Shown in pieces: positions 1 through 64,000 of a stretch of DNA of 64,000 nt. Each line of letters starts with the position of its first letter. Positions within the stretch are counted from its first letter, which is position 1. Below the pieces are notes generated by a model that saw only the letters and a list, made by a program, of their open reading frames with translations, was not told the origin of the DNA and did not search any database. Both the position numbers and the translations under genes were made by a program. This DNA is from an archaeon (GTDB taxonomy: Archaea; EX4484-52; WAPT01). Location of the stretch: positions 62,001 through 126,000 of the forward strand of contig JAPDKB010000008.1 of assembly GCA_029258795.1 (NCBI GenBank). Direction: 5' to 3'.

Positions 1-1
1 G

Positions 2-340
2 CTTGGCGCGGATGGCTACAACATCATAAGCAACAACGGAAGTGTTGCAGGACAGGTTGTTCCACACTTGCACATCCATGTTGTTCCGCGATACGCTGAT
101 GAGAAGAAAGGAATTGGTTTTGAAGCCACATTCCCTGTTGATGAAGAGGCCAAGAACAAACTGCACGAAATTGCTGAAAAGGCCAAGATAAAGCACGAGA
201 TAAAACCAGCATTTAGGAAAGATGATAAAGCAGATACGAGCGAAAAAGAGGAAAAGAAGGATGGAAAGGAAGAAAATAAAGAAGCATTACCATATGAAAG
301 CGAGTATTTTGAGGACAACGGTGTGCCGAAGTTCAGGTGA
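2..340 (+). CDS. HIT-family nucleotide hydrolase/transferase, 5'-truncated by window edge
   Basis: The last 112 residues of a histidine-triad protein; the beginning lies outside the window. The intact triad is visible as VPHLHIHVVPRY, the H-x-H-x-H active site of Hint/AMP-lysine hydrolase relatives, in which the middle His is the nucleophile. After the fold there is a roughly 40-residue Lys/Glu-rich charged tail, which is longer than in most HIT proteins and looks unstructured. The HIT protein at 36220-36720 lacks the middle His, so this copy is probably the catalytically competent paralogue. The natural substrate cannot be told from sequence. Confidence 0.9.
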   Translation, partial: LGADGYNIISNNGSVAGQVVPHLHIHVVPRYADEKKGIGFEATFPVDEEAKNKLHEIAEKAKIKHEIKPAFRKDDKADTSEKEEKKDGKEENKEALPYESEYFEDNGVPKFR

Positions 341-347
341 GCTCTAC

Positions 348-366
348 TTTTTGCTTTTTTTATTTT
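348..366 (+). terminator. T-rich transcription terminator after the HIT gene
   Basis: Two oligo-T tracts (5 and 7 T, then 4 T) begin 8 bases after the HIT stop codon, with no preceding hairpin. Archaeal RNA polymerase terminates at such T tracts, so this is the likely end of the HIT transcript. Confidence 0.4.
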
Positions 367-403
367 AATGGGATTAATTTCCTAAAAAACAAAGAAAAAA
401 AAA

Positions 404-619
404 TCAAGAAATCTTCTTTAAGCGAATTTTGTAAATCTCTCCTTCATTGGTGATACTTGAAATACACCAGCTATAACCTTCCGGCCATATTTCTCCATTC
501 ATCCCTATTATTTTGTTGTCCTTTACCCTCCCCCACGTTACGATCTCTCCCGCGCGTTTATCCTTGCTAACGGCACCGCATACCTCTAGCAAGCCAAGTA
601 AGAACTCGTTATCCTCCAA
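404..619 (-). CDS. Small hypothetical protein, 71 aa
   Basis: I do not recognise this family. The 71 residues are mixed alpha/beta in character, with no membrane segment or signal peptide and only two isolated Cys. It lies in the same direction as the SPFH gene upstream, about 60 bp downstream of that gene's stop, so it could be the last gene of that transcript. Upstream of the ATG, on the coding strand, a GGTGAGT stretch could serve as ribosome binding site. Coding status is moderately likely, because the ORF fills the gap between the HIT terminator and the SPFH gene, but there is no homology support. Confidence 0.5.
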   Translation of the reverse strand: MEDNEFLLGLLEVCGAVSKDKRAGEIVTWGRVKDNKIIGMNGEIWPEGYSWCISSITNEGEIYKIRLKKIS

Positions 620-680
620 TCTTACTCACCTCCATCCGGAATTGATCTTTTGCTAAAAGCGCATCTTCAAAAAAAGAGAA

Positions 681-1697
681 TTATTGTTGCGGCAGTATTA
701 TTGGTGGTGCCACTGGCTCGGTAAGATTTACTCCGGGGTAGAAGTTAGATGGTGCAGGCACTATGATTATTGCGTTGTTCTCCGATTCCGCGAACTTCTG
801 AAGCACCTGTAGATAGTACCACTGCACGTATTCTGGATTTCTTCTCAGCGATTCTCCAATTATCTGGTTAGCCTTTGCTATACCCTCTGCCTCAACCTGC
901 TTTCTTTCTGCCTCTCTCTTTTCTTTCTCAAGAATGTACTGCATTCTCTGGGCTTCTTGTTGTGCCTGCAGTTTAGCCTCGATTGCATCCTTCAGTCGGG
1001 TTGGAAGTTCTATTTTTCTCAGGTACACTCCCGTGACATCAAAGTACTGTGATAGTCTCTTCTCCAGCTCATTGTGAATTGATGCTTCCACTTCACTTCT
1101 TTTTGATCCATAAATTTCCTCTGCGTCGTACTGGGAAATCACATCCCTCACCGCGCTTCTAATGGTTGCTATCTTCCATTGCTCCAGATAGTCCTGATTC
1201 TTGAACGTCTTTGCGATTTCTTCCAGCTTGTCCTTTCTTATCTTTGTCGCAACCGAGAGATCAATTCGAATCTCCAGTGCGTCCTTGCTCAGAACCACGA
1301 TGCTCGGATAGACAAGCCTAGAGGTAGCTATTTCCTCGGATTCGGCGGAAGCTGTGGCGGGTATCATTTCCTCCTTGCTTACAAAATCGACGGTTCTCAC
1401 ACCAACATAATAGATCTCCACGCTCTGTGTTAGTGGGTTCCTCCAGTGAATGCCGGGTTCTGCAGTACCTACGAATTTTCCGAACTCTTTGATCACCGCT
1501 TCTTCCGTTTGGTCTACCGTGTAGACTCCTAGCGCGCAGAAAGCTATTATGATTGCAATTGCACCAGCAATTACCCACTTCAACCACCATGGCCTTCGCT
1601 TTTTCTCTTCAGATCTTCTTTCACTCCCTCCACTCCAACCTTCAACTCTAGCTTCCTCCGGAGAAATAGGTCCATCCATCTCCAAGGGGTCTTCCAT
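681..1697 (-). CDS. SPFH/band-7 (prohibitin/HflK-like) membrane protein
   Basis: A 338-residue protein with a charged cytoplasmic N-terminus (about residues 1-37), one membrane helix (about 38-60, WWLKWVIAGAIAIIIAF) and a band-7 domain (about 62-260) that begins with the typical VDQTEEAVIKEFGK. A long helical section rich in E, K, Q and A (QAQQEAQRMQYILEKEKRE) follows, then a proline-rich end. Architecture and length match HflK/stomatin proteins, which form membrane-anchored ring assemblies that scaffold proteases or microdomains. No membrane protease partner is adjacent. The ATG at 1697 is preceded at 7 nt by GGGAGGT, which is buried in the stable leader hairpin 1705-1763, suggesting translational control. 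Confidence 0.9.
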   Translation of the reverse strand: MEDPLEMDGPISPEEARVEGWSGGSERRSEEKKRRPWWLKWVIAGAIAIIIAFCALGVYTVDQTEEAVIKEFGKFVGTAEPGIHWRNPLTQSVEIYYVGVRTVDFVSKEEMIPATASAESEEIATSRLVYPSIVVLSKDALEIRIDLSVATKIRKDKLEEIAKTFKNQDYLEQWKIATIRSAVRDVISQYDAEEIYGSKRSEVEASIHNELEKRLSQYFDVTGVYLRKIELPTRLKDAIEAKLQAQQEAQRMQYILEKEKREAERKQVEAEGIAKANQIIGESLRRNPEYVQWYYLQVLQKFAESENNAIIIVPAPSNFYPGVNLTEPVAPPIILPQQ

Positions 1698-1704
1698 CTT
1701 TCTA

Positions 1705-1763
1705 ACCTCCCCCGGGCCGCTATTCCCTGACTTGCGTCAGGGGCGACACCCGGTGTGGGAGGT
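1705..1763 (-). promoter_or_regulatory. Leader hairpin sequestering the SPFH ribosome binding site
   Basis: Read on the minus strand, ACCTCCC (1763-1757) pairs perfectly with GGGAGGT (1711-1705), which is the Shine-Dalgarno sequence of the SPFH gene. Inside are CCGGG:CCCGG, a 4-bp helix and CCCTGAC:GTCAGGG capped by a GCAA (GNRA) tetraloop, with small bulges ACA and TG on the 5' side and AATA on the 3' side. That is about 23 bp of helix in 59 nt within a moderate-GC genome. A translation switch or RNA thermometer is the simplest reading; the ligand or signal is unknown. Confidence 0.65.
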
Positions 1764-2041
1764 AGAGAAGTATCACTACAATACTCATATCTTTCGTCTC
1801 GAGGTAAGAAGTCAGATTTTGTTTTTAACAGAAACCGTTTTTATCTAAACCTTTATATTTTTTACTATTTGGTGGTTCTTTCAGGTTAACATGATCTTCA
1901 ATCTCTCTCTGGCTAACAAATAAATTCTTGACTGAGGATATACTTACTGAACATCAATAAAAGTTGTGGAACGTGTGGGAGCTGTTTCTTGTCCAAGTAG
2001 CTTTCAGAATATGATTGATGTGTCCCGCTCTGTCCCGTGTG

Positions 2042-2088
2042 CTCCCGTGCGAGCCCTGCTTGTGCCCGGGTTCAAATCCCGGCGGGAG
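2042..2088 (+). other. tRNA-like acceptor/T-arm minihelix
   Basis: CTCCCG (2042-2047) pairs with CGGGAG (2083-2088), and directly inside it is a perfect T-arm, CCGGG-TTCAAAT-CCCGG (2066-2082). An 18-nt linker replaces the D and anticodon arms. No CCA follows, although the four real tRNA genes in the window all encode CCA. It could be a tRNA remnant, an attachment-site scar or part of a structured RNA. A second 47-nt element of the same design lies at 3276-3322. Confidence 0.4.
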
Positions 2089-2130
2089 ATGATATGTGGC
2101 GGGAGATGAATTTTGGAATGCCGCCGGGGG

Positions 2131-2179
2131 GCGCCAGCCCGGTGGTTTGTGACCGCCTACTTTTCGGCGGTACTGGCGC
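2131..2179 (+). other. GC-rich two-stem structured region
   Basis: GCGCCAG (2131-2137) pairs with CTGGCGC (2173-2179), and ACCGCC (2152-2157) pairs with GGCGGT (2166-2171) around an 8-nt loop. With the minihelix just upstream it makes a GC-rich block of about 160 bp without a convincing ORF. I looked for SRP RNA, RNase P RNA and H/ACA hallmarks and did not find a full set, although the outer stem is followed directly by ACA. It could be a small RNA or the leader of the micropeptide at 2213. Confidence 0.3.
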
Positions 2180-2212
2180 ACAAAAGTTTGTAATGGTTAG
2201 AGGGGGGTGGAT

Positions 2213-2278
2213 ATGGAAGCTCCAGGCTTCGAGCTAATATTCGCAATAATTGGACTTTTAGCAACTCTGTGGTTATGA
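2213..2278 (+). CDS. PGF-CTERM-like micropeptide, 21 aa, with in-frame TGA before a basic tail
   Basis: ATG at 2213 lies 3-4 nt after a strong AGGGGGGTG ribosome binding site. The peptide is MEAP-GFELIFAIIGLL plus a few hydrophobic residues, which is the PGF-plus-membrane-helix pattern of PGF-CTERM archaeosortase sorting signals. It stops at TGA (2276-2278). Reading through that TGA adds KKRLQERR and a second TGA at 2303-2305, which is exactly the basic tail that completes a PGF-CTERM tripartite signal. Normally this signal ends a large surface protein; here an in-frame TAG upstream isolates it. Whether TGA is read through, or the gene is a remnant, is unknown. Confidence 0.4.
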   Translation: MEAPGFELIFAIIGLLATLWL

Positions 2279-2309
2279 AAAAAGCGATTACAAGAGAGGA
2301 GGTGAAAAT

Positions 2310-2438
2310 GTGCTGAGGCGAAGGGATGGAGGCCCCATCGACAGAACGGGCCAATGAATTATAGTGATTCTAATGACTCTCACTTTTGTGTACATACTAC
2401 TGGGTGCTGTGAATATTCTTAGAGAGCTCATGAGCTAA
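2310..2438 (+). pseudogene. Micropeptide reading frame with one in-frame TGA and a membrane helix
   Basis: A GTG start at 2310 lies 8 nt after GAGGAG. It gives an arginine-rich 15-residue start (MLRRRDGGPIDRTGQ), then TGA (2355-2357), then 26 residues forming one hydrophobic helix (VILMTLTFVYILLGAV) ending at TAA 2438. Alternatively the helix alone could be made from GTG 2364 without a clear ribosome binding site. It follows the PGF-like micropeptide in the same direction, and both are interrupted by a single TGA. It may be decayed, recoded or a chance frame; confidence is low. Confidence 0.25.
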
Positions 2439-2517
2439 ACAATTTCCCAATTTTTTATTTTTCATAATTTGGGAAATATTTCCCATAAAATGAAAAAATA
2501 AAAAATGGGAAGGAAGT

Positions 2518-3255
2518 TCAGGTTGTGAAGTGTCCCTCCTCCGCAAACCTGACAAGCTGCATCTTCTTTTCTACCTCTTCCATCAGCTTTCCTTTCATAT
2601 TTTCGACATCGCGTTTGATGGAGCTCTCTATTCCCTCAAGCCGCTTGAACAGCATAACGTCCGTGTTCGCTACGGACATTTTGAGATGGTGGGTTAATCT
2701 TTCCACCGCCATCATTCTCAAAGTATCTCTGAATACGTCTGGAACCTCATTTCCATTTTCTATGAGCCCCTCAAATTCTTGAGTCAGGTCTACCCGGACT
2801 TTATCCAGAATATCCCGCAACATGGCTTCGCCCAAAAGGGACTTTATTTGCTTCACCACCTCTTCGCTCAGCAGGTATCTCAGTGTGTGGTAAGCATCCC
2901 CAACCATGACAGGTATCTCTTTCTCCGATACTGCTCTGCACCTCATCTCCCTCGCTTTTTCCAGCAGAATCTCTGCTTCCGTGTAATCCATGGGAACTGG
3001 TGCTGCCAGAATTTTAGCATCGGACACTACGACACCCTTTTCTTTTATGTACGTTGCAGCAATCTCTATTATTTTGTTTATTTCCCAGACATCCTTGTCC
3101 AATTTGTTTTTCCGGCAGAACTCCGCCAATTCCAAGATATCCACAGCATATCTTTCCTCCAGCAGCGCTCTCAAAGAAAGCACTTCCTCCTCGCTACTCC
3201 TTACATCTTCCACTACCGGTTTCTCAAACTCTACTTCCTCTCCACTCCCTACCAA
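2518..3255 (-). CDS. Unknown predominantly helical protein, 245 aa
   Basis: I do not recognise a family. The start is placed at TTG 3255 because AGGAGGTGA lies at the right distance upstream; the longer open frame to 3378 runs through the minihelix at 3276-3322 and is unlikely to be translated. The protein is soluble, acidic and almost entirely helical, with no Cys cluster and with heptad-like charged stretches near the C-terminus (about 205-240, SSIKRDVENMKGKLMEEVEK). It lacks a signal peptide or membrane helix. A role as a scaffold or adaptor would be guesswork. It is divergent from ileS with a 264-bp shared upstream region. Confidence 0.7.
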   Translation of the reverse strand: MVGSGEEVEFEKPVVEDVRSSEEEVLSLRALLEERYAVDILELAEFCRKNKLDKDVWEINKIIEIAATYIKEKGVVVSDAKILAAPVPMDYTEAEILLEKAREMRCRAVSEKEIPVMVGDAYHTLRYLLSEEVVKQIKSLLGEAMLRDILDKVRVDLTQEFEGLIENGNEVPDVFRDTLRMMAVERLTHHLKMSVANTDVMLFKRLEGIESSIKRDVENMKGKLMEEVEKKMQLVRFAEEGHFTT

Positions 3256-3275
3256 ACTCTCACCTCCTGAAGCCA

Positions 3276-3322
3276 GGGGCGCTCCGGACTCGAACCGGAG
3301 AAAAAACATCCCGTTGCGCCCC
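3276..3322 (-). other. tRNA-like acceptor/T-arm minihelix in the leader of the 245-aa gene
   Basis: On the minus strand GGGGCGC (3322-3316) pairs with GCGCCCC (3282-3276). Stacked on it is TCCGG-TTCGAGT-CCGGA, a perfect T-arm including TTC and the usual loop length. Only 16 nt (3315-3300, with a T6 run) connect the acceptor 5' strand to the T-arm, so the D and anticodon arms are absent, and no CCA follows. It ends 5 nt before the ribosome binding site of the downstream gene, so it forms a stable 5' leader structure. Total length 47 nt, the same as the element at 2042-2088. Confidence 0.45.
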
Positions 3323-3519
3323 ATGAAGATAAGTTGAGACGAGGTAGAGCATAGGTAGAAGTAGACCATCCCATACAAACCGTCTCAAGAGCCCTTGTAG
3401 TTATTTGACAGCCCCCTATTTCGGGTTTAAAATTTTTAATCATTGCTGAAAGAATTGAGAGTGTAAAACGCCAAAGTAAAAAATTTAAGGTGCATAAATG
3501 ATAAGCTGTGTGATGCCAC

Positions 3520-6500
3520 ATGCAGTATGACTTCCACAAAATCGAGAAGGAGGTAAAGGAGTACTGGGAAAAGAACAAAATTCCGGAAAGGATTGCTGAC
3601 TTCAATGCCAACCTAAAGACACGTAAAAAGAAATTCTATCTGCTTGATGGACCGCCTTATGCCAACGCCCCTCCTCACGCTGGACATGCCATGACCATAG
3701 TTTTCAAGGATCTCTGGGGTAAGTTCAAGTTCATGAACGGCTATGCTGTCTGGTTCCAGCCGGGTTTTGACTGTCACGGCCTGCCGATTGAGAATATGGT
3801 TGAGAAGAAGTTTGGGATAGGATCAAAGAAGGATATAGAGAACAAGATTGGTGTTGCCAAGTTCATTCAGATGTGTAAAGAATATGCTACTCAAAACCTG
3901 AAAGAATGGATGGAATACTACAAAGATCTTGGAGCATGGAAGGGCTGGCTCACGCCTTACTTAACTTACGAGCCATACTACATAGAGAGCATATGGTGGA
4001 CCGTCAAAAAGCTTTTCGATGAAGGGTTGATGGTTAAGGGCAAGAAGCCCATACACTGGTGCCCGAGATGCCAGACATCCATTTCAGGGTATGAGGCTAC
4101 CGACTCCTACAAAAACGTTACCGACCCCTCCATTTATGTTAAGTTCAAGGTGAAGGATAGGGATAACGAGTACCTGCTCGCATGGACCACAACACCTTGG
4201 ACGCTTCCGGCTAACGTTGCGCTTGTTGTTCATCCTGATGAGACCTACGTTAAGATTGAGGTTGATGGCGAGTATTTAATTCTCGCTGAAAAACGCCTTA
4301 AGGATGTGATGGAAAGAGCTGGCATCAAGGACTACAAGGTTATTGAGAAGTTTGAGGGTAAGAAGCTGGATGGTGTGGAGTACGAGCCATTAATGCCAGA
4401 GCTTCAGACGCAGCAGGAGGCTGCCAAGAGTGGAAAAGCGCACAGAATTGTTATGTCCGTCCCTATTCTGAAGAAGGTTGTTGCCTCCAAGATAAAAGCA
4501 AAGAAAGAGGTTGAGGAGGAAGAGGAAGGAGAAGCTTTTGGTCACATGGTTACCATGGATGCCGGTACAGGCATAGTGCACTGTGCTCCCGGCCATGGAG
4601 CAGAAGACAACAAGCTTGGTGCTTATTATGGCTTGCCAGTAATCTCGCCTGTTGATGATGAGGGCAAGTTCACAAGCGAAGCTGGTTGGCTGGAAGGAAA
4701 GTTTGTGAAGGATGCGGATAAGGAAATAATAGAGCATCTTAAGCAAAAAGGTCTGCTATTCCACGCTGAAAGGATAGTTCACAGCTATCCTCTCTGCTGG
4801 AGGTGCAAAACCCCCCTCATTTACCGCACCACAGACCAATGGTTCTTCCTCATAGACCCAATAAAGGAGATGATGCTCAAATTCAATGAAGAGACAAGAT
4901 GGCTTCCTGACTTTGCAAAGGAGCGCATGAGGAACTGGGTCAAGGACGAGGCGGACTGGTGCATATCGACGCAGAGATACTGGGGCGCGCCAATCCCAAT
5001 CTGGGAGTGTAAGAACTGCGGGCACATGATCGCTGTGGGAAGCAAGAAGGAGCTTGAGGAGAAAATGGTGAACGATGTCAAGCTTGATGACCTCCACAAG
5101 CATGTTGTGGATAAGGTTGTGCTGAAATGTGAGAAGTGTGGAGGGGAGATGAAGAGAATTCCGGACATAATAAACATCTGGGTGGAGAGCGGCGTTGCTC
5201 CATGGGCTTCGCTCGGCTATCCTTATTATGATGGCGGTCTACTCAAAAAGCTGTGGCGCGTTGATCTGGTGGATGAGTCCCAGGATCAAATAAGGGGTTG
5301 GTTCCACGCCATGCTGTTCATGTCCGCTGCCACGTTCAAGGAGAGACCATATAACACCGTTTGCATGAACGGCTGGGTGCTGGATGAAAAAGGAGAGAAG
5401 ATGAGCAAGAGCTTGGGGAACGTGATTTCAGCGGAAGAGGCATTCGAGCAGCTCGGCGCTGATGTGCTCCGCTTGTACGTTTGCTACAGCACAGCTCCGT
5501 GGGAGACACATAAGTTCAGCATGAAGGAAGCAAAGGAACTCTTCCGCTTCATGAACATAATGGTCAATCTTGTCAACTTTGTGGACATGTATGGTGTAGA
5601 TATCAATGTTGATGGCGGCATGCCCAATCTCACCCGTGTTGAGGACAGATGGCTTCTTTCGAGGCTTAACTCCATAATAAGGAAGGTTGAAAGCCACATT
5701 GAAAACTTCCACTTCCATGCAGCAGCAAGAGAGCTTGTGGAGTTCGTGATGGAGGACTTCTCCCGCCTCTATCTGAAGCTGGTAAAGGAGAGGTATGATA
5801 AAAATGAGGAAAGAGAAGCGATGGATCATGTAATATCCAAGACAATCTTTGATGTGGTGAGAATGCTCGCACCCTTCTGCCCGTACATAAGCGAGTACAT
5901 CTATCTGAAGCTGTTCAAGGATGCTGTTAAGGAGGATTCAGTACACATGTTGGAGTGGCCCGTGGCTAATGAGAAGCTGATTGATGAGAAGTTGGAAAGG
6001 GAGATGGAGCTCGTTATGAAGATTGTGGAGGAACTCAATTCAATCAGGCAGAGCAAGGGCATAAGGTTGAGGTGGCCTCTTGAAGAAGTTGTGCTCTCGT
6101 CCAACGAGATCACTGCAAGGATTGGGGATGACATCAAGGAAGTCATAAAGACGCTTGCAAACGTGAAAAAGGTTGTTGTTAAGGATGTTGAGCTGAGCTA
6201 TGCGCTGAAGCCCAGATATGATGTGATAGGGCCGAAGTTTGGAGAGAAAACAAGAGAGGTTGTTGCCCTCCTGCAGAAACAAAGGCCTGAGGAGCTTTTG
6301 AACCGGCTTGAGGAAGAGGGGGCTGTAATGGTTGGTGAGTTTGAAATAACAAAAGAGATGGTGGATGTTGATGTCAAGCTTGAAAACGTGCCTGCTGGCT
6401 ATGAAGGTGGAGTTGTTGACGGCACAGCTGTGCTTCTCAAGGTTGAGATCGCGCCTGAACTGAAGGAAGAAGGGATAGCCAGAGAGTTCATAAGAAGAGT

Positions 6501-6705
6501 GCAGCTGGCAAGGAAGGAACTTGGCTTAAGGTTTGAGGATGAGGCAAAGCTGCTTGTCGATGGCATGTCTCCTTTCATCAACAAGTGGAAGGATTTGATT
6601 GAGGAAGAGACGAACACGAAAATTGTTGTTAGCGAGCTGAAAGAAGAGAGTGCTGAGAAGTTTGAGTTTGAAGAGGTCAAGCTTATTTTCAGGGTGGAAA
6701 AATAG
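3520..6705 (+). CDS. ileS: Isoleucyl-tRNA synthetase
   Basis: A 1061-residue class Ia synthetase that charges tRNA-Ile. The HIGH-type motif is HAGH at residues 53-56 (PPYANAPPHAGHAM), the editing (CP1) domain holds TTTPWTLPANVAL, and KMSKS is at about 627-631 (EKMSKSLGN). Zinc-type Cys pairs appear in the CP region (HWCPRCQTS, CWRCKT, CKNCG, CEKCGGE). The C-terminal anticodon-binding half is present and the length is normal for archaeal/eukaryotic-type IleRS. A TATA-like AAATTTAAG lies about 40 bp upstream of the ATG. It is a single gene, convergent with the small pilin genes downstream. Confidence 0.98.
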   Translation: MQYDFHKIEKEVKEYWEKNKIPERIADFNANLKTRKKKFYLLDGPPYANAPPHAGHAMTIVFKDLWGKFKFMNGYAVWFQPGFDCHGLPIENMVEKKFGIGSKKDIENKIGVAKFIQMCKEYATQNLKEWMEYYKDLGAWKGWLTPYLTYEPYYIESIWWTVKKLFDEGLMVKGKKPIHWCPRCQTSISGYEATDSYKNVTDPSIYVKFKVKDRDNEYLLAWTTTPWTLPANVALVVHPDETYVKIEVDGEYLILAEKRLKDVMERAGIKDYKVIEKFEGKKLDGVEYEPLMPELQTQQEAAKSGKAHRIVMSVPILKKVVASKIKAKKEVEEEEEGEAFGHMVTMDAGTGIVHCAPGHGAEDNKLGAYYGLPVISPVDDEGKFTSEAGWLEGKFVKDADKEIIEHLKQKGLLFHAERIVHSYPLCWRCKTPLIYRTTDQWFFLIDPIKEMMLKFNEETRWLPDFAKERMRNWVKDEADWCISTQRYWGAPIPIWECKNCGHMIAVGSKKELEEKMVNDVKLDDLHKHVVDKVVLKCEKCGGEMKRIPDIINIWVESGVAPWASLGYPYYDGGLLKKLWRVDLVDESQDQIRGWFHAMLFMSAATFKERPYNTVCMNGWVLDEKGEKMSKSLGNVISAEEAFEQLGADVLRLYVCYSTAPWETHKFSMKEAKELFRFMNIMVNLVNFVDMYGVDINVDGGMPNLTRVEDRWLLSRLNSIIRKVESHIENFHFHAAARELVEFVMEDFSRLYLKLVKERYDKNEEREAMDHVISKTIFDVVRMLAPFCPYISEYIYLKLFKDAVKEDSVHMLEWPVANEKLIDEKLEREMELVMKIVEELNSIRQSKGIRLRWPLEEVVLSSNEITARIGDDIKEVIKTLANVKKVVVKDVELSYALKPRYDVIGPKFGEKTREVVALLQKQRPEELLNRLEEEGAVMVGEFEITKEMVDVDVKLENVPAGYEGGVVDGTAVLLKVEIAPELKEEGIAREFIRRVQLARKELGLRFEDEAKLLVDGMSPFINKWKDLIEEETNTKIVVSELKEESAEKFEFEEVKLIFRVEK

Positions 6706-6712
6706 GGGTAAA

Positions 6713-6928
6713 TTAGCACACAGCAACATTTATGCCCAGCACATCCAAAAAGCTAACTATGATACTTGCGATATCACAAGCTATTCCCTGAATCTTGTCC
6801 AAAAACCCTCCTTCTTTTGTCAGGAAAATGAAAATAATCATACCTACAAACAGTGCCAGCATTATCAATCCGAACTCAGTTAATCCAAGCTCAATCCCCT
6901 TTCGTCTCATGGTGAGTTGATGGTTCAT
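6713..6928 (-). CDS. Small type IV pilin-like protein, 71 aa
   Basis: The N-terminus has a short basic leader ending MRRKG, followed directly by a 25-residue hydrophobic helix (ELGLTEFGLIMLALFVGMII), the layout of prepilins cut by archaeal prepilin peptidase after Gly. After a short KEGGF linker comes a second amphipathic/hydrophobic helix. The ribosome binding site AGAGGT overlaps the stop codon of the 35-aa gene upstream, so the two are translationally linked. An internal ATG (MRRKG) is an alternative start. Its exact role (major subunit, minor pilin or membrane peptide) cannot be decided. Confidence 0.7.
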   Translation of the reverse strand: MNHQLTMRRKGIELGLTEFGLIMLALFVGMIIFIFLTKEGGFLDKIQGIACDIASIIVSFLDVLGINVAVC

Positions 6929-6941
6929 GCTAATTCTACCT

Positions 6942-7049
6942 CTAAGGTCTTCCTAAATAATTGAAAGCTGTAGCAAAGAGCACATATAACAGCAATAGCC
7001 CGAGTAAAAGCATTAACAGAAGGCTGACCGAAAGGCCTGCTTTTTTCAT
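6942..7049 (-). CDS. Tiny pilin-like membrane peptide, 35 aa
   Basis: A short gene of 36 codons starting at ATG 7049. The product begins MKKAG and continues as one hydrophobic helix (LSVSLLLMLLLGLLLLYVLF), again a basic leader, Gly and helix as in mini-prepilins. A TATA-like element (CCTTAAATATG on the minus strand) lies about 20-30 bp upstream and GGTAAGG directly precedes the ATG. The stop is followed by the ribosome binding site for the 71-aa pilin-like gene. Support is compositional and contextual only. Confidence 0.5.
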   Translation of the reverse strand: MKKAGLSVSLLLMLLLGLLLLYVLFATAFNYLGRP

Positions 7050-7054
7050 CCTTA

Positions 7055-7093
7055 CCACAACATATTTAAGGGAGGACAACAGATTTATAAGTT
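7055..7093. promoter_or_regulatory. Divergent promoter between the two pilin operons
   Basis: The sequence ACATATTTAAGGGAGG is AT-rich and near-symmetrical, so it can serve as TATA element in both directions: leftward for the 35-aa and 71-aa genes and rightward for the long pilin/radical SAM operon. A second AT-rich box (GATTTATAAG) lies just before the first rightward gene. Confidence 0.45.
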
Positions 7094-7288
7094 ATGTACT
7101 GCTCTTTAAGGAAAAGAAAAGGAGCTTCATATATAGAAATCATATTTTTGGTGTTATTGCTTGCATTCATCACATTTTTGTTTGTGGCTTTGTTCCGGCA
7201 CTGGGACATTAGCCTGGATGAAAAGGTTAAAAATGCTTTTGACACTGTTATGGCGAAAGCTCAGGAAAAGTTCGGGGTGGTGTTTTAA
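7094..7288 (+). CDS. Type IV pilin-like protein with Glu5, 64 aa
   Basis: The leader MYCSLRKRKG is followed by ASYIEIIFLVLLLAFITF. Cleavage after Gly would leave Ala1 and a glutamate at position 5, the hallmark residue of type IV pilins that pairs with the next subunit's N-terminus. After the helix only about 35 residues remain, much shorter than typical pilins. It is the first gene of a rightward operon in which successive genes abut or overlap to 12174. It is probably processed by the prepilin peptidase encoded at 34660-35598. Confidence 0.75.
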   Translation: MYCSLRKRKGASYIEIIFLVLLLAFITFLFVALFRHWDISLDEKVKNAFDTVMAKAQEKFGVVF

Positions 7289-7480
7289 ATGGGAAGGAAG
7301 GGTATGGATAAAGTGGTGTGGATAGTTCTGAGTGTGTTATTAGCATTTGTTGTTGTTTATTTAGCTATCAAAATAACGGGTGGTAGCTTTTTTGGGTTTG
7401 AAAGCCTAGTACATAGTGGGCTCGAAGAATCAAACCAAACAATTAATGAAAGCATAGAAAATATAACAAAAGGTTGGTGA
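7289..7480 (+). CDS. Type IV pilin-like protein, 63 aa
   Basis: It starts directly after the preceding stop. The leader MGRKG is followed by MDKVVWIVLSVLLAFVVVYL, matching the basic-Gly-hydrophobic pattern of archaeal prepilins, although Glu5 is absent. The remaining exported part is about 35 residues and contains two N-x-S/T sequons (NQT, NES) plus a third (NIT), so it may be N-glycosylated on the cell surface. It belongs to the pilin/radical SAM operon. Confidence 0.7.
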   Translation: MGRKGMDKVVWIVLSVLLAFVVVYLAIKITGGSFFGFESLVHSGLEESNQTINESIENITKGW

Positions 7481-7486
7481 TGTGTT

Positions 7487-7993
7487 ATGAGACCGCTGAA
7501 AAAAGGTTTCTCATTTTCTATATCCACCATAGCAGTGATTTTTCTCGTAGTGATAGTGATAGCCATCATTATTAAGTTCTATGGGGGAAGTATAGTTCCC
7601 CATCTCAATACTACTAAACTCAATATAGGTAGACTTGGTAATGTTACTACCACTATCGTTAATGAATCAACTTCCTCTTATCTCAACCCCTCAGGTGGCT
7701 CATCCAGTAGCTCATCTTATACTTTGACTCTATCGAATATGGGTGCTGGAAGCGGTAATAATTGTACCATAAACCTCAATGTCACTGATTCAAACAACAA
7801 GCCAGTTCCGAGTATAACCGTTACCGCACGGTATGACACCACATCTTCGAGCTGTACAAGCCAGAATGATGGCTCCTGTAAGATAGAAATTCCAAAACCT
7901 AGCCAAGAAGTAAACGTCTCTATCACTTGTTCTGGTTGCAATTCATTATGCATTAAAACAAACCCCTCATGTGGTAATCTGGGTGGGTGTTAA
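7487..7993 (+). CDS. Type IV pilin-like protein with Cys-rich Ig-like domain, 168 aa
   Basis: The leader MRPLKKG is followed by a helix (FSFSISTIAVIFLVVIVIAI), then a Ser/Gly/Thr-rich linker (GGSSSSSS) and a C-terminal beta domain (about residues 80-168) whose pattern (CTINLNVTDSNNKPVPSITV) looks like an Ig-like/carboxypeptidase-regulatory-type surface fold. It has several Cys (CTI, SSC, DGSC, CSGC, CIK, SCG, GGC) that could form disulfides outside the cell, and many N-x-S/T sequons. This is the largest pilin in the operon and probably its exposed or adhesive subunit. Its TAA overlaps the next ATG by one base. Confidence 0.75.
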   Translation: MRPLKKGFSFSISTIAVIFLVVIVIAIIIKFYGGSIVPHLNTTKLNIGRLGNVTTTIVNESTSSYLNPSGGSSSSSSYTLTLSNMGAGSGNNCTINLNVTDSNNKPVPSITVTARYDTTSSSCTSQNDGSCKIEIPKPSQEVNVSITCSGCNSLCIKTNPSCGNLGGC

Positions 7994-8157
7994 TGAAAAT
8001 TACCAAAAAAAGTAAGGGTTATTCTTGGCTGGAGATAATATTTTTTGTGCTGTTGCTTTCTGCATTGATATTTATTCTCATGAAATTCGGTAAAGGAGCG
8101 ATAGATAAAATATTGGGGCTTGCTGACCTCGGTTGGGAGAAAGGAGGGTTGAAATGA
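7993..8157 (+). CDS. Type IV pilin-like protein with Glu5, 54 aa
   Basis: ATG overlaps the preceding stop (TAATG). The leader MKITKKSKG is followed by YSWLEIIFFVLLLSALIFIL, so after cleavage Glu sits at position 5 as in true type IV pilins. Only about 25 residues follow the helix. It is similar in layout to the 64-aa gene at 7094 (SYIEIIFLVLLL versus SWLEIIFFVLLL), so the two are probably paralogues. Its TGA overlaps the next ATG (ATGA). Confidence 0.7.
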   Translation: MKITKKSKGYSWLEIIFFVLLLSALIFILMKFGKGAIDKILGLADLGWEKGGLK

Positions 8158-8396
8158 ACAGGAAAGGACTGGTAGGAAGTCAGATCATGCTCATCATCTA
8201 CATAGTTATTTTTATAATCTGTTTAGCTCTTGCTTACATAATTCTTAATAAAATAGGCGTGCCCATTGTTGATACTTTGAAGAGGCAGTGGGGCTGGGTT
8301 AGCACAGTGGTCAAGACAGTGAGCTTTATTGGAAATGCCATTGATACTGTGATGAACATAGCTGGCAAGATATGGGGTTTTCTCACAGGCGGATAA
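8154..8396 (+). CDS. Type IV pilin-like membrane protein, 80 aa
   Basis: Start chosen at ATG 8154, which overlaps the preceding stop and follows AAAGGAGGG; an in-frame TTG at 8133 is less likely. The leader MNRKG is followed by LVGSQIMLIIYIVIFIICLA, then a second amphipathic segment with several Trp (RQWGWVSTVVKT) and a Gly-rich end. Small size and layout match the other mini-pilins of the operon. It could instead be a membrane adaptor for the peptide-modifying enzymes that follow. Confidence 0.7.
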   Translation: MNRKGLVGSQIMLIIYIVIFIICLALAYIILNKIGVPIVDTLKRQWGWVSTVVKTVSFIGNAIDTVMNIAGKIWGFLTGG

Positions 8397-8428
8397 GAAA
8401 TTAAAATTTCCAAATTGAGGTGGAAAGT

Positions 8429-8824
8429 ATGGATGAGAAAGCGAGGTCGATAGAGGTTTCTGGAAATAGCATAATCATTACTCTATCTCCATCGTTGTAT
8501 TCCAAAAACGCGGTAATGCGGGCCGCTTACAGGATGCTGGGTAATTGCAGCGCCAGGGTGCTGGGAGATGGCATAAATTCATTATCCGTTGAGCTGAGAG
8601 TGCTTGATGATGATGGGAGGGTGGACAAAGAGGATTTGGTTGACGCTTTTTTCGCTGAGCTGCTTCAGGCGGAGATGGAAGAGATTAACATGCGCAAATT
8701 CGGAGATGTGAGGAAAATGCTTCTTGAACTTGCCATAAGAGGGCTTGCAGCAGGAAAAAATGCAAATGTGGGTCAAAATCAGGATAATAAAGGTGAGGTG
8801 AATGAGGAAGAAAGAATTGTTTAG
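8429..8824 (+). CDS. hxsD: HxsD-like protein of a His-Xaa-Ser-type peptide modification system
   Basis: A 131-residue soluble protein (start at ATG 8429, 7 nt after GAGGTGG). The N-terminal half follows the HxsD pattern: a beta strand (IIITLSPSLYSKNAVMRAAY), then a helix with the conserved AAYR, then strands. The C-terminal half (DAFFAELLQAEMEEINMRKF then VRKMLLELA) resembles the HxsD segment around LLNDYxLRE. In bacterial Hxs systems this small protein always accompanies radical SAM enzymes HxsB and HxsC, both of which follow here. Its biochemical role is unknown; a substrate-binding or recruitment role is inferred. It overlaps the precursor gene by 23 bp. Confidence 0.65.
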   Translation: MDEKARSIEVSGNSIIITLSPSLYSKNAVMRAAYRMLGNCSARVLGDGINSLSVELRVLDDDGRVDKEDLVDAFFAELLQAEMEEINMRKFGDVRKMLLELAIRGLAAGKNANVGQNQDNKGEVNEEERIV

Positions 8825-9092
8825 AAAACTCAGATCTCTTGTCAAACCACCTCAACTCAATGATGATGGGGCATTGAATGTGCTCACACTTCTTGCAATT
8901 ATAAGTGCGCTCCCTCTCCTTTCCAAGCTCGCTCACTCAGTTGTAACTCATGAATGCGTCACCAACAAACAGGAATGGAGTGAGGTGGAGGGCGAGTACA
9001 ATACTTGGCTTCATAATGAGTGGAGCAACTGGATAGAGTGGGCTGATTGGAAGGAATGGTGTGAGTGGGGAAAGTGGGGAAACGGTGGTTAG
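8802..9092 (+). CDS. Trp-rich RiPP precursor candidate with seven W-x-x triplets, 96 aa
   Basis: ATG at 8802 follows AGGTGAGGTGA. Residues 1-23 are a basic leader ending DDG, 24-47 a hydrophobic helix (ALNVLTLLAIISALPLL), 48-72 a linker with HECVTNKQEW, and 74-94 a tandem array with Trp at 74, 77, 80, 83, 86, 89 and 92. Third-position residues are N, E, D, E, E, K, N; the protein ends GNGG. Further Trp are at 59 and 69. It occupies the place of HxsA, the His-Xaa-Ser repeat substrate. Aromatic-x-x triplets are the substrate signature of radical SAM cyclophane (triceptide) enzymes, so each W-x-x is a candidate three-residue crosslink. The leader-Gly-helix pattern could also make it pilin-like. 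Confidence 0.7.
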   Translation: MRKKELFRKLRSLVKPPQLNDDGALNVLTLLAIISALPLLSKLAHSVVTHECVTNKQEWSEVEGEYNTWLHNEWSNWIEWADWKEWCEWGKWGNGG

Positions 9093-9096
9093 ACAG

Positions 9097-10008
9097 ATGA
9101 GACTCATGCTCAAGAAGGCTTACTGCGTGTTCGGATATCAGTGCAACAATAACTGCAGGATATGCGCGGTCAGCTCGCAGGAGAGAGCGAGAAAGGAGCG
9201 GATCGGCACGGAAGAGCTCGTAAACTTTCTTATAGGGCTCCCACGCGAAATAAGGATTGTGGAGATTTCTGGAGGGGAGCCAACAATAAGAAGTGATTTT
9301 TTCACCGTTCTTGAAAAGGTAAGCAGTGAAAAACCCCATCTGAAATATCATCTTCTCACAAACGGAAGAATGCTGTCTTCAATCACCTTTGCGGAAAAAC
9401 TTGCAGACCTCCCTGTGGATTTCATAATTACGGCTCTTCACTCCGCCACACCGGAGAGACATGACTGGATGACCAGAGCTGAAGGAAGTTACATGCAGAC
9501 CATACAGGGTGTGAGAAACGCTTTAGATATGGGGTTTCGAGTCTCCCTAAAAACAATTGTGAATAAATCTAACTACAGAGAGCTGGAAAATATAGCAACT
9601 TTTGTCTGCTCTAGGTTTGATGACATCGATTTCTTTTCTTTTCACGCGCTTGACCTGACGGGAAATGCTCTTAAACACGCTTCCGAAGTTGCCGTAAGGA
9701 TGAGTGAAACCATCGATAATCTTCTTAGGGCTGTGACCATCCTTGACTCCTCGGGAATTAGAGTCAGGATATATGGATACCCTTACTGCATGGTGTCCGA
9801 AGACCTCTGGAAATATATTGCACCACAACCAAAACTGATTTACGGATATAAATCTCCATCACTGGAAATTGTAAACCAGAAATTTGATGATAACTACGGT
9901 CTGCTCGATGTTTGCGAGGGCTGCTCGCTCAGATACAAGTGCTCGGGATTGTGGTATACTTATGTCGAGTTTTTCGGCAAAGATGAGATTGTGCCAGTAG
10001 GAGGGTGA
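9097..10008 (+). CDS. hxsC: Radical SAM peptide maturase, HxsC type
   Basis: A 303-residue radical SAM enzyme. Start set at ATG 9097 (MRLMLKKAYC), 8 nt after GGTGG; a longer frame from 9061 would overlap the precursor gene. The [4Fe-4S]/SAM motif is CNNNCRIC (Cys 16, 20, 23), followed by SGGEP at about 62-66. Near the C-terminus CEGC-x5-C-SGLW gives three further Cys that could bind an auxiliary cluster. Layout, size and pairing with the next gene match HxsC of His-Xaa-Ser systems. The inferred substrate is the Trp-rich peptide just upstream. Confidence 0.75.
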   Translation: MRLMLKKAYCVFGYQCNNNCRICAVSSQERARKERIGTEELVNFLIGLPREIRIVEISGGEPTIRSDFFTVLEKVSSEKPHLKYHLLTNGRMLSSITFAEKLADLPVDFIITALHSATPERHDWMTRAEGSYMQTIQGVRNALDMGFRVSLKTIVNKSNYRELENIATFVCSRFDDIDFFSFHALDLTGNALKHASEVAVRMSETIDNLLRAVTILDSSGIRVRIYGYPYCMVSEDLWKYIAPQPKLIYGYKSPSLEIVNQKFDDNYGLLDVCEGCSLRYKCSGLWYTYVEFFGKDEIVPVGG

Positions 10009-11387
10009 AGGACGTGTACCTACTCAACGATGTACTCGAAGATAAATTGGACGGGAACAGAACTCTTCTCACCACGAGGTATGGAAGCTGGGTCATACTT
10101 ACAGAGGATGATGTAAAGGCTCTGAGGTCCGGCAAGGCTGATGAGGAACTTCTTCAGAAGCTGGAAGAGGCGGGGATCATACTCACCGAGAGGAACATCA
10201 GATCAGAACTGGAAAAAATCGTCAGGAGGTTTGGATACCTTTACAATATGCCGTTTCTCAACGTTCAGATCAATCTGACCCTGAGGTGCAATCTTTTATG
10301 CAAGTATTGTCACGCAAACTCTAGTCCAAGCTCAAGGCTGGAGATGGACAGAGATATCCTGCTTGATGTCGTAAGATTCCTTGAGCGCCTGCCGAAAACC
10401 TACATTTCCCTCGAATTTCAGGGTGGAGAACCCTTTCTCAAGTTTGACCTAATGGAGGAGCTCGTCGAGAGGGTGCGGAATGAGGTCAAGGATAAAAAGG
10501 TGGTCGAGACTGTGGTGATTTCCAACGGCACCGTTATCGATAAGGATATAGCAAGGTGGGTTGCTAAAAATAACGTTTCTGTTTCCGTGTCGCTTGACGG
10601 TCCGAAGGAAATGCACGATTCTCAGCGCGTTTATCCAAATGGCAAGGGAACTTACGAAGATGTTTTGCATGCCATCACACTGCTGCGGGATGCCGGGGGT
10701 TTTCCAACTTCCACCGCGACCATCACAAAGAACACCGTTAAGCTCGGAGGTGCGGAAAGGGTGATTGAGGAGTATGTTAAGAGGGGGTTTCCATTCATCT
10801 TTTATAGACCCATCATGGATGCGGGGCGTGGGGAGGATAACGAGGAGCTTGCACTGAGAGCTGAGGAGTTCTTCGAGTTTGTTAAGGGAAGCATTGAGAA
10901 GGTTGTGCAGCTGAAGCGTGAGGGTGTTGTTTTTAGGGATAAGTTTGTCGAAAAATTCCTTCAGAATATTTTTGGAAAGGGTACGCGTTCCTATTCATGT
11001 CTGCGCGATGTGTGTGGGGCAGGAATTACGCAGCTCGTGGTGGCTCCGGATGGTTGGCTGTATCCGTGTGATGTTATGAAGGTCTTGCCGGAATTCCGGG
11101 TCGGAAGGCTCGAGAACCAATACGAGGAAGTTATGATGAATGTGCTCAACAGCATGATGGTTCTGCCGGACATCTCCGCTGAGTGTCCTTCCTGTCCCTA
11201 CATAGCGTTCTGCGGTTTCTGCAAGCGGTGGAACTACGGAATATCCCGCTCACTGCTGCCGTACCACTTCCTGAGCGAGGACTGCAAATTCAAAAAAATG
11301 TTTTTCAAGTACATATTTCAGAATCTGAAATTCTTCCGTAAAAATGTGGACTGCTTTGTGGTTGAGGAGGGAGTGAGGTATGACTAG
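10005..11387 (+). CDS. hxsB: Radical SAM peptide maturase, HxsB type
   Basis: A 460-residue radical SAM/SPASM-type enzyme starting at GTG 10005, which overlaps the previous stop (GTGA) after TAGGAGGG. The N-terminal 80 residues form a small domain seen in HxsB (LLTTRYGSWVILTEDDV). The cluster motif is CNLLCKYC (Cys 95, 99, 102), GGEP follows at about 143-146, and the C-terminus has a SPASM-like set: CLRDVCGAG, YPCD, CPSCPYIAFCGFC and a late DC. Two paired radical SAM enzymes plus HxsD are diagnostic of Hxs systems. The expected chemistry is C-C or C-N crosslinking of aromatic-x-x motifs; the actual product is unknown. Confidence 0.8.
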   Translation: MKDVYLLNDVLEDKLDGNRTLLTTRYGSWVILTEDDVKALRSGKADEELLQKLEEAGIILTERNIRSELEKIVRRFGYLYNMPFLNVQINLTLRCNLLCKYCHANSSPSSRLEMDRDILLDVVRFLERLPKTYISLEFQGGEPFLKFDLMEELVERVRNEVKDKKVVETVVISNGTVIDKDIARWVAKNNVSVSVSLDGPKEMHDSQRVYPNGKGTYEDVLHAITLLRDAGGFPTSTATITKNTVKLGGAERVIEEYVKRGFPFIFYRPIMDAGRGEDNEELALRAEEFFEFVKGSIEKVVQLKREGVVFRDKFVEKFLQNIFGKGTRSYSCLRDVCGAGITQLVVAPDGWLYPCDVMKVLPEFRVGRLENQYEEVMMNVLNSMMVLPDISAECPSCPYIAFCGFCKRWNYGISRSLLPYHFLSEDCKFKKMFFKYIFQNLKFFRKNVDCFVVEEGVRYD

Positions 11388-12174
11388 CTGCTTTCGCTAT
11401 TTTTATCTGGTTTCCGCCCTCATCATGATTATCCTTGCGTTTCACATAACCAAAAGTTTTGTTCTCACATCCGCTCTTGTGTTCGCTTCCTTTTTTGGAG
11501 CAACCCTTCTTGCCATCGGGAAGGAATATGGATGGAGTGTTGTCTTTTCTGCATTTCACACAGCTATGAAAACACTCTCTCTTCTTATGCTTTCATTCAG
11601 TTTGCTGTTTTCCCTCTGCAAACAGGCGGTGGATATTAATTCCTTTTTATTGTTCATCCTGCTACTTTTCTCTTCGGTGAGTGCAGGAGCGATTGTGAAG
11701 CGTGCAGAAAATGTGTTGAGGTTCTGGCATGCGCTGCTACTTCTTGGATTTGCGCTTTCCGTTTACTTCCACTTTTACTTCATTTTTCTCAAAATTTCGG
11801 CCTTGCTCTTCATGATTTACGCAACCCCTTCCCTTACAACCCTACAGGTTGAGGTCTCTGAAAAGATTGTGGGAGAGTTCCCCGCAGAGATTGTGAAGGT
11901 CAGCAAGAAAGGTGTGAAAAAGGAAAGAATTTCTGTTTCTAAGATCAGGCTGGCACGCGCGGCCTTTTGCATCAGTAAGGGAGAGGTTATTGCCCAGCCC
12001 TTCAGAAGGCTGGATGATGCAGCGGTGAAGCTGTTGAAGAAAGCAGGGGTTAAGGAAATAAGGATTCAGAGGAAGGTGCTCCCGCAAAATATCTTTTTTC
12101 TTTCGATTCTCCTGTTCTTCCTTCTTATCCTTCTGGTAGCTCTACTGAATACGTTCCGAATGACTGTGGTGTGA
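11380..12174 (+). CDS. Membrane protein with prepilin-peptidase-like C-terminal domain but no catalytic Asp
   Basis: A 264-residue polytopic protein: about five helices in residues 5-150, a soluble section (155-235) and a final helix (240-260). The soluble part (ISVSKIRLARAAFCISKGEV, then DDAAVKLLKKAGVKEIRIQR) resembles the C-terminal cytoplasmic part of the archaeal prepilin peptidase at 34660-35598 (GDVLAED, LTKQDVDFIKKAWKSGK). Neither catalytic Asp motif of A24 peptidases is visible in the membrane part, so it is probably non-catalytic. It overlaps hxsB by 8 bp and ends the operon, suggesting a transport, anchoring or assembly role for the pilins or the modified peptide. Confidence 0.65.
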   Translation: MTSCFRYFYLVSALIMIILAFHITKSFVLTSALVFASFFGATLLAIGKEYGWSVVFSAFHTAMKTLSLLMLSFSLLFSLCKQAVDINSFLLFILLLFSSVSAGAIVKRAENVLRFWHALLLLGFALSVYFHFYFIFLKISALLFMIYATPSLTTLQVEVSEKIVGEFPAEIVKVSKKGVKKERISVSKIRLARAAFCISKGEVIAQPFRRLDDAAVKLLKKAGVKEIRIQRKVLPQNIFFLSILLFFLLILLVALLNTFRMTVV

Positions 12175-14353
12175 TGGCTGTATTGGAAATTATATCGTCA
12201 GGCACACACGTCTCTGTTCCTCCGTTGCATTTGTTGTCATCAACATTCACGTTCACGATGAATCGCAGAACTACTGGAGTCCACTTATTCTGCGAGACAT
12301 CGAAGAGCTTGTATTTGGAATCGATAATTTCAACCAGTATTTTCAGATCCTTGAAGATGTAACGGTGGTAGTATTTCATAGTGCATTTGTGCCAATAATT
12401 CCATGCGATTTTGCACTTCCACTTTGGACAGCAATATTTATAACAATCCACATGAGGGGGTGGTTTCTGGATTAGCACCTGCCTTTCCACATGAATCAGG
12501 TTCTTATCTGTCCCTTCAATCTCCAGACCGCATCCAGAAGTGATGGTTTCGGTTACGGTTTTTTTTGCAAGCGTGTCTTTGTTTTCCACGAGTTCATTGA
12601 TTAACTCGTCTATTCGTGAAATGTAAGAATTATAGCTGCTATTTACGGTTAAGCAGAAGTCATCTATACTAGTTGTGTGTATACTTGAACATGCTGATTG
12701 AATGGAGTTGCACAAATCGTAAATATAGGGGGAATTGCAATATTCTTCAAGTTTTGGTGTGGTATCGTGAAACACAGAGCTAGGCAAATGGCCTGAACAA
12801 ATTACATTTACTCCCTCTTTTAGCGAATTACACCTAGAAATAAGATCTGAGCAATCTTCGTCCGTGACTGTTCCGGCTGCGCATATCGTGTCTATTTCTC
12901 TTCCCAGATCTTCCCTATCCGGGTTATAACCCATGAAATCGTTTATTGCGTTAAGTGTGTCATCATCCGTTCTATCAAGGGTGATGCTTCCCGCTTTACT
13001 CGGTGTTGCACTGTCACAGCACGGCTTCTTGTTGTCGTTCACACTCTCCCAAACATGCTTATCATCAAGATAGATGAGCTTCCATCCTATTCCTTCTGCA
13101 GAGCTCGCATTGAGATCGGCTTCAAGCTCGCTGAGAGCGCTTGTTATGACATTTTCAAAATCTGCTTCACCATATGTTGGTGTCTTATCCTCAGGACAAT
13201 CGTTACAAGTTAAAGGTCTGCAAACTTCCTCGCTTTCCTCTGTATAGTAATCCTGTAGCTTTTCATTGGACTTTTCAAATATCTTCCTTATCAACCATTC
13301 CTCAATGTTATCCACAAAGGTGTTGCCATAGTTCACCATCAATCCAAGCCTGGTGGAAACGTTCGTTTCGGTAAACATGTTGGAATGCAGCATGACCGTG
13401 ACCTTACCCTCTCTAGAAACTCTCGTTACGTTCATCCCTTCACTCATCCACACACTTCCGTGGATAGTATTTGTTGATGGGTCAAAAGTCACGTTGGGTT
13501 TTGATCCTTTGAAAGTCATACCATACATGTTGGTGGGTGTCCCTCTATAGTACTGTTCAAGATACCTTTCCATTATTTCCTGAATCATATCTCTACCACA
13601 ACCTACAGCGGAAAACTTGTTGGAGTCCTTATGCTTGTATATGGTCGCCACGATTCCGCGAAGCTTAACAGTATTGTTTCTGGATGCTTTGATTTCTATT
13701 CGATTTCCTTCTATAGAATCCCCTTTCAGGAAGTAAACACCCGTGTGATTTGCATTCATTAGTATTGTGCCTCCTGATTTTATAGTCACTGTCGCGTTTT
13801 TGAGGAAGTAGAGAGTTAGCATAACCTCTCCGACTCTGAACCCGGGATCCACGCTGAACTCTATAGTGGTGGGCACTCTTCCAATCCACCCATTGAAATC
13901 CTTGAAATATGAGATGGGTTTGTAAACCTGCATCCCTGTTCCCTCCGCTTGAACCCAGTAGAGCACATACTCTCCATCAACATCTTCTATCCTCATACAA
14001 CCCCTATCCACACCCTCAAAATTCACTCTCATGTTCAGAACGTACTTTCGATTGCCGCTTTCATAAGTTATACCGTTTTCAGCTATGAGCTTGGACGTTA
14101 TCATTCCATGCGATGCGTAGTCAAGAACTGTTTTCATCATCGCAAATATTAGCGCTGGCTGTTCCTGACTTTCCTTTATCATCGATATCTCGAATTTCCC
14201 TTTCTCTATGAAATTTCTCAGCACTTCACCCTCTATTATTTGCATCGCCTCAAAAGTTCTGGTTAGCATAACCCAAGAGGCAAAAGCTACCCACACCATC
14301 AGGAGTAACGCTACTGCCAAAACCGATGCAAATCCCTTATCCCTATCTTTCAT
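12125..14353 (-). CDS. Large pilin-like surface protein, 742 aa
   Basis: The leader MKDRDKG is followed by a hydrophobic helix (FASVLAVALLLMVWVAFASW), the layout of a prepilin, and then about 700 exported residues. The ectodomain mixes beta-rich segments with many N-x-S/T sequons and a Cys-rich region (about 400-650, including CRPLTCNDCPED, CCDSATPSK and KYCCPKWKCK). It resembles large minor pilins or pilus-tip adhesins in architecture; no specific domain is recognised. It is the last gene of a leftward four-gene set and overlaps the 230-aa gene start by 4 bp. Its 3' end overlaps the end of the rightward operon by 50 bp. Confidence 0.75.
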   Translation of the reverse strand: MKDRDKGFASVLAVALLLMVWVAFASWVMLTRTFEAMQIIEGEVLRNFIEKGKFEISMIKESQEQPALIFAMMKTVLDYASHGMITSKLIAENGITYESGNRKYVLNMRVNFEGVDRGCMRIEDVDGEYVLYWVQAEGTGMQVYKPISYFKDFNGWIGRVPTTIEFSVDPGFRVGEVMLTLYFLKNATVTIKSGGTILMNANHTGVYFLKGDSIEGNRIEIKASRNNTVKLRGIVATIYKHKDSNKFSAVGCGRDMIQEIMERYLEQYYRGTPTNMYGMTFKGSKPNVTFDPSTNTIHGSVWMSEGMNVTRVSREGKVTVMLHSNMFTETNVSTRLGLMVNYGNTFVDNIEEWLIRKIFEKSNEKLQDYYTEESEEVCRPLTCNDCPEDKTPTYGEADFENVITSALSELEADLNASSAEGIGWKLIYLDDKHVWESVNDNKKPCCDSATPSKAGSITLDRTDDDTLNAINDFMGYNPDREDLGREIDTICAAGTVTDEDCSDLISRCNSLKEGVNVICSGHLPSSVFHDTTPKLEEYCNSPYIYDLCNSIQSACSSIHTTSIDDFCLTVNSSYNSYISRIDELINELVENKDTLAKKTVTETITSGCGLEIEGTDKNLIHVERQVLIQKPPPHVDCYKYCCPKWKCKIAWNYWHKCTMKYYHRYIFKDLKILVEIIDSKYKLFDVSQNKWTPVVLRFIVNVNVDDNKCNGGTETCVPDDIISNTAITPQSFGTYSVELPEG

Positions 14354-15042
14354 TTGAACACCTCTGCTGTTGCAATCCCTTCAGGTAACTCTTTGTTATT
14401 GGCATTAACAAATAAGAGTGTGTAATTTACTGCGGGATAATATTCTTCAGATGGTGTAGGGATAAACACTTCCTCCTTGAAAAGATACTTACCCCCAACA
14501 CACTTACCAACATCGTAAGGGTAACGGAGATGGTGCTGCCATGTAGGTGTATTCACAAACTTGTTATAAAAAACTCTCTGGGGAAAGTGTCTCTCCCCAC
14601 TGCCAACTATAGAGGGTAGAGAGGGTGGGGGTGTGCATTCATCCGGCCCTTGCGGAGATGGGAGCATTAGCTTTACTGTGTTGTTCAGATTGACTTTACC
14701 CTTAACACCACCATAATCAATATACACTTCACTCCATCCAGGAATGAAATGATTAACTTGAGATAAATCGTGCTGCGCTCCGTAAGTGTAAATGCCCAGC
14801 AGTTCATCAATCTGGAGTGTGCTGCGCTCACCCGAGTCAAGTGTTGGTTTTACATTGAAGTATGTTAAATAGGTGGATGCGTTTCTCTCCGTAGCGTAAT
14901 ACTGAATTACAGCCCCGATTGACTTGAAATTCTTCAGCCACGGCATGAAAATGGAGATGACTAGTGTTAATGTTATCAGGAGCACGAATACAGGTAGCTC
15001 CAATCCAAGCGCCTTATTTCTGTATTTTTTAAACATCGTCAC
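14350..15042 (-). CDS. Pilin-like surface protein, 230 aa
   Basis: The N-terminus (MFKKYRNKALG then LELPVFVLLITLTLVISIFM) is a basic leader, Gly and hydrophobic helix, so this is probably a prepilin-peptidase substrate. The ectodomain of about 190 residues has several sequons and a few Cys (DECT, GKCVGGK). No known domain is recognised. It overlaps its neighbours by 4 bp on both sides (the 742-aa gene downstream and the 159-aa gene upstream), so the set is translated as one operon. Likely a minor pilin of the same pseudopilus-type complex. Confidence 0.7.
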   Translation of the reverse strand: MTMFKKYRNKALGLELPVFVLLITLTLVISIFMPWLKNFKSIGAVIQYYATERNASTYLTYFNVKPTLDSGERSTLQIDELLGIYTYGAQHDLSQVNHFIPGWSEVYIDYGGVKGKVNLNNTVKLMLPSPQGPDECTPPPSLPSIVGSGERHFPQRVFYNKFVNTPTWQHHLRYPYDVGKCVGGKYLFKEEVFIPTPSEEYYPAVNYTLLFVNANNKELPEGIATAEVFK

Positions 15043-15518
15043 CGCCCTTCAAGAGTTACGTTCAGGTATGTGAATTCCACGATTACTGGATATCCGTCAT
15101 CTGTGGATAGATGATACTTCATGGTAGCGTTTAGTTTTTTCCCTGCCACGTTTTTGAAGGTTTTTCTGGAAAGTACATTATTAAAGTCTGGAGTGTAGAT
15201 TGTTATGTTGAGAATGTATTCAATATCATCTCCAAGACAGGGTAGTGGTGCGCCATCGGGTGTGCTTTCTATAAACGTTCGGTTTAAAATGAACCACCTT
15301 CTATTGTTTAGAGAGTCGTTCGCAAGCAGGCAGCTATCGGTGATTATCTTGTTGGCGTAAGCTTCCATTAATCTGGCTCTGGCTAGCTCATCTATCGTTT
15401 TTGCGTTCATACCGGATTCAGCTTTATATACTAAGAGAGCTGCTGATGCGATTATGATGAGCACCATGGCACTAAATACCTGGGTGTATGGGAGCCCTCC
15501 TTTCATTGCTTTCAACAT
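15039..15518 (-). CDS. Pilin-like surface protein, 159 aa
   Basis: The leader MLKAMKGG is followed by LPYTQVFSAMVLIIIASAAL, with Gln at position 5 of the predicted mature protein where pilins normally carry Glu. The ectodomain is about 125 residues with several N-x-S/T sequons and two Cys (DSCLL and PCLGDD). It overlaps the 145-aa gene upstream by 7 bp and the 230-aa gene downstream by 4 bp. A minor pilin role is inferred from layout and operon only. Confidence 0.7.
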   Translation of the reverse strand: MLKAMKGGLPYTQVFSAMVLIIIASAALLVYKAESGMNAKTIDELARARLMEAYANKIITDSCLLANDSLNNRRWFILNRTFIESTPDGAPLPCLGDDIEYILNITIYTPDFNNVLSRKTFKNVAGKKLNATMKYHLSTDDGYPVIVEFTYLNVTLEGR

Positions 15519-15949
15519 ATATTCTCACCTATATTACAGCAGGATTTATTCGATGCATCGCAGATCATTATATATGGAGTGCAGTTCAAAATCTTCTTGA
15601 CCACGCACAACTCTTCAGCATTGGTTACTGCGGAGCTAACCACATTGGATATGTTGTGACGAATATGATAGGTTATGTTCCTTGAAGGGGTGTGAAGCAC
15701 AACCACCAACTTGGAATCTGTCAAATTGACTGTAAATTTTGGGGTTATTGATGTGTATATACTGTATCCTTGTTCCGAAGAGGAAATTTCCAAGAGGAGT
15801 GCGTAGATGGTGGAAGCTGTGTTTTTGGCTATGATTCTCGAATCCATAAGTATTTCTCTGTAAGAATTCAAGTAATATGATGCGACCAAGAACGCAATAA
15901 TTACCATTATGCCCGTAACTACTAACATGGTCTGCGTCTCGTCCTCCAT
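15512..15949 (-). CDS. Pilin-like membrane-anchored protein, 145 aa
   Basis: I place the start at ATG 15949 (MEDETQTMLVVTGIMVIIAF) because a strong TATA box, TTTATATG, lies about 26 bp upstream, implying a leaderless mRNA; an in-frame ATG at 15997 is the alternative. The N-terminal helix is followed by a beta-rich ectodomain with sequons and a Cys-rich end (CVVKKILNCTPYIMICDASN, then KSCCNIGENIC). There is no classic basic leader, so cleavage by prepilin peptidase is uncertain. It is the first gene of the leftward four-gene pilin set. Confidence 0.65.
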   Translation of the reverse strand: MEDETQTMLVVTGIMVIIAFLVASYYLNSYREILMDSRIIAKNTASTIYALLLEISSSEQGYSIYTSITPKFTVNLTDSKLVVVLHTPSRNITYHIRHNISNVVSSAVTNAEELCVVKKILNCTPYIMICDASNKSCCNIGENIC

Positions 15950-16042
15950 TGATAGAAATTTGTGTTTCAACCCATATAAAGCTTGAGAAGTAGGCATAGG
16001 GTAGGAAACGGTTACTGGTGCTTCTGGATTGAAAAATTCGAA

Positions 16043-16168
16043 TGGTGCCCCCGCCGGGATTTTCAGCTGCGGGACAGCCCTAAGGTTTCAAGCTTTGCTT
16101 CCGCAGCATTTGAACCCGGGTCATCGGCTCGAAAGGCCGATATCCTTGCCTGGCTAGACTACGGGGGC
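16043..16168 (-). tRNA. tRNA-Glu (anticodon TTC) with T-loop intron
   Basis: Acceptor GCCCCCG:CGGGGGC, discriminator A and an encoded CCA are all visible; the anticodon loop CTTTCGA is closed by TCGGC:GCCGA. The T-arm is interrupted by a 49-nt intron (16060-16108), between T-loop positions 59 and 60. Its ends form a textbook bulge-helix-bulge: outer T-stem, 3-nt bulge AAT, 4-bp helix TTCA:TGAA, 3-nt bulge AAT and an inner helix GCTGCGG:CCGCAGC. Splicing restores CCGGGTTCAAATCCCGG. The mature length is 77 nt including CCA. Confidence 0.93.
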
Positions 16169-16273
16169 AACGAAAGATACATTTCTCGTGAGATTTATTA
16201 ATTTTTTCCTACTGCCAGTTCGGGCTTGTAAAATAATAAAAATAAAAAGGAGGCAGCAGTGCATGCCCATTTT

Positions 16274-16561
16274 TCACTCCTTCGCCAGAACTATGGTAAT
16301 GGAAGAGACATTCACTTCCTGTCCGTTCTCTGATTTCAATGTGTCGGTTGCGATGCTGATGTCCTTCACTTTGACATCGGGGATGAACCTGTTCCTCACT
16401 ATCTCCGCTACATCCACTGCCCTGCTTATCGCTTTACCTCTCGCCTTTATCACCACTTCCTTGTTTCCTTTCTCGTTGAACTGAGTTACCACAGCTAGCA
16501 CATAGCTCATGGCTGGCTTGTTACCCACAAGCACTGCATTGTCTTCCTGCGCCATCTTCAT
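16274..16561 (-). CDS. albA: Alba chromatin/RNA-binding protein
   Basis: A 95-residue Alba. The N-terminus [20 protein letters not shown] contains the conserved GNKP-x-x-YV of the DNA/RNA-binding face, followed by the [20 protein letters not shown] helix and the C-terminal strand [10 protein letters not shown]. Alba dimers coat DNA and RNA and are controlled by lysine acetylation in some archaea; the Lys after GN is the acetylated residue there. It is interesting that an HDAC-fold deacetylase is encoded about 9 kb away, but no link is shown. A T-rich terminator region follows. Confidence 0.95.
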
Positions 16562-16634
16562 GCACCTCCTTCAAGCTGTTGTTACTTAACTACCTCAACA
16601 TTTGCGCGAGAAAATATTTAAAAATAAGTCAAAA

Positions 16635-17228
16635 TCACAGCATGTCCTTAAGCTCGCTCCATTCAAGCTTTTCTTCCAGCCTTTTTCCATTTGTGTTGAT
16701 GATGTACAGCTCCGGCTTCCTGCTGCTGAAATCATAATACAACCCTATAAGCTTTTTGAGCATACCTCTGTCCATCGTGTTCTTCACAACCTCATCCTTC
16801 ATCATCAGTTTTATCTGTCTGTGAACGTTCTCCTTTGCGAGCTCATCAACATCATTTGTGGGTAGCGTGCCTCCAAAAACCTCGTTCTTTATTGTGTTTA
16901 TCGCATCCTGTATGTAAGGATTCTCATCCCCTCCCTTAATCACGGCTTTCATCATCCCGCAGTTGTTGTGTCCGCAAACCAGTACAACCTCAATCCTCAG
17001 ATGCTCCACACCATAATAAAAGGTTTCTTTGTTGAAAAAGTAACAATTTCCCGCGTTGCTGATTGTAAATACCTCTCCCGGCTGAAACGTGAAGCCAGTT
17101 AACATCTCGCCTTTTGGCACGCGGGAATCTGCACAGCATATCACCATGTACTTTGGTTTCTGTCCTTTTAACAGGTCCTCACCGTAAGATGGTATATTAC
17201 TTTCTTCCATCAGAATCACCTCCACCAT
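16635..17228 (-). CDS. Beta-class carbonic anhydrase
   Basis: A 197-residue protein with the beta-CA zinc and catalytic motifs: CCADSR (Cys ligand plus Asp-Arg dyad) at about 32-37 and CGHNNCG (His and Cys ligands) at about 85-91. It would interconvert CO2 and bicarbonate. A distinctive NAGNCYFFNKETFYYGVEHL lies between them, as in archaeal Cab-type enzymes. The N-terminus is short. It stands alone between Alba and a divergent tRNA gene. Bicarbonate supply for carbamoyl phosphate would fit the PyrB/PyrI genes in this window, but that is only inference. Confidence 0.9.
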   Translation of the reverse strand: MVEVILMEESNIPSYGEDLLKGQKPKYMVICCADSRVPKGEMLTGFTFQPGEVFTISNAGNCYFFNKETFYYGVEHLRIEVVLVCGHNNCGMMKAVIKGGDENPYIQDAINTIKNEVFGGTLPTNDVDELAKENVHRQIKLMMKDEVVKNTMDRGMLKKLIGLYYDFSSRKPELYIINTNGKRLEEKLEWSELKDML

Positions 17229-17311
17229 TATTAACAGGAAGTAGATAACTTCAGAAACACATAAAAATATTTTGAAAGAGCAGAATGTATATCACATTGT
17301 TTTTGTCATGT

Positions 17312-17436
17312 GGGCCCGTAGCTCAGCCTGGACATTTTGGAAAGCTGGGCTTCATGTGTTTCCGGCTTTCCAATCCAGAAAGAGCGGCAGCCTCCTAAGC
17401 TGTAGGTCGCGGGTTCAAATCCCGCCGGGCCCGCCA
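17312..17436 (+). tRNA. tRNA-Arg (anticodon CCT) with D-loop intron
   Basis: Acceptor GGGCCCG:CGGGCCC, discriminator G and encoded CCA; anticodon stem-loop GCAGC-CTCCTAA-GCTGT and T-arm GCGGGTTCAAATCCCGC are intact. The D-arm GCTC...GAGC is split by about 47 nt (17335-17381). Removing it gives the D-loop AGCCTGGACA, identical to that of tRNA-Arg(GCG) at 50046. The intron has strong self-complementarity (TTGGAAAGC:GCTTTCCAA, with TGGA:TCCA at the exon edge), a relaxed bulge-helix-bulge, so the exact cut may shift by a base. Confidence 0.9.
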
Positions 17437-17438
17437 CT

Positions 17439-17726
17439 TCATAATTCTTTCTTTTTCGAGTAACTGGCAATGTATCGATACAGCGCTCTCTTCTGCTCCA
17501 TGGATATGTGGAGAGTTTCTTCAATCGCTTCAATGATTCTGTCATCTTTCTGAAGCTCTTCGTATTTCAAATATCTCTTTTCATTTCCTTTTCGGAGGTA
17601 CACCCCACTACCATCCACACATAAAGGGATGTGCGCTTCCAGGAATCCAAGACATAAAGCGATGTTATTGTTTCTCTCTTTCAATCTATCCTGCAAATAT
17701 GAAATGAACCCAAGGACTTCATTCAT
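17439..17726 (-). CDS. Small hypothetical protein, 95 aa
   Basis: I do not recognise a family. The protein is soluble and helical, with a short beta-hairpin-like middle (VDGSGVYLRKGNEKRYLKYE) and a basic C-terminus (YSKKKEL). There are two isolated Cys and no zinc motif. It ends 3 bp from the 3' end of the tRNA-Arg gene on the opposite strand and is divergent from the thioredoxin gene, with a 103-bp AT-rich promoter region between them. Confidence 0.55.
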   Translation of the reverse strand: MNEVLGFISYLQDRLKERNNNIALCLGFLEAHIPLCVDGSGVYLRKGNEKRYLKYEELQKDDRIIEAIEETLHISMEQKRALYRYIASYSKKKEL

Positions 17727-17829
17727 AATGGAAGAATCCGAGTTGAGAGTTAAATTTTTAAAGTTCCCAATATATCTTAGTTATTGCAAGATGTATGAAA
17801 TATCTTGCAAAAACTTGGAGTGATATAAA

Positions 17830-18234
17830 ATGGTTGACGAGGTTGAGAGGATCAAGATGGATAAATTGAAGAGACTGATGGGGAAGATGCAGCAAAATGA
17901 AGGCGATGTTGGTATGGTGATGGATGTTGATGAGAGGGGTTTCGATGAAGCCGTGCTTAAAAGTAGTGTGCCAGTGGTGGTGGATTTTTGGGCGGAGTGG
18001 TGCATGCCGTGCGGGATGCTCGCGCCAATATTTAAGGAACTTGCAAAAGAATATGCAGGAAAGCTCAAGTTCGTGAAGGTGAATGTGGATGACAACCCTG
18101 TGTTGGCAGCCAGATATGGAGTGCAGGGAATACCCACACTGGTCATCTTCAGAAATGGTAAAGAAGTTGAAAGGGTTGTTGGGGCTTATCCAAAAGCCGT
18201 GCTCAATGAGATTCTGGATAGAGTGTTGGGATGA
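17830..18234 (+). CDS. trxA: Thioredoxin with N-terminal helical extension
   Basis: A 134-residue thioredoxin fold with the active site [10 protein letters not shown] (about residues 56-65) and the cis-proline loop [16 protein letters not shown] replaces the usual WCGPC, a variation seen in archaeal thioredoxins. Residues 1-30 are an additional charged helix ([18 protein letters not shown]) not needed for the fold. GGAGTGAT precedes the ATG. It is followed after 6 bp by a CoA-binding-fold protein in the same direction. Confidence 0.93.
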
Positions 18235-18240
18235 TGGAGC

Positions 18241-18684
18241 ATGAGCAGCGGTAAAAAAGGCAGAGTGCTTAGCGATGACAAATTTGAAAGCGTGCTCTCC
18301 AAAGCGAAGAGGGTGGTGGTGATCGGTCTTTCCAGAAATGAATACAAGGCATCAAATATCATAGCTAGGCAACTGGCAGAAAAGTACGAGGTAGTGGGAG
18401 TTAATCCTGCAGGAGATGTTGAGGGCTTTAAAACCTATTCTGATATTGAGGAGATGGCAGGAGAGGTTGGCGAAGCGGACATAGTTGTTGTGTTCCGCCC
18501 TTCCGAAGAGGTTGGAGAGATAGCAGAAAAGCTCCTCAAATCCGGGTTGAAGTTTCAGGTGCTATGGATGCAGGAAGGAATTGAGAACGAGGGGGCTGCG
18601 AAGCTTTTGATTGAGCAAGGAATTGATGTTGTCATGAACAGATGTATGGGGAAAGCGCTTCACATGCTGGAGAAAAATTTTTAA
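18241..18684 (+). CDS. CoA-binding (YccU-like) Rossmann protein
   Basis: A 147-residue CoA_binding_2 domain: VVVIGLSRNEYKASNIIARQ, then VVGVNPAG, a TYSDIEEM loop, DIVVVFRPSEEV and the closing NRCMGKALHM. These match YccU/YneT-like proteins, which bind CoA-like ligands in a single Rossmann domain. The function in archaea is not known. It probably forms an operon with the thioredoxin gene 6 bp upstream. Confidence 0.85.
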   Translation: MSSGKKGRVLSDDKFESVLSKAKRVVVIGLSRNEYKASNIIARQLAEKYEVVGVNPAGDVEGFKTYSDIEEMAGEVGEADIVVVFRPSEEVGEIAEKLLKSGLKFQVLWMQEGIENEGAAKLLIEQGIDVVMNRCMGKALHMLEKNF

Positions 18685-18721
18685 ACGAGATGTATATAAC
18701 TCAATATATTAGTGTTGCAAT

Positions 18722-19315
18722 ATGATGCCCGTCTACAGGGATAGTGGCGGGGCGCACTATTTAGTTCAGCTGCGTTTGCCACCCCAGGAGCTCGATCTCA
18801 GCCCCCTGAATGACTATACAAGGGATGCTATTCTTGTCAATGATGTTGCTTATATGGTGGCTAAAAAGAAGGAGGAGTATCAGACAGGCGGCCATTCGGA
18901 GAATGAACATTCACTAGTGTTCTATCCTTCGAGCATTTACGTCAGCGGGAAGGATCCAAAAGATGTGTCAATTTTTGATGAGATTGCTGTTGTGAGGTAT
19001 TTTACTCTTCCAGGCAACTACTCGAATATAAGTGGAGGAACCGATGTGACTAAATGGTTCTGGAGAACCTTTATTGCTTTCTATGGCGATAAAAATCTGG
19101 AATATGCAAAAATAACTTGTGGAGGTATACCTGCTCTCCCGAATTATAGAGTTATCAAAAAATTGAAAGATATAGATATCAACCTTAAAAACCTCGAAAA
19201 GGAAGGAAAGTGTGTGTGGCTTGAGGGAACATTACGTATGGTTGAAATGAAAGAGCCTGACGAATTTCTGGAAGACGGATTTTATTCCTTTCCTCATTCC
19301 CACAAATACATATAA
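18722..19315 (+). CDS. Hypothetical protein, 197 aa
   Basis: Family not recognised. It has no signal peptide or membrane helix. It is rich in aromatic residues and has a central loop with GGTDVTKWFWRTFIAFYGDK and two Cys (ITCGG, GKCVW). A TATA box (TGTATATAA) lies about 28 bp before the ATG, implying a leaderless transcript. The gene stands alone, convergent with the 80-aa gene to its right. Confidence 0.65.
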   Translation: MMPVYRDSGGAHYLVQLRLPPQELDLSPLNDYTRDAILVNDVAYMVAKKKEEYQTGGHSENEHSLVFYPSSIYVSGKDPKDVSIFDEIAVVRYFTLPGNYSNISGGTDVTKWFWRTFIAFYGDKNLEYAKITCGGIPALPNYRVIKKLKDIDINLKNLEKEGKCVWLEGTLRMVEMKEPDEFLEDGFYSFPHSHKYI

Positions 19316-19375
19316 AAACCAAAAACAACAAACAGATCTTGCCGTTCAGAATTTCATGAATTATGAATGTTGATT

Positions 19376-19618
19376 TCATTCCATCAATGTGTCCAGCGCT
19401 TTCTTCACCTCTTCAACAACACCTTTATCGTAAGGCAGGGCTATGCTTCTCTTGAAGCGCTTCTCGTTCTCCCTCGTGATGAAACCTCTAGAAAGAGAGA
19501 TGAATTCGTTCTCTCCCTCGCTCGTTATGGCTTTCTTGTGCGCAACTTCCAGAAAGTTGTTTCCACCAAGCTGCACATCCATACTCTTTATGGTTTCAAA
19601 CTTCACCACGTTCTTCAC
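19376..19618 (-). CDS. Conserved small archaeal protein, 80 aa
   Basis: A short alpha/beta protein with the pattern NNFLEVAHKKAITSEGENEF then ISLSRGFITRENEKRFKRSI, which I recall as a conserved archaeal family of about 70-90 residues with no assigned function; basic strands suggest nucleic-acid binding. It has no Cys. A TATA-like element (CTTTATATAG region, read leftward) lies upstream, about 35 bp from the ATG. The identification of the family is from memory of its motif pattern, so treat it as tentative. Confidence 0.6.
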   Translation of the reverse strand: MKNVVKFETIKSMDVQLGGNNFLEVAHKKAITSEGENEFISLSRGFITRENEKRFKRSIALPYDKGVVEEVKKALDTLME

Positions 19619-19730
19619 CCCTTTGCAAGTTTGTCCATCCTTAACCTTTCTCTGGAAGATTTATATAGCTATGCAGACATGCGTGCCGATAGAGAAGAAA
19701 AATTTTGGTTTTGCTCCATCCGATTGAGCT

Positions 19731-21563
19731 TTAATCAACCAGCACCCTCAGATTGCCAAGTGCAACGGCCTGCAGTACTTTCTTGCCGGCATCGCTCTTC
19801 TTTTTGACCCTTATCTGCCCTCTCTTGCCTACAGTTGCAGAAAAGAGAAACTCCTCGCCCTTGTAAACATCAACGTTCTTGCCGACCAGCTTTCTGTCCA
19901 CCTCGATGATAACCGAGCCGGAAGCTTCCCTCACCCTGAAGGGTATGGCTTTTTTCAACGTGTCAACTATCGGCTCGACAGAAAGCCTTATGCCAACGAG
20001 CTCCTCCAGCTTGGCTATGTTCCTGCCCTCCTTACCAATAACTTTCGGCACATCCTCCTTCTTCACCCTCAGTACAGCTCTGTTCGGTCCGACTATCTCA
20101 ACGCTGAAGTCCTTTATGTAGCGCTTCAGAATTTGAGTGAGCCGCTCCTCAGCAAGCTTGGCTATGGTCGATTCCTTAGCTTCCCGGACCTTCATCACCA
20201 CCGTCTGCTCTCCGTAGGTGTAAATCTCGTACTCAAGCTTGCCCGTCTCAAAATCTATGACCTCCACTATTGGCCTCGCAAGGTCCTCAGCGGTCATGCC
20301 AGAAGGCACGCGCACATTCAAGTCAAGCACGTAAACCTTCTCTATCCTTCCGTTCTTCACGAAAATTATCGTGTCCACTATATGCGGAATCAAGCCCAGC
20401 TCAACTCTTTGGATGAAACGCTGCACCGCATCTATTGGCTGGGTGGCATGAACCACACCCACCATCCCAACTCCCGCTAATCTCATATCCGCAAAAACCT
20501 TGAAATCGTGGGTGGTGCGCAGCTCATCATAAATGGTGTAGTCGGGCCTCACAAGCAGAAGTATGTCTGAGGTTTTGGCCATGTCTCCTTCAAGGGGAGC
20601 GTATTGAGTTATCTCTGCGCTGACCTGCAAATCTCTCGGCTGCTCCATGGTTTTGACTATCTTGCCCTTGGACGCGTAGAATTCAGCGAGAGCCTGAGCA
20701 AGCGTGGTTTTTCCATGACCGGGAGGGCCGGCTATCAGTATGCCCTCAGCCCTCTCTTCCAGCCTTTTCTTCAGCTTGTCCGAGAGCTTGTAGTCCTCAA
20801 GCGTGACCTTCAGAATCGGCCTAACCAGCGTTATCTCCATCGCTTCAGAGAATGGTGGGCGTGTTATCGCTATCCTGTAGGAGCCAAGCTGCACAACGGT
20901 TGCGCCCTTCCTGCTTATCTCCACCATGGCCTTTTCGTCCATTCTAGCGCGTTCCATTATCTCTCTCGCAAACTCCTCCAGCATCTCTCTGGTCAAGACC
21001 ACATCATCCACATCCACCAGCTTGAAAGCTCCAGGCTTTCCTCTCTTTGCCTTTGGTCTGCACCCTTCCTTGAGGTGAAGAGACATCGTGTCCTTCGTGA
21101 TCCACCTCTCTATTGATAGCTTTTCCGGCATCTCGTGCTCCACATATATGATCTCTATACCCAGAGCTTCAGCACCCTTGGCTTGGATCATATCGCATGT
21201 TATGAGCACACCACCCATCTCTTTGGCAACGTCTCTTATGAGCGCGTCTATCCTCCCGCTCCTCGCAAGCTGAATCTCCTCAAGCGTGGGCTTTCTTCCT
21301 GCCTCTTTAAACTCGATCCCCCTCTTTTCACATTCCTCCCTTATCATCTTGAGCTCCTCAAGCCCCTCTATCCCTATCTCTCTTCCCCTGTTGGCCTGAT
21401 TTTCAAGCTCAGAAATCACGAATTCAGGAACAACTATGATGTCGTTCTTCTTTATTCTTCCTTCTTCCATCAACCTTCTTACCACTCCAGCGATTATGGC
21501 TGAAGTGTCAGGTACATACACTTTTCCTTTTGTTTTGCTTTTCGTTTTGCTTCCCATTTTCAA
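19731..21563 (-). CDS. pina: PIN-domain/VirB11-like ATPase with KH domain (PINA)
   Basis: A 610-residue three-domain protein: PIN nuclease fold (about 14-150; VYVPDTSAIIAG gives the first Asp, with later acidic residues around RIDALIRDVA and LITCDM), a VirB11/PilT-like hexameric ATPase with Walker A GPPGHGKTTL at about 276-285, and a C-terminal KH domain (about 495-550, with VIGKEGRNIAKLEELVG) plus a small beta end. In Sulfolobus, PINA is a hexameric ATPase that drives Holliday-junction branch migration. It stands alone, with an AT-rich upstream region and the ATG preceded by a weak ribosome site. Confidence 0.93.
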   Translation of the reverse strand: MKMGSKTKSKTKGKVYVPDTSAIIAGVVRRLMEEGRIKKNDIIVVPEFVISELENQANRGREIGIEGLEELKMIREECEKRGIEFKEAGRKPTLEEIQLARSGRIDALIRDVAKEMGGVLITCDMIQAKGAEALGIEIIYVEHEMPEKLSIERWITKDTMSLHLKEGCRPKAKRGKPGAFKLVDVDDVVLTREMLEEFAREIMERARMDEKAMVEISRKGATVVQLGSYRIAITRPPFSEAMEITLVRPILKVTLEDYKLSDKLKKRLEERAEGILIAGPPGHGKTTLAQALAEFYASKGKIVKTMEQPRDLQVSAEITQYAPLEGDMAKTSDILLLVRPDYTIYDELRTTHDFKVFADMRLAGVGMVGVVHATQPIDAVQRFIQRVELGLIPHIVDTIIFVKNGRIEKVYVLDLNVRVPSGMTAEDLARPIVEVIDFETGKLEYEIYTYGEQTVVMKVREAKESTIAKLAEERLTQILKRYIKDFSVEIVGPNRAVLRVKKEDVPKVIGKEGRNIAKLEELVGIRLSVEPIVDTLKKAIPFRVREASGSVIIEVDRKLVGKNVDVYKGEEFLFSATVGKRGQIRVKKKSDAGKKVLQAVALGNLRVLVD

Positions 21564-21657
21564 TTCACCAGAACATTCAATTCTCTACCACTTTTAAAAA
21601 AGTTGTGGGAAAAAGAAAAAAAGCTCCCTGCTGCTGCGCTTCTTCTTTCAAGCTGGC

Positions 21658-21996
21658 TCATGCGATGTTCTCCGCTATGTTGCCCACGATGGGCAGCTTG
21701 AAATCCTCGTGCTTTATCGCTTTGATCATGCACACTATCCAGAGCACAAATCCAAGAAGTCCGAGCAGCACTCCTGTAATCCAGCCCAGTATTGGAATGA
21801 AGCCGAGCACGAACTTGATCACGAAAAGTCCGAGAAACAGCACCGTTGATTGTGCTGCATGAAACCTTACATACCTGCTCTTCTTTTCGACCAGCAGAAA
21901 TATTATTCCAGTCACAAATCCGAGCAGGTATGCAAGAAACGCTTCCACGTTCTCGGCCATACCAAGGCTTGTATCTCCACCTTTTTTCTCAGCCAT
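21658..21996 (-). CDS. DUF4870/Tic20-like small membrane protein
   Basis: A 112-residue protein with three to four hydrophobic helices and the family pattern VEAFLAYLLGFVTGIIFLLV then VRFHAAQSTVLF, ending in a loop plus IKHEDFKLPIVGNIAE. This is the DUF4870 (Tic20-related) layout. Its function is unknown; the family is widespread in archaea and bacteria. AGGTGAAAAG precedes the start. A possible operon with the lipoprotein gene downstream (37 bp away) runs leftward. Confidence 0.85.
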   Translation of the reverse strand: MAEKKGGDTSLGMAENVEAFLAYLLGFVTGIIFLLVEKKSRYVRFHAAQSTVLFLGLFVIKFVLGFIPILGWITGVLLGLLGFVLWIVCMIKAIKHEDFKLPIVGNIAENIA

Positions 21997-22032
21997 TTCT
22001 TTTCACCTCTGTTGATTTAAATGATCAGAACC

Positions 22033-22950
22033 TCAGCTCACCACCGCCATGTAAGATATCTCCACAACCTGTGAACCGATGGTGGATGAGATTCCATAAG
22101 TTACGCCTTCCTTAACCACCACTCCGCTTATCTCATCCCCGCTGACTTGCACACCACTTGCCTGATACCCTTCCTTTGAAAGCTCGTTCACAAGCTCTTG
22201 TATATCCTCACTGCTAACTGCGCGTGGCACAGCATAGGATAGCACAACATAATTTGCTGTGCCGGTGCTCACCGTACCTACATCTGCCAGCTTTGCCCCT
22301 CCAAAGATGGAGATCAAAACAGGCCTTATGTCCTCATCCAGCTGTTGCGCGTATCCTGAAGGAGGTGTGACGTCAGCTGCTGACTCGTAGTAATCTTCCT
22401 GTGTGCTCTCACCTTGTGATGTCTCACCGGTTTCACCACAGGGTTTGGACAAATCGAGATTGATAAGTGTGTATTCTTTATCGCCGATCTTTACCAGTCC
22501 AACATCCACGTACAATATGTTGTTACCTTTTGAGAAAGTGAGTGACGTTCCCTCAACATAATGCATCGTGCCCACCCCCGGCACCACAATTCCGGCTCCT
22601 GCGGAAGAGCTCTTGCTTTCAAGATTCCAGCCATCGTTCTCCAGCTCGGAAGTGTAAAACTCAACCGCACCATCCATCTTGTTACCCTTAAGGTAGTATG
22701 AAGCGCTCTCAGAACATTCATCGAAAGAGTAGCTCACTCTTGTGGTGTCCGGATAGCGGGGCACACCATCTATATCTTTATCTCCAACATCATGCTTGGG
22801 AAGAAGCAGCTGAGCTGCATTTTCGACAACGCTCGTTGATGGCTTCCCACCACCTATGCAACCGCTTGCCAGAACAACGACAAAAACCAGAGACAAGACC
22901 GCAAATGCGCTTTTAATCGAAATTTTTTCTTTTATCATCAAGTTCACCAC
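22033..22950 (-). CDS. Putative lipoprotein, 305 aa
   Basis: A signal peptide with basic start (MIKEKISIKSA) and hydrophobic core ends in the lipobox-like VLASGC at about residue 31, then IGGG, a typical archaeal lipoprotein start. The mature part shows a repeated alpha/beta module (YPDTTRVSYSFDE..., VEFYTSELENDGWNLES...), and a second similar region begins near residue 190, including ELVNELSKEGYQASGVQVSG. The module is of the kind seen in surface proteins of unknown role. Only the lipobox Cys and two others are present. No partner is obvious. Confidence 0.8.
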   Translation of the reverse strand: MVNLMIKEKISIKSAFAVLSLVFVVVLASGCIGGGKPSTSVVENAAQLLLPKHDVGDKDIDGVPRYPDTTRVSYSFDECSESASYYLKGNKMDGAVEFYTSELENDGWNLESKSSSAGAGIVVPGVGTMHYVEGTSLTFSKGNNILYVDVGLVKIGDKEYTLINLDLSKPCGETGETSQGESTQEDYYESAADVTPPSGYAQQLDEDIRPVLISIFGGAKLADVGTVSTGTANYVVLSYAVPRAVSSEDIQELVNELSKEGYQASGVQVSGDEISGVVVKEGVTYGISSTIGSQVVEISYMAVVS

Positions 22951-23103
22951 AATTTTTTGTTTTAATTCACTTTGTTCAAAAAATTTATATAAGTATCTGG
23001 TTGTTCTGAAAAGAGACGAAATTCGAACTTTTTATTTGTTTAAATTTTGATGTTTCTGGTTAAACCGCAATCTTTTTATGATGATTTGAACAAAAACTGA
23101 TTC

Positions 23104-23367
23104 ATGGGATTGCATGGAGTGTGCACACGTCCAGACCACAAATTCGATATGGACTCTGTGGAGATGATATATGATCCGGAGACCAATACAGAATACTTGT
23201 GGGGGAAGTGTCTTGTCTGCGGAGCACCGAGAATAGAAAAGAGGCATCCCGGTTGTTCTGAGAAACAGCAGGTAAGCGCGAGAGAAATTTACAATACATT
23301 ACTCGCGCTTAAAGAACATGAGAAATACCCCACCATCATCCCTGTTACCACCTACACTTCCCACTAG
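23104..23367 (+). CDS. Small Cys/His-rich hypothetical protein, 87 aa
   Basis: No family recognised. It contains CLVCGAPRIEKRHPGC, plus an N-terminal HGVCTRPDHKF, so four Cys and several His could bind one zinc. A TATA-like TTTTTATG lies about 30 bp before the ATG, consistent with a leaderless transcript. Its last 23 bp overlap the 3' end of pyrF on the other strand. The clean promoter and metal motif argue for a real gene. Confidence 0.6.
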   Translation: MGLHGVCTRPDHKFDMDSVEMIYDPETNTEYLWGKCLVCGAPRIEKRHPGCSEKQQVSAREIYNTLLALKEHEKYPTIIPVTTYTSH

Positions 23368-24289
23368 CTTTCAACGCGCTGATTATATCATCGATCATCT
23401 CAAGCGCGGCCTGTCTGGCCGCCTCCTCAAACCTGTCTTCACCCGCCTCATATTTCTCTGATCTGTACGCTGCTATAACACCTCTCGCTGAGTGGATTAT
23501 GGCTCCGAGTCCATCCTCATTGAAGTTGTGCACAACGTCCTTTGCTTTTGCACCCTGCGCTCCGTAGCCCGGCACGAGCACCACAGCTCTTGGAACAAGC
23601 TTCCTGCACACCTTTGCCTGCTCGGGATAGGTTGCGCCAACAACCATACCAACGGAAGAGTAGCCGTACTCCGTGCCGATCAGCTCGGCACCCCATTCAT
23701 CCACCTTCCTTGCAACCATCTGGAAGAGCGTTGAACTATCGTTGTCCATTTTCACGTCCTGAAACTCGTGGCTGGAAGGATTGGAGGTCTTCACGAGCAC
23801 AAAGATGCCTTTGCCGAAATTCCCGCACGCATCAAGGAACGGCTTTATCCCATCCGTGCCGAGGTACGGGTTGACTGTTATTGCGTCAGCATCAAAATAG
23901 CTACTTGCCTTTGTTCCGTCACACAGTTCAACTCTGCCCAAATAAGCGTTAGCGTAAGCTTCTGCTGTGCTTCCGATGTCGTTGCGCTTCACATCCAAAA
24001 TCACAATTCTGTCCCTCTTTTTCACATGCTCTACGGTCTTTTTCAGCGCTTTTATGCCGTGCTTCCCGTAAAGTTCGTAGAACGCTGAATTGATTTTGTA
24101 GCACGGCACTAAATCGTATGTAGCATCCACAATTTTCCTGTTAAACTCAAGTATGGCTTCTGCTGTGGCTTCAAACACGTTATCCTCCTTTTCCACGGCT
24201 TGCTGCTTTATGAACGAGGGCACGAAGCTTATTCTTGTGTCAAGCCCTATGCAGCACGGATTTTGTAGTTTATCCATTAGGTTTAACAA
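23345..24289 (-). CDS. pyrF: Orotidine 5'-phosphate decarboxylase, type 2
   Basis: A 314-residue OMP decarboxylase of the longer type 2 (UMPS-associated) subfamily, which makes UMP from OMP. Visible motifs: CIGLDTRISFVPS at the start, ILDVKRNDIGSTAEAYA (the catalytic D-x-K-x-x-D), VNPYLGTDGIKPFLD and VPGYGAQGA for the phosphate site. Most archaea use the short type 1 enzyme of about 210-230 residues, so this copy may have a bacterial history. PyrB, PyrI and UMP kinase are also in this window. It lacks a strong ribosome site, and the promoter is AT-rich. Confidence 0.93.
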   Translation of the reverse strand: MLNLMDKLQNPCCIGLDTRISFVPSFIKQQAVEKEDNVFEATAEAILEFNRKIVDATYDLVPCYKINSAFYELYGKHGIKALKKTVEHVKKRDRIVILDVKRNDIGSTAEAYANAYLGRVELCDGTKASSYFDADAITVNPYLGTDGIKPFLDACGNFGKGIFVLVKTSNPSSHEFQDVKMDNDSSTLFQMVARKVDEWGAELIGTEYGYSSVGMVVGATYPEQAKVCRKLVPRAVVLVPGYGAQGAKAKDVVHNFNEDGLGAIIHSARGVIAAYRSEKYEAGEDRFEEAARQAALEMIDDIISALKASGKCRW

Positions 24290-24322
24290 GCAGTCAGCGA
24301 AATTTTTCTTGATGATATCGCA

Positions 24323-24733
24323 TCACCAAGACAATAAAGTTATGGCAGCTATAGCAAGCAATACTCCCATAGCTTTGATGAGCGTTATCTTCTCCTCCAG
24401 CACCAGTATGCCTAGCAGCACTGTCACAGCAGTACTCATACCAACTATCGGCTTGACTATACTTATCTTACCTGAGCTTATTGCACGAATGTAAAAGAAG
24501 AATGCTATGCTTGCTATAAAGCCAGCGGTGCTTACATAAGGCACAACTTGCTTGTTGATGGATTTTGACGGAGCTTGATAAACCCACATCAGAGCAAGAA
24601 AGAGGAGCATGAAGCCTGTGGTGAGGAAAGTCACGGTTAAAGAGTCTGCATAGTTTGATGCGAGCTTATAAAGCAGAGGCGTGATACCATAAAGGAGCAT
24701 GGCGACCAGAGCAAAAATTACGTAAGCTTCCAT
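24323..24733 (-). CDS. Single-EamA-domain small membrane transporter
   Basis: A 136-residue protein with four to five helices, half the size of usual ten-helix DMT permeases, so it probably works as a dual-topology or homo-oligomeric unit. Start at ATG 24733 (MEAYVIFALVAMLLYG) with an AT-rich TTTAAAGTTTTTAAAC box just upstream, suggesting a leaderless mRNA; the frame is open further up to 24841 but that would overlap the neighbouring gene. The conserved KPIVGMSTAVTVLLGILVLE ending of EamA domains is present. Substrate unknown. Confidence 0.8.
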   Translation of the reverse strand: MEAYVIFALVAMLLYGITPLLYKLASNYADSLTVTFLTTGFMLLFLALMWVYQAPSKSINKQVVPYVSTAGFIASIAFFFYIRAISSGKISIVKPIVGMSTAVTVLLGILVLEEKITLIKAMGVLLAIAAITLLSW

Positions 24734-24794
24734 GAAACTTCGATGAAGTTTAAAAACTTTAAATTTCTGTCGCTGCATATCTGTCCTTGTATCG

Positions 24795-25175
24795 TTAAAG
24801 TTGTACCACAAAACCCAGCTCTTCCAGAGCTTCCTTTGCATTTTTCAAGTCATTCTCCTTCACCAGAATGTGATCAGTCGAGTAGGAAGAGATAACAAAG
24901 ATAGATACGCTTTTTTTGGCGAGTGCACTAGCTACTTTTGCGAGAAATCCGACAAGGTTGAAAGGCAGCACCATGTCAAAAGTAAGAAGCTTCCATCCCG
25001 GCTCCATCTCCAGTGTGTCCACTTCATCAATCTTTGCTTCATCGATTATGACCGTTATTTCCTTCCCATCCATTATGTTGGCAAAAGCTTCAGGGTGTGG
25101 TTTCTTGGCTTTGACTATCGCAAATCTCTCTTTCCACACGTATACTCTTCCATCAGAACGAACATCTTGTTCCAT
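24795..25175 (-). CDS. ACT-domain protein (DUF2241-like)
   Basis: A 126-residue protein with two ACT-like repeats: an N-terminal strand-helix unit (RVYVWKERFAIVKAKKPHPE) and a C-terminal ACT domain (about 62-126, VLPFNLVGFLAKVASALAKK then VSIFVISSYSTDHILVKEND). It resembles stand-alone amino-acid-sensing ACT proteins. The start at ATG 25175 follows an AAATAAATATG box by about 27-30 bp, which favours it over the longer reading to 25241. Ligand unknown. Confidence 0.8.
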   Translation of the reverse strand: MEQDVRSDGRVYVWKERFAIVKAKKPHPEAFANIMDGKEITVIIDEAKIDEVDTLEMEPGWKLLTFDMVLPFNLVGFLAKVASALAKKSVSIFVISSYSTDHILVKENDLKNAKEALEELGFVVQL

Positions 25176-25200
25176 GGTTTGATGATGCTCAAGAACATAT

Positions 25201-26043
25201 TTATTTGTAGGGCTCCAATCCCTCAAAAAACTCCACCGCAAGCTTCCCTATGTCTTGACTGTAACCTCCTTCAAGAACAGCAAAACATCTTGCTTTGCAT
25301 TCTTTAACTGTGTTTGCTATGGGTTTAGCAATTTTTTGGTAGCTTTCTTTTTTGAGCAGAAAACCCGTAAGAGGATCCTTCTCGTAAGTGTCGAAACCCA
25401 ACGAGATTGCAAGCACATCCGGCATGAATTGCTGTATTCTTGTCAGAGCTTTTTCCAGCGTTTTAAGGTAAGCTTTCTCATCCGTTCCGGCTGGGAGCGG
25501 GAAGTTTATGCAGTTATCAGTGCTTTCCGTTCCTGTGCCGGGATAAAATGGATACTGATGAATGGAAACGTAAAGCACGTTGTCATCATGCAAGAAGATG
25601 TCCTGAGTGCCGTTTCCGTGATGCACATCGATATCAAGAATGGCTACTCTTTCTCCAGAATAAACCTTCCTCACCGCTACGGCTATGTTGTTGAAGTAGC
25701 AAAATCCTCCGAGAAAGTTCTTGCCAGCGTGATGGCCCGGCGGTCTTGTCAGGGCAAAGCCCTCAAGCTCGGCAGCCTTTATTGCGCATCCTGCTGCAAG
25801 AATCGGGTACTTAACGTCTATGGGCGGTGTGTCAGCATCAAAATAGTTCATACTCTCCACGCGTTTCACATGCTCTTCTGTGTGCACCACCAGCAGATCT
25901 TCAAGCTTTGCAGGCCTTGCATCCACAAAATCATGGTCAGTCTTTTCAAGCGCCTCCGCAATCCTTTTTACCCTTTCCGGAGTTTCCGGATGAAAGTCAT
26001 CATGTCTGTATTCCAAACAGAGCGGGTTGTAGATGACGAGCAT
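25201..26043 (-). CDS. Histone-deacetylase-fold protein (acetoin utilisation/acetylpolyamine amidohydrolase family)
   Basis: A 280-residue zinc deacetylase. Motifs in order: DDFHPETPERVKRI, LTRPPGHHAG (tandem catalytic His), FCYFNNIAVA, ILDIDVHHGNGTQ (zinc Asp and His), YPGTG and SLGFDTYEKDPLTG (second zinc Asp), then EGGYS. All catalytic residues are present. Start chosen at ATG 26043, about 28 bp after a TTAAACTTT box. The substrate could be an acetylated protein, polyamine or small molecule; Alba acetylation in archaea makes a chromatin role thinkable but unproven. Confidence 0.93.
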   Translation of the reverse strand: MLVIYNPLCLEYRHDDFHPETPERVKRIAEALEKTDHDFVDARPAKLEDLLVVHTEEHVKRVESMNYFDADTPPIDVKYPILAAGCAIKAAELEGFALTRPPGHHAGKNFLGGFCYFNNIAVAVRKVYSGERVAILDIDVHHGNGTQDIFLHDDNVLYVSIHQYPFYPGTGTESTDNCINFPLPAGTDEKAYLKTLEKALTRIQQFMPDVLAISLGFDTYEKDPLTGFLLKKESYQKIAKPIANTVKECKARCFAVLEGGYSQDIGKLAVEFFEGLEPYK

Positions 26044-26086
26044 ACTTTTCAATTGAAAAAAGAAGAAAGTTTAAGGCGCTTTTTCA

Positions 26087-26749
26087 TCACTTCTTTCTCA
26101 ACGTGTGTGCTGCCACAAGCACGGCAAGGAAGAGAAATACTGCACCAATCATGGACGATGCTGTGCCGACAGCCATCCCCGAAATGCTTCTTTCAGCCAG
26201 AGATGCCATGTTGAAAGCGGCTGTGGCAAGGAGTAATATCGGTGTGATGAGCAGAGCAAGCTCCAAGCCGTGGGATGTCGATTGACTTGTTTCTTCCCTC
26301 ACAGGGGCCTGTGGAACTTGCTCTTGCTCTTCTTCTTTCTGGAATTTATCTTCGAAAGCATGCCACCTATGTAGTTCATAAGCTATGGACTCCCTTATTA
26401 TGTTTCTTATCCTCTCAAGCCGGTGGCCCTCCTTCCTTTTAGCAAAGCGGTATGAATGCCCATCAGTGTGCAGGAAATCCTTCACAGCTCTTGCATTCAG
26501 GATTACATGTTCCTTTTCATGGTCTATGTGCACCAGCTTATCGGGTGGTGTGGGCTCAACATAGAATCTAAATCTTCTGAGCATATCGTGATAAACAACA
26601 TCCGGGCTCAAATTTGGGTGGTGCGCGACTATTCTCTCTGCCGCAAGCCTGACAGCTTCCGGGAATATGCTTCCGAACACTCCTTTTATATCCTTTCTAA
26701 CAACTGACTTGTAAGCATCCTTCATTGCATCAAGGTATCTCTTTGTCAT
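26087..26749 (-). CDS. Hypothetical protein with C-terminal membrane hairpin, 220 aa
   Basis: Residues 1-130 form a soluble His/Arg-rich helical domain (MTKRYLDAMKDAYKSVVRKD, then RNIIRESIAYELHRWHAFED), followed by a Glu/Gln/Pro linker and two hydrophobic helices (about 158-178 and 194-215) ending HTLRKK. I do not recognise it. It is transcribed divergently from the Lhr-type helicase; a 23-bp palindrome (26787-26809) lies in the shared control region. Confidence 0.65.
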   Translation of the reverse strand: MTKRYLDAMKDAYKSVVRKDIKGVFGSIFPEAVRLAAERIVAHHPNLSPDVVYHDMLRRFRFYVEPTPPDKLVHIDHEKEHVILNARAVKDFLHTDGHSYRFAKRKEGHRLERIRNIIRESIAYELHRWHAFEDKFQKEEEQEQVPQAPVREETSQSTSHGLELALLITPILLLATAAFNMASLAERSISGMAVGTASSMIGAVFLFLAVLVAAHTLRKK

Positions 26750-26786
26750 GTTAGAAAGGAAGAAAATAACCTAAATATATTGATTT

Positions 26787-26809
26787 GTATAGTGTAATAT
26801 ACATTATAC
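26787..26809. promoter_or_regulatory. 23-bp palindrome between divergent genes
   Basis: GTATAGTGTA and TACATTATAC are inverted copies (9 of 10 positions) separated by ATA. It sits 38 bp upstream of the leftward 220-aa gene and about 107 bp upstream of the helicase start, a position typical for a dimeric regulator's operator. The regulator is not identifiable. Confidence 0.45.
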
Positions 26810-26915
26810 GGAATGTAATTTTGATTCAGAGCTATGTTCGGTTACGACACATTATTGAAAAATCAATTTTTCTCGTGAAATAAACCCTTTTAAAACTCCA
26901 CCCGAAATTTTGTTT

Positions 26916-29573
26916 ATGGCTTCTGCGGAGCAGGGTGAAGCTTCAGCCGGAAGAATCGTCTGGATGGATAAGCCCTACAGCAGGGAGGAGATAGAGAGCA
27001 TACTAGACCCGCTGGTTAGAGAGTGGTTCTTCTCCCGCTTTAAAGATTTTTCTCCACCCCAGCGCTTCGCCATCATGGAGATACACAGGCAGAACAACGT
27101 GCTCGTTTCAAGCCCAACTGGAAGCGGGAAGACGCTTGCTGCCTTCCTTGCAATCATAAACGAGCTTGTGATCCTTGCAAGGAACAACATGCTTGAAGAT
27201 AAGATTTACTGCATCTACATCTCTCCTTTGAGGGCTTTGAGCAACGACATAGAAAGAAATCTGCAAGTACCCCTTGCTGAGATCTACGAGCTCGCGAAGA
27301 AAAAAGGAATAAAATTGCAAAGGATACGCGTGGCAAAGCGCACCGGAGACACCACCGCAAGTCAAAAATCCAGCCAGCTGAAGAAGCCGCCACACATACT
27401 CATCACCACACCCGAAAGCTTCACCATAGCTCTGTCTTCCCCAAAATTCTCGCAGCTGATGGCTCAGGCAAGGTATGTTGTGGTGGATGAAATACACAGC
27501 ATAGCCGAAAATAAGCGCGGCTCCCTGCTGTCTCTGGCTTTGGAAAGGCTCGAAGCCAAAGCTCAGAACAGCTTTGTCAGAATTGGTCTTTCAGCCACGA
27601 TCCACCCGCTGGAAGAGGTGGCTAAATTCCTCGTTGGATTTGAGGAAGAGGGGTTGCCAAGGCACTGTAAAATTGTGGATGTCTCGTTTGAAAAAAGGAT
27701 CGATGTTGAGGTGCTTTCTCCAGTGGAGGATCTGATCTACACACCAACAGAAGTTATGCATGAAAAGCTTTACCAGCTGCTGGACAAGCTGATAGAAAAG
27801 CACACCACCACCCTCATCTTCACCAATACGAGATCGGGCACGGAAAGGGTTGTGCACCATCTCAAAACCAAGTTCAAGGATAAGTACGCTGAGCTTGTTG
27901 AAGCGCACCACGGTTCTCTCTCAAGAGAGATAAGGTTGGACGTGGAGAGAAAGCTGAAGGAGGGCAAGCTGAAGTGCGTGGTGTCATCCACTTCCCTTGA
28001 GCTTGGAATAGACATAGGTTATATCGATCTTGTGGTGCTCATAGGCAGCCCGAAGTCGGTAACGAGAGCTATCCAGCGCATAGGGAGAAGTGGTCATAGG
28101 CTGGAGGATGTGGCCAAAGGCAAGATAGTCGTGCTTGACAGGGATGATCTTGTTGAATGTGTGGTGATGGCGAAGAACATAAGGGAGAGGAAACTCGACA
28201 AGATTCACATACCCACAAACACGCTCGATGTGTTATGTCAGCATCTGGTCGGCATGAGCATAGAGAGGGGGTGGAAAGTTGAGGAAGCTTTCAGCATGAT
28301 AAAAAGGAGCTATACCTTTCACAATCTCAGCTGGGAAGATTACATGGCGGTGCTGCGCTATCTGAATGGAGAGTACGTGCAGCTGGAAGAGAGAAACGTG
28401 TACGCGAAGCTCTGGTTTGATGAGGAGACGATGGAGTTTGGAAGGCGTGGCAAGATGATAAGACCCATCTACTATTTAAACGTGGGGACGATACCTGAGG
28501 AGAGCTACGCCAAGATCTATTCAGCTGACAAGAAGTCCTTCATCGGGATGGTGGAGGAGGAGTTTATGGAGAAGCTGACAAAAGGAGATAGGTTTGTTCT
28601 TGGTGGTAAGGTTTACGAGTTTCTTTATTCGAGGGGGAATAAGGGCTATGTCAAGCTGGTGGAGGATGCCAAGCCAACCGTGCCGTCATGGTTTTCCGAG
28701 CAGCTCCCTCTGACATATGAACTCGCTCAGGACATCGGCCGCTTCAGGTTCGAGATGAGGAGCCTGCTGGAGAGCGGGGCCGATAAACCTTACATAATAA
28801 GACATTTGATGGAGAAGTACAAGGTGAATAGAGTCACAGCTGAAGCCATCTACAACTACTTCAGGGAGCAGTATGACTATCTCTTCGTGCCAACGCATGC
28901 TGAGGTGCTTGTTGAGAACTACATGGATGAGCTGGGCAGGCAGAACATAATATTCCACACTCTTGTGGGAAGGAGAGCTAATGAAGCTTTGAGCAGAGCT
29001 TATGCTTATGCTCTTTCCCGCTACAAAAGGTGCAACGTCAGGATAATGCTCAATGATAACGGCTTTGCATTGATTCTGCCGAGGGATGTACGGGTTGACC
29101 CTCATCTCGTGGTTGAGCTTGTAACATCTGACAATCTGGAAGAAATGCTCAGACATGCGCTCGAAGGCACGGAAATTCTGAAGCGCAGATTCAGGCATGT
29201 GGCGACGAGAAGCTTCCTGATACTCAGGCGTTACGGAAAGCGTGAGAAAAGTGTGGCAAGGCAGCAGGTGAATGCCGAGATGCTTCTCAAGCTTATAAAG
29301 CGCATCGATCCGAACTTCCCTCTTCTCAAGGAGACGTACCGCGAGATAATGGAGGATGCCATGGACATAAAGAATGCGAAGCTCTTCCTGAAGGACATCG
29401 AGGCGGGAAGAAAGAGGTTCGTGATAAAGGACAGCGTAGAGCTCCCATCTCCGTTTGCGCTGAATCTCGTGGTGCTCGGATCAACGGATGCCGTGCTCAT
29501 GGAGGACAGGAGGGAGCTGATAAAGCTCTTCCATCACCAGCTCATGAAACGGCTTGGAGGTGAGGTGTCTTGA
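26916..29573 (+). CDS. Lhr-type (ASH-Ski2-like) ATP-dependent helicase
   Basis: An 885-residue superfamily 2 helicase. Walker A SSPTGSGKT is at about 65-73, DEIH at about 192-195, motif III LSATIHPLEEV, motifs IV-VI include TNTRSGTERV, SSTSLELGIDIGYID and AIQRIGRSGHR. The large C-terminal region (about 430-885) fits the Lhr-core WH and domain-4 layout. Start at ATG 26916, with TTTTAAAAC about 28 bp upstream; a TTG 6 bp earlier is possible. Lhr proteins unwind RNA:DNA hybrids and branched DNA. It is followed, with overlaps, by a 110-aa protein and a metallophosphoesterase. Confidence 0.93.
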   Translation: MASAEQGEASAGRIVWMDKPYSREEIESILDPLVREWFFSRFKDFSPPQRFAIMEIHRQNNVLVSSPTGSGKTLAAFLAIINELVILARNNMLEDKIYCIYISPLRALSNDIERNLQVPLAEIYELAKKKGIKLQRIRVAKRTGDTTASQKSSQLKKPPHILITTPESFTIALSSPKFSQLMAQARYVVVDEIHSIAENKRGSLLSLALERLEAKAQNSFVRIGLSATIHPLEEVAKFLVGFEEEGLPRHCKIVDVSFEKRIDVEVLSPVEDLIYTPTEVMHEKLYQLLDKLIEKHTTTLIFTNTRSGTERVVHHLKTKFKDKYAELVEAHHGSLSREIRLDVERKLKEGKLKCVVSSTSLELGIDIGYIDLVVLIGSPKSVTRAIQRIGRSGHRLEDVAKGKIVVLDRDDLVECVVMAKNIRERKLDKIHIPTNTLDVLCQHLVGMSIERGWKVEEAFSMIKRSYTFHNLSWEDYMAVLRYLNGEYVQLEERNVYAKLWFDEETMEFGRRGKMIRPIYYLNVGTIPEESYAKIYSADKKSFIGMVEEEFMEKLTKGDRFVLGGKVYEFLYSRGNKGYVKLVEDAKPTVPSWFSEQLPLTYELAQDIGRFRFEMRSLLESGADKPYIIRHLMEKYKVNRVTAEAIYNYFREQYDYLFVPTHAEVLVENYMDELGRQNIIFHTLVGRRANEALSRAYAYALSRYKRCNVRIMLNDNGFALILPRDVRVDPHLVVELVTSDNLEEMLRHALEGTEILKRRFRHVATRSFLILRRYGKREKSVARQQVNAEMLLKLIKRIDPNFPLLKETYREIMEDAMDIKNAKLFLKDIEAGRKRFVIKDSVELPSPFALNLVVLGSTDAVLMEDRRELIKLFHHQLMKRLGGEVS

Positions 29574-29902
29574 AGGGAATTGATTTTTTCAGGCTGAATG
29601 AGGAGGGATTGAAGAGAAGAAAGGAGAAGGAAATGGAAGAAGAGAAGATGATTTACGATGCTCTCCGCAAGTATGTGAAAGATGGAGAGGGGCTTGTGCT
29701 TCTCTATACTATCGGGCCGGGGGCTGAGAGGGAAGAGTACAGGGTCGTGATGGACAGATTCAACGTCAAGGAGGTTAGGAAGGCTCTGGAGTACATGGGA
29801 GGTAAGCTTGAAATCTCCGTGCCATCCGAAGGCTTGTGCCTCGTGCTGAAAAAGGATGATACCCTCCAAGAATTTTACGTGGAAGTGAAAAATGATGAGT
29901 GA
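29570..29902 (+). CDS. Hypothetical protein in the helicase operon, 110 aa
   Basis: It starts at TTG 29570, overlapping the helicase stop (TTGA), after GGAGGTGAGG. Residues 1-30 are a charged helix (LNEEGLKRRKEKEMEEEK); the rest is alpha/beta (LVLLYTIGPGAEREEYRVVM, FNVKEVRKALEYMGGKLEIS). It has no Cys apart from one. Sandwiched between helicase and phosphoesterase with overlaps on both sides, it is likely an accessory factor of the pair, but I cannot assign a family. Confidence 0.65.
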   Translation: MKGIDFFRLNEEGLKRRKEKEMEEEKMIYDALRKYVKDGEGLVLLYTIGPGAEREEYRVVMDRFNVKEVRKALEYMGGKLEISVPSEGLCLVLKKDDTLQEFYVEVKNDE

Positions 29903-30662
29903 TGATATTATACCAAAGGAAGTTTTGGTGGACAGCAAGATTAAGTTATTGCCGGAAGGGGGAGCGGTCATTGACGACAAAATTCTTGTTATAGCGGATC
30001 TCCACCTTGGTTTTGAAGGTGTGATGGCCACAAGCGGGCTATTCATGCCGCGCATCATGCTTGAGGACGTAAAAGCTCTGCTTTCCCGAATTGTGGATAA
30101 GCACAAAAAACTTGAGGAGCTCGTTGTTGCTGGAGACATGAAGCATGAATTTGCGGAGATGCACGGGTTTGAGTGGAAGGATGTGCATGCCTTCATGGAG
30201 TTCGCGCTTGAAAAATTCAAAAGGGTCGTGGTGGTGAGGGGAAATCATGACAACTATCTCAAAGTTGCACTCAAGAGGTATGAGAGAGTGGTGTTTGAGG
30301 AAGCTGCCTATGTTAAAGATGATTTTGTGGTGGTGCATGGCGATAAGGATAATGTTGCGGCTTTTTCCAGACCCTTCCTGATAATGGGGCACGAGCATCC
30401 AGCCATCGTTGTGAAGGATGATGTTGGTGCCGTTGTGAGAACAAGATGTTTCATGGTTGGCAAGTATGGGAGGACTAGGATTGTTGTGCTTCCGGCATTC
30501 TCTCCGATTTTTATGGGTACCGACATCCTTTCAATGCCGGACAGCGAGCTCCTCTCGCCGATTCTAAGAAGGATTGGCATAGAGGATTTCAAGCTTTACG
30601 CCTGCCTTGAAGATGAGGTTCTCGAATTTCCCACCATAGCTGAGATAAGAGCTCACATGTGA
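29892..30662 (+). CDS. Lhr-associated metallophosphoesterase (COG1407 type)
   Basis: A 256-residue calcineurin-like phosphoesterase with the metal motifs VIADLHLG (D-x-H), VAGDMKHEF (GD), VVVRGNHDNY (GNH-D), VVHGDKD (H) and MGHEHPA (G-H-x-H). This family is frequently encoded next to Lhr helicases in archaea and bacteria, and a nucleic-acid phosphodiesterase role in the same repair or processing step is the usual inference. It overlaps the 110-aa gene by 11 bp and is followed 6 bp later by a DNA methyltransferase. Confidence 0.88.
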   Translation: MMSDDIIPKEVLVDSKIKLLPEGGAVIDDKILVIADLHLGFEGVMATSGLFMPRIMLEDVKALLSRIVDKHKKLEELVVAGDMKHEFAEMHGFEWKDVHAFMEFALEKFKRVVVVRGNHDNYLKVALKRYERVVFEEAAYVKDDFVVVHGDKDNVAAFSRPFLIMGHEHPAIVVKDDVGAVVRTRCFMVGKYGRTRIVVLPAFSPIFMGTDILSMPDSELLSPILRRIGIEDFKLYACLEDEVLEFPTIAEIRAHM

Positions 30663-30668
30663 TGCGCG

Positions 30669-31838
30669 ATGGATGCTGAAAAGCTGAAAAAAAGGGTGGT
30701 GGATGCTTACCACTTGGGCAGATTTGCCGGGTGGGAAGGGAATAAAAACCTTGCTGTATATCGTTGGTTTCCTTACAAGGAAGCGTTTTCAAAGCAGCTG
30801 ATGGATGAGATTCTCAGCGCTCATTCCACCAAAAATGTGGAAAGAGTCCTCGACCCTTTCTGTGGGACAGGCACAACAATACTTGCGTGTCTTGAGCGCG
30901 GGATAAGCGCTGTTGGGGTTGAGGCAAGCAGGATGATGGTTGCAGTTGCGAAAACAAAAACCACACGCTATAACGCTTTCGAGCTCAGGAACAAGCTTGC
31001 GCTTTTGGTGAAAGAAGCTAAAAAGATGGATGTGGATGAGGAGGAAGTAAGAGAAGCTCTCAACAACCCTCTGCTCGCAAGAGCATTCTCTCCAAGAAAA
31101 ATGAAGGAGTTGCTCGCCCTCAAGAAAGCAATAAACAACGTTTGTGAAGATGGAAATGAAGCCCGGTTTTTTAGGCTTGCGCTTGCAACCGCTGCTTATG
31201 AAGCATCCGCACTCCTCAGAGATGGAGCGGTTTTCAAGCAAAGGAAACGGGTTAAACCCGCGCTCCTTGAAGAATTTGAAAGGCAGGCAAGCAGGATGAT
31301 TCAAGATGTTGCAAGTTTCTGGCAAAAACATGCAAAAACTCATGCAGAGACAGGCGTTGTTCATGGAGATGCGAGAAACCTTCCTTTTCATAATGAAAGC
31401 TTTGACCTTCTCATTACCTCTCCACCCTATCTTAAAAAAGAGGAGTACGTGAAGGTGTACGGAATAGAGAGGTTCTGCATGCTCAACGAAACCATGGAAA
31501 ATGCGAGCAGGTTTCTCGGCACATCCTACAGGAAGGGCGGTAAGGAGGGGGATGAAAGTGTTGAAGAAATGGTCGAATCTTATTTTAATGATCTGGGGAA
31601 GTTTCTGGTTGAGGCATTCAGGTGTTTAAGGGGGGGTGGAAGCGCGTACATCATTATTGGGGATGCGTGCATAGATGGAAAAGCATACGACTGCTGCTTT
31701 AGAACGGCTGAGATAGCAAGCAAAACCGGGTTTGAAGTGAAGCGAATATACATGTTAAATGAGAGGTGGTGTGTGAGGCAGCGCGTCTTCAAAACATCCA
31801 AAGTTTATGAGGCTGCTGTATGGATTAGAAAGCCGTAA
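30669..31838 (+). CDS. DNA N4/N6-type methyltransferase
   Basis: A 389-residue SAM-dependent methyltransferase: motif I DPFCGTGTTILAC (about 58-70) with GVEAS after it, then motif IV TSPPYLKKEEY (about 250-260) and a late GGSAYIIIGD strand. SPPY is typical of N4-cytosine enzymes. The order I-then-IV with about 180 residues between them leaves room for a target-recognition domain. No restriction endonuclease is nearby, so it is probably a solitary methylase; an RNA target cannot be excluded. It follows the phosphoesterase by 6 bp in the same operon. Confidence 0.85.
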   Translation: MDAEKLKKRVVDAYHLGRFAGWEGNKNLAVYRWFPYKEAFSKQLMDEILSAHSTKNVERVLDPFCGTGTTILACLERGISAVGVEASRMMVAVAKTKTTRYNAFELRNKLALLVKEAKKMDVDEEEVREALNNPLLARAFSPRKMKELLALKKAINNVCEDGNEARFFRLALATAAYEASALLRDGAVFKQRKRVKPALLEEFERQASRMIQDVASFWQKHAKTHAETGVVHGDARNLPFHNESFDLLITSPPYLKKEEYVKVYGIERFCMLNETMENASRFLGTSYRKGGKEGDESVEEMVESYFNDLGKFLVEAFRCLRGGGSAYIIIGDACIDGKAYDCCFRTAEIASKTGFEVKRIYMLNERWCVRQRVFKTSKVYEAAVWIRKP

Positions 31839-31898
31839 ACAGCAAGTTTTTACCTGAAAGAGGTAAAAATTAAAATTTTTTGAACAATCAGAACAACC

Positions 31899-32681
31899 AT
31901 GATAAAATTTATTCACCTTCCTGAATTCGGGATGGTTCGCTTTACATCTAAAGATGAAAGCCGCGACTACAAATTCACTCCCGAAACAACGCCACGGCTT
32001 GAATTGGGGTTGCCCTATTCTTACCTCTCCTCGCTTCCTGATGTGAAGCTGGGCGACGAGTATTATGTAAAATGTGTGGATAGTGGTTTTCGGATTCATT
32101 CCATCTACAAAAATGTTGTGAGAAAGGAGAGTGACGATTATAGGGAGGTGGGATTTGAAGAGCGCGGCAAGGTGGAAATAGGAGGTCATGAATTGTTTTT
32201 TAGGAGGAGGATGTCTCGGGTGGAGAAGGAAGAGGAGGTTGTTGAGGACGGAGTTCCTGCTTCAAAGATGGTTGGAGGTTTTGAGAGTATAATGAGGATT
32301 GGTAAAGCGAGGGAGCTGGTGGAATGTGATTACGAGAGCGAGAATGGGCTTTACCGCTTTTACACCAGAGTTAGAGGGATGGAGGCTAATGGTCCTGCAA
32401 AGGATGCAACCTACTGGCACATGTTTCCCTCCAGGAGATGGGTGCCCGAGCTCAACCTTTCAGAATACGATGTTGAGTTCTGCGGGTTTGTGAGAGAGCT
32501 CTCCCATCCCTCCTCCAAAATCAGGACAAAGGAATGGTGGATATTTCAGATGGGAGAGAATGCTGAAAAGCTACGCGCTCTTCAAGTGGTGTCAAACTTC
32601 GAAAGGGATTACGGGGAAGTGGAGACAGTGTACAGAAGCATGAAGGATAGGTTAGCAGAAACAATGGCACAGCTGGTTTGA
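31899..32681 (+). CDS. Hypothetical protein, 260 aa
   Basis: I do not recognise a family. It is soluble with a beta-rich first half (MIKFIHLPEFGMVRFTSKDE, GDEYYVKCVDSGFRIHSIYK), acidic stretches (EKEEEVVEDG) and a helical end. There are no metal motifs or membrane segments. It stands alone; an AT-rich element (AAAATTTTTTG) about 20 bp upstream could be the promoter of a leaderless transcript. Confidence 0.6.
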   Translation: MIKFIHLPEFGMVRFTSKDESRDYKFTPETTPRLELGLPYSYLSSLPDVKLGDEYYVKCVDSGFRIHSIYKNVVRKESDDYREVGFEERGKVEIGGHELFFRRRMSRVEKEEEVVEDGVPASKMVGGFESIMRIGKARELVECDYESENGLYRFYTRVRGMEANGPAKDATYWHMFPSRRWVPELNLSEYDVEFCGFVRELSHPSSKIRTKEWWIFQMGENAEKLRALQVVSNFERDYGEVETVYRSMKDRLAETMAQLV

Positions 32682-32736
32682 TTTGGGAGTGATATCAGAA
32701 AAATTTATATGTAAGTTCTCAACCTTAATTACCTTT

Positions 32737-32892
32737 ATGGCGAAATGTCCTATCTGCGGGGAAAAGATAAGTCTTTCCGGTCACAGACACGTTCTTTGTA
32801 AGCATCACAAATGGTTTGTGCATCTGGAATGCTGCAAGAAAAAGTGTAGCATGCATGGCGAGCCATGCGAGCATGCTTTCAAAATCTACTGA
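32737..32892 (+). CDS. Small zinc-binding protein, 51 aa
   Basis: The start is ATG 32737 (MAKCPICGEKISLSGHRHVL), because AAATTTATATG lies about 27-37 bp upstream and an upstream in-frame start would run through that TATA box. It has CPIC, HVLCKHH, HLECCKKKC and HGEPCEH: at least eight Cys and seven His in 51 residues, so probably two zinc sites in a RING- or B-box-like crossbrace. Partner unknown. Its end overlaps the superoxide reductase gene by 7 bp. Confidence 0.7.
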   Translation: MAKCPICGEKISLSGHRHVLCKHHKWFVHLECCKKKCSMHGEPCEHAFKIY

Positions 32893-33248
32893 ACGCTTAT
32901 TCTTTTGCTCATCCACGTGCCGTGAAGATTGCACCTCGCTTTTGCAAAGATTGTTGAGCTGGGCGTTGCGTGCACAAGAACTTCCACAGAAGGATGGGCA
33001 AGAGATGCCGTGAAATCAACTCTTACTGCAGGAGTGTCATCCACACAAAGCTCAATCCACTGTATAAAATGTGAGGGTTCATTGGGATGTTTGAGGTATT
33101 TTCCCACCTCAACCCTCACTCTGGCAAGCTGCTTTTCCTCATCAAAACTCAGCACATCAACATCAACATGATGTTTCTTCTCGGCATCGCTCATCTCAAC
33201 CGGATCCCAGCTTCTGGGTCTGTTCACACCGTATAGCAAGGCATTCAT
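32886..33248 (-). CDS. sor: Superoxide reductase (neelaredoxin type, 1Fe)
   Basis: A 120-residue class II superoxide reductase that reduces superoxide to H2O2 without making O2. The centre II ligands are visible: EKKHHV (with the Glu-Lys of the active loop), HPNEPSHFIQWIEL (two His) and ARCNLHGTW (Cys and His). The N-terminal desulforedoxin domain (centre I) is absent, as in most archaeal enzymes. Start at ATG 33248 after GGAGGTGGT; the frame is open to 33359 but lacks signals. It is divergent from the primase gene and suggests an anaerobe exposed to occasional oxygen. Confidence 0.9.
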   Translation of the reverse strand: MNALLYGVNRPRSWDPVEMSDAEKKHHVDVDVLSFDEEKQLARVRVEVGKYLKHPNEPSHFIQWIELCVDDTPAVRVDFTASLAHPSVEVLVHATPSSTIFAKARCNLHGTWMSKRISVQ

Positions 33249-33320
33249 ACCCACCACCTCCGATATGAATGGTGAGCAGGAATTTTTAAAATAAAAATCT
33301 AAGCCACCAAGCTGAAAAAC

Positions 33321-34682
33321 ATGGACCTCCCTAAGGTTGAAAAGCCAACTCCTGTTCAAATTAGGAACTACTATTCCCAGCCAGAACTCATGGAGTTCAT
33401 GTTTGAAGTTGCAAAGCAGAGGGAGTTCGTGCCCGTGTATGACGGAAAATATGGCAAGAGGCCTGACATGCTGAACATGCCCGGAGATCTTAAAACCATG
33501 ATTCTAAGTGGCGCTACATCCTTCCACATGTCTGTGGAGAGGTGGCACAACCCTCTTAACCTCAGCAACGAGATGAGGCCGGATGAGATTGAGAAGCTGC
33601 GTGCCGGCTGGGACCTGATTCTTGATATTGACTGCAATGAGGGCTACATTTATGCGAGAGAAGCTGCGTTGATTCTTGTTAAGGCGTTGAAAGCGCACGG
33701 AATAAAGAATGTTTTCGTTAAGTTCTCGGGCAGCAGGGGTTTTCATGTTGCCGTGCCGTTCGAGTCCCTTCCAAAAGAGGTGGAGGGCAAGCCCATCCAG
33801 TCGTTTTATCCGGAACTGCTGCAAGGAATAGCAGCTTATCTCAAACACCTGATAAAGGAAAAGCTTGGCCAGGAGCTTTTGCGCAAGTATCCGGAGCTTT
33901 ACGAAAAGATTGCTGTTGATGATGAGAGGGTTGATCCTTACAAAATCATGGAGATAGAGGAAAACTGGTCGGTCAGGCATCTGTTCAGGGCTCCTTACTC
34001 CTTAAACGAGAAGACGTGGTTGGTTAGCACCCCCCTAAGAGTTGAGGAAATTCCATCGTTTAAAGCCGAGATGGCAGCAATTGAAAGAGTTAAGGTTGGA
34101 AGCGCGGGATTTCTGACGAGATGGGAGGAGGGTGAAGCGGAAAACCTTATATTTGAGGTGCTGGATTTCATGAGCAGGAGGGTGGATGAAAAAAGATTGA
34201 GTGTTTCCTCCGAGGTTGAGAGAGGTGCTGGCTTCAGAGAGGTGAGGAGTGACGCTTACCTTAAAAACAGAGTTGATGAAAGGTTTTTCCCTCCATGCAT
34301 AAAGAAAGGGCTTGAAGGGCTTGAGGATGGTAGAAAGAGGTTTCTGTTCGTGCTGATTAACTTTCTAAAATTGATGAGGTGGAAGCCAGAGGAGATAAAG
34401 AGTTTGGTGTGGGAGTGGAACAAAAGGAACAAGGAGCCGCTCCGCGATTCATATGTCAGGGGTCAGCTAAAATATGCTTTCAAGAAGCAGATGGCTTACA
34501 TCCCTCCGAACTGCGATAACAAGGATTATTATCCAGACATAAAAATTTGCGAGAAGGACTCATTGTGTGAGAAGATAAGAAATCCCTTATCCTATACTCT
34601 CACCAGATACACGCTCTACCTCAAGAAGTCGGGAAAAAAGAGAGGGAGGAAAATCGGAACTAGAACAGGTAAAAGAAAATGA
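33321..34682 (+). CDS. priS: Fused archaeal DNA primase (PriS catalytic domain plus PriL-type Fe-S domain)
   Basis: A 453-residue single-chain primase. The PriS part (about 1-300) has the catalytic D-x-D in LILDIDCNEG (Asp 102 and 104), SGSRGFHVAV (about 137-146) and a later VDDERVDPYK. From about residue 320 the sequence turns into a PriL C-terminal domain: FPPCIKKGLEGL, then IPPNC, KICEKDSLC and NPLSYTLTRY. These four Cys match the 4Fe-4S ligands of the large subunit. Separate PriS is about 330-350 residues, so this is a fusion, as known for Nanoarchaeum. The end is Lys/Arg-rich. It overlaps the convergent peptidase gene by 23 bp. Confidence 0.9.
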   Translation: MDLPKVEKPTPVQIRNYYSQPELMEFMFEVAKQREFVPVYDGKYGKRPDMLNMPGDLKTMILSGATSFHMSVERWHNPLNLSNEMRPDEIEKLRAGWDLILDIDCNEGYIYAREAALILVKALKAHGIKNVFVKFSGSRGFHVAVPFESLPKEVEGKPIQSFYPELLQGIAAYLKHLIKEKLGQELLRKYPELYEKIAVDDERVDPYKIMEIEENWSVRHLFRAPYSLNEKTWLVSTPLRVEEIPSFKAEMAAIERVKVGSAGFLTRWEEGEAENLIFEVLDFMSRRVDEKRLSVSSEVERGAGFREVRSDAYLKNRVDERFFPPCIKKGLEGLEDGRKRFLFVLINFLKLMRWKPEEIKSLVWEWNKRNKEPLRDSYVRGQLKYAFKKQMAYIPPNCDNKDYYPDIKICEKDSLCEKIRNPLSYTLTRYTLYLKKSGKKRGRKIGTRTGKRK

Positions 34683-35598
34683 ACCCGTATTTTGCCGTTA
34701 CCAGCAATGATAAAAAGAAGGTTGGAGCGTAGCGCACACCTTCCTTTATCTTGATTTTACCCTTTCGCTCCGTCTTCAGCTTTCCGGATTTCCATGCTTT
34801 CTTTATGAAGTCCACATCCTGTTTTGTCAGACCCACGAAAAGCTTTGAGCTGAACCTTTTCGTTGGAGTTTTGACATCTTCAGCGAGCACATCCCCCTCC
34901 TTCAACTTTTGGATGCTTATGTATCTCATAAAAACGTTTCTATCAGCATGTCTGGCGAAGTTAAGCAGGATGAAGAGCAGGAACATGATCGCGGTGTATT
35001 TAGCTCCCACTAAAACCATCTCCATTGCGATGCTCTCGTTGAGTGGAGAGAGGTAAAGATACGCTGTGCAGCCCATCACCAGAGGTATGGAAGCCACCAC
35101 ACCTTTAATCCGCATCCCTTCAAAGCTGGCTTTCAGCAGCTCACTTTTCTTCTCAGCATATAAAAGCGCGTAAATCAGGGTAAAGAGGATAGCATATATT
35201 GCTCCTACCACAAAACAGTTTATGAGAAATGCGACGGGGTAGAAAAGTAAGTGATTGACAGCCATCAAATTCGGGTGGAAGAAGCTCAGCGGTTTTGGTA
35301 CTGCAAATCCTATCGATGCTAAAATCAATACGTCAGCTTCACCCCACTGTCCTGTGGAGAAAAGCGCGTATCCCAGCACGAGGAAAATTGTGGCTGTGGC
35401 AAAAGCTATGAATATGTCATCCCACTGGGAGAAAACCACACCCCTGCCAAGATAAATCAGAAGTGCTCCCACAAAACCCCCAAGCGGAACAAAATCTGGG
35501 ATTTCGGTGGTTTTGATATCATATATTGCTCCTGCAAGGGATGTTAGACATGCTATCAGGAAAAGCGTGTGGTCTGAGAGGATGAGCGAGACATCCAT
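34660..35598 (-). CDS. Prepilin/preflagellin peptidase, A24 family
   Basis: A 312-residue aspartic membrane protease that removes leader peptides of archaeal prepilins and archaellins. First catalytic motif GAIYDIKTTEIPDF (Asp about 26), second GQWGEADVLILAS (the G-x-x-D site, about 88-100), set among about six to eight helices. The C-terminal cytosolic domain (LKEGDVLAEDVKTPTKRF, LTKQDVDFIKKAWKSGK) is related to that of the membrane protein ending the pilin operon at 12174. This enzyme is the best candidate to process the pilin-like proteins at 6.7-16 kb. Confidence 0.9.
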   Translation of the reverse strand: MDVSLILSDHTLFLIACLTSLAGAIYDIKTTEIPDFVPLGGFVGALLIYLGRGVVFSQWDDIFIAFATATIFLVLGYALFSTGQWGEADVLILASIGFAVPKPLSFFHPNLMAVNHLLFYPVAFLINCFVVGAIYAILFTLIYALLYAEKKSELLKASFEGMRIKGVVASIPLVMGCTAYLYLSPLNESIAMEMVLVGAKYTAIMFLLFILLNFARHADRNVFMRYISIQKLKEGDVLAEDVKTPTKRFSSKLFVGLTKQDVDFIKKAWKSGKLKTERKGKIKIKEGVRYAPTFFLSLLVTAKYGFIFFYLF

Positions 35599-35618
35599 GC
35601 AAATACACCGGATTTAGT

Positions 35619-36200
35619 TCACTTCTTTTTGGTTTTTCTTGTGGACTTGGCCTTTTCCTTCTTTTTGGTGCTGCTTTTCTTTCTGGTTGAAAGCAGGATT
35701 TCCGCTGCCTCTGTTAAGCTTGAAACTTCATGTTTTGGCATTTCTTCCTCAAACTCCGCATCCCTGTCAGCATATTTTCCTCTTCTCACTCTTATCGTCT
35801 TTATTCCCGCAAGGTTGCCGAGCAAGATGTCTCTATCTGGTCTGTCACCCACCATCCAGAAGTTGCGCAAGTCAAACTTCCTCTCAAATTTATCGTAGAG
35901 TAGGGTGCGTATCACTCCAATAATTCGGGGGTCCGGTTTTCTCATATCATAATCGGTTGCGCTCACCACAAGATCAAAGTAAGGGTAAAGGAGGTGCGAG
36001 CTTAATATTTCCTTTATCTTGGCTTCTGTGTGGTTGCTTAATAGGACAACCACATATTCTTTTCTGACCTTTTCGAGGAATTTTAGCGCATCTTCCACAA
36101 GCTCATTACCGCTAACCAGCGTTTCCTCTAAGTCAACTATCAGTACCTTCCTTCTGCTGTCTTTTTCCTTCTTATCACTCTCTTTTTTAATAGCCGCCAT
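35619..36200 (-). CDS. HAD-like hydrolase with altered motif I and Lys-rich tail
   Basis: A 193-residue HAD fold: motif I VLIVDLEETLV, motif II VVLLSNHTEA, motif III RKPDP and motif IV WMVGDRPDRDILLGNLAG. Motif I is D-x-E instead of the usual D-x-D: the first Asp nucleophile is present but the acid/base Asp is Glu, so phosphatase activity may be slow or the enzyme specialised. The last 25 residues are nearly all K, S, T and R (KKSSTKKKEKAKSTRKTKKK), which suggests nucleic-acid or membrane binding. Confidence 0.8.
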   Translation of the reverse strand: MAAIKKESDKKEKDSRRKVLIVDLEETLVSGNELVEDALKFLEKVRKEYVVVLLSNHTEAKIKEILSSHLLYPYFDLVVSATDYDMRKPDPRIIGVIRTLLYDKFERKFDLRNFWMVGDRPDRDILLGNLAGIKTIRVRRGKYADRDAEFEEEMPKHEVSSLTEAAEILLSTRKKSSTKKKEKAKSTRKTKKK

Positions 36201-36219
36201 TTTCCATCCCGTTCTGCTT

Positions 36220-36720
36220 TCACTCCCTTAATCTCCTGAAAGTATCTTCCATGACTGCTGGAGGAATGTCGAGGGTTGGCAGCGCTGCCAGAAGATTCAT
36301 GTCCACCTTCTTGCTGGAATAGGTTGGGATGATGTGCGTTACAAAATGCCCTGTCATCTGGCCGCTGGAAAATCCGTTCTGTGAAACAACTGTGTATCCG
36401 GTTATGTAGAGCTTCCTCCTCATCTTCCTTACCACGCTCTTGATGGTGTGCGCGTACTCCGCCATCTCCTTCATATCCATCTCTTCAAAGTGTGCTATGT
36501 GTCTCTTGGGGAACACCAGCACATGCCCTATGGCTTTAGGGTTTATCTCCAGCACCGCCATGAAGCTGCTGTTCTCTTCCACCACCATTGCGGGCAGCTG
36601 CTTTGCAAGTATCTTGCAAAACACACACTCCTGAAATTCCTGAGGTACATGCTTCTCCTGCTCCTCTCCTTTCTCTGCCCTTACCTCTCCTTCAATTTGA
36701 GTTGCTTCATTCTCCATCAT
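36220..36720 (-). CDS. HIT-family protein with degenerate histidine triad
   Basis: A 166-residue HIT protein: CVFCKILAKQLPAMVVEENS at the N-terminal side, VLEINPKAIGHVLVFPKRH in the middle and GHFVTHIIP in place of the triad. Aligned with H-x-H-x-H-x-x, the middle His, the nucleophile of Hint enzymes, is Val. The protein is therefore probably binding-only or uses different chemistry. A charged N-terminal extension (TQIEGEVRAEKGEEQEKHV) precedes the fold. Compare the intact paralogue at 2-340. It lies immediately downstream of the V4R gene. Confidence 0.85.
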   Translation of the reverse strand: MMENEATQIEGEVRAEKGEEQEKHVPQEFQECVFCKILAKQLPAMVVEENSSFMAVLEINPKAIGHVLVFPKRHIAHFEEMDMKEMAEYAHTIKSVVRKMRRKLYITGYTVVSQNGFSSGQMTGHFVTHIIPTYSSKKVDMNLLAALPTLDIPPAVMEDTFRRLRE

Positions 36721-36734
36721 GAAATCACACCTTT

Positions 36735-37331
36735 TTATTCAGCGGGCTTAACCACAAACCTACACACCTTATCTCCCTTAGCCACACATTCCGTCTCAAT
36801 GCAATCGAGCTTTCTTCCTCCTATTGCCTCGGCAGCCCCTGCTATAAATCCGCGCAGCAACGAGCAAACGGGTTTGTCCGTTTTTATGTTGTTTCTAACG
36901 TACCAAGTTGCCACAAATGAGTTTTCAACCACAATCACTGACTCGCCCTCCCAGTCCAGCTTTTCAAGCGTGCCTTTTCCATAACCGTATGCTGACAGGA
37001 GGTCCACAACCTTATTAGCTACTGCATCCCTGCCCTTCTTGGTTTTGGCAAGTAGCTTAAGTGGCGGGAAGTGATTCATGTAATACAATACCACTGCCTT
37101 CACATGCTCTTTTGCGACATCATAGATTATCGCGTCAGCTGCATTACCTATAACCTCTCTCATTCTCTCGCGCATGTCCGAGTAGAAGCCGTTGAAAACT
37201 ATTGCGTGTCTCCTGCCACCAATGGTTAACTCTCCCTTTTCCGGATCAAATTTCGCTGCTTTTATCCATTCCATCACTCCCTTTTCTTTCTCCTTATCTT
37301 CCTTCTTTTTACCAAGTATTTTTGCGGACAT
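36735..37331 (-). CDS. V4R (4-vinyl reductase-like) domain sensor protein
   Basis: A 198-residue protein with a charged Lys/Glu start (residues 1-20) and a V4R domain (about 40-195). The C-terminal signature is LDCIETECVAKGDKVCRFVV with three Cys, and CSLLRGFIAGAAEAIGG precedes it. V4R domains bind small molecules and are common in archaeal regulators and tetrapyrrole enzymes. It has no DNA-binding domain of its own. It is divergent from the thermosome gene, sharing the 237-bp control region with the direct repeats, so a stress-sensing link is conceivable but not shown. Confidence 0.82.
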   Translation of the reverse strand: MSAKILGKKKEDKEKEKGVMEWIKAAKFDPEKGELTIGGRRHAIVFNGFYSDMRERMREVIGNAADAIIYDVAKEHVKAVVLYYMNHFPPLKLLAKTKKGRDAVANKVVDLLSAYGYGKGTLEKLDWEGESVIVVENSFVATWYVRNNIKTDKPVCSLLRGFIAGAAEAIGGRKLDCIETECVAKGDKVCRFVVKPAE

Positions 37332-37447
37332 ATAATACTCACCTGGTTTTCTTTTTTTGAATTTTAATTATCCAGACAAACTTTCTGTATGGATCAACTA
37401 CCTTATATAATTTTTTGTTTTGTTCGTCAATAGTTATGATTGATGGA

Positions 37448-37472
37448 TTTTGTATACTGACATGAACATAAA
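37448..37472 (+). repeat. Thermosome promoter direct repeat, copy 1
   Basis: First of two 25-bp direct copies beginning TTTTGTATACTGACATGAAC and ending ATAAA. Copy 2 starts 48 bp downstream and differs at one base. It lies upstream of the AT-rich box AAATATTTAAAG (37471-37482), so it could be an activator site for the thermosome gene, or a repressor site for the divergent V4R gene. Confidence 0.6.
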
Positions 37473-37495
37473 ATATTTAAAGTTTGTATCCACAC

Positions 37496-37520
37496 TTTTG
37501 TATACCGACATGAACATAAA
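37496..37520 (+). repeat. Thermosome promoter direct repeat, copy 2
   Basis: Second copy (TTTTGTATACCGACATGAAC then ATAAA), 24 of 25 positions identical to copy 1. It lies downstream of the AT-rich AAATATTTAAAG box and 48 bp before the thermosome ATG, so a bound protein would sit at or after the transcription start. Two near-identical sites around a chaperonin promoter suggest a heat-shock operator. Confidence 0.6.
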
Positions 37521-37568
37521 CATCGTTTTGGTTCTGAACCAAAAATTATGGTATGGAGGTGATGTGAG

Positions 37569-39206
37569 ATGTATGGAGGTGGAGGAGCGGCTCAACCAAT
37601 TTTGATACTACCCGAAAATGTGATAAGGCAGACAGGTAGAACCGCTCAAAAAAACAACATCGCTGCAGCAATAGCAATAGCGGAAACTGTAAAAACGACT
37701 TTGGGTCCAAGAGGAATGGACAAGATGCTGGTGGACAGCATAGGAGATATAGTGATAACAAACGACGGTGTGACTATTCTGGAGGAAATGGAGATAGAAC
37801 ACCCAGCAGCAAAGATGCTGGTGGAGGTGGCTAAAGCGCAGAATGAAGAGGTGGGAGATGGAACAACCACTGCAGTGGTTATAGCTGGAGAGTTGTTGAA
37901 GGAAGCTGAAGACCTTCTTGACAAGAACATCCACCCGACAATAATCGCTCATGGATACAGGATGGCGAAGGATAAAGCCATAGAGGTGCTGGAGAAAATA
38001 TCCAAACCTGTCACCCTGAAAGACAAGGATGTTCTCAAGAAAATTGCAATGACATCCATGACTGGAAAGAATGCGGAAGTGGCAAGGGATAATCTTGCAG
38101 AGCTTGTTGTTGAAGCCGTGCTGACCGTTGCGGAAGAGGATAAGGGCAGGGTTGTTGTGGACCTTGACAGGATAAAGGTGGAGAAGAAGGAGGGAGCCTC
38201 AACCTCAGAGTCCGAACTCATTAAGGGTATTGTGCTGGACAAGGAGAAGGTCCATCCAGCGATGCCAACAAGAGTGGAGAATGCAAAGATTGCTCTTGTG
38301 GATATGGCACTTGAAGTAAAGGGTCCTGAGACCGATGCACAGATCAGGATAACGGATCCGAGCCAGCTCCAGGCGTTCATAGAACAGGAGGAAAAGATGC
38401 TCAGAGAGATGGTTGAGAAAATAGCGGCAACAGGAGCAAACGTCGTGTTCTGCCAGAAGGGTATAGATGACCTGGCACAGCACTTCCTTGCTAAGAAAGG
38501 CATTCTTGCTGTCAGGAGAGTGAAGAAATCCGATATGGAAGCGCTGGCAAGGGCAACCGGAGGTAAGATAGTGACCACACTCGATGATCTTAGCAAAGAG
38601 GATTTGGGACATGCAGGAGTGGTGGAAGAGAAGAAGGTTGCAGGAGAGGCAATGATATTTGTGCGTGATTGCAAGGATCCGAAGTCAGTGACTCTGCTTG
38701 TGAGAGGAGGCACAGAACACGTGGTGGAAGAGGTTTACAGGGCTGTTGAGGATGCTCTCGGAGCTGTGGCCTCAGCACTTGAAAGCGGAAAGGTCGTTGC
38801 GGGAGGTGGAGCTGCGGAGGCAGAAGTGGCAAGGGAGCTCAGGAGGTATGCTGAAAAAGTTGGTGGTAGAGAGCAGCTGGCTATAAACGCTTTTGCCAAC
38901 GCTGTTGAAGCAATATCGAAGGCGCTTGCAGAAAATGCCGGAATGGATCCAATAGACACGCTCGTGGAGCTCAGGGCAAGGCACGACAAGGGTGAGGTTT
39001 CAGCGGGAGTTGATGTAATAGAGGGTAAGGTCGATGACATGGAGAAGCTCGGCGTTATTGAGCCACTGAAGGTCAAGACGCAAGCAATAAAGAGCGCTGC
39101 AGAAGCTGCAGAGATGATACTGCGCATAGATGACGTGATAGCAGCTAAGAAGACCGGTGGAGGCAAGGAGAGTGGTGGAGAGAACTTCGGCGCTGATTTC
39201 GAGTGA
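37569..39206 (+). CDS. thsA: Thermosome (group II chaperonin) subunit
   Basis: A 545-residue group II chaperonin, the archaeal relative of CCT, which folds proteins in an ATP-driven double ring with built-in lid. Motifs: [56 protein letters not shown] at the ATPase site and later [17 protein letters not shown]. The C-terminus ends in the usual Gly-rich, acidic tail. The ATG follows TGGAGGTGATG. Only one subunit gene is in this window. Upstream repeats at 37448-37520 and the downstream hairpin terminator bracket a monocistronic unit. Confidence 0.98.
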
Positions 39207-39213
39207 ATGTGAG

Positions 39214-39238
39214 GAAAGGGCTTCGGCCCTTTCTTTTT
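39214..39238 (+). terminator. Hairpin terminator after the thermosome
   Basis: GAAAGGGC-TTCG-GCCCTTTC is a perfect 8-bp stem with a TTCG tetraloop, followed by TTTTT, 8 bp after the thermosome stop codon. It is one of the few factor-independent-looking hairpin terminators in the window. Confidence 0.7.
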
Positions 39239-39298
39239 AGAATTTTTCTGAACAGTATTGAAAACCTTTAAATATTTTTATCACTATATAGTAGTTAC

Positions 39299-40123
39299 AT
39301 GAAGATTGAAGAAATTGTTAGAGAAATTAAAGACAAATATTATGCTTGCAGAAGATTAAAATCATCTTCCATCGATTCTCTTTGGAGTGAGGCAGTATAT
39401 TTTTTGCTCGTGATGGACTGGGAAGACATGATAAGGGTCGTTGAGTGGCCGGAGAAGCTTGTGGGCGATCTCGCGGCAAGATATGAAAAAAGCAAAGAAG
39501 AATTTTATGACCACATTCGTGAGAAATACAGAGAGAAATACGGAGTCCTTCTATCTGAAGAACCACAAAAGAGCACAACATGGCATTTCTTAGGTGACGA
39601 AAAAACTCATCGAAAGGCAATTAGAGGTAGGGATGGTGGGATTTACCTTCCAAAAATTTACATTAAGGTTGGTAGCAATCATCTTGCGGAAGAAGGTGGA
39701 ATGGAAAGATACTTCAATATGCTTGGGAAAGTGACAGAATTACTTTTGAACAAAGATTGGTTTTGCAAGTTAAAGATGCCGAAAGATTTCGGGAAGTATG
39801 TTGTAAGGAAGGACGGCTGTATTTTTTATCTAAAAGATCATGATGCTGTGGGATTGAGCGAATCTTTGAACGACATCTATAGAGTCGTACGTAATACTTT
39901 CGGAAAAGATGCACGGCTCGTGCTAGGCTACGACAGAATAAAAGATGGAGGAGAAGACAGCTATTCAGAGGTTCTCGCCAACACTATCGTGGAACTGAGT
40001 AGAAGCAACAACTACAGAAATATGGGTGAGGCGCTTAGAGATGCGATCTTGCAAATTGAGAAAAACATTGGTGGTGTTTACGGGCATCTAGCTAGAGATT
40101 TCGGCCCGTTCACCAACATTTAA
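39299..40123 (+). CDS. Hypothetical protein, 274 aa
   Basis: I do not recognise it. It is a soluble alpha/beta protein rich in Lys, Arg and aromatic residues, with helix-forming ends (KIEEIVREIKDKYYACRRLK; NMGEALRDAILQIEKNIGG) and a middle segment WHFLGDEKTHRKAIRGRDGG. No metal or nucleotide motif stands out. CTTTAAATAT lies about 30 bp before the ATG, so the transcript is probably leaderless. The gene sits alone between the thermosome and pyrB. Confidence 0.65.
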   Translation: MKIEEIVREIKDKYYACRRLKSSSIDSLWSEAVYFLLVMDWEDMIRVVEWPEKLVGDLAARYEKSKEEFYDHIREKYREKYGVLLSEEPQKSTTWHFLGDEKTHRKAIRGRDGGIYLPKIYIKVGSNHLAEEGGMERYFNMLGKVTELLLNKDWFCKLKMPKDFGKYVVRKDGCIFYLKDHDAVGLSESLNDIYRVVRNTFGKDARLVLGYDRIKDGGEDSYSEVLANTIVELSRSNNYRNMGEALRDAILQIEKNIGGVYGHLARDFGPFTNI

Positions 40124-40156
40124 AAGTTTTAGAAACCCATTTTACTGAGGGTTCTC

Positions 40157-41080
40157 TTGCATGCAAAAAGTGTGGTGAGCGCAAAGGACTTCACAAAGAG
40201 CTGGCTGGTTGATTTCTTTTCCTTGGTTTCGCGTGTGAAGAACAACATGGATGCGTTCAGAAACAAGCTTGATGGGAAGCTCGCTGCCCTTCTGTTCTTC
40301 GAGCCATCAACCAGAACTCACGAAAGTTTTAGAGTGGCTGCATTGAATTTGGGTATGGACATATGCGGGTTTGCCGATCCCAAAGCGAGTTCTGTGGCAA
40401 AGGGCGAGTCCTTGATGGACACTGTGAAAATGTTCGTTGGATATGGAGTTGATGTAATAATAATGAGACACGGGAAGGCAGGAGCAGTAAGATATATAGC
40501 TGAGAGAGTCAACATTCCTGTGATAAACGCTGGAGATGACAGTAATGAGCATCCCACACAGGCGTTGCTCGATACCTACACCATTCATGAAGCTTTCGGC
40601 AAAATCGACGGGCTTAAGGTCGGGATGATAGGTGACCTCCGCTACGGAAGGACGGTGCCTTCATTGGCTTACGCTCTGTCCAATTTCGATGTGGAGATGC
40701 ATTTCATAGCTCCTCCAGCCCTGATGCTCAGGGAGCACGTGCGCATGTTTCTGGAGGAGAGAGGCGCAGATTTTCACGAGCATGATGTTTCATCTCTTTC
40801 CTCCATTCTGCCAGAGCTTGATGTGCTTTATGTAACGAGAATTCAGAAGGAGAGGATACCTGATGAGATGGAATACGAGAAGGTAAGGAGGAGTTACACT
40901 GTAACGCGGGAACTGCTGAAAAATGCCAAGGAGAGCTTGATTGTTATGCACCCATTGCCCAGAGTTGATGAGATAAGGTCAGAGGTTGATGGGACAAAGC
41001 ACGCTCTTTACTTCAGGCAGGCATCCAACGGCATGTATGTCAGGATGGCTCTCCTGTATTCCATCCTAAAGGAGGGATAG
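40157..41080 (+). CDS. pyrB: Aspartate carbamoyltransferase catalytic subunit
   Basis: A 307-residue ATCase that condenses carbamoyl phosphate and aspartate in pyrimidine synthesis. Motifs: FFEPSTRTHESFRVAALNLG (carbamoyl-phosphate site), SVAKGESLMDT, NAGDDSNEHPTQALLDTYTI and a late HPLPRVDEI. The start is TTG 40157, after a weak GAGG; an ATG at 40161 is out of frame. It is followed 1 bp later by pyrI, the usual archaeal pair. Confidence 0.96.
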   Translation: MHAKSVVSAKDFTKSWLVDFFSLVSRVKNNMDAFRNKLDGKLAALLFFEPSTRTHESFRVAALNLGMDICGFADPKASSVAKGESLMDTVKMFVGYGVDVIIMRHGKAGAVRYIAERVNIPVINAGDDSNEHPTQALLDTYTIHEAFGKIDGLKVGMIGDLRYGRTVPSLAYALSNFDVEMHFIAPPALMLREHVRMFLEERGADFHEHDVSSLSSILPELDVLYVTRIQKERIPDEMEYEKVRRSYTVTRELLKNAKESLIVMHPLPRVDEIRSEVDGTKHALYFRQASNGMYVRMALLYSILKEG

Positions 41081-41081
41081 G

Positions 41082-41564
41082 ATGAAGGATGGTGAGTTAC
41101 TTGTAAGGAAGATAAATGAGGGTGTGGTGATAGACCACATAAGAGTGGGGAGAGGTAAGATTATTTTGAGCATGCTCGGCGTGGATGAGAAGTACAGGTT
41201 CGTGCTGGTTTCGAATGTTGAAAGCAGGAAGCTCGGCAGAAAAGATCTCATAAAGGTGGAGGGCTGGTTTCCGAAAAAGGAGGAGATGGAGATAATAGCC
41301 CTGGTTTCGGGAGAGGTCACCATAAACATAGTGAAGAATAATGAAGTTGTGGAAAAGTTCAAGGTGAGTCCTCCTTCAAGGGTGGAGGGCTTTGTCAAAT
41401 GCAGGAACCCTAGATGCATAACCAACGATGAGAGGGAAAAGGAGTTTGTGAAACCTTTACTGGAGAAGGTAAGTGGCTCGCCCCTCATTTATTCATGTCA
41501 TTATTGCGACGTCAGGATGGATGAGAGTGAGATTCTGCGCAACCTCACAGTTTCAGGGAGGTGA
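41082..41564 (+). CDS. pyrI: Aspartate carbamoyltransferase regulatory subunit
   Basis: A 160-residue PyrI. The allosteric domain (LLVRKINEGVVIDHIRVGRG, LVSNVESRKLGRKDLIKVEG) binds nucleotides; the zinc domain carries VKCRNPRCITN and YSCHYCDVRM, four Cys that bind one zinc and contact PyrB. It starts 1 bp after pyrB ends, so the two are co-expressed for a holoenzyme. The last 20 bp overlap the convergent R15P isomerase gene. Confidence 0.95.
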   Translation: MKDGELLVRKINEGVVIDHIRVGRGKIILSMLGVDEKYRFVLVSNVESRKLGRKDLIKVEGWFPKKEEMEIIALVSGEVTINIVKNNEVVEKFKVSPPSRVEGFVKCRNPRCITNDEREKEFVKPLLEKVSGSPLIYSCHYCDVRMDESEILRNLTVSGR

Positions 41565-42402
41565 GCAGTTTTCTTGCTTCACCCCACCTCCTCGCTTTTC
41601 CGAAAGCGGAAAGGTAAGCGGTCACATATTTCCATGGTGTGCAATCGAAGGCAGGATTCAAAATTTCCACATTCTTTCCTAACTCCTTCGGGTTTATTAT
41701 TTCGGCAGGAGACCTCATCTCTATCTCCAGCTTCTCAATCCTTTTGTCAACCTTCAGAACATCTCCCACAAAGTAACATGGCTTCCTTATCTCTTTTGCA
41801 AAGACCGCCATCATGCACGTGCCCACCTTGTTATATATCCCCTCCCTCCTTACGGCATCACACCCGAACATGAACTTGGTGATCTCATCCTTAAAATGAC
41901 TCAAAGCTGTGTCCACCACGTAAATCACTTTGATGCCTGCTTCGCTCAACTCTCTCGCTGTTATGATGCCCTGCATTTTGGGTCGGGTTTCCGTCACGAT
42001 GACGGTAAATTCCTTGCCCTGCTTTCTCGCCTCCTTGAGAAGGGCTACGAGTTCGCTTGAATGGCAGTGTGTAGCAATAACCTCTCCATTTTTTATTATG
42101 TGGTGCCACTCCTTCCCAATGTTTTGTGCTACGTTTTTCAGGTAGGAAATCAGCTTTTCAACATCCTCCAGCTTTTCTGCTTTTTTTGCCAGCTTCATCG
42201 CGTTGTAAAGCACGGATTGTGTGGGTCTCAATGCTGCAAGTTCATCCGCAAGTTTGGAAAAACCTTCATCAAAGCTATGGATGGAAGCGTAGTCCCTGAG
42301 AAGCTGGAGGCATGCAATTGTTATGTTTCTCGCGCCCTGAATCTTCAGCTCTTTGATGTCGTGCACCACCACTCTTACCTTTTTTCTGAGCTTCTCGTCC
42401 AT
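41545..42402 (-). CDS. Ribose-1,5-bisphosphate isomerase (eIF2B-alpha-like)
   Basis: A 285-residue member of the eIF2B/MtnA-related family. Conserved stretches: VATHCHSSELVALLKEARKQ, TETRPKMQGIITARELSEAG, VVDTALSHFKDEI, MFGCDAVRREGIYNKVGTCM and CYFVGDVLKVDKR. The Cys and Asp in GCDAVRREG fit the catalytic pair of R15P isomerase rather than a translation factor. In archaea it converts ribose 1,5-bisphosphate to RuBP in the AMP/nucleoside degradation pathway, together with AMP phosphorylase and type III RuBisCO, neither of which is in this window. It is divergent from a phosphoribosyltransferase. Confidence 0.85.
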   Translation of the reverse strand: MDEKLRKKVRVVVHDIKELKIQGARNITIACLQLLRDYASIHSFDEGFSKLADELAALRPTQSVLYNAMKLAKKAEKLEDVEKLISYLKNVAQNIGKEWHHIIKNGEVIATHCHSSELVALLKEARKQGKEFTVIVTETRPKMQGIITARELSEAGIKVIYVVDTALSHFKDEITKFMFGCDAVRREGIYNKVGTCMMAVFAKEIRKPCYFVGDVLKVDKRIEKLEIEMRSPAEIINPKELGKNVEILNPAFDCTPWKYVTAYLSAFGKARRWGEARKLLTSLKL

Positions 42403-42447
42403 GTTTTTTCATTGTGGTGAAATCAAAATATAAAGAATTGCGGTAAA

Positions 42448-43098
42448 ATGATGATTATGGTTATATTCAAGGACAGGGCGGAAGCGGGGAGGATGCTTGC
42501 TGAGAAGCTTTCGGAGTATAAGGGTAGGGAGGACGCTGTTGTCTGCGGGATAACGAGAGGGGGTGTCGTTGTGGCTGCTGAAGTAGCAAGAATTCTTTCT
42601 CTTCCGCTTTTGCCCGTGGTAATGAAAAAGATAGGAGCACCCTTTAACAAAGAATTTGCGATAGGTAGTGTGGATGCTGATGGAAACGTTTATCTGAGCG
42701 ATGAAGCTATGATGATCACCTCTTCCAACTACATTGAGGAGGAAGCGGAGAGGTTGAGGGATGAGATCAAGGAAAAGCTGGAGTATTATGGTGTGAAGGG
42801 GGAGGTTGTGGAAAGGATGGCGAAGGGGAAGGTCTGTATAGTGGTGGATGACGGTGTTGCCACCGGCCTCACAACGGTTGGTGCATCCAATTATCTCAAA
42901 AGAAAAGGCGCCAAAAAAGTTGTTCTTGCGGTGCCGGTTGCTCCTGCGGAAAGTGCGGACAAGCTGAAAGAGCATTTTGATGAGGTTGTTGTGGTGCATG
43001 CGCCCCAACAATTCTATGCAGTCAGCCAGTTTTACAGGAACTTCGAGCAGGTGAGTGATGAAGAAGTTAGAAGGATTCTTGAGGAACTGAAGTCATGA
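42448..43098 (+). CDS. Phosphoribosyltransferase (COG1926-type)
   Basis: A 216-residue type I PRTase fold. The PRPP loop is [17 protein letters not shown] (about 129-145); [16 protein letters not shown] near residue 33 holds the N-terminal phosphate loop, and a hood region ([20 protein letters not shown]) is typical of predicted PRTases of this group. ATG triplets at 42448, 42451 and 42457 are possible starts ([14 protein letters not shown]). Base specificity is unknown. It shares a 45-bp promoter region with the R15P isomerase gene, suggesting a purine-salvage link. Confidence 0.83.
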
Positions 43099-44115
43099 GA
43101 ACGAAAATAGGGTTTTCTGTGCTTTTGCCTTCTCAGCTTCCTCAAGCTTGGCGAGAGCATTCTCTACCCTTTCCTGCGAGAACTCGTGCTCATCAACCAG
43201 AATCTTGATTATCTTTTCTTTATCAAGCTGTGGAAACTCTATCTCAACATCCTCTACCGGAGGGTTCATGAAAAATTCAAAGATTGCGTGGGGGTCAACA
43301 TCATGCTCCCATTTAACATGGATGAGGATGCGATCCAGCGTTCTGTAGGTTTTCACAAGCTGCAATGCTTTTTTCGGTCCTATGCCTTTCACGCCTTCAG
43401 GATTGTAGTCCGTTCCGATAAGAATTCCCATTATTATGAGCTCTTCCCTGCTTATTTTCAACGTGTTGAGCACCTCCTCCAGCTCTATGAGCTCGGGATG
43501 CACCTCCTTGTAGTAAGGCTTGCCCGGAACCTTCCTCTTACCCGTTATGTTCAGATTTCTGACAAGCCTCGGAGAGCCAAAAAGCAAGGAATCCATGTCT
43601 TGGCTCACGGAAGCGTATGCCTGACCCTTCCTCACGAGGTGTGCGGCTTGCGCTTCCCCCTCAGACGGGGCCTGCACAACCGCTATGCCCATGGCCTGCA
43701 GAAGCTCCTTCGATTCCTTCACCATCTCTTCATCCAAACTTACGGCTGCCTGCGCGTATTTCCTAGCTTCCTCCAGATCTCCTGCTTCCAGAGCTTCCTT
43801 CCATTTCTGTGCGGCTTCCTGCCTTATTCTCTCCCTCTCCTCTATCGTTTTTTCCTTGAAGGTTGGTTTCTCTCCGTCGAACACATAAACCAGCTTCAAA
43901 CCCTTCTCAAGCAAATTAACATTTCTGTAGAACAGGCCGGAAAGATGGGATGTTATGCGCCCTTTAGAATCTTTTAGTGGTGTGCCGTCAGCCTGCCTTA
44001 TTATGCTGAGAAATTGATAGATTGCGTTGAAGGCATCAACAGCCAGAACCTTGTGGGCAAGATCCTCGATCTTTATCTCTCTCTTCGGCACGATCTCGCT
44101 TATTTTGACGCCCAT
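43093..44115 (-). CDS. fen: Flap endonuclease 1
   Basis: A 340-residue FEN1, which removes 5' flaps in Okazaki-fragment maturation and repair. Catalytic acidic motifs: [12 protein letters not shown] (N-terminal), [35 protein letters not shown] and [20 protein letters not shown]. The helical arch lies at about 95-130. The end [11 protein letters not shown] is a PCNA-interacting (PIP-like) motif. The ATG at 44115 lies downstream of an 18-bp palindrome. Its 3' end overlaps the PRTase gene by 6 bp. Confidence 0.97.
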
Positions 44116-44141
44116 GAATTAAGTGTGGGAAGGAAAGATTT

Positions 44142-44159
44142 AAATGAGAATTCTCATTT
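44142..44159. promoter_or_regulatory. Perfect 18-bp palindrome upstream of FEN1
   Basis: AAATGAGAATTCTCATTT is perfectly self-complementary and ends at the last base of the neighbouring surface-protein gene. On the minus strand it merges into CATTTAAATC, the probable TATA region of fen, 27-44 bp before its ATG. It may be an operator for a dimeric repressor or a weak terminator hairpin. Confidence 0.4.
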
Positions 44160-45403
44160 CAGGCGGGACAGGAATAGGCAAGAGCAACATAGTCCCCTGT
44201 GGTCACAGGCTGGTTATTTGAATCTGCAAAGGTTATGTCGGTAAAGGCTGATTCTAATGTTGCGGATAGGGTTGCGCAGTTTCCAACTTTAGTGGTAGAA
44301 TATATTGCCTCACGTATGCAGTGTTTTGTTGTGGCATCGTATATTGGATGGTCAGCAGGACAGTAAACACAAACATTATCCACATCGTCTTCCTGAATGA
44401 AAACTTCTCCAGCTTCAGTGGGTGGGCAGCGGGGTGTTTTGTAGCACACTTTATCTTCTTTGTCGAATTTCGGATAATCAGATGGGCATTTATAACATTT
44501 TCCATTAAGTGCTACATACCCATTTGGGCAGCACCAATATCTCTCTCCTATGTTCGTGGTAAAACTTCCGTCACAATAATATCCGGACGGACAATAAATA
44601 TAGAGATAACCAAAAAATGATGGGTCTTCTATTTTAAAACATATTTCCGCACCACTCGGTACACAACCTGGTGCACCACAGGAAGGTGATCGTAAGGCAT
44701 TTACAATATCAGAAGGGTTCATGTCGTTCCTAGATTTCGTGATCCTCGGTACGGGATCTGCCCCTATAATTAGTTTTGTGGGAGGATTGGCTCCAAAATC
44801 GCACACCGTTATCTTCACATTACAACCTGCCTTTGGAAGAGAAAGAGGTATAGTCGATATTCCCGCATTTGAGCCATCATCCTTGAAAATTATCACACCC
44901 TGCAACGGCATGCTTCCGCCTGTTGTTCCTCCTGCGGCAAGTAGATCAGCCGCATCATAACCATCAAGCTTATCGGCATTCAATCCAGTAGATACATCCC
45001 CGCTCGCGTCAATTGTCACAGTGCCACCGTTCAAAATCAGGTTTCCGCTCGAGTCTTCTCGGACGGATGAAGAGGTGAGAGTGTCCGGATCATCCCACTT
45101 GGCGAGGAAGTTTGATGTGCCAGAACCATCGATACCGGAGGTGCCTGCGGGTATTGACGAGCACACCTTACCTGACGCGTCAAAACCAGAAACAAAGCTA
45201 CCTGTGGGGCACGCGCCCAGTGAGCTCCAGTTGATCACGTTCGCTGCTATTTTTTCGCCATCAGGGGAGATTGGTTGGCCGTTTCTTGTGAGTATTTCAT
45301 CTAGGTAGTGGTATACTTGGGAATGAGAAGCGTTTACGATCACAACAACGACTGAAAGAATTACGATACTAGAAATGAACAACAAACGATCATATCTCAT
45401 CAT
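44159..45403 (-). CDS. Secreted Cys-rich surface protein with tail-fibre-like module, 414 aa
   Basis: A signal peptide or anchor (LLFISSIVILSVVVVIV) is followed by SHSQVYHYLDEILTRNGQPI, a module with VREDSSGNLILNGGTVTIDA and GLNADKLDGYDAADLLAAG, a pattern common in phage tail fibres and adhesins. The C-terminal half (about 200-414) is Cys-rich (CPSGYYCDGSF, RYWCCPNGYVALNGKCYKC, CPPTEAG, CVYCPADHPIYDAT), so it probably has many disulfides or EGF-like knots. It is likely exported and displayed. A decayed paralogue lies at 46892-47792. The signal peptidase gene upstream (25 bp) may process it. Confidence 0.75.
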   Translation of the reverse strand: MMRYDRLLFISSIVILSVVVVIVNASHSQVYHYLDEILTRNGQPISPDGEKIAANVINWSSLGACPTGSFVSGFDASGKVCSSIPAGTSGIDGSGTSNFLAKWDDPDTLTSSSVREDSSGNLILNGGTVTIDASGDVSTGLNADKLDGYDAADLLAAGGTTGGSMPLQGVIIFKDDGSNAGISTIPLSLPKAGCNVKITVCDFGANPPTKLIIGADPVPRITKSRNDMNPSDIVNALRSPSCGAPGCVPSGAEICFKIEDPSFFGYLYIYCPSGYYCDGSFTTNIGERYWCCPNGYVALNGKCYKCPSDYPKFDKEDKVCYKTPRCPPTEAGEVFIQEDDVDNVCVYCPADHPIYDATTKHCIREAIYSTTKVGNCATLSATLESAFTDITFADSNNQPVTTGDYVALAYSCPA

Positions 45404-45428
45404 GTTGGTTTAATCTTGCTCTGTGAAA

Positions 45429-46016
45429 TTATATATGTTTTTTCATCTCCCTCCATTCTTCAAAAGTCAGGACTTTCCCCACAATGTGCCCTCTGCTTAT
45501 GTAGCCAAAGAAGCGGGAATCGAAGGAATCCTCTTCATTCACCTCTTCTCCAAGCACCAGAAAGCTGTTGGCAGGAATTTTTCCGTTCTGTAAAGGAATG
45601 CTCAAAATCTTCTTTGCTCTCTCCGAGAACACATATGGCTGGTTGTTGCTGTTCCGGAGCAGGTTTCCGTTCAGGAACAGGTGAACTCCCTCGAATCTCA
45701 CTTCATCTCCCGGCAAGCCGACAATCCTCTTAACGAAAATCTCAGTTCTTGTCTTGAACTTTATGGCCACGATATCCCCTCTCCTTACAGGATTGCAGTC
45801 ATAATAACCACGCAGCAAAACCACTTCCTGTCCGTTCATTAAAACTGGTTGCAGGGATGTTCCTCTCACCCTGTGTTCCTCAGCCGTCACACAACTCATA
45901 TTGATGCTTGTCCAGCTATCCGCACTATTTTGTGGCTTTCCGTGCAGGACGTAAGTAAAGGTAAACCACGCAGTCATAACCAGCAGCAAAATTGCAACGA
46001 TAATTTTCAATCTCAT
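45429..46016 (-). CDS. Signal peptidase I with Ser/Lys-type active site
   Basis: A 195-residue S26 protease: one N-terminal helix (IIVAILLLVMTAWFTFTYVL), the Ser motif VRGTSLQPVLMNGQ, the Lys box FVKRIVGLPGDEV and the closing DSRFFGYISRGHIVG. Archaeal Sec11-type enzymes use Ser/His instead of Ser/Lys; the KRIVGLPGDE box here is the bacterial LepB kind. This suggests transfer from bacteria or a specialised peptidase for the neighbouring surface proteins. A pair of Cys (MSCVT, YYDCNPV) could form a disulfide outside the membrane. Confidence 0.85.
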   Translation of the reverse strand: MRLKIIVAILLLVMTAWFTFTYVLHGKPQNSADSWTSINMSCVTAEEHRVRGTSLQPVLMNGQEVVLLRGYYDCNPVRRGDIVAIKFKTRTEIFVKRIVGLPGDEVRFEGVHLFLNGNLLRNSNNQPYVFSERAKKILSIPLQNGKIPANSFLVLGEEVNEEDSFDSRFFGYISRGHIVGKVLTFEEWREMKKHI

Positions 46017-46061
46017 TGTTTTGAAATAGCGGGTTAAAACGATAAAAAAGTTGTCAACCAG

Positions 46062-46502
46062 ATGAGTTCCATGATGGATGTTAAAAGGAAAAAGCGGTAT
46101 GAGCAGAAACTCGACGAGCTTATCGACAGGCTGGAGTTCATACAGGAAAACCTGCCAGCCAAGAGAGAATTTCTGGAAAACAGGATAATCAGGAAAGCAC
46201 TCTACAAAGAGTTTCAGGAAGCCGTGGAGATCGTTTCTGATATAGCAGCCATGATGGTGAAGGATAACGGGAAACTTGTGAAGGATGACTACTCAAACCT
46301 GGAAGCTTCGGCCAAAATTTTGGGACTGAAGGGAACAACGGTTGAACTCCTGAAGCGTGCTCACGGCTTGAGAAATGTGCTCGTGCACGAGTACAACGGT
46401 ATAGTGGATGAGATGGCCTATGATGCTATAAGGGAAGTTTTACCTGCAATTGAGACATTTTTCAAAAGGGTGGAAGAATGGTTGAGGAGCTGGAAAAGCT
46501 GA
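46062..46502 (+). CDS. hepT: HepT-type RNase toxin (HEPN, DUF86)
   Basis: A 146-residue HEPN protein. The RNase/AMPylation motif R-x4-6-H-x-Y is seen as RNVLVHEY (about 112-119). Helical throughout; KLDELIDRLEFIQENLPAKR starts the fold. It is followed with a 25-bp overlap by the MntA-like nucleotidyltransferase, the typical order for HepT/MntA pairs, in which the antitoxin AMPylates the Tyr of the toxin's R-x-H-x-Y motif. Confidence 0.88.
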   Translation: MSSMMDVKRKKRYEQKLDELIDRLEFIQENLPAKREFLENRIIRKALYKEFQEAVEIVSDIAAMMVKDNGKLVKDDYSNLEASAKILGLKGTTVELLKRAHGLRNVLVHEYNGIVDEMAYDAIREVLPAIETFFKRVEEWLRSWKS

Positions 46503-46867
46503 AGGAGAAAATTGCAAATGACTTCTCGTTCCTGCTGAACGATGTGCTGGGCGTAATCCTTTTCGGTTCGGTCGTGATGAACAAGAGCACACCCCGCTCC
46601 GATATAGATGTGTGTGTGGTCGTCGGCACAACATCCAAAAGTGAGGTCAAGAGGATATTCGATAACATTCTCAGCTCTGGTGTCACGCAGCGATACGATG
46701 TGAAAATATTTGAAATGCTTCCGCTCCACCTGAAAGGAGAAGTGCTGGAGAATGGAGTAATTGTTGCAAGCAAGGATGAGAGAGAACTGAGCTACTACCT
46801 CCATAAGTACAGAAAGATGTGGCAGGATCATGAAATCAAGATGAAGAAGCTCGGAATAAAACCATGA
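46478..46867 (+). CDS. mntA: MntA-type nucleotidyltransferase antitoxin
   Basis: A 129-residue minimal nucleotidyltransferase: GVILFGSVVMNKSTPRSDID is the G-S-x10-D-x-D active site (about 24-43), with a third acidic residue expected in YDVKIFEM. It is paired with HepT just upstream by 25 bp overlap. In characterised systems MntA adds AMP to HepT and neutralises its RNase activity. The length is normal for the family. It ends 25 bp before the decayed surface-protein gene. Confidence 0.88.
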   Translation: MVEELEKLKEKIANDFSFLLNDVLGVILFGSVVMNKSTPRSDIDVCVVVGTTSKSEVKRIFDNILSSGVTQRYDVKIFEMLPLHLKGEVLENGVIVASKDERELSYYLHKYRKMWQDHEIKMKKLGIKP

Positions 46868-46891
46868 AAGAAATCCCACATGATAATTTTT

Positions 46892-47792
46892 TTAGCGATA
46901 CCAGCAATACACTGTATGATACACACTTTCTGTTGCTGCACTAGAACACGACCGCTGAAATTCTATGTTTCTGGTGCTCGGATCCACAAAAAGTGTGAAC
47001 ACGTAAAAACCCCAGCCGTAACAATATTCCTGTGTGTCCACTTTATTCACATAAGTGAATCCGTTACCTGAAAAAGTAATCAGATCAGTAGCCGAAAAGA
47101 TAACGTATTTCCCACACTTGATGTGAAGAGTACAACTGCTACCATCATTAGCCGTTGTAGTATAAATGAACAATCCCGTTCCAGCACCAGGGTTAATACA
47201 GCAAATTAGTTGTTTTGCAGCCGAAGGTAACGCCCCAATGACCTTTGTTCCTGTTTCAGTTCCGCTAAAACTTGCACTCCCAAGAAGTTTCCATGGAGTC
47301 GATACATCGGCAAATGGATGATCGTAACAGGAGGTTGCTGGAGTTCCAGCAGCAAGCAAGTCACTTGCCTCATACCCATCAAGCTTGTCGGCATTTAAGC
47401 CAGAAGAAATCCCTCCGCTTGAATTTATTGTTACAGTGCCGCCGTTTAAAATCAGGTTTCCTTCTGAGTCCTCTCGAACGGATGAAGATATCAGCGTATC
47501 TGAATCACTCCATTTAGCCATGAAGTTTGAAGTGCCTGAGCCATCAACCGGTGGGAGGGAGCCATATTTTGCCCTGCGAATTAAATCCGGATACGAAGCT
47601 TCCGGAGGGGCATGTGCCTAAAGAGCTCCAGTTGATCACGCTTGAAGTTATTGTTTCTCCGTTGGCGGAGATGGGTTTTCCGCTTTTTGTTATTATTTCG
47701 TCGAGGTAGTGGTAGACTTAGGGGTGGGAGAAGTTTGTGACAGCCATGACAGTAAGTGCTGTAGCTAATATCCACATTAACGTTTTTTTCAT
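46892..47792 (-). pseudogene. Decayed paralogue of the 414-aa surface protein
   Basis: Starting at ATG 47792 the frame reads a signal peptide (MKKTLMWILATALTVMAVTN), then SHP, then TAA (47718-47720) where the intact paralogue has CAA (Gln) in SHSQVYHYLDE. The frame continues VYHYLDEIITKSGKPISANG to about GKIW and then shifts near 47540-47555. The rest is open from 47521 to 46892 (SSSVREDSEGNLILNGG, GLNADKLDGYEASDLLAAG) and ends in a Cys-containing beta domain unlike that of the paralogue. The nonsense and frameshift together mean no full product, though the last 209 codons could still be translated. Confidence 0.8.
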
Positions 47793-47850
47793 GATCTTTT
47801 TCCTGAGTTAGAAAGTTATATAATTTACGTCCCGGGTACGATGCAAAATT

Positions 47851-49404
47851 TCACTTTTCCTTCAACCCCTCCTCCGTTACCTCTCCCACCACATCATCCT
47901 CCAGCTTTTTGCCTGTTTTCTTCTCCCACTCCTCCACGCTCATACCGTACTGTTCGTTTATCTTATCCCTGTAAACCTCGGGGAACACGTTGTAAGTACA
48001 GAATGGGATTATCCTGCCGTCGGGAGTGGCATAATGAATGCAGCACCTCTTGACACGCTCTATATCATAGTTGTAGGGATCCTGAAAGTGCATCATACCT
48101 ATGAAAAGGGCTTTCCAGTGGAACTCTCCCAAGCTGGAGTAGTCAGCGTTCCTGAAAATATCGGTCAGTATCTTCTTTATATCCATCCCTTTCGGCGCTT
48201 TCTCCTGATCAACAACTTTATTCAGCCCCGCTATCAGCTTGGCAAGAGCTTTGGCTTTTCCTATCTTACTCTGCAAATTCTCCTGAGCCATTGAGTTGAG
48301 CAGGGTGATGAAGCCCGGCACATCTATGAAATCAGTTATGGGTATAATGCCACGTGAATCATCAAGGAAAATGTATGTAGCCATACCGCAGTGTGGATGG
48401 GTGGTGAACTCAACCTGAGGCGCTCCTTTCACAGCTTCGACAAATCTTGAGACGGGCACTACCGTTGGTACGGGATAGAAGGCATTGGCTGGAATCTTTC
48501 CGTTTGTTTGTTCTTCAATCCCATGAATGACATCGGGAATTGTGATGCGCATCTTCTCCCTCATCTTTGCGGGCATGCTCCCCACGAACGAAACGGGCTG
48601 GAAGTTCACACCTCTAACTATGTCTATGTTCTTAACGGCAAACTCGATTATCGCCCCGAGCTCGTGATCGTTAACTCCTTTTATCACAGTTGGTACAAGC
48701 ACCACAGGCATCTTCGCATCTCTCAGAGCATCAAGAATGGCGGGAATGTATTTGTGGTTTTTGGGGTTTGTCTTTTCAGTCACACCGTCAAAGCTCAGAT
48801 AAACCACGTTAACTCCAGCCTTCCTGAACTCTTTTGCAAGTTCTGGTTCTCTCGCAAATCTCAAGCCATTCGTGTTTAGCTGGATGTGAGAAAAGCCAAG
48901 CTTTTTGGCTTCCTTAACGATCTCTATCATATCATCTCTCATCAAAGGTTCTCCGCCCGTGAACTGAACAGCTGGAGTTGGCACTGGTTTGTTTGACCTC
49001 AGAACCTTCAGCATGTCCACTATAACCTCAAAATCGGGCTCGTAAACATAGCCCTGCGCTCCTGCATTTGCGAAACAGTACCAGCATCTCAGGTCACAGC
49101 GGTTGGTCACGAACACATTCGCAAGTACCGTGTGGCTTTTGTGGAAGTTGCACAGTCCGCACGCCCAGGGGCATGCATCCTCACTCGAAGCTTTTATCTT
49201 CGGATTTTCCACTCCTCTTCCATCGTTAGCATACTTCTTTGCCTGCAGGTACATGTAGTAGTCGCTCCAGTAAACTTCCTTGAACTCGCCGTGTTCCTCA
49301 CATCTCTTTATTATGTAAACTTTACCCCCTTCCTCAACTATATCGGCTGAAAGAACACGTTTGCATTCCGGACATACCGACTTGGTCTTGCCTATAATCC
49401 GCAT
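47851..49404 (-). CDS. tes: Tetraether lipid synthase-like radical SAM enzyme (MJ0619/Tes family)
   Basis: A 517-residue radical SAM protein. N-terminal Cys sets (VCPECKRV, KRCEEHGEF, ACPWACGLCNFH) match the extra metal sites of the Tes/GDGT-MAS family; the SAM cluster is CDLRCWYC (about 102-109), followed by FTGGEPLMRDD. Near the C-terminus are HPHCGMATY and RCCIHYATPDGR. The family includes the enzyme joining two archaeol chains into tetraether lipids. This exact member could instead act on another lipid or methyl acceptor. If it is Tes, the cell makes its own tetraether membrane. Single gene. Confidence 0.85.
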   Translation of the reverse strand: MRIIGKTKSVCPECKRVLSADIVEEGGKVYIIKRCEEHGEFKEVYWSDYYMYLQAKKYANDGRGVENPKIKASSEDACPWACGLCNFHKSHTVLANVFVTNRCDLRCWYCFANAGAQGYVYEPDFEVIVDMLKVLRSNKPVPTPAVQFTGGEPLMRDDMIEIVKEAKKLGFSHIQLNTNGLRFAREPELAKEFRKAGVNVVYLSFDGVTEKTNPKNHKYIPAILDALRDAKMPVVLVPTVIKGVNDHELGAIIEFAVKNIDIVRGVNFQPVSFVGSMPAKMREKMRITIPDVIHGIEEQTNGKIPANAFYPVPTVVPVSRFVEAVKGAPQVEFTTHPHCGMATYIFLDDSRGIIPITDFIDVPGFITLLNSMAQENLQSKIGKAKALAKLIAGLNKVVDQEKAPKGMDIKKILTDIFRNADYSSLGEFHWKALFIGMMHFQDPYNYDIERVKRCCIHYATPDGRIIPFCTYNVFPEVYRDKINEQYGMSVEEWEKKTGKKLEDDVVGEVTEEGLKEK

Positions 49405-49468
49405 GGTATCACAGCGTTATTTAATGTGCAGGAAATCTTTAAGTAATTTCCGATAAAGGCAAAAGCCG

Positions 49469-49729
49469 TTATATAAGGGTCACACTTATGGTTTCCACAT
49501 CACCCGCTCCTTCTATGGATTTCAGCTTTTCCTCGAGTTTTTCCACCACGCCACCCTCATCAGCAACCAAAAACACAGCTTCTATGGCTTTCAAACCAAA
49601 CGCGACAGGCACGACTTTTATGTCCTTAAGTTCAAGACCCATCCCCTCGATTTCATTCTTTATTTTGTCAACATCCACCTCGACGCTCTCCGGCATTATC
49701 CTCATACTCACTGCCACTTTCCTGCCCAT
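49469..49729 (-). CDS. ef1b: Elongation factor 1-beta
   Basis: An 86-residue aEF-1beta, the nucleotide exchange factor for aEF-1alpha. Motifs VAVSMRIMPESVEVDVDKIK and KVVPVAFGLKAIEAVFLV plus the end GAGDVETISVTLI are typical. It lies 25 bp downstream of a small zinc-ribbon gene; these two are commonly adjacent in archaea, forming a translation operon. Confidence 0.96.
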   Translation of the reverse strand: MGRKVAVSMRIMPESVEVDVDKIKNEIEGMGLELKDIKVVPVAFGLKAIEAVFLVADEGGVVEKLEEKLKSIEGAGDVETISVTLI

Positions 49730-49754
49730 ATCTCACACCTCTACCCTGTTTAAT

Positions 49755-49934
49755 TCACGGCCCCACAAAACCGCACGCGGGACATTTATATTCGTTAACA
49801 AGAACCTTGCACTTCTCGCATCTGATTATCTTTGCCTCTCCGCAGGACGGACATGGAAATTCCACAAAATTTTCACCTGCTCCTATAACACCATTACACG
49901 ATGTGCAGCGCTTTATCGTCATTTCCTTCGCCAT
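49755..49934 (-). CDS. Small zinc-ribbon protein (HVO_2753-like), 59 aa
   Basis: The ATG at 49934 follows AGGTGAATCGAA. The 59 residues hold four CxxC pairs: RCTSCNG, FPCPSCGEA, IRCEKCK and KCPACGF, so two zinc sites. This is the archaeal zinc-finger family usually encoded beside aEF-1beta, thought to bind RNA; here it precedes ef1b by 25 bp in the same direction. Confidence 0.9.
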   Translation of the reverse strand: MAKEMTIKRCTSCNGVIGAGENFVEFPCPSCGEAKIIRCEKCKVLVNEYKCPACGFVGP

Positions 49935-50045
49935 TTCGATTCACCTCGCTAAGCATGATGCGAAAAAGGACAACTAATTTAACAGGGGGAAAATTTATAA
50001 ACATTTTTAGCTTTTCTCCAAAAAGAAGTTGTAAGAGAAATTGGT

Positions 50046-50148
50046 GGACCCGTAGTTTAGCCTGGACAGAATGGAGGCTTGCGGAGCCTCTGACCCGGGT
50101 TCAAAAGAACTGTGTTATCTCGTTCTGAAAATCCCGGCGGGTCCGCCA
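50046..50148 (+). tRNA. tRNA-Arg (anticodon GCG) with T-loop intron
   Basis: Acceptor GGACCCG:CGGGTCC, discriminator G and CCA encoded; D-arm GTTT...GAAT, anticodon stem-loop GAGGC-TTGCGGA-GCCTC. A 26-nt intron (50106-50131) splits the T-loop between positions 59 and 60. Bulge-helix-bulge: 3-nt bulge AAA, helix TTCA:TGAA, 3-nt bulge AAT, inner GAAC:GTTC. Splicing gives the normal CCGGGTTCAAATCCCGG and a 77-nt tRNA. Confidence 0.92.
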
Positions 50149-50230
50149 CCGCGCTTTTTTCAAAATTGTGCCATTGGGAGCCATCACTTATATATATTTT
50201 TAAGAACTCAAACAATAATGAGGTGATGGC

Positions 50231-50950
50231 TTGCCCGAAAAAAACAAGCTTGATGATGTTGAGATCAACAGATTGAAAGCCATCGTTGGAATGGGGGATA
50301 AATCTTCTTCTCAAGACGATGCCGGAAAGCTCGCTGAAGCACTTGAGAAGCTCGAGGGAGAGAAGAAAAAGCTTGAAGAGTTGAGGAAAAGTGTTGTGGC
50401 TACAAATGCTCCTCCCAAACCCCAGCGGGAAGTAAAAGAGAGTGCAGCTAGAATAGAGAGTGCTGCCAAAAAAGAGGAAAGTGCGGAGAAAAAAGTAAGG
50501 AGGGACGATGTTAAGCTGAGAGAGAGTGCAAAGAAGCTCGTGGAAAAGCTCAAAGAAAGTGGGAAAGTTGCTGAAAGAATTCAAACATCTGATGCTGGGC
50601 TGAGGATCGGTGGGGTGAAAAAATCCAATAAGGATCTTTTTGTCAAGATAGATGAGCATAGGGAAATAGCGGAGCAGCTTATCCTTGCAAAGGAAGCGAT
50701 AAAGGAAATAGCGGAAACAGTGGAGCTTCTTGCCAAAGCCGAGTCGATAAAGGAGGAAGCGATAAAGAGGTTGGAGGAAAGCTTGGATAAGATAGATCAT
50801 GCCTGGAAAAGGGCGCTTGAGCTTCTGGAGGAGGGAGACAAAACCTACCCCGAATATTATGATGAGAGCAGCACGATTAAGGGAGATGAGTACTACCAGC
50901 TCAAGGTGGAGCTGGAAAGGTTAAGGAAAATCCTGGAAAAGATAAAGTGA
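50231..50950 (+). CDS. Charged coiled-coil protein, 239 aa
   Basis: It starts at TTG 50231 after AGGTGATGG. The product is highly charged and almost fully helical: a heptad-rich region (about 30-60, KLAEALEKLEGEKKKLEELR), a Ser/Ala/Lys/Glu stretch, and a second helical bundle (about 145-239, EIAEQLILAKEAIKEIAETV). It has no Cys and no membrane helix. I do not recognise a family. It is flanked by tRNA genes on both sides. Confidence 0.7.
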   Translation: MPEKNKLDDVEINRLKAIVGMGDKSSSQDDAGKLAEALEKLEGEKKKLEELRKSVVATNAPPKPQREVKESAARIESAAKKEESAEKKVRRDDVKLRESAKKLVEKLKESGKVAERIQTSDAGLRIGGVKKSNKDLFVKIDEHREIAEQLILAKEAIKEIAETVELLAKAESIKEEAIKRLEESLDKIDHAWKRALELLEEGDKTYPEYYDESSTIKGDEYYQLKVELERLRKILEKIK

Positions 50951-51039
50951 AATTAAAGATGGTGAGTAAGGATTGTTGTTCCTTCTGTGCTTTTCATCAA
51001 AACTTTAAAAATTAAGCCATGAAAATAATTCTGTTCTGT

Positions 51040-51230
51040 GCGGGGGTTGCCGAGCCTGGTCAAAGGCGCGGGACTCAAGGGCGCAGGGCTCTTGAGTGAT
51101 GAGCCAACACGGCAATGATATGATGTGCTGAGTTATCCCGTGGCTCAGTGCCTTCGTGGGTTCGAATGCTGCGGAGAAAGCTGAATAATTGCTGGAGGCT
51201 TCGCAGCTGAAAGTCCCACCCCCCGCACCA
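51040..51230 (+). tRNA. tRNA-Leu (anticodon CAA) with two introns
   Basis: Acceptor GCGGGGG:CCCCCGC, discriminator A, CCA encoded, and a long variable arm (TGGCTCAGTGCCTTC). Intron 1 (51080-51134, 55 nt) is at the canonical 37/38 site with bulge AGG, helix CTCA:TGAG and bulge TTA. Intron 2 (51167-51213, 47 nt) is at T-loop 59/60 with bulges AAT and AGT, helix TTCG:TGAA and an inner GCTGCGGAG:CTTCGCAGC. Mature length 89 nt. Intron 2 shares its arms with the tRNA-Glu intron. Confidence 0.92.
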
Positions 51231-51318
51231 CACCTTATCTCCGCTTTTTCTTATGTTTGGATTTTTGGACTCTCGAGATACCCACAGTCATTTAAAGCTT
51301 ACTACCTCAACAATCCTC

Positions 51319-51948
51319 GTGCGGTTGCAGGTTGCGCTTGATTTTGTGAAGCTGGAAGATGCTTTGAAAGTTGCCAGTGCTGTTTCTCCATACGTGGATA
51401 TCCTGGAGGCGGGTACTCCCCTTATAAAAGCTGAGGGGATGAAGGCGGTAAGAGAGCTATCACAGCTTGGTCTGCCTGTCATGGCGGACATGAAAACAAT
51501 GGACACTGGCTATCTGGAAGTTGAGCTTGCAGCAGTCAATGATGCCAAAATAGTTAGCGTTATGGGCTTAGCGGATGATGCCACCATAGCTTCGGCAATG
51601 GAAGCCGCAAGGGATTACGGTGTTGAAATCATGGTGGATATGATGAATGCAATAAGTGAGGAAAACATAAAACGCGTCGCAGGTTTCAGACCGAATTATT
51701 TGCTGGTGCATGTTGGGATAGACCAGCAGGAAGCCGGAAAGAGCACGCTTGAACAGTTTGAGAAGATGGTGATGCTAGCTGGTAAGGATGTTAATTTTGC
51801 TGTTGCCGGCGGGCTGGATGAAGATGAGATAAAGAAACTTCCGAAAACCGAGAGGCTGGAAATTGTGGTGGTTGGCGGAGCGATAATAAGGAGGGAAAAC
51901 CCCGCAGAGAGGGCAAAGATAATCTCGGATGTGGTGAAAAGCATATGA
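51319..51948 (+). CDS. hps: 3-Hexulose-6-phosphate synthase
   Basis: A 209-residue OMPDC-superfamily enzyme that condenses formaldehyde with ribulose 5-phosphate, or runs in reverse to make pentose phosphate in archaea. Motifs: LQVALDFVKLEDALKVA, ILEAGTPLIKAEGMKAV, VMADMKTMDTGYLEVELA (the D-x-K-x-x-D site) and FAVAGGLDEDEIKKLP. GTG 51319 is chosen because CATTTAAAGC lies about 25-30 bp upstream, implying a leaderless mRNA; an ATG at 51253 is the alternative. It overlaps PHI by 4 bp. Confidence 0.93.
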   Translation: MRLQVALDFVKLEDALKVASAVSPYVDILEAGTPLIKAEGMKAVRELSQLGLPVMADMKTMDTGYLEVELAAVNDAKIVSVMGLADDATIASAMEAARDYGVEIMVDMMNAISEENIKRVAGFRPNYLLVHVGIDQQEAGKSTLEQFEKMVMLAGKDVNFAVAGGLDEDEIKKLPKTERLEIVVVGGAIIRRENPAERAKIISDVVKSI

Positions 51949-52544
51949 AGGTTTATAGGGTGGCTAGGGATTACCTTCTCAAGAGCATAGAGAAAAATCT
52001 GCGCAATGTGGATGAGGGCGCTGTCAACAAGTTTATAGAGCTGCTTGAGAAGGCGAAGACGGAGGGGAGGCGTGTCTTTCTCATCGGAGCTGGGAGAAGC
52101 GGTCTGGTGGCAAAGGCAGTGGGGATGAGACTGGTGCATCTGGATATTGAGGCTTATGTTGTTGGGGAGACCATCACAAGACCCCTGCACAAAGGAGATA
52201 TCGTCATTGCGATATCGGGATCAGGGGAGACGACTTCTGTTGCTTCAGTTGTTAAGAAGGCAAGGGAGCTTGGGGGTGTTGTGGTTGCGATAACCTCAAA
52301 GCCATCATCCACCATAGGAAAACTTGCGGACATCATGATAAAGCTTGAAAGTAAAAGGCCGGAGGATGATGAATCCAACTATCTTGTGAGGCAGATAGAG
52401 GAAAGGAAAGCTCCGATCTCACCGCTTGGAACTCTTTTTGAGCTTTCAGCACTCATTTTCCTTGACAGCATGATAAGCGAGCTTGGGGCCAGACTTGAGA
52501 TGGATGAGGAGGATATGAGAAAGAGGCACACGAACATAGAGTAA
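51945..52544 (+). CDS. phi: 6-Phospho-3-hexuloisomerase
   Basis: A 199-residue SIS-domain isomerase that interconverts hexulose 6-phosphate and fructose 6-phosphate. Motifs: VFLIGAGRSGLVAKAVGMRL, VVGETITRPLHKGDIVIAIS, GSGETTSVASVVKKA and PLGTLFELSALIFLD. Its ATG overlaps the HPS stop (ATGA). Together they form the RuMP route that archaea lacking a pentose phosphate pathway use to make ribulose 5-phosphate. Confidence 0.95.
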   Translation: MKVYRVARDYLLKSIEKNLRNVDEGAVNKFIELLEKAKTEGRRVFLIGAGRSGLVAKAVGMRLVHLDIEAYVVGETITRPLHKGDIVIAISGSGETTSVASVVKKARELGGVVVAITSKPSSTIGKLADIMIKLESKRPEDDESNYLVRQIEERKAPISPLGTLFELSALIFLDSMISELGARLEMDEEDMRKRHTNIE

Positions 52545-52668
52545 CGGTTTAAGCTTTTACCCTAGTCAGTTCTGTAAATTTAATTGTTGGTAAAAACATC
52601 AAAAAAGCTTAGGTAAAAAGAAGGTAACTGTTCCTTCTGCAGATATTGATTGGGTTGAAGAATTTTAT

Positions 52669-52893
52669 TTGAAAAATGGTTATAAACCTGTCCAATTCTT
52701 AGTAAAAGTAAAAAAGGAAAAGCTTTCAAAAGATTATAAAAATAAAGGATATAAAATCCTAAATGAAAGAGCAGAAGGAAAATACAAAATATTTTACATA
52801 AACATAAGAAAGTATGATCCAAAATTAAGAGAAAGATTAAAGATATTATTTAATGCTGATGAAGTAATTTATATAATGGAAAAGAAGTTATAA
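52669..52893 (+). CDS. AT-rich hypothetical protein, possible 5'-truncated gene, 74 aa
   Basis: Start TTG 52669, but the same frame is open about 75 bp further up without a start codon (VTVPSADIDWVEEFYLKNGY), so the gene may have lost its 5' end. The protein is Lys/Tyr/Ile-rich (KDYKNKGYKILNERAEGKYK) with A/T-ending codons, unlike the neighbours. EEFYLKNGYKPVQFLVKV resembles the end of a GNAT-type acetyltransferase, though this is tentative. It is the first gene of the AT-rich island. Confidence 0.45.
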   Translation: MKNGYKPVQFLVKVKKEKLSKDYKNKGYKILNERAEGKYKIFYINIRKYDPKLRERLKILFNADEVIYIMEKKL

Positions 52894-52974
52894 AATGTTC
52901 CTTCCACCAGAGCATCTGCAACTCTGCGCAAAATCAAAGATTTTGCTTGCCTCACTCCGTTCGGTCGTTGAACA

Positions 52975-53050
52975 AGCGTTATCAGGTTCGCCGGACGCTC
53001 ACGCTGGCTCACCCAAATTTGTGCCAAAGGCACAAACTTCTGATAACGCT
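52975..53050. repeat. Hairpin element with 11-bp terminal inverted repeats
   Basis: AGCGTTATCAG (52975-52985) and CTGATAACGCT (53040-53050) are perfect inverted repeats. Inside is a perfect palindrome TTTGTGCC-AAA-GGCACAAA (53018-53036). It lies between the two AT-rich genes, next to low-complexity GC-rich sequence. It could be a MITE-like insertion, a recombination site or a terminator/RNA structure. No transposase or integrase is in the window. Confidence 0.45.
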
Positions 53051-53082
53051 ATATGTTAAGTCCAATCAGCCTCGGGGCGCAT

Positions 53083-53604
53083 TTAAAGAATGTTGAATTT
53101 AAAAAGAACAACAATAATTAAAAAAATTAAATTGAATAACATAAAGTAATTTTCTGAAATTCCTTTAATATTTTTGTCTTTAATTCTTTGCATCCATTTC
53201 TTTGAGTTTTCAGATTTAATGAATAAATTGTCTGGGATAAAAATTCCCAAACCTTCCTTTTTCTTTATCTTCAAAAATAGAGCAAAAGGATAAGTTTCAA
53301 AGACACATAAATAATCTAAGAAAATATGACTCGCATATGGAATTAAAACTAATATAAAGAAAATCTTATCTATCATACCAAGAATAAACGAAAGAAGTAA
53401 GCCAATTATAATCAAACCAAATGGCTCTTGAATCCATGTTCTTCTATGATACCATGGAGCTTTTTTGTTGAATTTATGATCATAATCTATTAAGATGCCA
53501 AATATTAAAGAAAACAAAATTGTGAGCAGTATATTGACTGAACTGAATGGAATAAGTAGTAAGCATACACCAATAGCAAAAATGAAATGGTTTAGCCAAT
53601 TCAT
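53083..53604 (-). CDS. DUF457/YdjM-like membrane-bound metal-dependent hydrolase
   Basis: A 173-residue polytopic protein with four to five helices and the family residues LIDYDHKFN (D-x-D-H), APWYHRRTW (H-R-R) and PYASHIFLDYL (H-x-x-x-D). This is the YdjM-type hydrolase layout; the substrate is unknown. Codons are strongly A/T-ending and the Lys/Ile/Phe content is high, unlike the flanking RuMP and hydrogenase genes, so it was probably acquired. The open frame lacks an evident ribosome site. Confidence 0.75.
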   Translation of the reverse strand: MNWLNHFIFAIGVCLLLIPFSSVNILLTILFSLIFGILIDYDHKFNKKAPWYHRRTWIQEPFGLIIIGLLLSFILGMIDKIFFILVLIPYASHIFLDYLCVFETYPFALFLKIKKKEGLGIFIPDNLFIKSENSKKWMQRIKDKNIKGISENYFMLFNLIFLIIVVLFKFNIL

Positions 53605-53949
53605 TAAACATTAGTAAATTTGGATATTATAAACATTTAGTGCCCATCGGCTGACTTCTCCGAATTGCTTCACAATTCTCGACCGCTTCAAGTATTCGTG
53701 GGGACTTAACAGCAATTTAACGGAAAATCCCACTTTTTTATAAAGAAGTCCTGTTTCTATATAGCCTTGCAGGAATTTTCCCAAATTTCCCACGCTTCGC
53801 TTCGGTGCTAACGCACTCGGACAACAGGTGGATATGTGGTTCGCTTCGCTCACACAAATTTGCTCACTTCGTTGGATTTTTCCCAAGTTCGCCTTTAATG
53901 AACTTCATAAAACGAAATAGCCATACCAACGATAAGATTACAGAATTGC
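53605..53949. other. 345-bp stretch without a supported gene in the AT-rich island
   Basis: The section holds low-complexity GC-rich repeats (CGCTTCGCTTCGG, GGTTCGCTTCGCTCAC, CTCACTTCGTTGG) and an AT-rich box (CTATATAGC). A 91-codon leftward frame exists but is made mostly of those repeats. I see no tRNA, no ribosome site and no conserved motif. The composition matches the region 52900-53080, so it belongs to the same inserted block. Confidence 0.5.
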
Positions 53950-54276
53950 CTAGTCCTTCACCAGAATTTCTATCTCCTTCCCTTCAATAATGTCCACAAC
54001 ATCGTTGCAGAAAGGACATCTTATGAAGTGAACGTGAGCAGGGATGTCCACCTCTCCTTCATACCCGCAAGTCCTGCATCTTATTTTCGGCTTGATTTCG
54101 ATGAACTCCAGCTTTATTCTCTCAAGCGCTGTGCCTTTAATCATGCTTTCTATCGCGAACCTCACAAAATCAACATTACCATTCAGCTTGCTGAGCTTGA
54201 TGTACACTCTATTAGGGAGCTCTCCCATGTTCAGAAGGGAGTTGTATATTTTCTCCACAGTATCAAACTCATGCAT
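53950..54276 (-). CDS. hypA: Hydrogenase nickel metallochaperone HypA
   Basis: A 108-residue HypA that delivers nickel to [NiFe] hydrogenase. The N-terminal Ni site begins MHEFDTVEKIY (His2, Glu3), so the start is ATG 54276 rather than the longer reading to 54303. The zinc domain has IRCRTCGYEGEVD and IRCPFCNDVVD. It lies about 1.1 kb from the Mbh operon and probably serves it. An AT-rich TTTTTATAATG box lies about 33 bp upstream. Confidence 0.92.
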   Translation of the reverse strand: MHEFDTVEKIYNSLLNMGELPNRVYIKLSKLNGNVDFVRFAIESMIKGTALERIKLEFIEIKPKIRCRTCGYEGEVDIPAHVHFIRCPFCNDVVDIIEGKEIEILVKD

Positions 54277-54335
54277 AGTATCAATTATTATTCTCCATTG
54301 CATTATAAAAACTTTTATTCATAGGGAAATATAGC

Positions 54336-54737
54336 ATGAAGAAAAAAGAAAAAAACAGGAGCTCAATTCTCGTGCTGTGTGTGTATGCCTACGGTGTTGC
54401 AAGTGTCGTGTTCCCTTTGTTTGGAGGGATAGTACTCCTTCCAGTGTTCAATTATTTTTCAGTTGCGTTGCCCTTCCTAAAACACATGGCACAGCTATGG
54501 GCGTTTGTCGCGGGGCTCAACGCTTCAGCACTTTATCTGGCGAGAGAAGGCTATACCGAGCTAGCAAGAAAAATTTTCAATTTTGCAACGATTGCCGGCA
54601 TAGTTACTTTTGCTGCTTTCGGCATAGCACCGTTCTTATCCATACTTGCATCAAGCCACGTCAGCTTTTATGAGAAAGTGGTGCGCCATGAAAAGAAGCG
54701 TGATCATGTGCATAGGAAACGAGTTAAGAGGAGATGA
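54336..54737 (+). CDS. Small polytopic membrane protein, 133 aa
   Basis: Three to four helices (ILVLCVYAYGVASVVFPLFG, WAFVAGLNASALYL, IFNFATIAGIVTFAAFGIAP) and a Lys/Arg/His-rich tail (EKKRDHVHRKRVKRR). I do not recognise it. It overlaps the hydrogenase protease gene by 50 bp and shares a divergent promoter region with hypA, so it may be linked to hydrogenase assembly, but that is only context. Confidence 0.6.
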   Translation: MKKKEKNRSSILVLCVYAYGVASVVFPLFGGIVLLPVFNYFSVALPFLKHMAQLWAFVAGLNASALYLAREGYTELARKIFNFATIAGIVTFAAFGIAPFLSILASSHVSFYEKVVRHEKKRDHVHRKRVKRR

Positions 54738-55113
54738 TGGCGTAGCTCTTCTGTTTTACGACATGCTGAAGAGAGATGAAGAGGTAAGCGGGATTGCAGA
54801 TGTGGTTAAGATTGGTTCAGCGCTAACAATCAAACCAGCAGAAAATGCTGAGAAAATCATTGTGATTGATGCTGTGGATTTTGGTGGAGAGGTGGGAGAG
54901 GTGAAGGTGTTAGAGCTGGATGATTTGGATGAGGTAGCGGGCTTCACCCACAAACCCTCCCTAAGGATAATGTTGGGCTCGTTGAACACGAGAGATGTGT
55001 ATATAGTAGGGATTCAGCCGAAGAATTTAGGGATTGGAGAGGAAATAAGTGAGGAATGTCTGAGCGCTTATGATAAGGTAAGGAGTGTCATCCTCCAAAT
55101 TCTTTCATCCTGA
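54688..55113 (+). CDS. hycI: Hydrogenase maturation protease (HycI/HybD family)
   Basis: A 141-residue endopeptidase that trims the C-terminal tail of the [NiFe] large subunit after Ni insertion. Motif CIGNELRGDDGVALLFYD (Glu and Asp near the Ni-binding site) and VIDAVDFGGEVGEVKVLEL are typical. Start at ATG 54688 (MKRSVIMCIGNELRG), inside the end of the 133-aa gene. The convergent hydrogenase large subunit (56632-58269) ends with DPCFSCCER plus 27 residues, the expected substrate. Confidence 0.93.
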   Translation: MKRSVIMCIGNELRGDDGVALLFYDMLKRDEEVSGIADVVKIGSALTIKPAENAEKIIVIDAVDFGGEVGEVKVLELDDLDEVAGFTHKPSLRIMLGSLNTRDVYIVGIQPKNLGIGEEISEECLSAYDKVRSVILQILSS

Positions 55114-55425
55114 CGCGTATTTTTTTCTGAGTTCCTCGATCATGGATACAAGGGGCTTCACGTCCTCCATGACCTCGGGGTGTGTGTTCTCAAGCTCCTT
55201 CAGCGCGTTTTCGTAAACCATCCGCGGGAGCTCGCCATCTCTCTTCATCTCCATTAGATAGGAGGCGTAGCTCCTCACAGCGTACATGAACTCGCGCAAA
55301 CTCTCAACTCTTATCTCATCCACCAGCGGCATCCAGGCCTCAAGCACAAAATTGTTGAGTTCTGCAAGCGTTATCAGCTTCCTTATCGTTCTCCTATCCT
55401 CTTCACTTACCTTCAGCTTTACCAC
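55105..55425 (-). CDS. Hypothetical protein at the end of the mbh operon, 106 aa
   Basis: Soluble, helical, acidic (VKLKVSEEDRRTIRKLITLA, LREFMYAVRSYASYLMEMKR), no Cys. I do not recognise a family. It overlaps mbhN by 23 bp, so it is translated with the hydrogenase, perhaps as a chaperone or accessory factor. Its 3' end overlaps hycI by 9 bp on the other strand. Confidence 0.65.
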   Translation of the reverse strand: MVKLKVSEEDRRTIRKLITLAELNNFVLEAWMPLVDEIRVESLREFMYAVRSYASYLMEMKRDGELPRMVYENALKELENTHPEVMEDVKPLVSMIEELRKKYASG

Positions 55426-55777
55426 CTCCTGCCTTGAAATGCACCACCCTCGGCATCTCGGTTAATCTGGGGTGCACCATACTGAAGTGTTTTGTGAGGT
55501 GGATTGCATTTGCCTTTATCACCTCGCTGCACACTTCTTGGCATGCTCCACAATATATGCATTTTTTCATATCATAGCTCCAGCTTTTGTTGGGCTCGAC
55601 CTTTATTGCTCCTGTGGGACATACGCGCTGGCATGCTCCACAATATATGCATTTTTCAGGTAGATGGTAGAGCTTGCCCCTGAACCCATCCGGCACCCTA
55701 GCTCCTTCGTAAGGATAAAGCCGGGTGGCATATTTCCTGAGCATTGAAGTGAAAACGTGCCTGAAGAGTTTAAACAT
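55403..55777 (-). CDS. mbhN: Membrane-bound hydrogenase ferredoxin-like subunit (MbhN)
   Basis: A 124-residue two-cluster ferredoxin with two CIYCGACQ-x-x-C motifs (KCIYCGACQRVCPTGAIKVE and CIYCGACQEVC), which bind two 4Fe-4S clusters and take electrons from ferredoxin (NuoI/EchF relative). It overlaps mbhM by 8 bp. The two half-repeats are nearly identical at DNA level, as the sequence GCATGCTCCACAATATATGC appears twice (55540-55560 and 55630-55652). Confidence 0.93.
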   Translation of the reverse strand: MFKLFRHVFTSMLRKYATRLYPYEGARVPDGFRGKLYHLPEKCIYCGACQRVCPTGAIKVEPNKSWSYDMKKCIYCGACQEVCSEVIKANAIHLTKHFSMVHPRLTEMPRVVHFKAGGGKAEGK

Positions 55778-56642
55778 AAACCCTCACCAAAATGACCATT
55801 GCTACTAATATTGTCAGGAGTGCATATATTTTTAGCGTGTTCTTTATCCTCGTTCTTGCGAGAGATGCCCTCACTGCAGAAAGGAAAAGAACAATTGCTA
55901 TGGATGCGAGTAAAAATTGAAGAAAGGGGAGGGGTCCGTTGAGATATAGTAAGATGAAGAGAGATATGAGAGTGTAGAGCTTCAGATAGGTCACCATCTC
56001 CGTAATTGCGTAAGGCACAGAGGAGAATTCTGTTGCGTATCCAGTCACTATCTCCTGATGCGCGTTAGGAATGTTGAAGGGCTGAAGGTTGAGCTGTGGA
56101 AGGATGGTGAGGAGGTACACCACACCCAAAAACGGAAACACAGTGATCAGATTTTCGTTGATAGCTAAAGGAATGGTCATATCCCTTGCCACATAATATG
56201 CTGGCCAGAGTGTTGTAAGGAGAAACGCCCCTTCAAAAGACAGGAATTGTACAAGAGCCCGCATCCCTCCTATCTCGCTGAACGCGCTAAAGCTACCCAA
56301 CCCCGCAAAGGTAACGAAAAGGTAAGCTGCAGAGAGGAGCAGCACAACAAGTATGATATTTGTTTGTGCGGAATAAATGCTGTTTTTGAAGGGCACCACC
56401 ATCAAACATGCAAGCGCTGCTGACAATAAAGCAAAACTCAGCCAGATTTCGTGGTTTGATGCCCTGTAGGACAGGTTTTCCTTTCCCATCAGCTTTATCA
56501 GGTCATATAACGGCTGGAGGAGTGGTGGGCCCTTTCGATTCTGCATCCTCGCAACGAGCTTTCTGTGCAGTCCAAACAAAAACGTGCTGTACAATAAGGC
56601 AAAGAGCAGGTAAAGTAAAGCGCTTGCAACCTCAGCGAGCAT
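55770..56642 (-). CDS. mbhM: Membrane-bound hydrogenase NuoH-like subunit (MbhM)
   Basis: A 290-residue polytopic protein of the NuoH/EchB family with about eight helices. Conserved loop residues RMQNRKGPPLLQPLYDLIKL and NLQPFNIPNAHQEIVTGYAT plus EFSSVPYAITEM form the quinone-site-like junction between peripheral arm and membrane. It links the hydrogenase arm to the antiporter part. Overlap with mbhK-L is 11 bp. Confidence 0.93.
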   Translation of the reverse strand: MLAEVASALLYLLFALLYSTFLFGLHRKLVARMQNRKGPPLLQPLYDLIKLMGKENLSYRASNHEIWLSFALLSAALACLMVVPFKNSIYSAQTNIILVVLLLSAAYLFVTFAGLGSFSAFSEIGGMRALVQFLSFEGAFLLTTLWPAYYVARDMTIPLAINENLITVFPFLGVVYLLTILPQLNLQPFNIPNAHQEIVTGYATEFSSVPYAITEMVTYLKLYTLISLFILLYLNGPLPFLQFLLASIAIVLFLSAVRASLARTRIKNTLKIYALLTILVAMVILVRVYV

Positions 56643-58269
56643 CCTTACTCAACCTCCTGAGATCATCCATGGTCAGCACATCCTTGCTATCACGCCTGAC
56701 ATCAACAACCATCACTCTCTCGCAGCACGAAAAGCAGGGATCTATGGAAGCTATTATTACGGGCACGTCCGCAAGGTGCTGGTTTTTAAGCATGAAGGAC
56801 AACAACTGAAAGTTTGTAAGGGTGGGGGTTCTCACCTTTATCCTGTGGGGTTTATCAGTACCATTACCCTTAATGTAGTAGAAGAGCTCACCTCTCGGAG
56901 CCTCCGTCCTGTTTGTCTGCTCCACATCCTCCAAGCGGAAGGCGGGGAGGGGTTTTTCCTTTATCTTTCCCTCCGGCATGCTGGATGCTGCTTCCTCAAT
57001 TATCCTTGTGCTCTCCACAATCTCCTTTATTCTCACAAGAGTTGAGGAAAGCACATCACAACCTTTCTCAACAACAACACTCCAGCTTATGGAGTCATAA
57101 GCGGCATATCCATCGGACCTGACATCAAATTTTATGCCGCATGCTCTCATGTTGGGTCCTGTCGCAAATCTTTCCGCAACCAGTTTGCTTATCTTTCCCA
57201 CATTCTCCATTCTGCTCAGCAAGCTTTTGTCCGAGCTGAAAATGTTGAGGTAGTGTTCTGCTCTATTTCTTATCTTGCGAGCTGTCTCCCTCAACCTTTT
57301 CAACTGCTCTTTGTTCACATCTCTCCTCACACCACCTATCGTGCTCATTCCGTAATTTATCCTGTTACCGCTTATCTCCTCCAATCTGTCCAGCACCATC
57401 TCCCTATCCCTAAAAATGTAATTGAAGAGAGTGTCCTGCCCCATCTCGTATGCAAATATGCCCAGCCATAACATGTGGGAGTGGATTCTTTCGAGCTCAA
57501 GAACCAATGTTCTTATATATTCTGCTCTCTCCGGAGCTTGAATTCCTGCAGCCCTCTCCAGACAAGCAGTATAGCATACGGTGTGGACGCCACTACATAT
57601 CCCGCATATTCTCTCTATGAGAAATATGTCCTGGAGGTAGTTCTTCTGTTCCGCAAGTTTCTCTATGCCTCTGTGCACATAGCCCAGATTGATTTTGGCG
57701 TTGAGCACAACCTCATCCTCCACTTCCAGAACAAAGTTCTCTGGCTCGAGCAGTGCTGGATGCTGCGGTCCTATTGGAATCAGGCAGGATGTTCTGGAAC
57801 TCTTTGAGGTTATGATCTCGTGCTCATCCTTCTTTTCCACCTTTTTCTCGTGGAAAGGGGATTTCACATCGTGGAGTAGGAGACCTTCCTTTTCTTTGGA
57901 TGTTCTTGTGTCCACCATCCTTATTCCAAACATCTCAGCAAACTCTCTCTCAAAAGCATCAGCTTCCGGAAAATAATTTGTTATTGAGTTCATGCTTTCC
58001 GGCTTTTCCTCCATCCTGCATTTCAGCGTCAGTATGCAGTAGGGATTTGAGAAGTGGTAGAGAAGGATAAAGCTTCCATCATTCTCAAAATATCCGTTTA
58101 CAGCCACAGCCCTGAACTCATCCTCTCTTCCCGCAAGCGTTTTTATCATCCTTTCCATCTTCTCCGGCTTGACCTCCACGATCATGTCCCTCCCATCGTC
58201 TTTCAGCACTGAGCCATTTCTCTTCAACCATCTTAACAATGCCTGTTTGTTAAACGTCCTGAGCTTCAT
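56632..58269 (-). CDS. mbhL: [NiFe] hydrogenase large subunit fused to NuoC-like subunit (MbhK-L)
   Basis: A 545-residue fusion. Residues 1-170 are NuoC/MbhK-like (FLLYHFSNPYCILTLKCR region, then AFEREFAEMFGIRMVDTR); the rest is the NuoD/MbhL-like catalytic subunit with IGPQHPALLEPENF, ERICGICSGVHTVCYTA (L1 motif) and SIDPCFSCCERV (L2 motif), the four Ni-Fe Cys. A 27-residue tail after CCER is the expected cleavage peptide for HycI. In Pyrococcus MbhK and MbhL are separate; HycE of E. coli is fused like this. It converts electrons and protons to H2. Confidence 0.93.
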   Translation of the reverse strand: MKLRTFNKQALLRWLKRNGSVLKDDGRDMIVEVKPEKMERMIKTLAGREDEFRAVAVNGYFENDGSFILLYHFSNPYCILTLKCRMEEKPESMNSITNYFPEADAFEREFAEMFGIRMVDTRTSKEKEGLLLHDVKSPFHEKKVEKKDEHEIITSKSSRTSCLIPIGPQHPALLEPENFVLEVEDEVVLNAKINLGYVHRGIEKLAEQKNYLQDIFLIERICGICSGVHTVCYTACLERAAGIQAPERAEYIRTLVLELERIHSHMLWLGIFAYEMGQDTLFNYIFRDREMVLDRLEEISGNRINYGMSTIGGVRRDVNKEQLKRLRETARKIRNRAEHYLNIFSSDKSLLSRMENVGKISKLVAERFATGPNMRACGIKFDVRSDGYAAYDSISWSVVVEKGCDVLSSTLVRIKEIVESTRIIEEAASSMPEGKIKEKPLPAFRLEDVEQTNRTEAPRGELFYYIKGNGTDKPHRIKVRTPTLTNFQLLSFMLKNQHLADVPVIIASIDPCFSCCERVMVVDVRRDSKDVLTMDDLRRLSKDAR

Positions 58270-58270
58270 A

Positions 58271-58948
58271 TCAACACCCTTTTATTATCGTGCCGACAGG
58301 ATGATTATCCACAACCCTCAAGAGATTGTTAACGTCCTTTCCGTTGAATATGATTAGAGGGATGTTGTGTTTTTCCAGCAAATCTATGGCTGAAAGGTCG
58401 AAAAGTGCGTATTTGCCTGGGGATTGCTCCTCCTTGCTAAGTATTTTCCTCATCTCATCGTAAGTTGCCTCTCGCAGAAGCTCAGCACCCTCTTCCTCTG
58501 GATTTTTTGTGTACAGTCCATCAACCTTGGTCGCGTTGAGCACGACATCAGCATCAAGCATGGTTGCAATGTCTGCAGCCACCTTATCTGTGCTCTGCCC
58601 GGGCTTCATACCACCACATACCACAAACCCCGTCTGTTTTGCCGCTTCCACGACCTCCTCACAGCTTTCAGGCACTCTTGAACTCAAGTTCAGCAGCATG
58701 GAAAGCAGGAGAGCGTTCACTCTCGTTACCGCTATCCCCATTATATCCTGTTTTTCCTCATCAAGCCCGCAGTTCCTTGCCATTTCTATGTAATCTCTCG
58801 CATAACTCCCGCCTCCAGCCACCGCAACAAGCACCTCCACCTTATTTTTCAGGGTGGAAAGCGCTTCAGCATATTTTTTGAACATGCTTCCATCCTTTTC
58901 CATCAACAAAAGTCCACCGCTTATCGACACCACCACTCTCCCCCACAT
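58271..58948 (-). CDS. pyrH: UMP kinase
   Basis: A 225-residue archaeal PyrH. It phosphorylates UMP to UDP. Motifs: VVVSISGGLLLMEKDGSMFK, VAVAGGGSYARDYI, CGGMKPGQSTDKVAADIATM and VDGLYTKNPEEEGAELL. The start is ATG 58948 after AGGTGATAGGG; the frame continues up to 59071 but overlaps mbhJ. It sits between mbhJ (5 bp) and mbhK-L (1 bp) with no promoter, an unexpected housekeeping gene inside the hydrogenase operon. Confidence 0.93.
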   Translation of the reverse strand: MWGRVVVSISGGLLLMEKDGSMFKKYAEALSTLKNKVEVLVAVAGGGSYARDYIEMARNCGLDEEKQDIMGIAVTRVNALLLSMLLNLSSRVPESCEEVVEAAKQTGFVVCGGMKPGQSTDKVAADIATMLDADVVLNATKVDGLYTKNPEEEGAELLREATYDEMRKILSKEEQSPGKYALFDLSAIDLLEKHNIPLIIFNGKDVNNLLRVVDNHPVGTIIKGC

Positions 58949-58953
58949 CCCTA

Positions 58954-59436
58954 TCACCTGCAGCTTGCATCCCTCATTTTCAATCCATCCTTGTTTGTTT
59001 CGAAACGCTTTATCCATATTTCGATGGTTTTCATCAATCCGTCTATTATCGCTTCTGGTTTTGGGGGGCATCCATGAACATAAACATCAACGGGGATGTG
59101 CTTGTGCACTGGCCCAACGATGTTGTAAGATCCATTGAACACGCCGCAGCTTGTGGTGCAGGTGCCCACCGCAAGCACCGCTTTTGGATGGGGCATCTGG
59201 TCATAAATTCTTTTGAGGCGTGGCGCTATCTTTCTGTTCACAGCACCAGTTACAACCAGTATGTCTCCCTGCCTCGGATTGCCCTTCTCCAGCACACCAA
59301 ATCTCTCAACATCGTATTTTGCGGAGAGTAGGGTGAATATTTCCACATCACATCCATTACACCCACCAGTATCAAGATGTATTATCCATGGCGATTTCTT
59401 TGCGGCTTTCATCACAATCTTGGCAACGAAATCCAT
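58954..59436 (-). CDS. mbhJ: [NiFe] hydrogenase small subunit (MbhJ)
   Basis: A 160-residue NuoB/EchC-like subunit with the proximal 4Fe-4S cluster: LDTGGCNGCDVEIF, VGTCTTSCGVFNG and VHGCPPKPEAIIDGL. It lies against the NiFe subunit and passes electrons inward. It overlaps mbhI by 25 bp. Confidence 0.95.
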   Translation of the reverse strand: MDFVAKIVMKAAKKSPWIIHLDTGGCNGCDVEIFTLLSAKYDVERFGVLEKGNPRQGDILVVTGAVNRKIAPRLKRIYDQMPHPKAVLAVGTCTTSCGVFNGSYNIVGPVHKHIPVDVYVHGCPPKPEAIIDGLMKTIEIWIKRFETNKDGLKMRDASCR

Positions 59437-59720
59437 ACGAGCACCACCATCGTTGCAAGGACAAGCAATATGTATATTATCATCCTGTTCATATTTTCGT
59501 TTCCAATCCTTCTATTCTTTATCACGCTGATTCTGTATGCTCGGTTGTGCACCACCAGTCTTTCCGTCTCTCCGCACAGATACATGGAAGATGCGTCCTC
59601 CACAAGATTGGCAGGATTCTTCCTTCTCTCCATCAGAAAGATTGCCAGAGTAACTATAAATAGACAAATGATTGCCTGCACTCCGATGTTCTCGAGTGGA
59701 ATAGCAGTTTCATCCATCAT
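59412..59720 (-). CDS. mbhI: Small membrane subunit of the hydrogenase (MbhI)
   Basis: A 102-residue protein with two helices (about 12-30 and 78-98; VQAIICLFIVTLAIFLMERR and MIIYILLVLATMVVLVWISL) and a soluble loop. Its position between mbhH and mbhJ and its layout match MbhI of Pyrococcus, which bridges the antiporter and hydrogenase modules. The sequence itself is poorly conserved. Confidence 0.75.
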   Translation of the reverse strand: MMDETAIPLENIGVQAIICLFIVTLAIFLMERRKNPANLVEDASSMYLCGETERLVVHNRAYRISVIKNRRIGNENMNRMIIYILLVLATMVVLVWISLPRL

Positions 59721-59727
59721 TCACACA

Positions 59728-61146
59728 TCACCCGTAAACCATTAAGGCGTGAGCCATCATTTTTCCTGCGGTGATTAAGGGCTCATACCATATGCCCAGC
59801 AGGAACGTGAGCGCGAAAAAAACGAAGACAATGGAGATGTGTGGGATTTTGTTCTCCACACTCCTTCTGTAATGGAATTCCTTTCTCAGATTGTAAGCGT
59901 TGAGGCCGTAAGCTGCTGACGCCAGGATAAGTGTGATGCTCAGCAAGAATACTGGAATGGATGCTTGCATAAATCCAATGATGGCAAGATACTTTGATAT
60001 GAATCCTGAGGTTAGGGGTACACCTATACTTGACACCACTCCTGTGGAAAACAGGAGCTCTATGAGCTCCTTAACTATGCCTCCTCGAAGCACGAGGCTT
60101 CCGAAGATGAGCGTTTCGAATATCATCATGTTGAGCTGGTGTATCATCGCATATACAATTAGTTCTCCGTTCAGCACTGAAGCTGTGAGAAGCATGAGGG
60201 CTAAAGCGGCTTGCGCCACGCTTCCGTATGCAAGTCCTTCCATAAGATTTTTTGCGCGGAACGCCATCACAATGACAACCAAACCAGTCACACCTGAAAG
60301 AACGGTCAGGAAAGTGGAAAAGATTTTCATGCTCAGGAGATTTAAATCAACCATCAGTTTGGAAAGCAGGTAGAAAGAAATTGTGGGCGATAATGCTCCA
60401 AGGAAAAATGCAAAGGGCACGTTGGTTGTGCGCATGAGCTTTGTCTTCCACAGGTAGAATGGAAACACTGCCAGCTTGAAAATCATTGCAAGTATGACCA
60501 TGGCTGATGCGAACAGTGCTGTGGGAAGCGGGTGGGTGGAAGCGATTCTTATTTCTTGGAGGTTGAGCGTGCCGTAAGCAGTATAGATAATGAACACGCC
60601 AAGAAGGAAGAAGGTTGATGCTAAGGAAGAGGAGAAAGCGTAATACAAAGCCGATCTGTATCTACCGCGCTCTTTGGAAATCGCTGCAAGTCCGTATGAT
60701 GCTATGCTCATCACTTCCATGTAAACGAATAGGTTGAACAGGTCGTTAGTGTGGAGCATGCCAAAGACGCCTATGAAGAGGAGAATGAACAGCACATGCG
60801 CCAAATGAGTTATCCTCTCGGTTTTTAAGCTCAGAAAAACGATCAGCATGGAAATCGCTGCGAAAAGCAGCAATATGGAGTTGTAGAAATTAACCGCAAC
60901 CTCAATACCATAAGGAGGGGGCCACCCACCCACGCTGAGCTCTAGTAGGGGGGAGCTACCAACAATCTCCAGAAATGTGTATGCCACAAGAACAACAACA
61001 ATCACTGGCACCACTAGATTCAGATTCTCTATCCAGCTGGACTTTTTCCTGGCTATCAGGATGAGATTGAGGATTAGGAAGAGCACAAGTACTGCCATCG
61101 TTCCAAAACTCGTGATTTCAAAGCTGCTTGCCCCAAATATTATCAT
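59728..61146 (-). CDS. mbhH: Antiporter-like subunit MbhH (MnhD/NuoN family)
   Basis: A 472-residue, 14-helix proton or ion-translocating subunit related to MnhD, NuoM and NuoN. LLFIGVFGMLHTNDLFNLFV and FVYMEVMSIASYGLAAISKE carry the conserved Glu of TM5; AVFPFYLWKTKLMRTTNVPF has the Lys and WL/Pro region; later VSSIGVPLTSGFISKYLA is typical. It is the pump expected to couple H2 formation to ion flow. Confidence 0.94.
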   Translation of the reverse strand: MIIFGASSFEITSFGTMAVLVLFLILNLILIARKKSSWIENLNLVVPVIVVVLVAYTFLEIVGSSPLLELSVGGWPPPYGIEVAVNFYNSILLLFAAISMLIVFLSLKTERITHLAHVLFILLFIGVFGMLHTNDLFNLFVYMEVMSIASYGLAAISKERGRYRSALYYAFSSSLASTFFLLGVFIIYTAYGTLNLQEIRIASTHPLPTALFASAMVILAMIFKLAVFPFYLWKTKLMRTTNVPFAFFLGALSPTISFYLLSKLMVDLNLLSMKIFSTFLTVLSGVTGLVVIVMAFRAKNLMEGLAYGSVAQAALALMLLTASVLNGELIVYAMIHQLNMMIFETLIFGSLVLRGGIVKELIELLFSTGVVSSIGVPLTSGFISKYLAIIGFMQASIPVFLLSITLILASAAYGLNAYNLRKEFHYRRSVENKIPHISIVFVFFALTFLLGIWYEPLITAGKMMAHALMVYG

Positions 61147-61475
61147 CTTTCACCACACTCTACCTTTCTTATGAATAATGCTAACAACACGGCAGTTATG
61201 GAAACGTCTATCACGATGGAAGTGAGTATGAGCGCCTGAGGTAAAGGGTCAACACTCATCTTTGCAAATGTATCGACGGCTGAAGCACTTGACAAAATCG
61301 GCGGGAGGGATGATGGGGAGAAGCCCGCGCTCGCCAGAAAAACATGCGTTCCATTCACCATGATGTTCAGACCCATCACTTTCTTTATCATGCTTTTCTC
61401 CACCACCACAACAACCATTCCTGTTGTGAAGAGCAACATGGCGAGTGTGTGTTCAATCATCTCACATACCTCCAT
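61143..61475 (-). CDS. mbhG: Antiporter subunit MbhG (MnhC family)
   Basis: A 110-residue, three-helix protein of the MnhC/NuoK family: LLFTTGMVVVVVEKSMIKKV, MGLNIMVNGTHVFLASAGFS and DPLPQALILTSIVIDVSITA. The last motif (DPLPQALVLTAIVI) is diagnostic. Its stop overlaps mbhH's start by 4 bp and its start overlaps mbhF by 19 bp. Confidence 0.93.
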   Translation of the reverse strand: MEVCEMIEHTLAMLLFTTGMVVVVVEKSMIKKVMGLNIMVNGTHVFLASAGFSPSSLPPILSSASAVDTFAKMSVDPLPQALILTSIVIDVSITAVLLALFIRKVECGER

Positions 61476-61897
61476 AGGATTATAACAAGGGCTGTTGTGA
61501 CCATCATACTTCCTGCAAAGTTCATGAGGAGTGTGTATTCCCCGCTCCAGAACGACATGATGTGTTGTGATTGGAGTATTTTCGCTCTGAAAGTTGCGCC
61601 AATCAGTAAAATAAGCAGGATCACAAAACCTCCGAAAGTTTCGAGGAATGAAAACTCCTTCTCCACAAATATTTCCCTTGCAACATTTTCTCTCATCGTG
61701 AGAAAAACCAGCAAAAACGCCGATGCCATGATGACTCCTCCAGCAAATCCCCCTCCAGGAGATAGGTGGCCGTGCAGCGCTACAGCCAGCCCTACCATCA
61801 TGATTATGGGAAACATTATTCTTGTGGATGCTCTGGCTATTTCATCCATTTTCAACCACCTTTTTCCCTCTGTGCCTTTCTCTATAAAGCAAAGCAA
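61457..61897 (-). CDS. mbhF: Antiporter subunit MbhF (MnhB family)
   Basis: A 146-residue protein with four helices and the MnhB signature LHGHLSPGGGFAGGVIMASA. The upstream ATG (61897) gives MLCFIEKGTEGKRWLKMDEI, overlapping mbhE; ATG 61849 (MDEIARASTRIMFPIIMMVG), overlapping the mbhE stop by a few bases, is an equally good or better start. Confidence 0.9.
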   Translation of the reverse strand: MLCFIEKGTEGKRWLKMDEIARASTRIMFPIIMMVGLAVALHGHLSPGGGFAGGVIMASAFLLVFLTMRENVAREIFVEKEFSFLETFGGFVILLILLIGATFRAKILQSQHIMSFWSGEYTLLMNFAGSMMVTTALVIILWRYVR

Positions 61898-62144
61898 GGA
61901 CTGAGATGGATGCTGCTATCAGCACGAGCTCTTCTCCAAGTGTATCATAGCCCCTGAACTCCCAGACTATCGCATTCACGGCATTAGCGGAAGTTAGAAG
62001 GTTTATGCTTTTCTCAGCATAAAATCTTGCAACATTTCCATACATCGTGGTTGTTGTGCTCATACCTATGAGTATTAGAATGCATGAGATAATGATCAGA
62101 GAGGCTGTTGCTGCAATCATCTCCACCTTATTCATACCTCTCAC
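61842..62144 (-). CDS. mbhE: Antiporter subunit MbhE
   Basis: A 100-residue, two-helix protein with the MbhE/MnhB-N-terminal pattern VNAIVWEFRGYDTLGEELVL followed by IAASISVLALLYRERHRGKK. Overlaps mbhD by 17 bp; the first ATG may be 62135 (MNKVEMIAATASLIII), with the stretch before it being the end of mbhD. Confidence 0.88.
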   Translation of the reverse strand: MRGMNKVEMIAATASLIIISCILILIGMSTTTTMYGNVARFYAEKSINLLTSANAVNAIVWEFRGYDTLGEELVLIAASISVLALLYRERHRGKKVVENG

Positions 62145-62367
62145 CGCTCCTCTTTATGGCATAGACAAAGATGGCCGTGGATGCAGCGGCATTTACACTT
62201 GCCTGCGTTATTGCAAGATCCGGAGCGTTTACCAGATAAAAATACAGCGCAACAACGAAGTTCATCACTCCAAGCACTATCGCTGCTTTCAGCATATCCT
62301 TTAGCATTAGGACTCTTACGGACAGTATTATGCATATAGTCAATAGCAACACGTGAATGAATGACAT
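62128..62367 (-). CDS. mbhD: Antiporter subunit MbhD
   Basis: A 79-residue, two-helix protein: VLMLKDMLKAAIVLGVMNFV and the diagnostic NAPDLAITQASVNAAASTAI, corresponding to DAPDVAITEAAVGAG of the MnhA C-terminal/MbhD family. It is translated 3 bp after mbhC. Confidence 0.9.
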   Translation of the reverse strand: MSFIHVLLLTICIILSVRVLMLKDMLKAAIVLGVMNFVVALYFYLVNAPDLAITQASVNAAASTAIFVYAIKRSGERYE

Positions 62368-62370
62368 GGG

Positions 62371-62670
62371 TCATCTCCTCTTCCCTTTACCTTCAACAAC
62401 GTGTATTCGGTAGTGGCATCTTGCTATGAAGTGTGAGGAAACCGGAACGGTAAGGAAAGTCAGGAGCAGGAGGAACAGCGTTTTCACCCTGAGCTCGTGG
62501 GATGGCGCGTAAATGGAAAATAGCAGCAGGCTGAGCATGACACCCCCCACATATATCATGGTTGCGGACTGCATCTTCATCATGAAGCTTCTGAATCTGA
62601 TCACGCCTACTGTGCCCAGCAGCATGGAGATGGATGGGACGAGGAAAAGGATGTCATACATGGCCACCAT
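62371..62670 (-). CDS. mbhC: Antiporter subunit MbhC (MnhG family)
   Basis: A 99-residue, three-helix MnhG-like protein: ISMLLGTVGVIRFRSFMMKM (the G-x-x-R-F pattern) and TFLTVPVSSHFIARCHYRI, equivalent to FLTAPVSAHLIARAAY. Start alternatives within the first codons (MVAMYDILFLV) do not change the call. Confidence 0.9.
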   Translation of the reverse strand: MVAMYDILFLVPSISMLLGTVGVIRFRSFMMKMQSATMIYVGGVMLSLLLFSIYAPSHELRVKTLFLLLLTFLTVPVSSHFIARCHYRIHVVEGKGKRR

Positions 62671-62677
62671 CTATTCG

Positions 62678-62926
62678 TCACCCCCTAACGACGTATTTTG
62701 TTATGGCTATCGTGCCGATGAATGAAAGCAAAATCATGACTATACTTATGTCAAGATAGTATGCTGTTTCCCTCGAAAAAGCCATTATCACCAAATAGAT
62801 GGAGATCAGTGCTACTGTAAGATCAGTGTACATCATCAGCTCGTAAAGTTTTCTCGAGGTTAGCAGCTTCACAAACACCATTATACTGGTTAACAGGAGC
62901 ACGTAAGTGTAAAGCATGGTCACCAC
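62678..62926 (-). CDS. mbhB: Antiporter subunit MbhB (MnhF family)
   Basis: An 82-residue, three-helix MnhF-like protein, with LYELMMYTDLTVALISIYLV and YYLDISIVMILLSFIGTIAI; the DxxYLDIAI-type motif is typical. It overlaps mbhA by 7 bp. Confidence 0.88.
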   Translation of the reverse strand: MVTMLYTYVLLLTSIMVFVKLLTSRKLYELMMYTDLTVALISIYLVIMAFSRETAYYLDISIVMILLSFIGTIAITKYVVRG

Positions 62927-63375
62927 CTCAACGCATCAACGTATTTTTTTCCAACCTGCTTCTTGAGTTCTGGAGATGCAACATGCACGATAGCACTATC
63001 ATCATCGCACCTTACAACTATAGTCCCGGGTGTTAGAGTTATCCCGTTGTAAACGAGGAGGTTGACAAGCTCATGATGAGTTGGTCGTTTAATTTTGATG
63101 AAACTCTCTTTTTCCTCCCCTCTCAGGATTATCAGTGTCATGCGAGCATGAGCTTTGATTTCTTCCAAAACAAGCCGTACCGAGTACCTTATAAAAGCCA
63201 CAACACCCTGAAGAACTTTCAGCTCCTCCTTTCTCGGGAACGTGAAACGTGCCGACATGAAAGTCACTGCTATGGAAGCTCCGACACCAACCACCAGCTC
63301 GTCAGGGCTTGTTGCGCCTGTGAACATTATCCAGCATCCTATAAGGATGAGGAACACCACAAAATATCTCTTCAT
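62920..63375 (-). CDS. mbhA: Antiporter subunit MbhA (MnhE family), first gene of the operon
   Basis: A 151-residue MnhE-like protein: two N-terminal helices (FVVFLILIGCWIMFTGATSP; the T-x-x-x-x-L-x-G-x-x pattern), a middle helix, and the cytosolic end with NLLVYNGITLTPGTIVVRCD, diagnostic of MnhE. It leads a leftward run of 14 hydrogenase/antiporter genes plus pyrH. The promoter must lie in 63376-63463, where CTATATATCATGG and TATATAG-type boxes serve both directions. Confidence 0.92.
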   Translation of the reverse strand: MKRYFVVFLILIGCWIMFTGATSPDELVVGVGASIAVTFMSARFTFPRKEELKVLQGVVAFIRYSVRLVLEEIKAHARMTLIILRGEEKESFIKIKRPTHHELVNLLVYNGITLTPGTIVVRCDDDSAIVHVASPELKKQVGKKYVDALRW

Positions 63376-63463
63376 GCTGATATTTTTGTTTCATCCATGA
63401 TATATAGTTTTGGGTGGACGGTTTCGAAATCTTTATATAGTGGCGTGAGAAAAAATTAACTTC

Positions 63464-63778
63464 ATGCCCGAGTTCATATTTAGATTACCTGATGGGAAGG
63501 AAGTCGGGAGAGCGAAAAACTTGCGGGAATTTTTGAAAAAGCTCAAAGAAGTCCCCCTTGAGAGTTTGGAGTATCACTTCTACAACAAACACTTTGCACC
63601 GTGGTTGAAGGATAATGGACATGGGAAGCTGGTTGCAAGGATGAATCTTGTGAAGGTTAAAAGCAGGGAGGAGCTGCGCGACAAGCTCGTTGCGTGCGTT
63701 AAAGCGTATATGGATTCAACATCCAAATCAAGGAAAGGAAAGAGCGGGAGGGGCAGGAAAAATGCTAAAAGGCGTTAA
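63464..63778 (+). CDS. Small basic protein (DUF5752-like), 104 aa
   Basis: A 104-residue protein with PLESLEYHFYNKHFAPWLKD then GHGKLVARMNLVKVKSREEL, a pattern resembling DUF5752-type archaeal proteins (H-F-x-x-x-H-F-x-x-W). The last 20 residues are Lys/Arg/Ser/Gly-rich (SKSRKGKSGRGRKNAKRR), suggesting nucleic-acid binding. TTTATATAG lies about 25 bp before the ATG, so the mRNA is probably leaderless. Divergent from mbhA. Confidence 0.65.
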   Translation: MPEFIFRLPDGKEVGRAKNLREFLKKLKEVPLESLEYHFYNKHFAPWLKDNGHGKLVARMNLVKVKSREELRDKLVACVKAYMDSTSKSRKGKSGRGRKNAKRR

Positions 63779-64000
63779 GGTTGGATTTGTTATCCTTGCT
63801 TTTGCTGTTCTTCTCACGCTCCATTTCTATACTTTTCTGCCCGGAAGGATAGCGATACACTGGAACGCTGAAGGAGTGCCGGATGGTTATGCATCAAAAG
63901 AAGCAGGACTTATGCTCATTCCACTAATTCTTCTCATGGTCCTGCTTCTCTTCGAGGCGATACCCAGAATAGACCCGCTTTCAAAGAACATAAAGAAGTT
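63762..64000 (+). CDS. DUF1648/SdpI-like membrane protein, truncated by window edge
   Basis: Starts at ATG 63762 inside the end of the 104-aa gene (17-bp overlap), with GGGCAGG upstream as ribosome site. The 79 visible residues have two helices and the DUF1648 signature PGRIAIHWNAEGVPDGYASK followed by EAGLMLIPLILLMVLLLFEA. SdpI-type proteins carry this domain, with roles in peptide immunity or membrane homeostasis. The 3' end is outside the window. Confidence 0.8.
   Translation, partial: MLKGVKVGFVILAFAVLLTLHFYTFLPGRIAIHWNAEGVPDGYASKEAGLMLIPLILLMVLLLFEAIPRIDPLSKNIKK

Follow-up and report, generated by a model that had tools for sequence, protein, structure and literature searches.

A tryptophan-repeat variant of the Hxs radical SAM peptide system in an archaeal pilin gene block

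An archaeon with a tiny genome hosts a locus in which a pair of radical SAM enzymes and a short Trp-repeat peptide are encoded among genes for pilus subunits. At the level of predicted genes, our comparison shows that homologues of HxsB, HxsC and HxsD, a peptide with W-x-[N/D/E] repeats, a catalytically stripped relative of prepilin peptidase and pilins with class III signals form one conserved unit. We read this unit, with somewhat better than even confidence, as a tryptophan-substrate Hxs variant lying inside a gene block like those of type IV pili, with a product that acts at the surface together with the pilins.

Gene block and pilins

Within the window, i.e. the whole stretch of 64,000 nucleotides that was analysed, the block comprises ten rightward genes: five mini-pilins, an HxsD homologue, the Trp-repeat peptide, HxsC and HxsB homologues and a membrane protein (Table 1). 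Strand, genes and close packing were borne out as the first-pass annotation had described them, the largest intergenic gap being 32 bp (8397-8428) and the remaining neighbours overlapping or lying 0-6 bp apart. The region upstream of the block is a putative divergent promoter, as suggested by its conservation in three species and by its archaeal promoter layout. The whole block is syntenic, with the same gene order, in two congeneric species (G001 and G002; three species in total). Its core, consisting of the W-peptide, HxsC, HxsB and the membrane protein, with a large pilin facing it, recurs throughout the phylum. The neighbourhood survey of other archaeal genomes that had been suggested as a check yielded the whole block in the two congeners and the core plus large pilin phylum-wide, and the proposed link between the W-type Hxs system and pilin genes is well supported by the synteny and by pilins flanking the core across the phylum.

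In each of the block's five small pilins, [K/R]G precedes a hydrophobic stretch. A class III signal ([K/R][G/A], then about 20 hydrophobic residues) was found in these five, in two divergent mini-pilins and in three larger pilin-like proteins. The original description of five mini-pilins thus holds for the motif but not for the size of the third, which is longer and has a weak immunoglobulin/carboxypeptidase-regulatory-like tail. Outside the interval first annotated lie two divergent mini-pilins on the 5′ side (6713-7049, minus strand) and larger convergent pilin-like genes on the 3′ side (12125-15518, minus strand). At W-type loci a homologous large pilin-like protein is encoded 3′ of the core wherever the sequence continues past it. 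Upstream of the core, the five mini-pilins were detected within the genus only. Mis-called genes were rejected as an explanation for the pilins, because two congeners have retained all seven mini-pilins and the larger pilins in the same order. None of the pilins carries the Trp repeat, and peptide and pilins are linked by neighbourhood alone.

The archaeon's genome has a single intact prepilin peptidase and three pilus loci of the ATPase-plus-platform type, so that the assembly ATPase, platform and peptidase of an archaeal type IV pilus are all present; this A24 peptidase is the probable processor of the block's pilins. The block resembles archaeal type IV pili in its pilin signals and in this genomic setting. 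However, a radical SAM peptide system and a non-catalytic A24 relative come in addition, and the block itself lacks both ATPase and platform genes.

Table 1. Positions of the block and associated features in the window.
Feature	Position	Strand	Evidence and remarks
Mini-pilin, 5′ of block, divergent	6713..6910	-	MRRKG/IELGLTEFGL...; class-III-like motif; orthologue at same place in G001, G002
Mini-pilin, 35 aa, divergent	6942..7049	-	MKKAG/LSVSLLLML...; pilin screen; orthologue in G001, G002
Putative divergent promoter region	7050..7093	.	two TATA-like boxes conserved in three species, ATATTTAA for + and TTATAAAT for -
Mini-pilin 1, 64 aa	7094..7288	+	RKG/ASYIE; pilin motif, congener synteny
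Mini-pilin 2, 63 aa	7289..7480	+	RKG/MDKVV; pilin motif, congener synteny
Pilin 3, 168 aa	7487..7993	+	KKG/FSFSI; weak Ig/CarboxypepD_reg-like tail; congener synteny
Mini-pilin 4, 54 aa	7993..8157	+	SKG/YSWLE; pilin motif, congener synteny
Mini-pilin 5, 80 aa	8154..8396	+	RKG/LVGSQ; pilin motif, congener synteny
HxsD homologue, 131 aa	8429..8824	+	TIGR03976 33.3 bits, E 4.7e-8; cut-off 50
Trp-repeat substrate peptide, 96 aa	8802..9092	+	relatives in the phylum (see text)
Period-3 Trp repeat WSNWIEWADWKEWCEWGKWGNGG	9021..9089	+	repeat analysis, shuffles
HxsC homologue, radical SAM, 303 aa	9097..10008	+	TIGR03977 177.4 bits, cut-off 267.9; PF04055
HxsB homologue, radical SAM/SPASM, 460 aa, GTG start	10005..11387	+	TIGR03978 265.5 bits, cut-off 370
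Membrane protein, truncated A24 prepilin peptidase relative	11380..12174	+	hhalign; PF06819 weak matches of relatives
Large pilin-like protein, 742 aa, convergent	12125..14353	-	DKG/FASVLAVALLL; homologue at W-type loci
Pilin-like protein, 230 aa	14350..15042	-	pilin screen, synteny
Pilin-like protein, 159 aa	15039..15518	-	pilin screen, synteny
A24 prepilin peptidase, sole intact one in genome	34660..35598	-	PF01478 above cut-off

Repeat peptide, Hxs homologues and membrane protein

The Trp-repeat peptide is built of a basic n-region, a hydrophobic segment, an A-x-A/S-like site, a Cys and the repeats. It has 9 Trp in 96 aa, including a run of 7 at exact period 3 that was reached in none of 100,000 shuffles, which rules out Trp richness by chance. 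Among the Trp repeats, N/D/E occupies position +2 of Trp in 35 of 45 non-redundant steps, compared with 8 of 45 for position +1 (p = 1.5e-8). The period of three noted at first was thus confirmed, and these counts refine the motif from Trp-x-x: the repeats follow W-x-[N/D/E], in the same register as known Trp-Asn/Asp cyclophanes. In some lineages W-x-W or short motifs replace W-x-[N/D], and many repeats of W-type peptides contain Cys. The peptide has no NCBIfam match and is not a His-x-Ser (HxsA) substrate; homology between the leaders of W-peptides and HxsA is only suggestive (hhalign probability 15.7%).

The proposed Hxs relationship of the three accompanying proteins was upheld by the profile searches, which gave Hxs families as the best NCBIfam matches. 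TIGR03978 exceeded all other models by more than 100 bits for the HxsB homologue, TIGR03977 was best by far for the HxsC homologue, and TIGR03976 was the sole match of the HxsD homologue, which an iterative profile ties to classical HxsD. Yet all three score below the curated equivalog cut-offs (Table 1), whereas classical archaeal HxsB proteins clear that of TIGR03978 with 408 and 456 bits. The radical SAM and SPASM cysteines of the HxsB homologue are invariant, and the HxsC homologue has a CX3CX2C motif and a C-terminal Cys cluster. Searches of PHROGs returned generic radical SAM matches only. The HxsD homologue was modelled with a pLDDT of 85. Its fold search gave weak matches, the best being RNA polymerase Rpb11/L-type subunits (Foldseek E 1.8e-3), with Z up to 7.4, which is the range of common arrangements; among the fold matches listed there was no winged-helix RiPP recognition element, the presence of which is still compatible with this result.

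The membrane protein itself has no Pfam match. Alignment of its family against archaeal A24 peptidases resulted in an hhalign probability of 99.4% (E 2.5e-21, 231 columns). The homology spans template columns 105-349 and starts past both catalytic aspartates (D22 and D82 of the A24 alignment), and neither of these is conserved in the membrane protein family. The ancestry first suggested for this protein therefore stands, but the catalytic part is lost. Its profile marks it as a truncated relative of the prepilin peptidase that accompanies many classical Hxs loci, with the catalytic aspartates gone. An active prepilin peptidase within the operon was ruled out, since both catalytic Asp are missing from this protein. 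An AlphaFold2 model built from five sequences was unusable (pLDDT 51).

Distribution and relation to known systems

The W-peptide is present in 15 of the 34 genomes of the phylum. The HxsB proteins of all W-type loci form one clade (support 100/98), as do their HxsC proteins (99/91). In related loci of other archaea and of bacteria, every repeat substrate that could be recognised was of the classical His-x-Ser type. The switch from His-x-Ser to Trp-x-x, which the first-pass annotation had postulated, falls within one monophyletic enzyme clade and is well supported by these phylogenies. An archaeal Hxs system alone is not new, because classical Hxs loci are common in DPANN archaea.

W-type loci share with the Hxs system (TIGR03976, TIGR03977, TIGR03978, NF038309, NF038313) homologous HxsB, HxsC and HxsD, a short exported period-3 repeat peptide with a hydrophobic leader segment and, as at many loci, an adjoining prepilin-peptidase relative. 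They differ by having Trp for His and N/D/E for Ser, one HxsD instead of the two of many classical loci, enzymes that score below the family cut-offs and form a clade of their own, and a truncated pseudo-peptidase together with pilin genes in or facing the operon. The role of the Hxs enzymes has been treated as putative (PMC9062424). The literature searched contained no description of HxsB/HxsC chemistry, of a Trp-type Hxs system or of Hxs with a prepilin peptidase, which does not by itself establish their absence from the literature.

Triceptide enzymes (OscB/GrrM, XncB/XyeB, MscB/FxsB) likewise combine a radical SAM/SPASM enzyme with an aromatic-x-x repeat, and W-x-[N/D/E] next to HxsB has the aromatic-x-x motif, the accepted +2 residue and the SPASM radical SAM enzyme alongside. 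The W-type enzyme, however, has HxsB and not GrrM/OscB, XyeB or FxsB as its best family, and it comes with an HxsC partner and HxsD; the system has many consecutive motifs, is archaeal and stands beside pilins. The same phylum has another radical SAM enzyme of a different kind (G018, L195), which adjoins a probably exported protein with 40 W-x-[N/D] units in the same register, in which N or D follows 40/40 Trp and the repeats have few Cys. Its enzyme differs in being nearest to DynA/sulfatase-maturase models, with no HxsC or HxsD on its short contig.

Proposed mechanism, alternatives and meaning

In our model, HxsD and the two radical SAM enzymes would bind the peptide by its N-terminal part. 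Either HxsB by itself or HxsB and HxsC together would then bond the ring of the Trp at i to the beta-carbon of the Asn, Asp or Glu at i+2. Repeated about seven times, at -2 Da per link, this would turn the peptide into a stiff chain of three-residue cyclophanes. The hydrophobic segment would export the peptide, and the signal-peptidase-type A-x-A/S site would release or trim it. The membrane protein may be a non-catalytic adaptor between peptide and pilins, and the product would work on the cell surface together with the pilins co-transcribed with it, e.g. in attachment to a host cell. Such attachment is common for DPANN archaea. Linking of Trp to a beta-carbon is favoured because of the 35 of 45 steps with N/D/E at +2 and because OscB and XncB make i/i+2 links, joining Trp to Asn/Asp/Arg (PMC11002830). 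The Trp-x-[N/D/E] explanation gains support because an independent radical SAM enzyme adjoins the 40 units in G018. The locus product is probably a chemically stapled surface peptide, and we infer that it is cross-linked into cyclophanes and built into a pilus.

The enzymes might instead make another modification (Cys thioether, epimerisation, hydroxylation or a Trp-Trp link), or the peptide might be a metal or redox cofactor scaffold. We regard this as unlikely: the Cys in many repeats, the W-x-W runs of other lineages and the NCBIfam relation of HxsB to ranthipeptide and sulfatase maturases would fit it, but thioether chemistry leaves the steady N/D/E at +2 without a role, and the G018 repeats pair N/D after every Trp with few Cys. 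Only a low probability is given, too, to a freely secreted RiPP (a signal, toxin or antagonist) that shares operon and regulation with the pilins and is modified but stays outside the pilus. In the aligned peptides the hydrophobic segment is followed by A/V at -3 and A/S/T at -1, consistent with release through signal peptidase I; the peptide resembles RiPPs in its size and in the layout of its leader, and the repeat is found in no pilin. Against this, pilin genes flank the core phylum-wide, and in the genus they are the first genes of its operon; the membrane partner descends from prepilin peptidase, and no gene for immunity or for a dedicated exporter could be recognised within the block.

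It seems improbable that the peptide is itself a pilin-like subunit, with G23 as the prepilin-peptidase site and the Trp repeat as the exposed tail of a modified pilin. This Gly, ahead of the hydrophobic segment, is invariant in 14/14 aligned peptides, relatives with K-T-G and 18 hydrophobic residues pass a crude pilin screen, and active A24 peptidases adjoin HxsD in many classical Hxs loci. However, the peptide of the block itself has N-D-D-G rather than [K/R]G and fails the screen, its A-x-A/S site points to signal peptidase, and the local A24 relative has no catalytic residues. A tryptophan-substrate Hxs variant whose product acts alongside the pilins is the reading we prefer.

Hxs systems are widespread, and to our knowledge no product or role has been found for them. 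The W-type clade shows that a repeat can exchange its aromatic His for Trp with spacing and enzymes kept, which indicates ring-to-beta-carbon cross-linking as the shared chemistry and makes the substrate directly testable. Because a prepilin peptidase recurs beside Hxs genes in archaea and bacteria, decayed here, Hxs peptides may act in pilus-like surface structures. If true, a radical-SAM-modified peptide would be tied to an archaeal surface appendage. Taken to its furthest, as a tentative possibility that we ourselves find doubtful, a DPANN surface appendage containing or decorated by a cross-linked Trp-x-Asn/Asp cyclophane chain would be an encoded, covalently stiffened aromatic rod made via a pilus-type pathway in which a dead prepilin peptidase serves as the adaptor, and Hxs systems in archaea and bacteria alike would serve to mature surface fibres and would not be classical RiPP antibiotics.

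Organization and family assignment of the gene block

The assembly carrying the window is archaeal, 1.17 Mb in size and 96% complete. We compared 34 genomes of its GTDB phylum, all of a single order; records matching the window's relatives carry the labels Candidatus Nanohalarchaeota, Nanohaloarchaea or Aenigmatarchaeota, i.e. DPANN. The ten packed genes of the first-pass annotation (pilins, HxsD, Trp-repeat peptide, HxsC, HxsB and membrane protein) were present as described, with overlaps or gaps of 0–32 bp. Two other species of the genus (G001 and G002) keep the full order, in both cases beside ileS, and the divergent promoter region of 44 bp, which holds two TATA-like boxes, is conserved in the window and its congeners. 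Sequence comparison thus shows a conserved gene unit and, because of this synteny and promoter conservation, supports a putative single transcription unit beginning at mini-pilin 1. Every mini-pilin has a [K/R]G or [K/R]AG motif ahead of a hydrophobic helix. The genome encodes pilus machinery at three loci, each with an ATPase and two platform genes.

Features of the gene block and its setting, with classical loci carrying a prepilin peptidase
Feature	Position or loci	Strand	Basis or remark
Mini-pilins, five	7094-7288, 7289-7480, 7487-7993, 7993-8157, 8154-8396	+	Gene calls
HxsD homologue	8429-8824	+	NCBIfam 33.3 bits
Trp-repeat peptide	8802-9092	+	W-x-x repeat
HxsC homologue	9097-10008	+	NCBIfam 177.4 bits
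HxsB homologue	10005-11387	+	NCBIfam 265.5 bits
Membrane protein	11380-12174	+	A24 relative by profile alignment
Two divergent mini-pilins	6713-7049	-	Upstream frame of operon
Larger pilin-like proteins, convergent set	12125-15518	-	Downstream frame of operon
A24 prepilin peptidase, intact	34660-35598		Sole intact one in genome
A24 prepilin peptidase, intact, close to HxsB, classical loci	L051, L064, L065, L070, L077, L079, L084, L088, L092-L095, L105, L107, L109, L114, L117, L118, L121, L123, L127, L133, L134, L142, L145

The proposed relationship of the three proteins to the HxsB, HxsC and HxsD families was supported: each family was the top NCBIfam match, with every score under the equivalog cut-off. 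Classical (His-x-Ser) archaeal HxsB, HxsD and HxsA4 pass their NCBIfam cut-offs; their counterparts at Trp-repeat (W-type) loci do not. None of the radical SAM and SPASM cysteines of HxsB varies among the aligned sequences. The window's HxsD is confidently predicted (pLDDT 85) to have two beta hairpins arranged around one helix and a further long helix at the C terminus, with weak likeness to RNA polymerase Rpb11/L subunits. Other W-type families have a doubled HxsC, either a protein of 587–588 aa (L046, L047, L049; two radical SAM domains fused in tandem, demonstrated for L046) or two separate genes (L048, L050), which is an old duplication.

Distribution of the Trp-type system

HxsB relatives were gathered from 101 genomes and from 84,980 species genomes. 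The W-peptide is present in 15 of the 34 genomes of the phylum. Other loci of archaea and bacteria had a His-x-Ser peptide beside HxsB wherever a repeat peptide was recognised; in about half of them none was. The 15 W-type HxsB form one clade (support 100/98), and the HxsC tree is concordant (99/91); a few short W peptides missed by the automatic label were assigned by visual inspection, and two entries, L069 and L072, are identical contigs to L038 and L043. This enzyme phylogeny bears out the suggested change from His-x-Ser to Trp-x-x, and the window's system is very probably an Hxs variant with a Trp substrate. Both kinds co-occur in some genomes, e.g. G030 (W-type L039 and L044, classical-clade L060). 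Neither the Trp-type system nor an association of Hxs with prepilin peptidase was found described in the searched literature, which did not include the key 2011 Hxs paper.

Several further loci were recorded. L074, L078, L080 and L082 make up an HxsB clade whose loci also contain HxsC and two HxsD, arranged in the same order, and have no recognisable repeat substrate nearby. HxsA-like leaders are joined to large C-terminal domains in L079 (4104-5741, 545 aa) and L086 (10393-12060, 555 aa); in the HxsB tree L086 branches as sister to the W-type clade. The Leptospira phage record KF114877.1 carries an annotated hxsB (80258-81481), and therefore Hxs genes can travel on phages.

Trp repeat and proposed cross-link chemistry

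The window's peptide ends in WSNWIEWADWKEWCEWGKWGNGG. Among W-x-x-W steps of non-redundant W-type peptides, N, D or E stands at +2 (two residues after Trp) in 35 of 45, versus 8 at +1 (p 1.5e-8), which shows the motif register; in classical peptides the +2 residue is Ser in 423 of about 485 steps. Enzymes known to form cyclophanes join Trp at position i with an Asn, Asp or Arg at position i+2 (PMC11002830), a spacing like that of the W-x-[N/D/E] repeat. With moderate confidence, cyclophanes are the probable main modification; HxsD would recognise the peptide, and Trp would be cross-linked to beta-carbons. Short-motif peptides occur in L039 and L043. A W-x-W variant with Cys (NHCWNWSWCWCWSW) was seen in L040 (3289-3618), L044 (5685-5978) and L052 (1950-2279), and these peptides may carry a different cross-link.

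Another genome of the phylum, G018, encodes a DynA/sulfatase-maturase-like radical SAM/SPASM enzyme (best model DynA). Starting 15 bp downstream, a 344-aa protein, predicted to be probably exported, has 40 W-x-[N/D] units, with N or D in 40/40. This pair (L195, contig C90, 299-2442) is an independent Trp-repeat system within the phylum.

Export, pilins and prepilin peptidase

Common to the W-peptides are a basic n-region, a Gly that never varies, a hydrophobic stretch and an A/V-x-A/S/T site that precedes a conserved Cys. On the plain reading of these features, the peptide would be exported and cleaved by signal peptidase; processing by prepilin peptidase at the invariant Gly is a possible alternative. 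The first-pass annotation had also related the membrane protein to prepilin peptidase, and profile alignment agrees: the W-type protein aligns to the last two thirds of A24 peptidases of classical loci (probability 99.4%, E 2.5e-21). The portion bearing both catalytic aspartates is absent, and the sequences show an A24 relative that has lost catalysis; classical loci often carry an intact A24 peptidase.

The modified peptide would be located at the surface in partnership with pilins. A large pilin-like protein facing the membrane protein is homologous across W-type loci with sequence left; among the W-type loci compared, the five upstream mini-pilins were seen in the window's genus only. A role within a pilus-like structure, or on one, is plausible at a little under even odds. 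Among classical loci with enough flank, an intact A24 gene lay within 1.7 kb of HxsB in 16 of 26 archaeal and 10 of 44 bacterial loci, mostly directly before HxsD. This proximity in both archaea and bacteria suggests that Hxs and pilus-type processing are generally linked.
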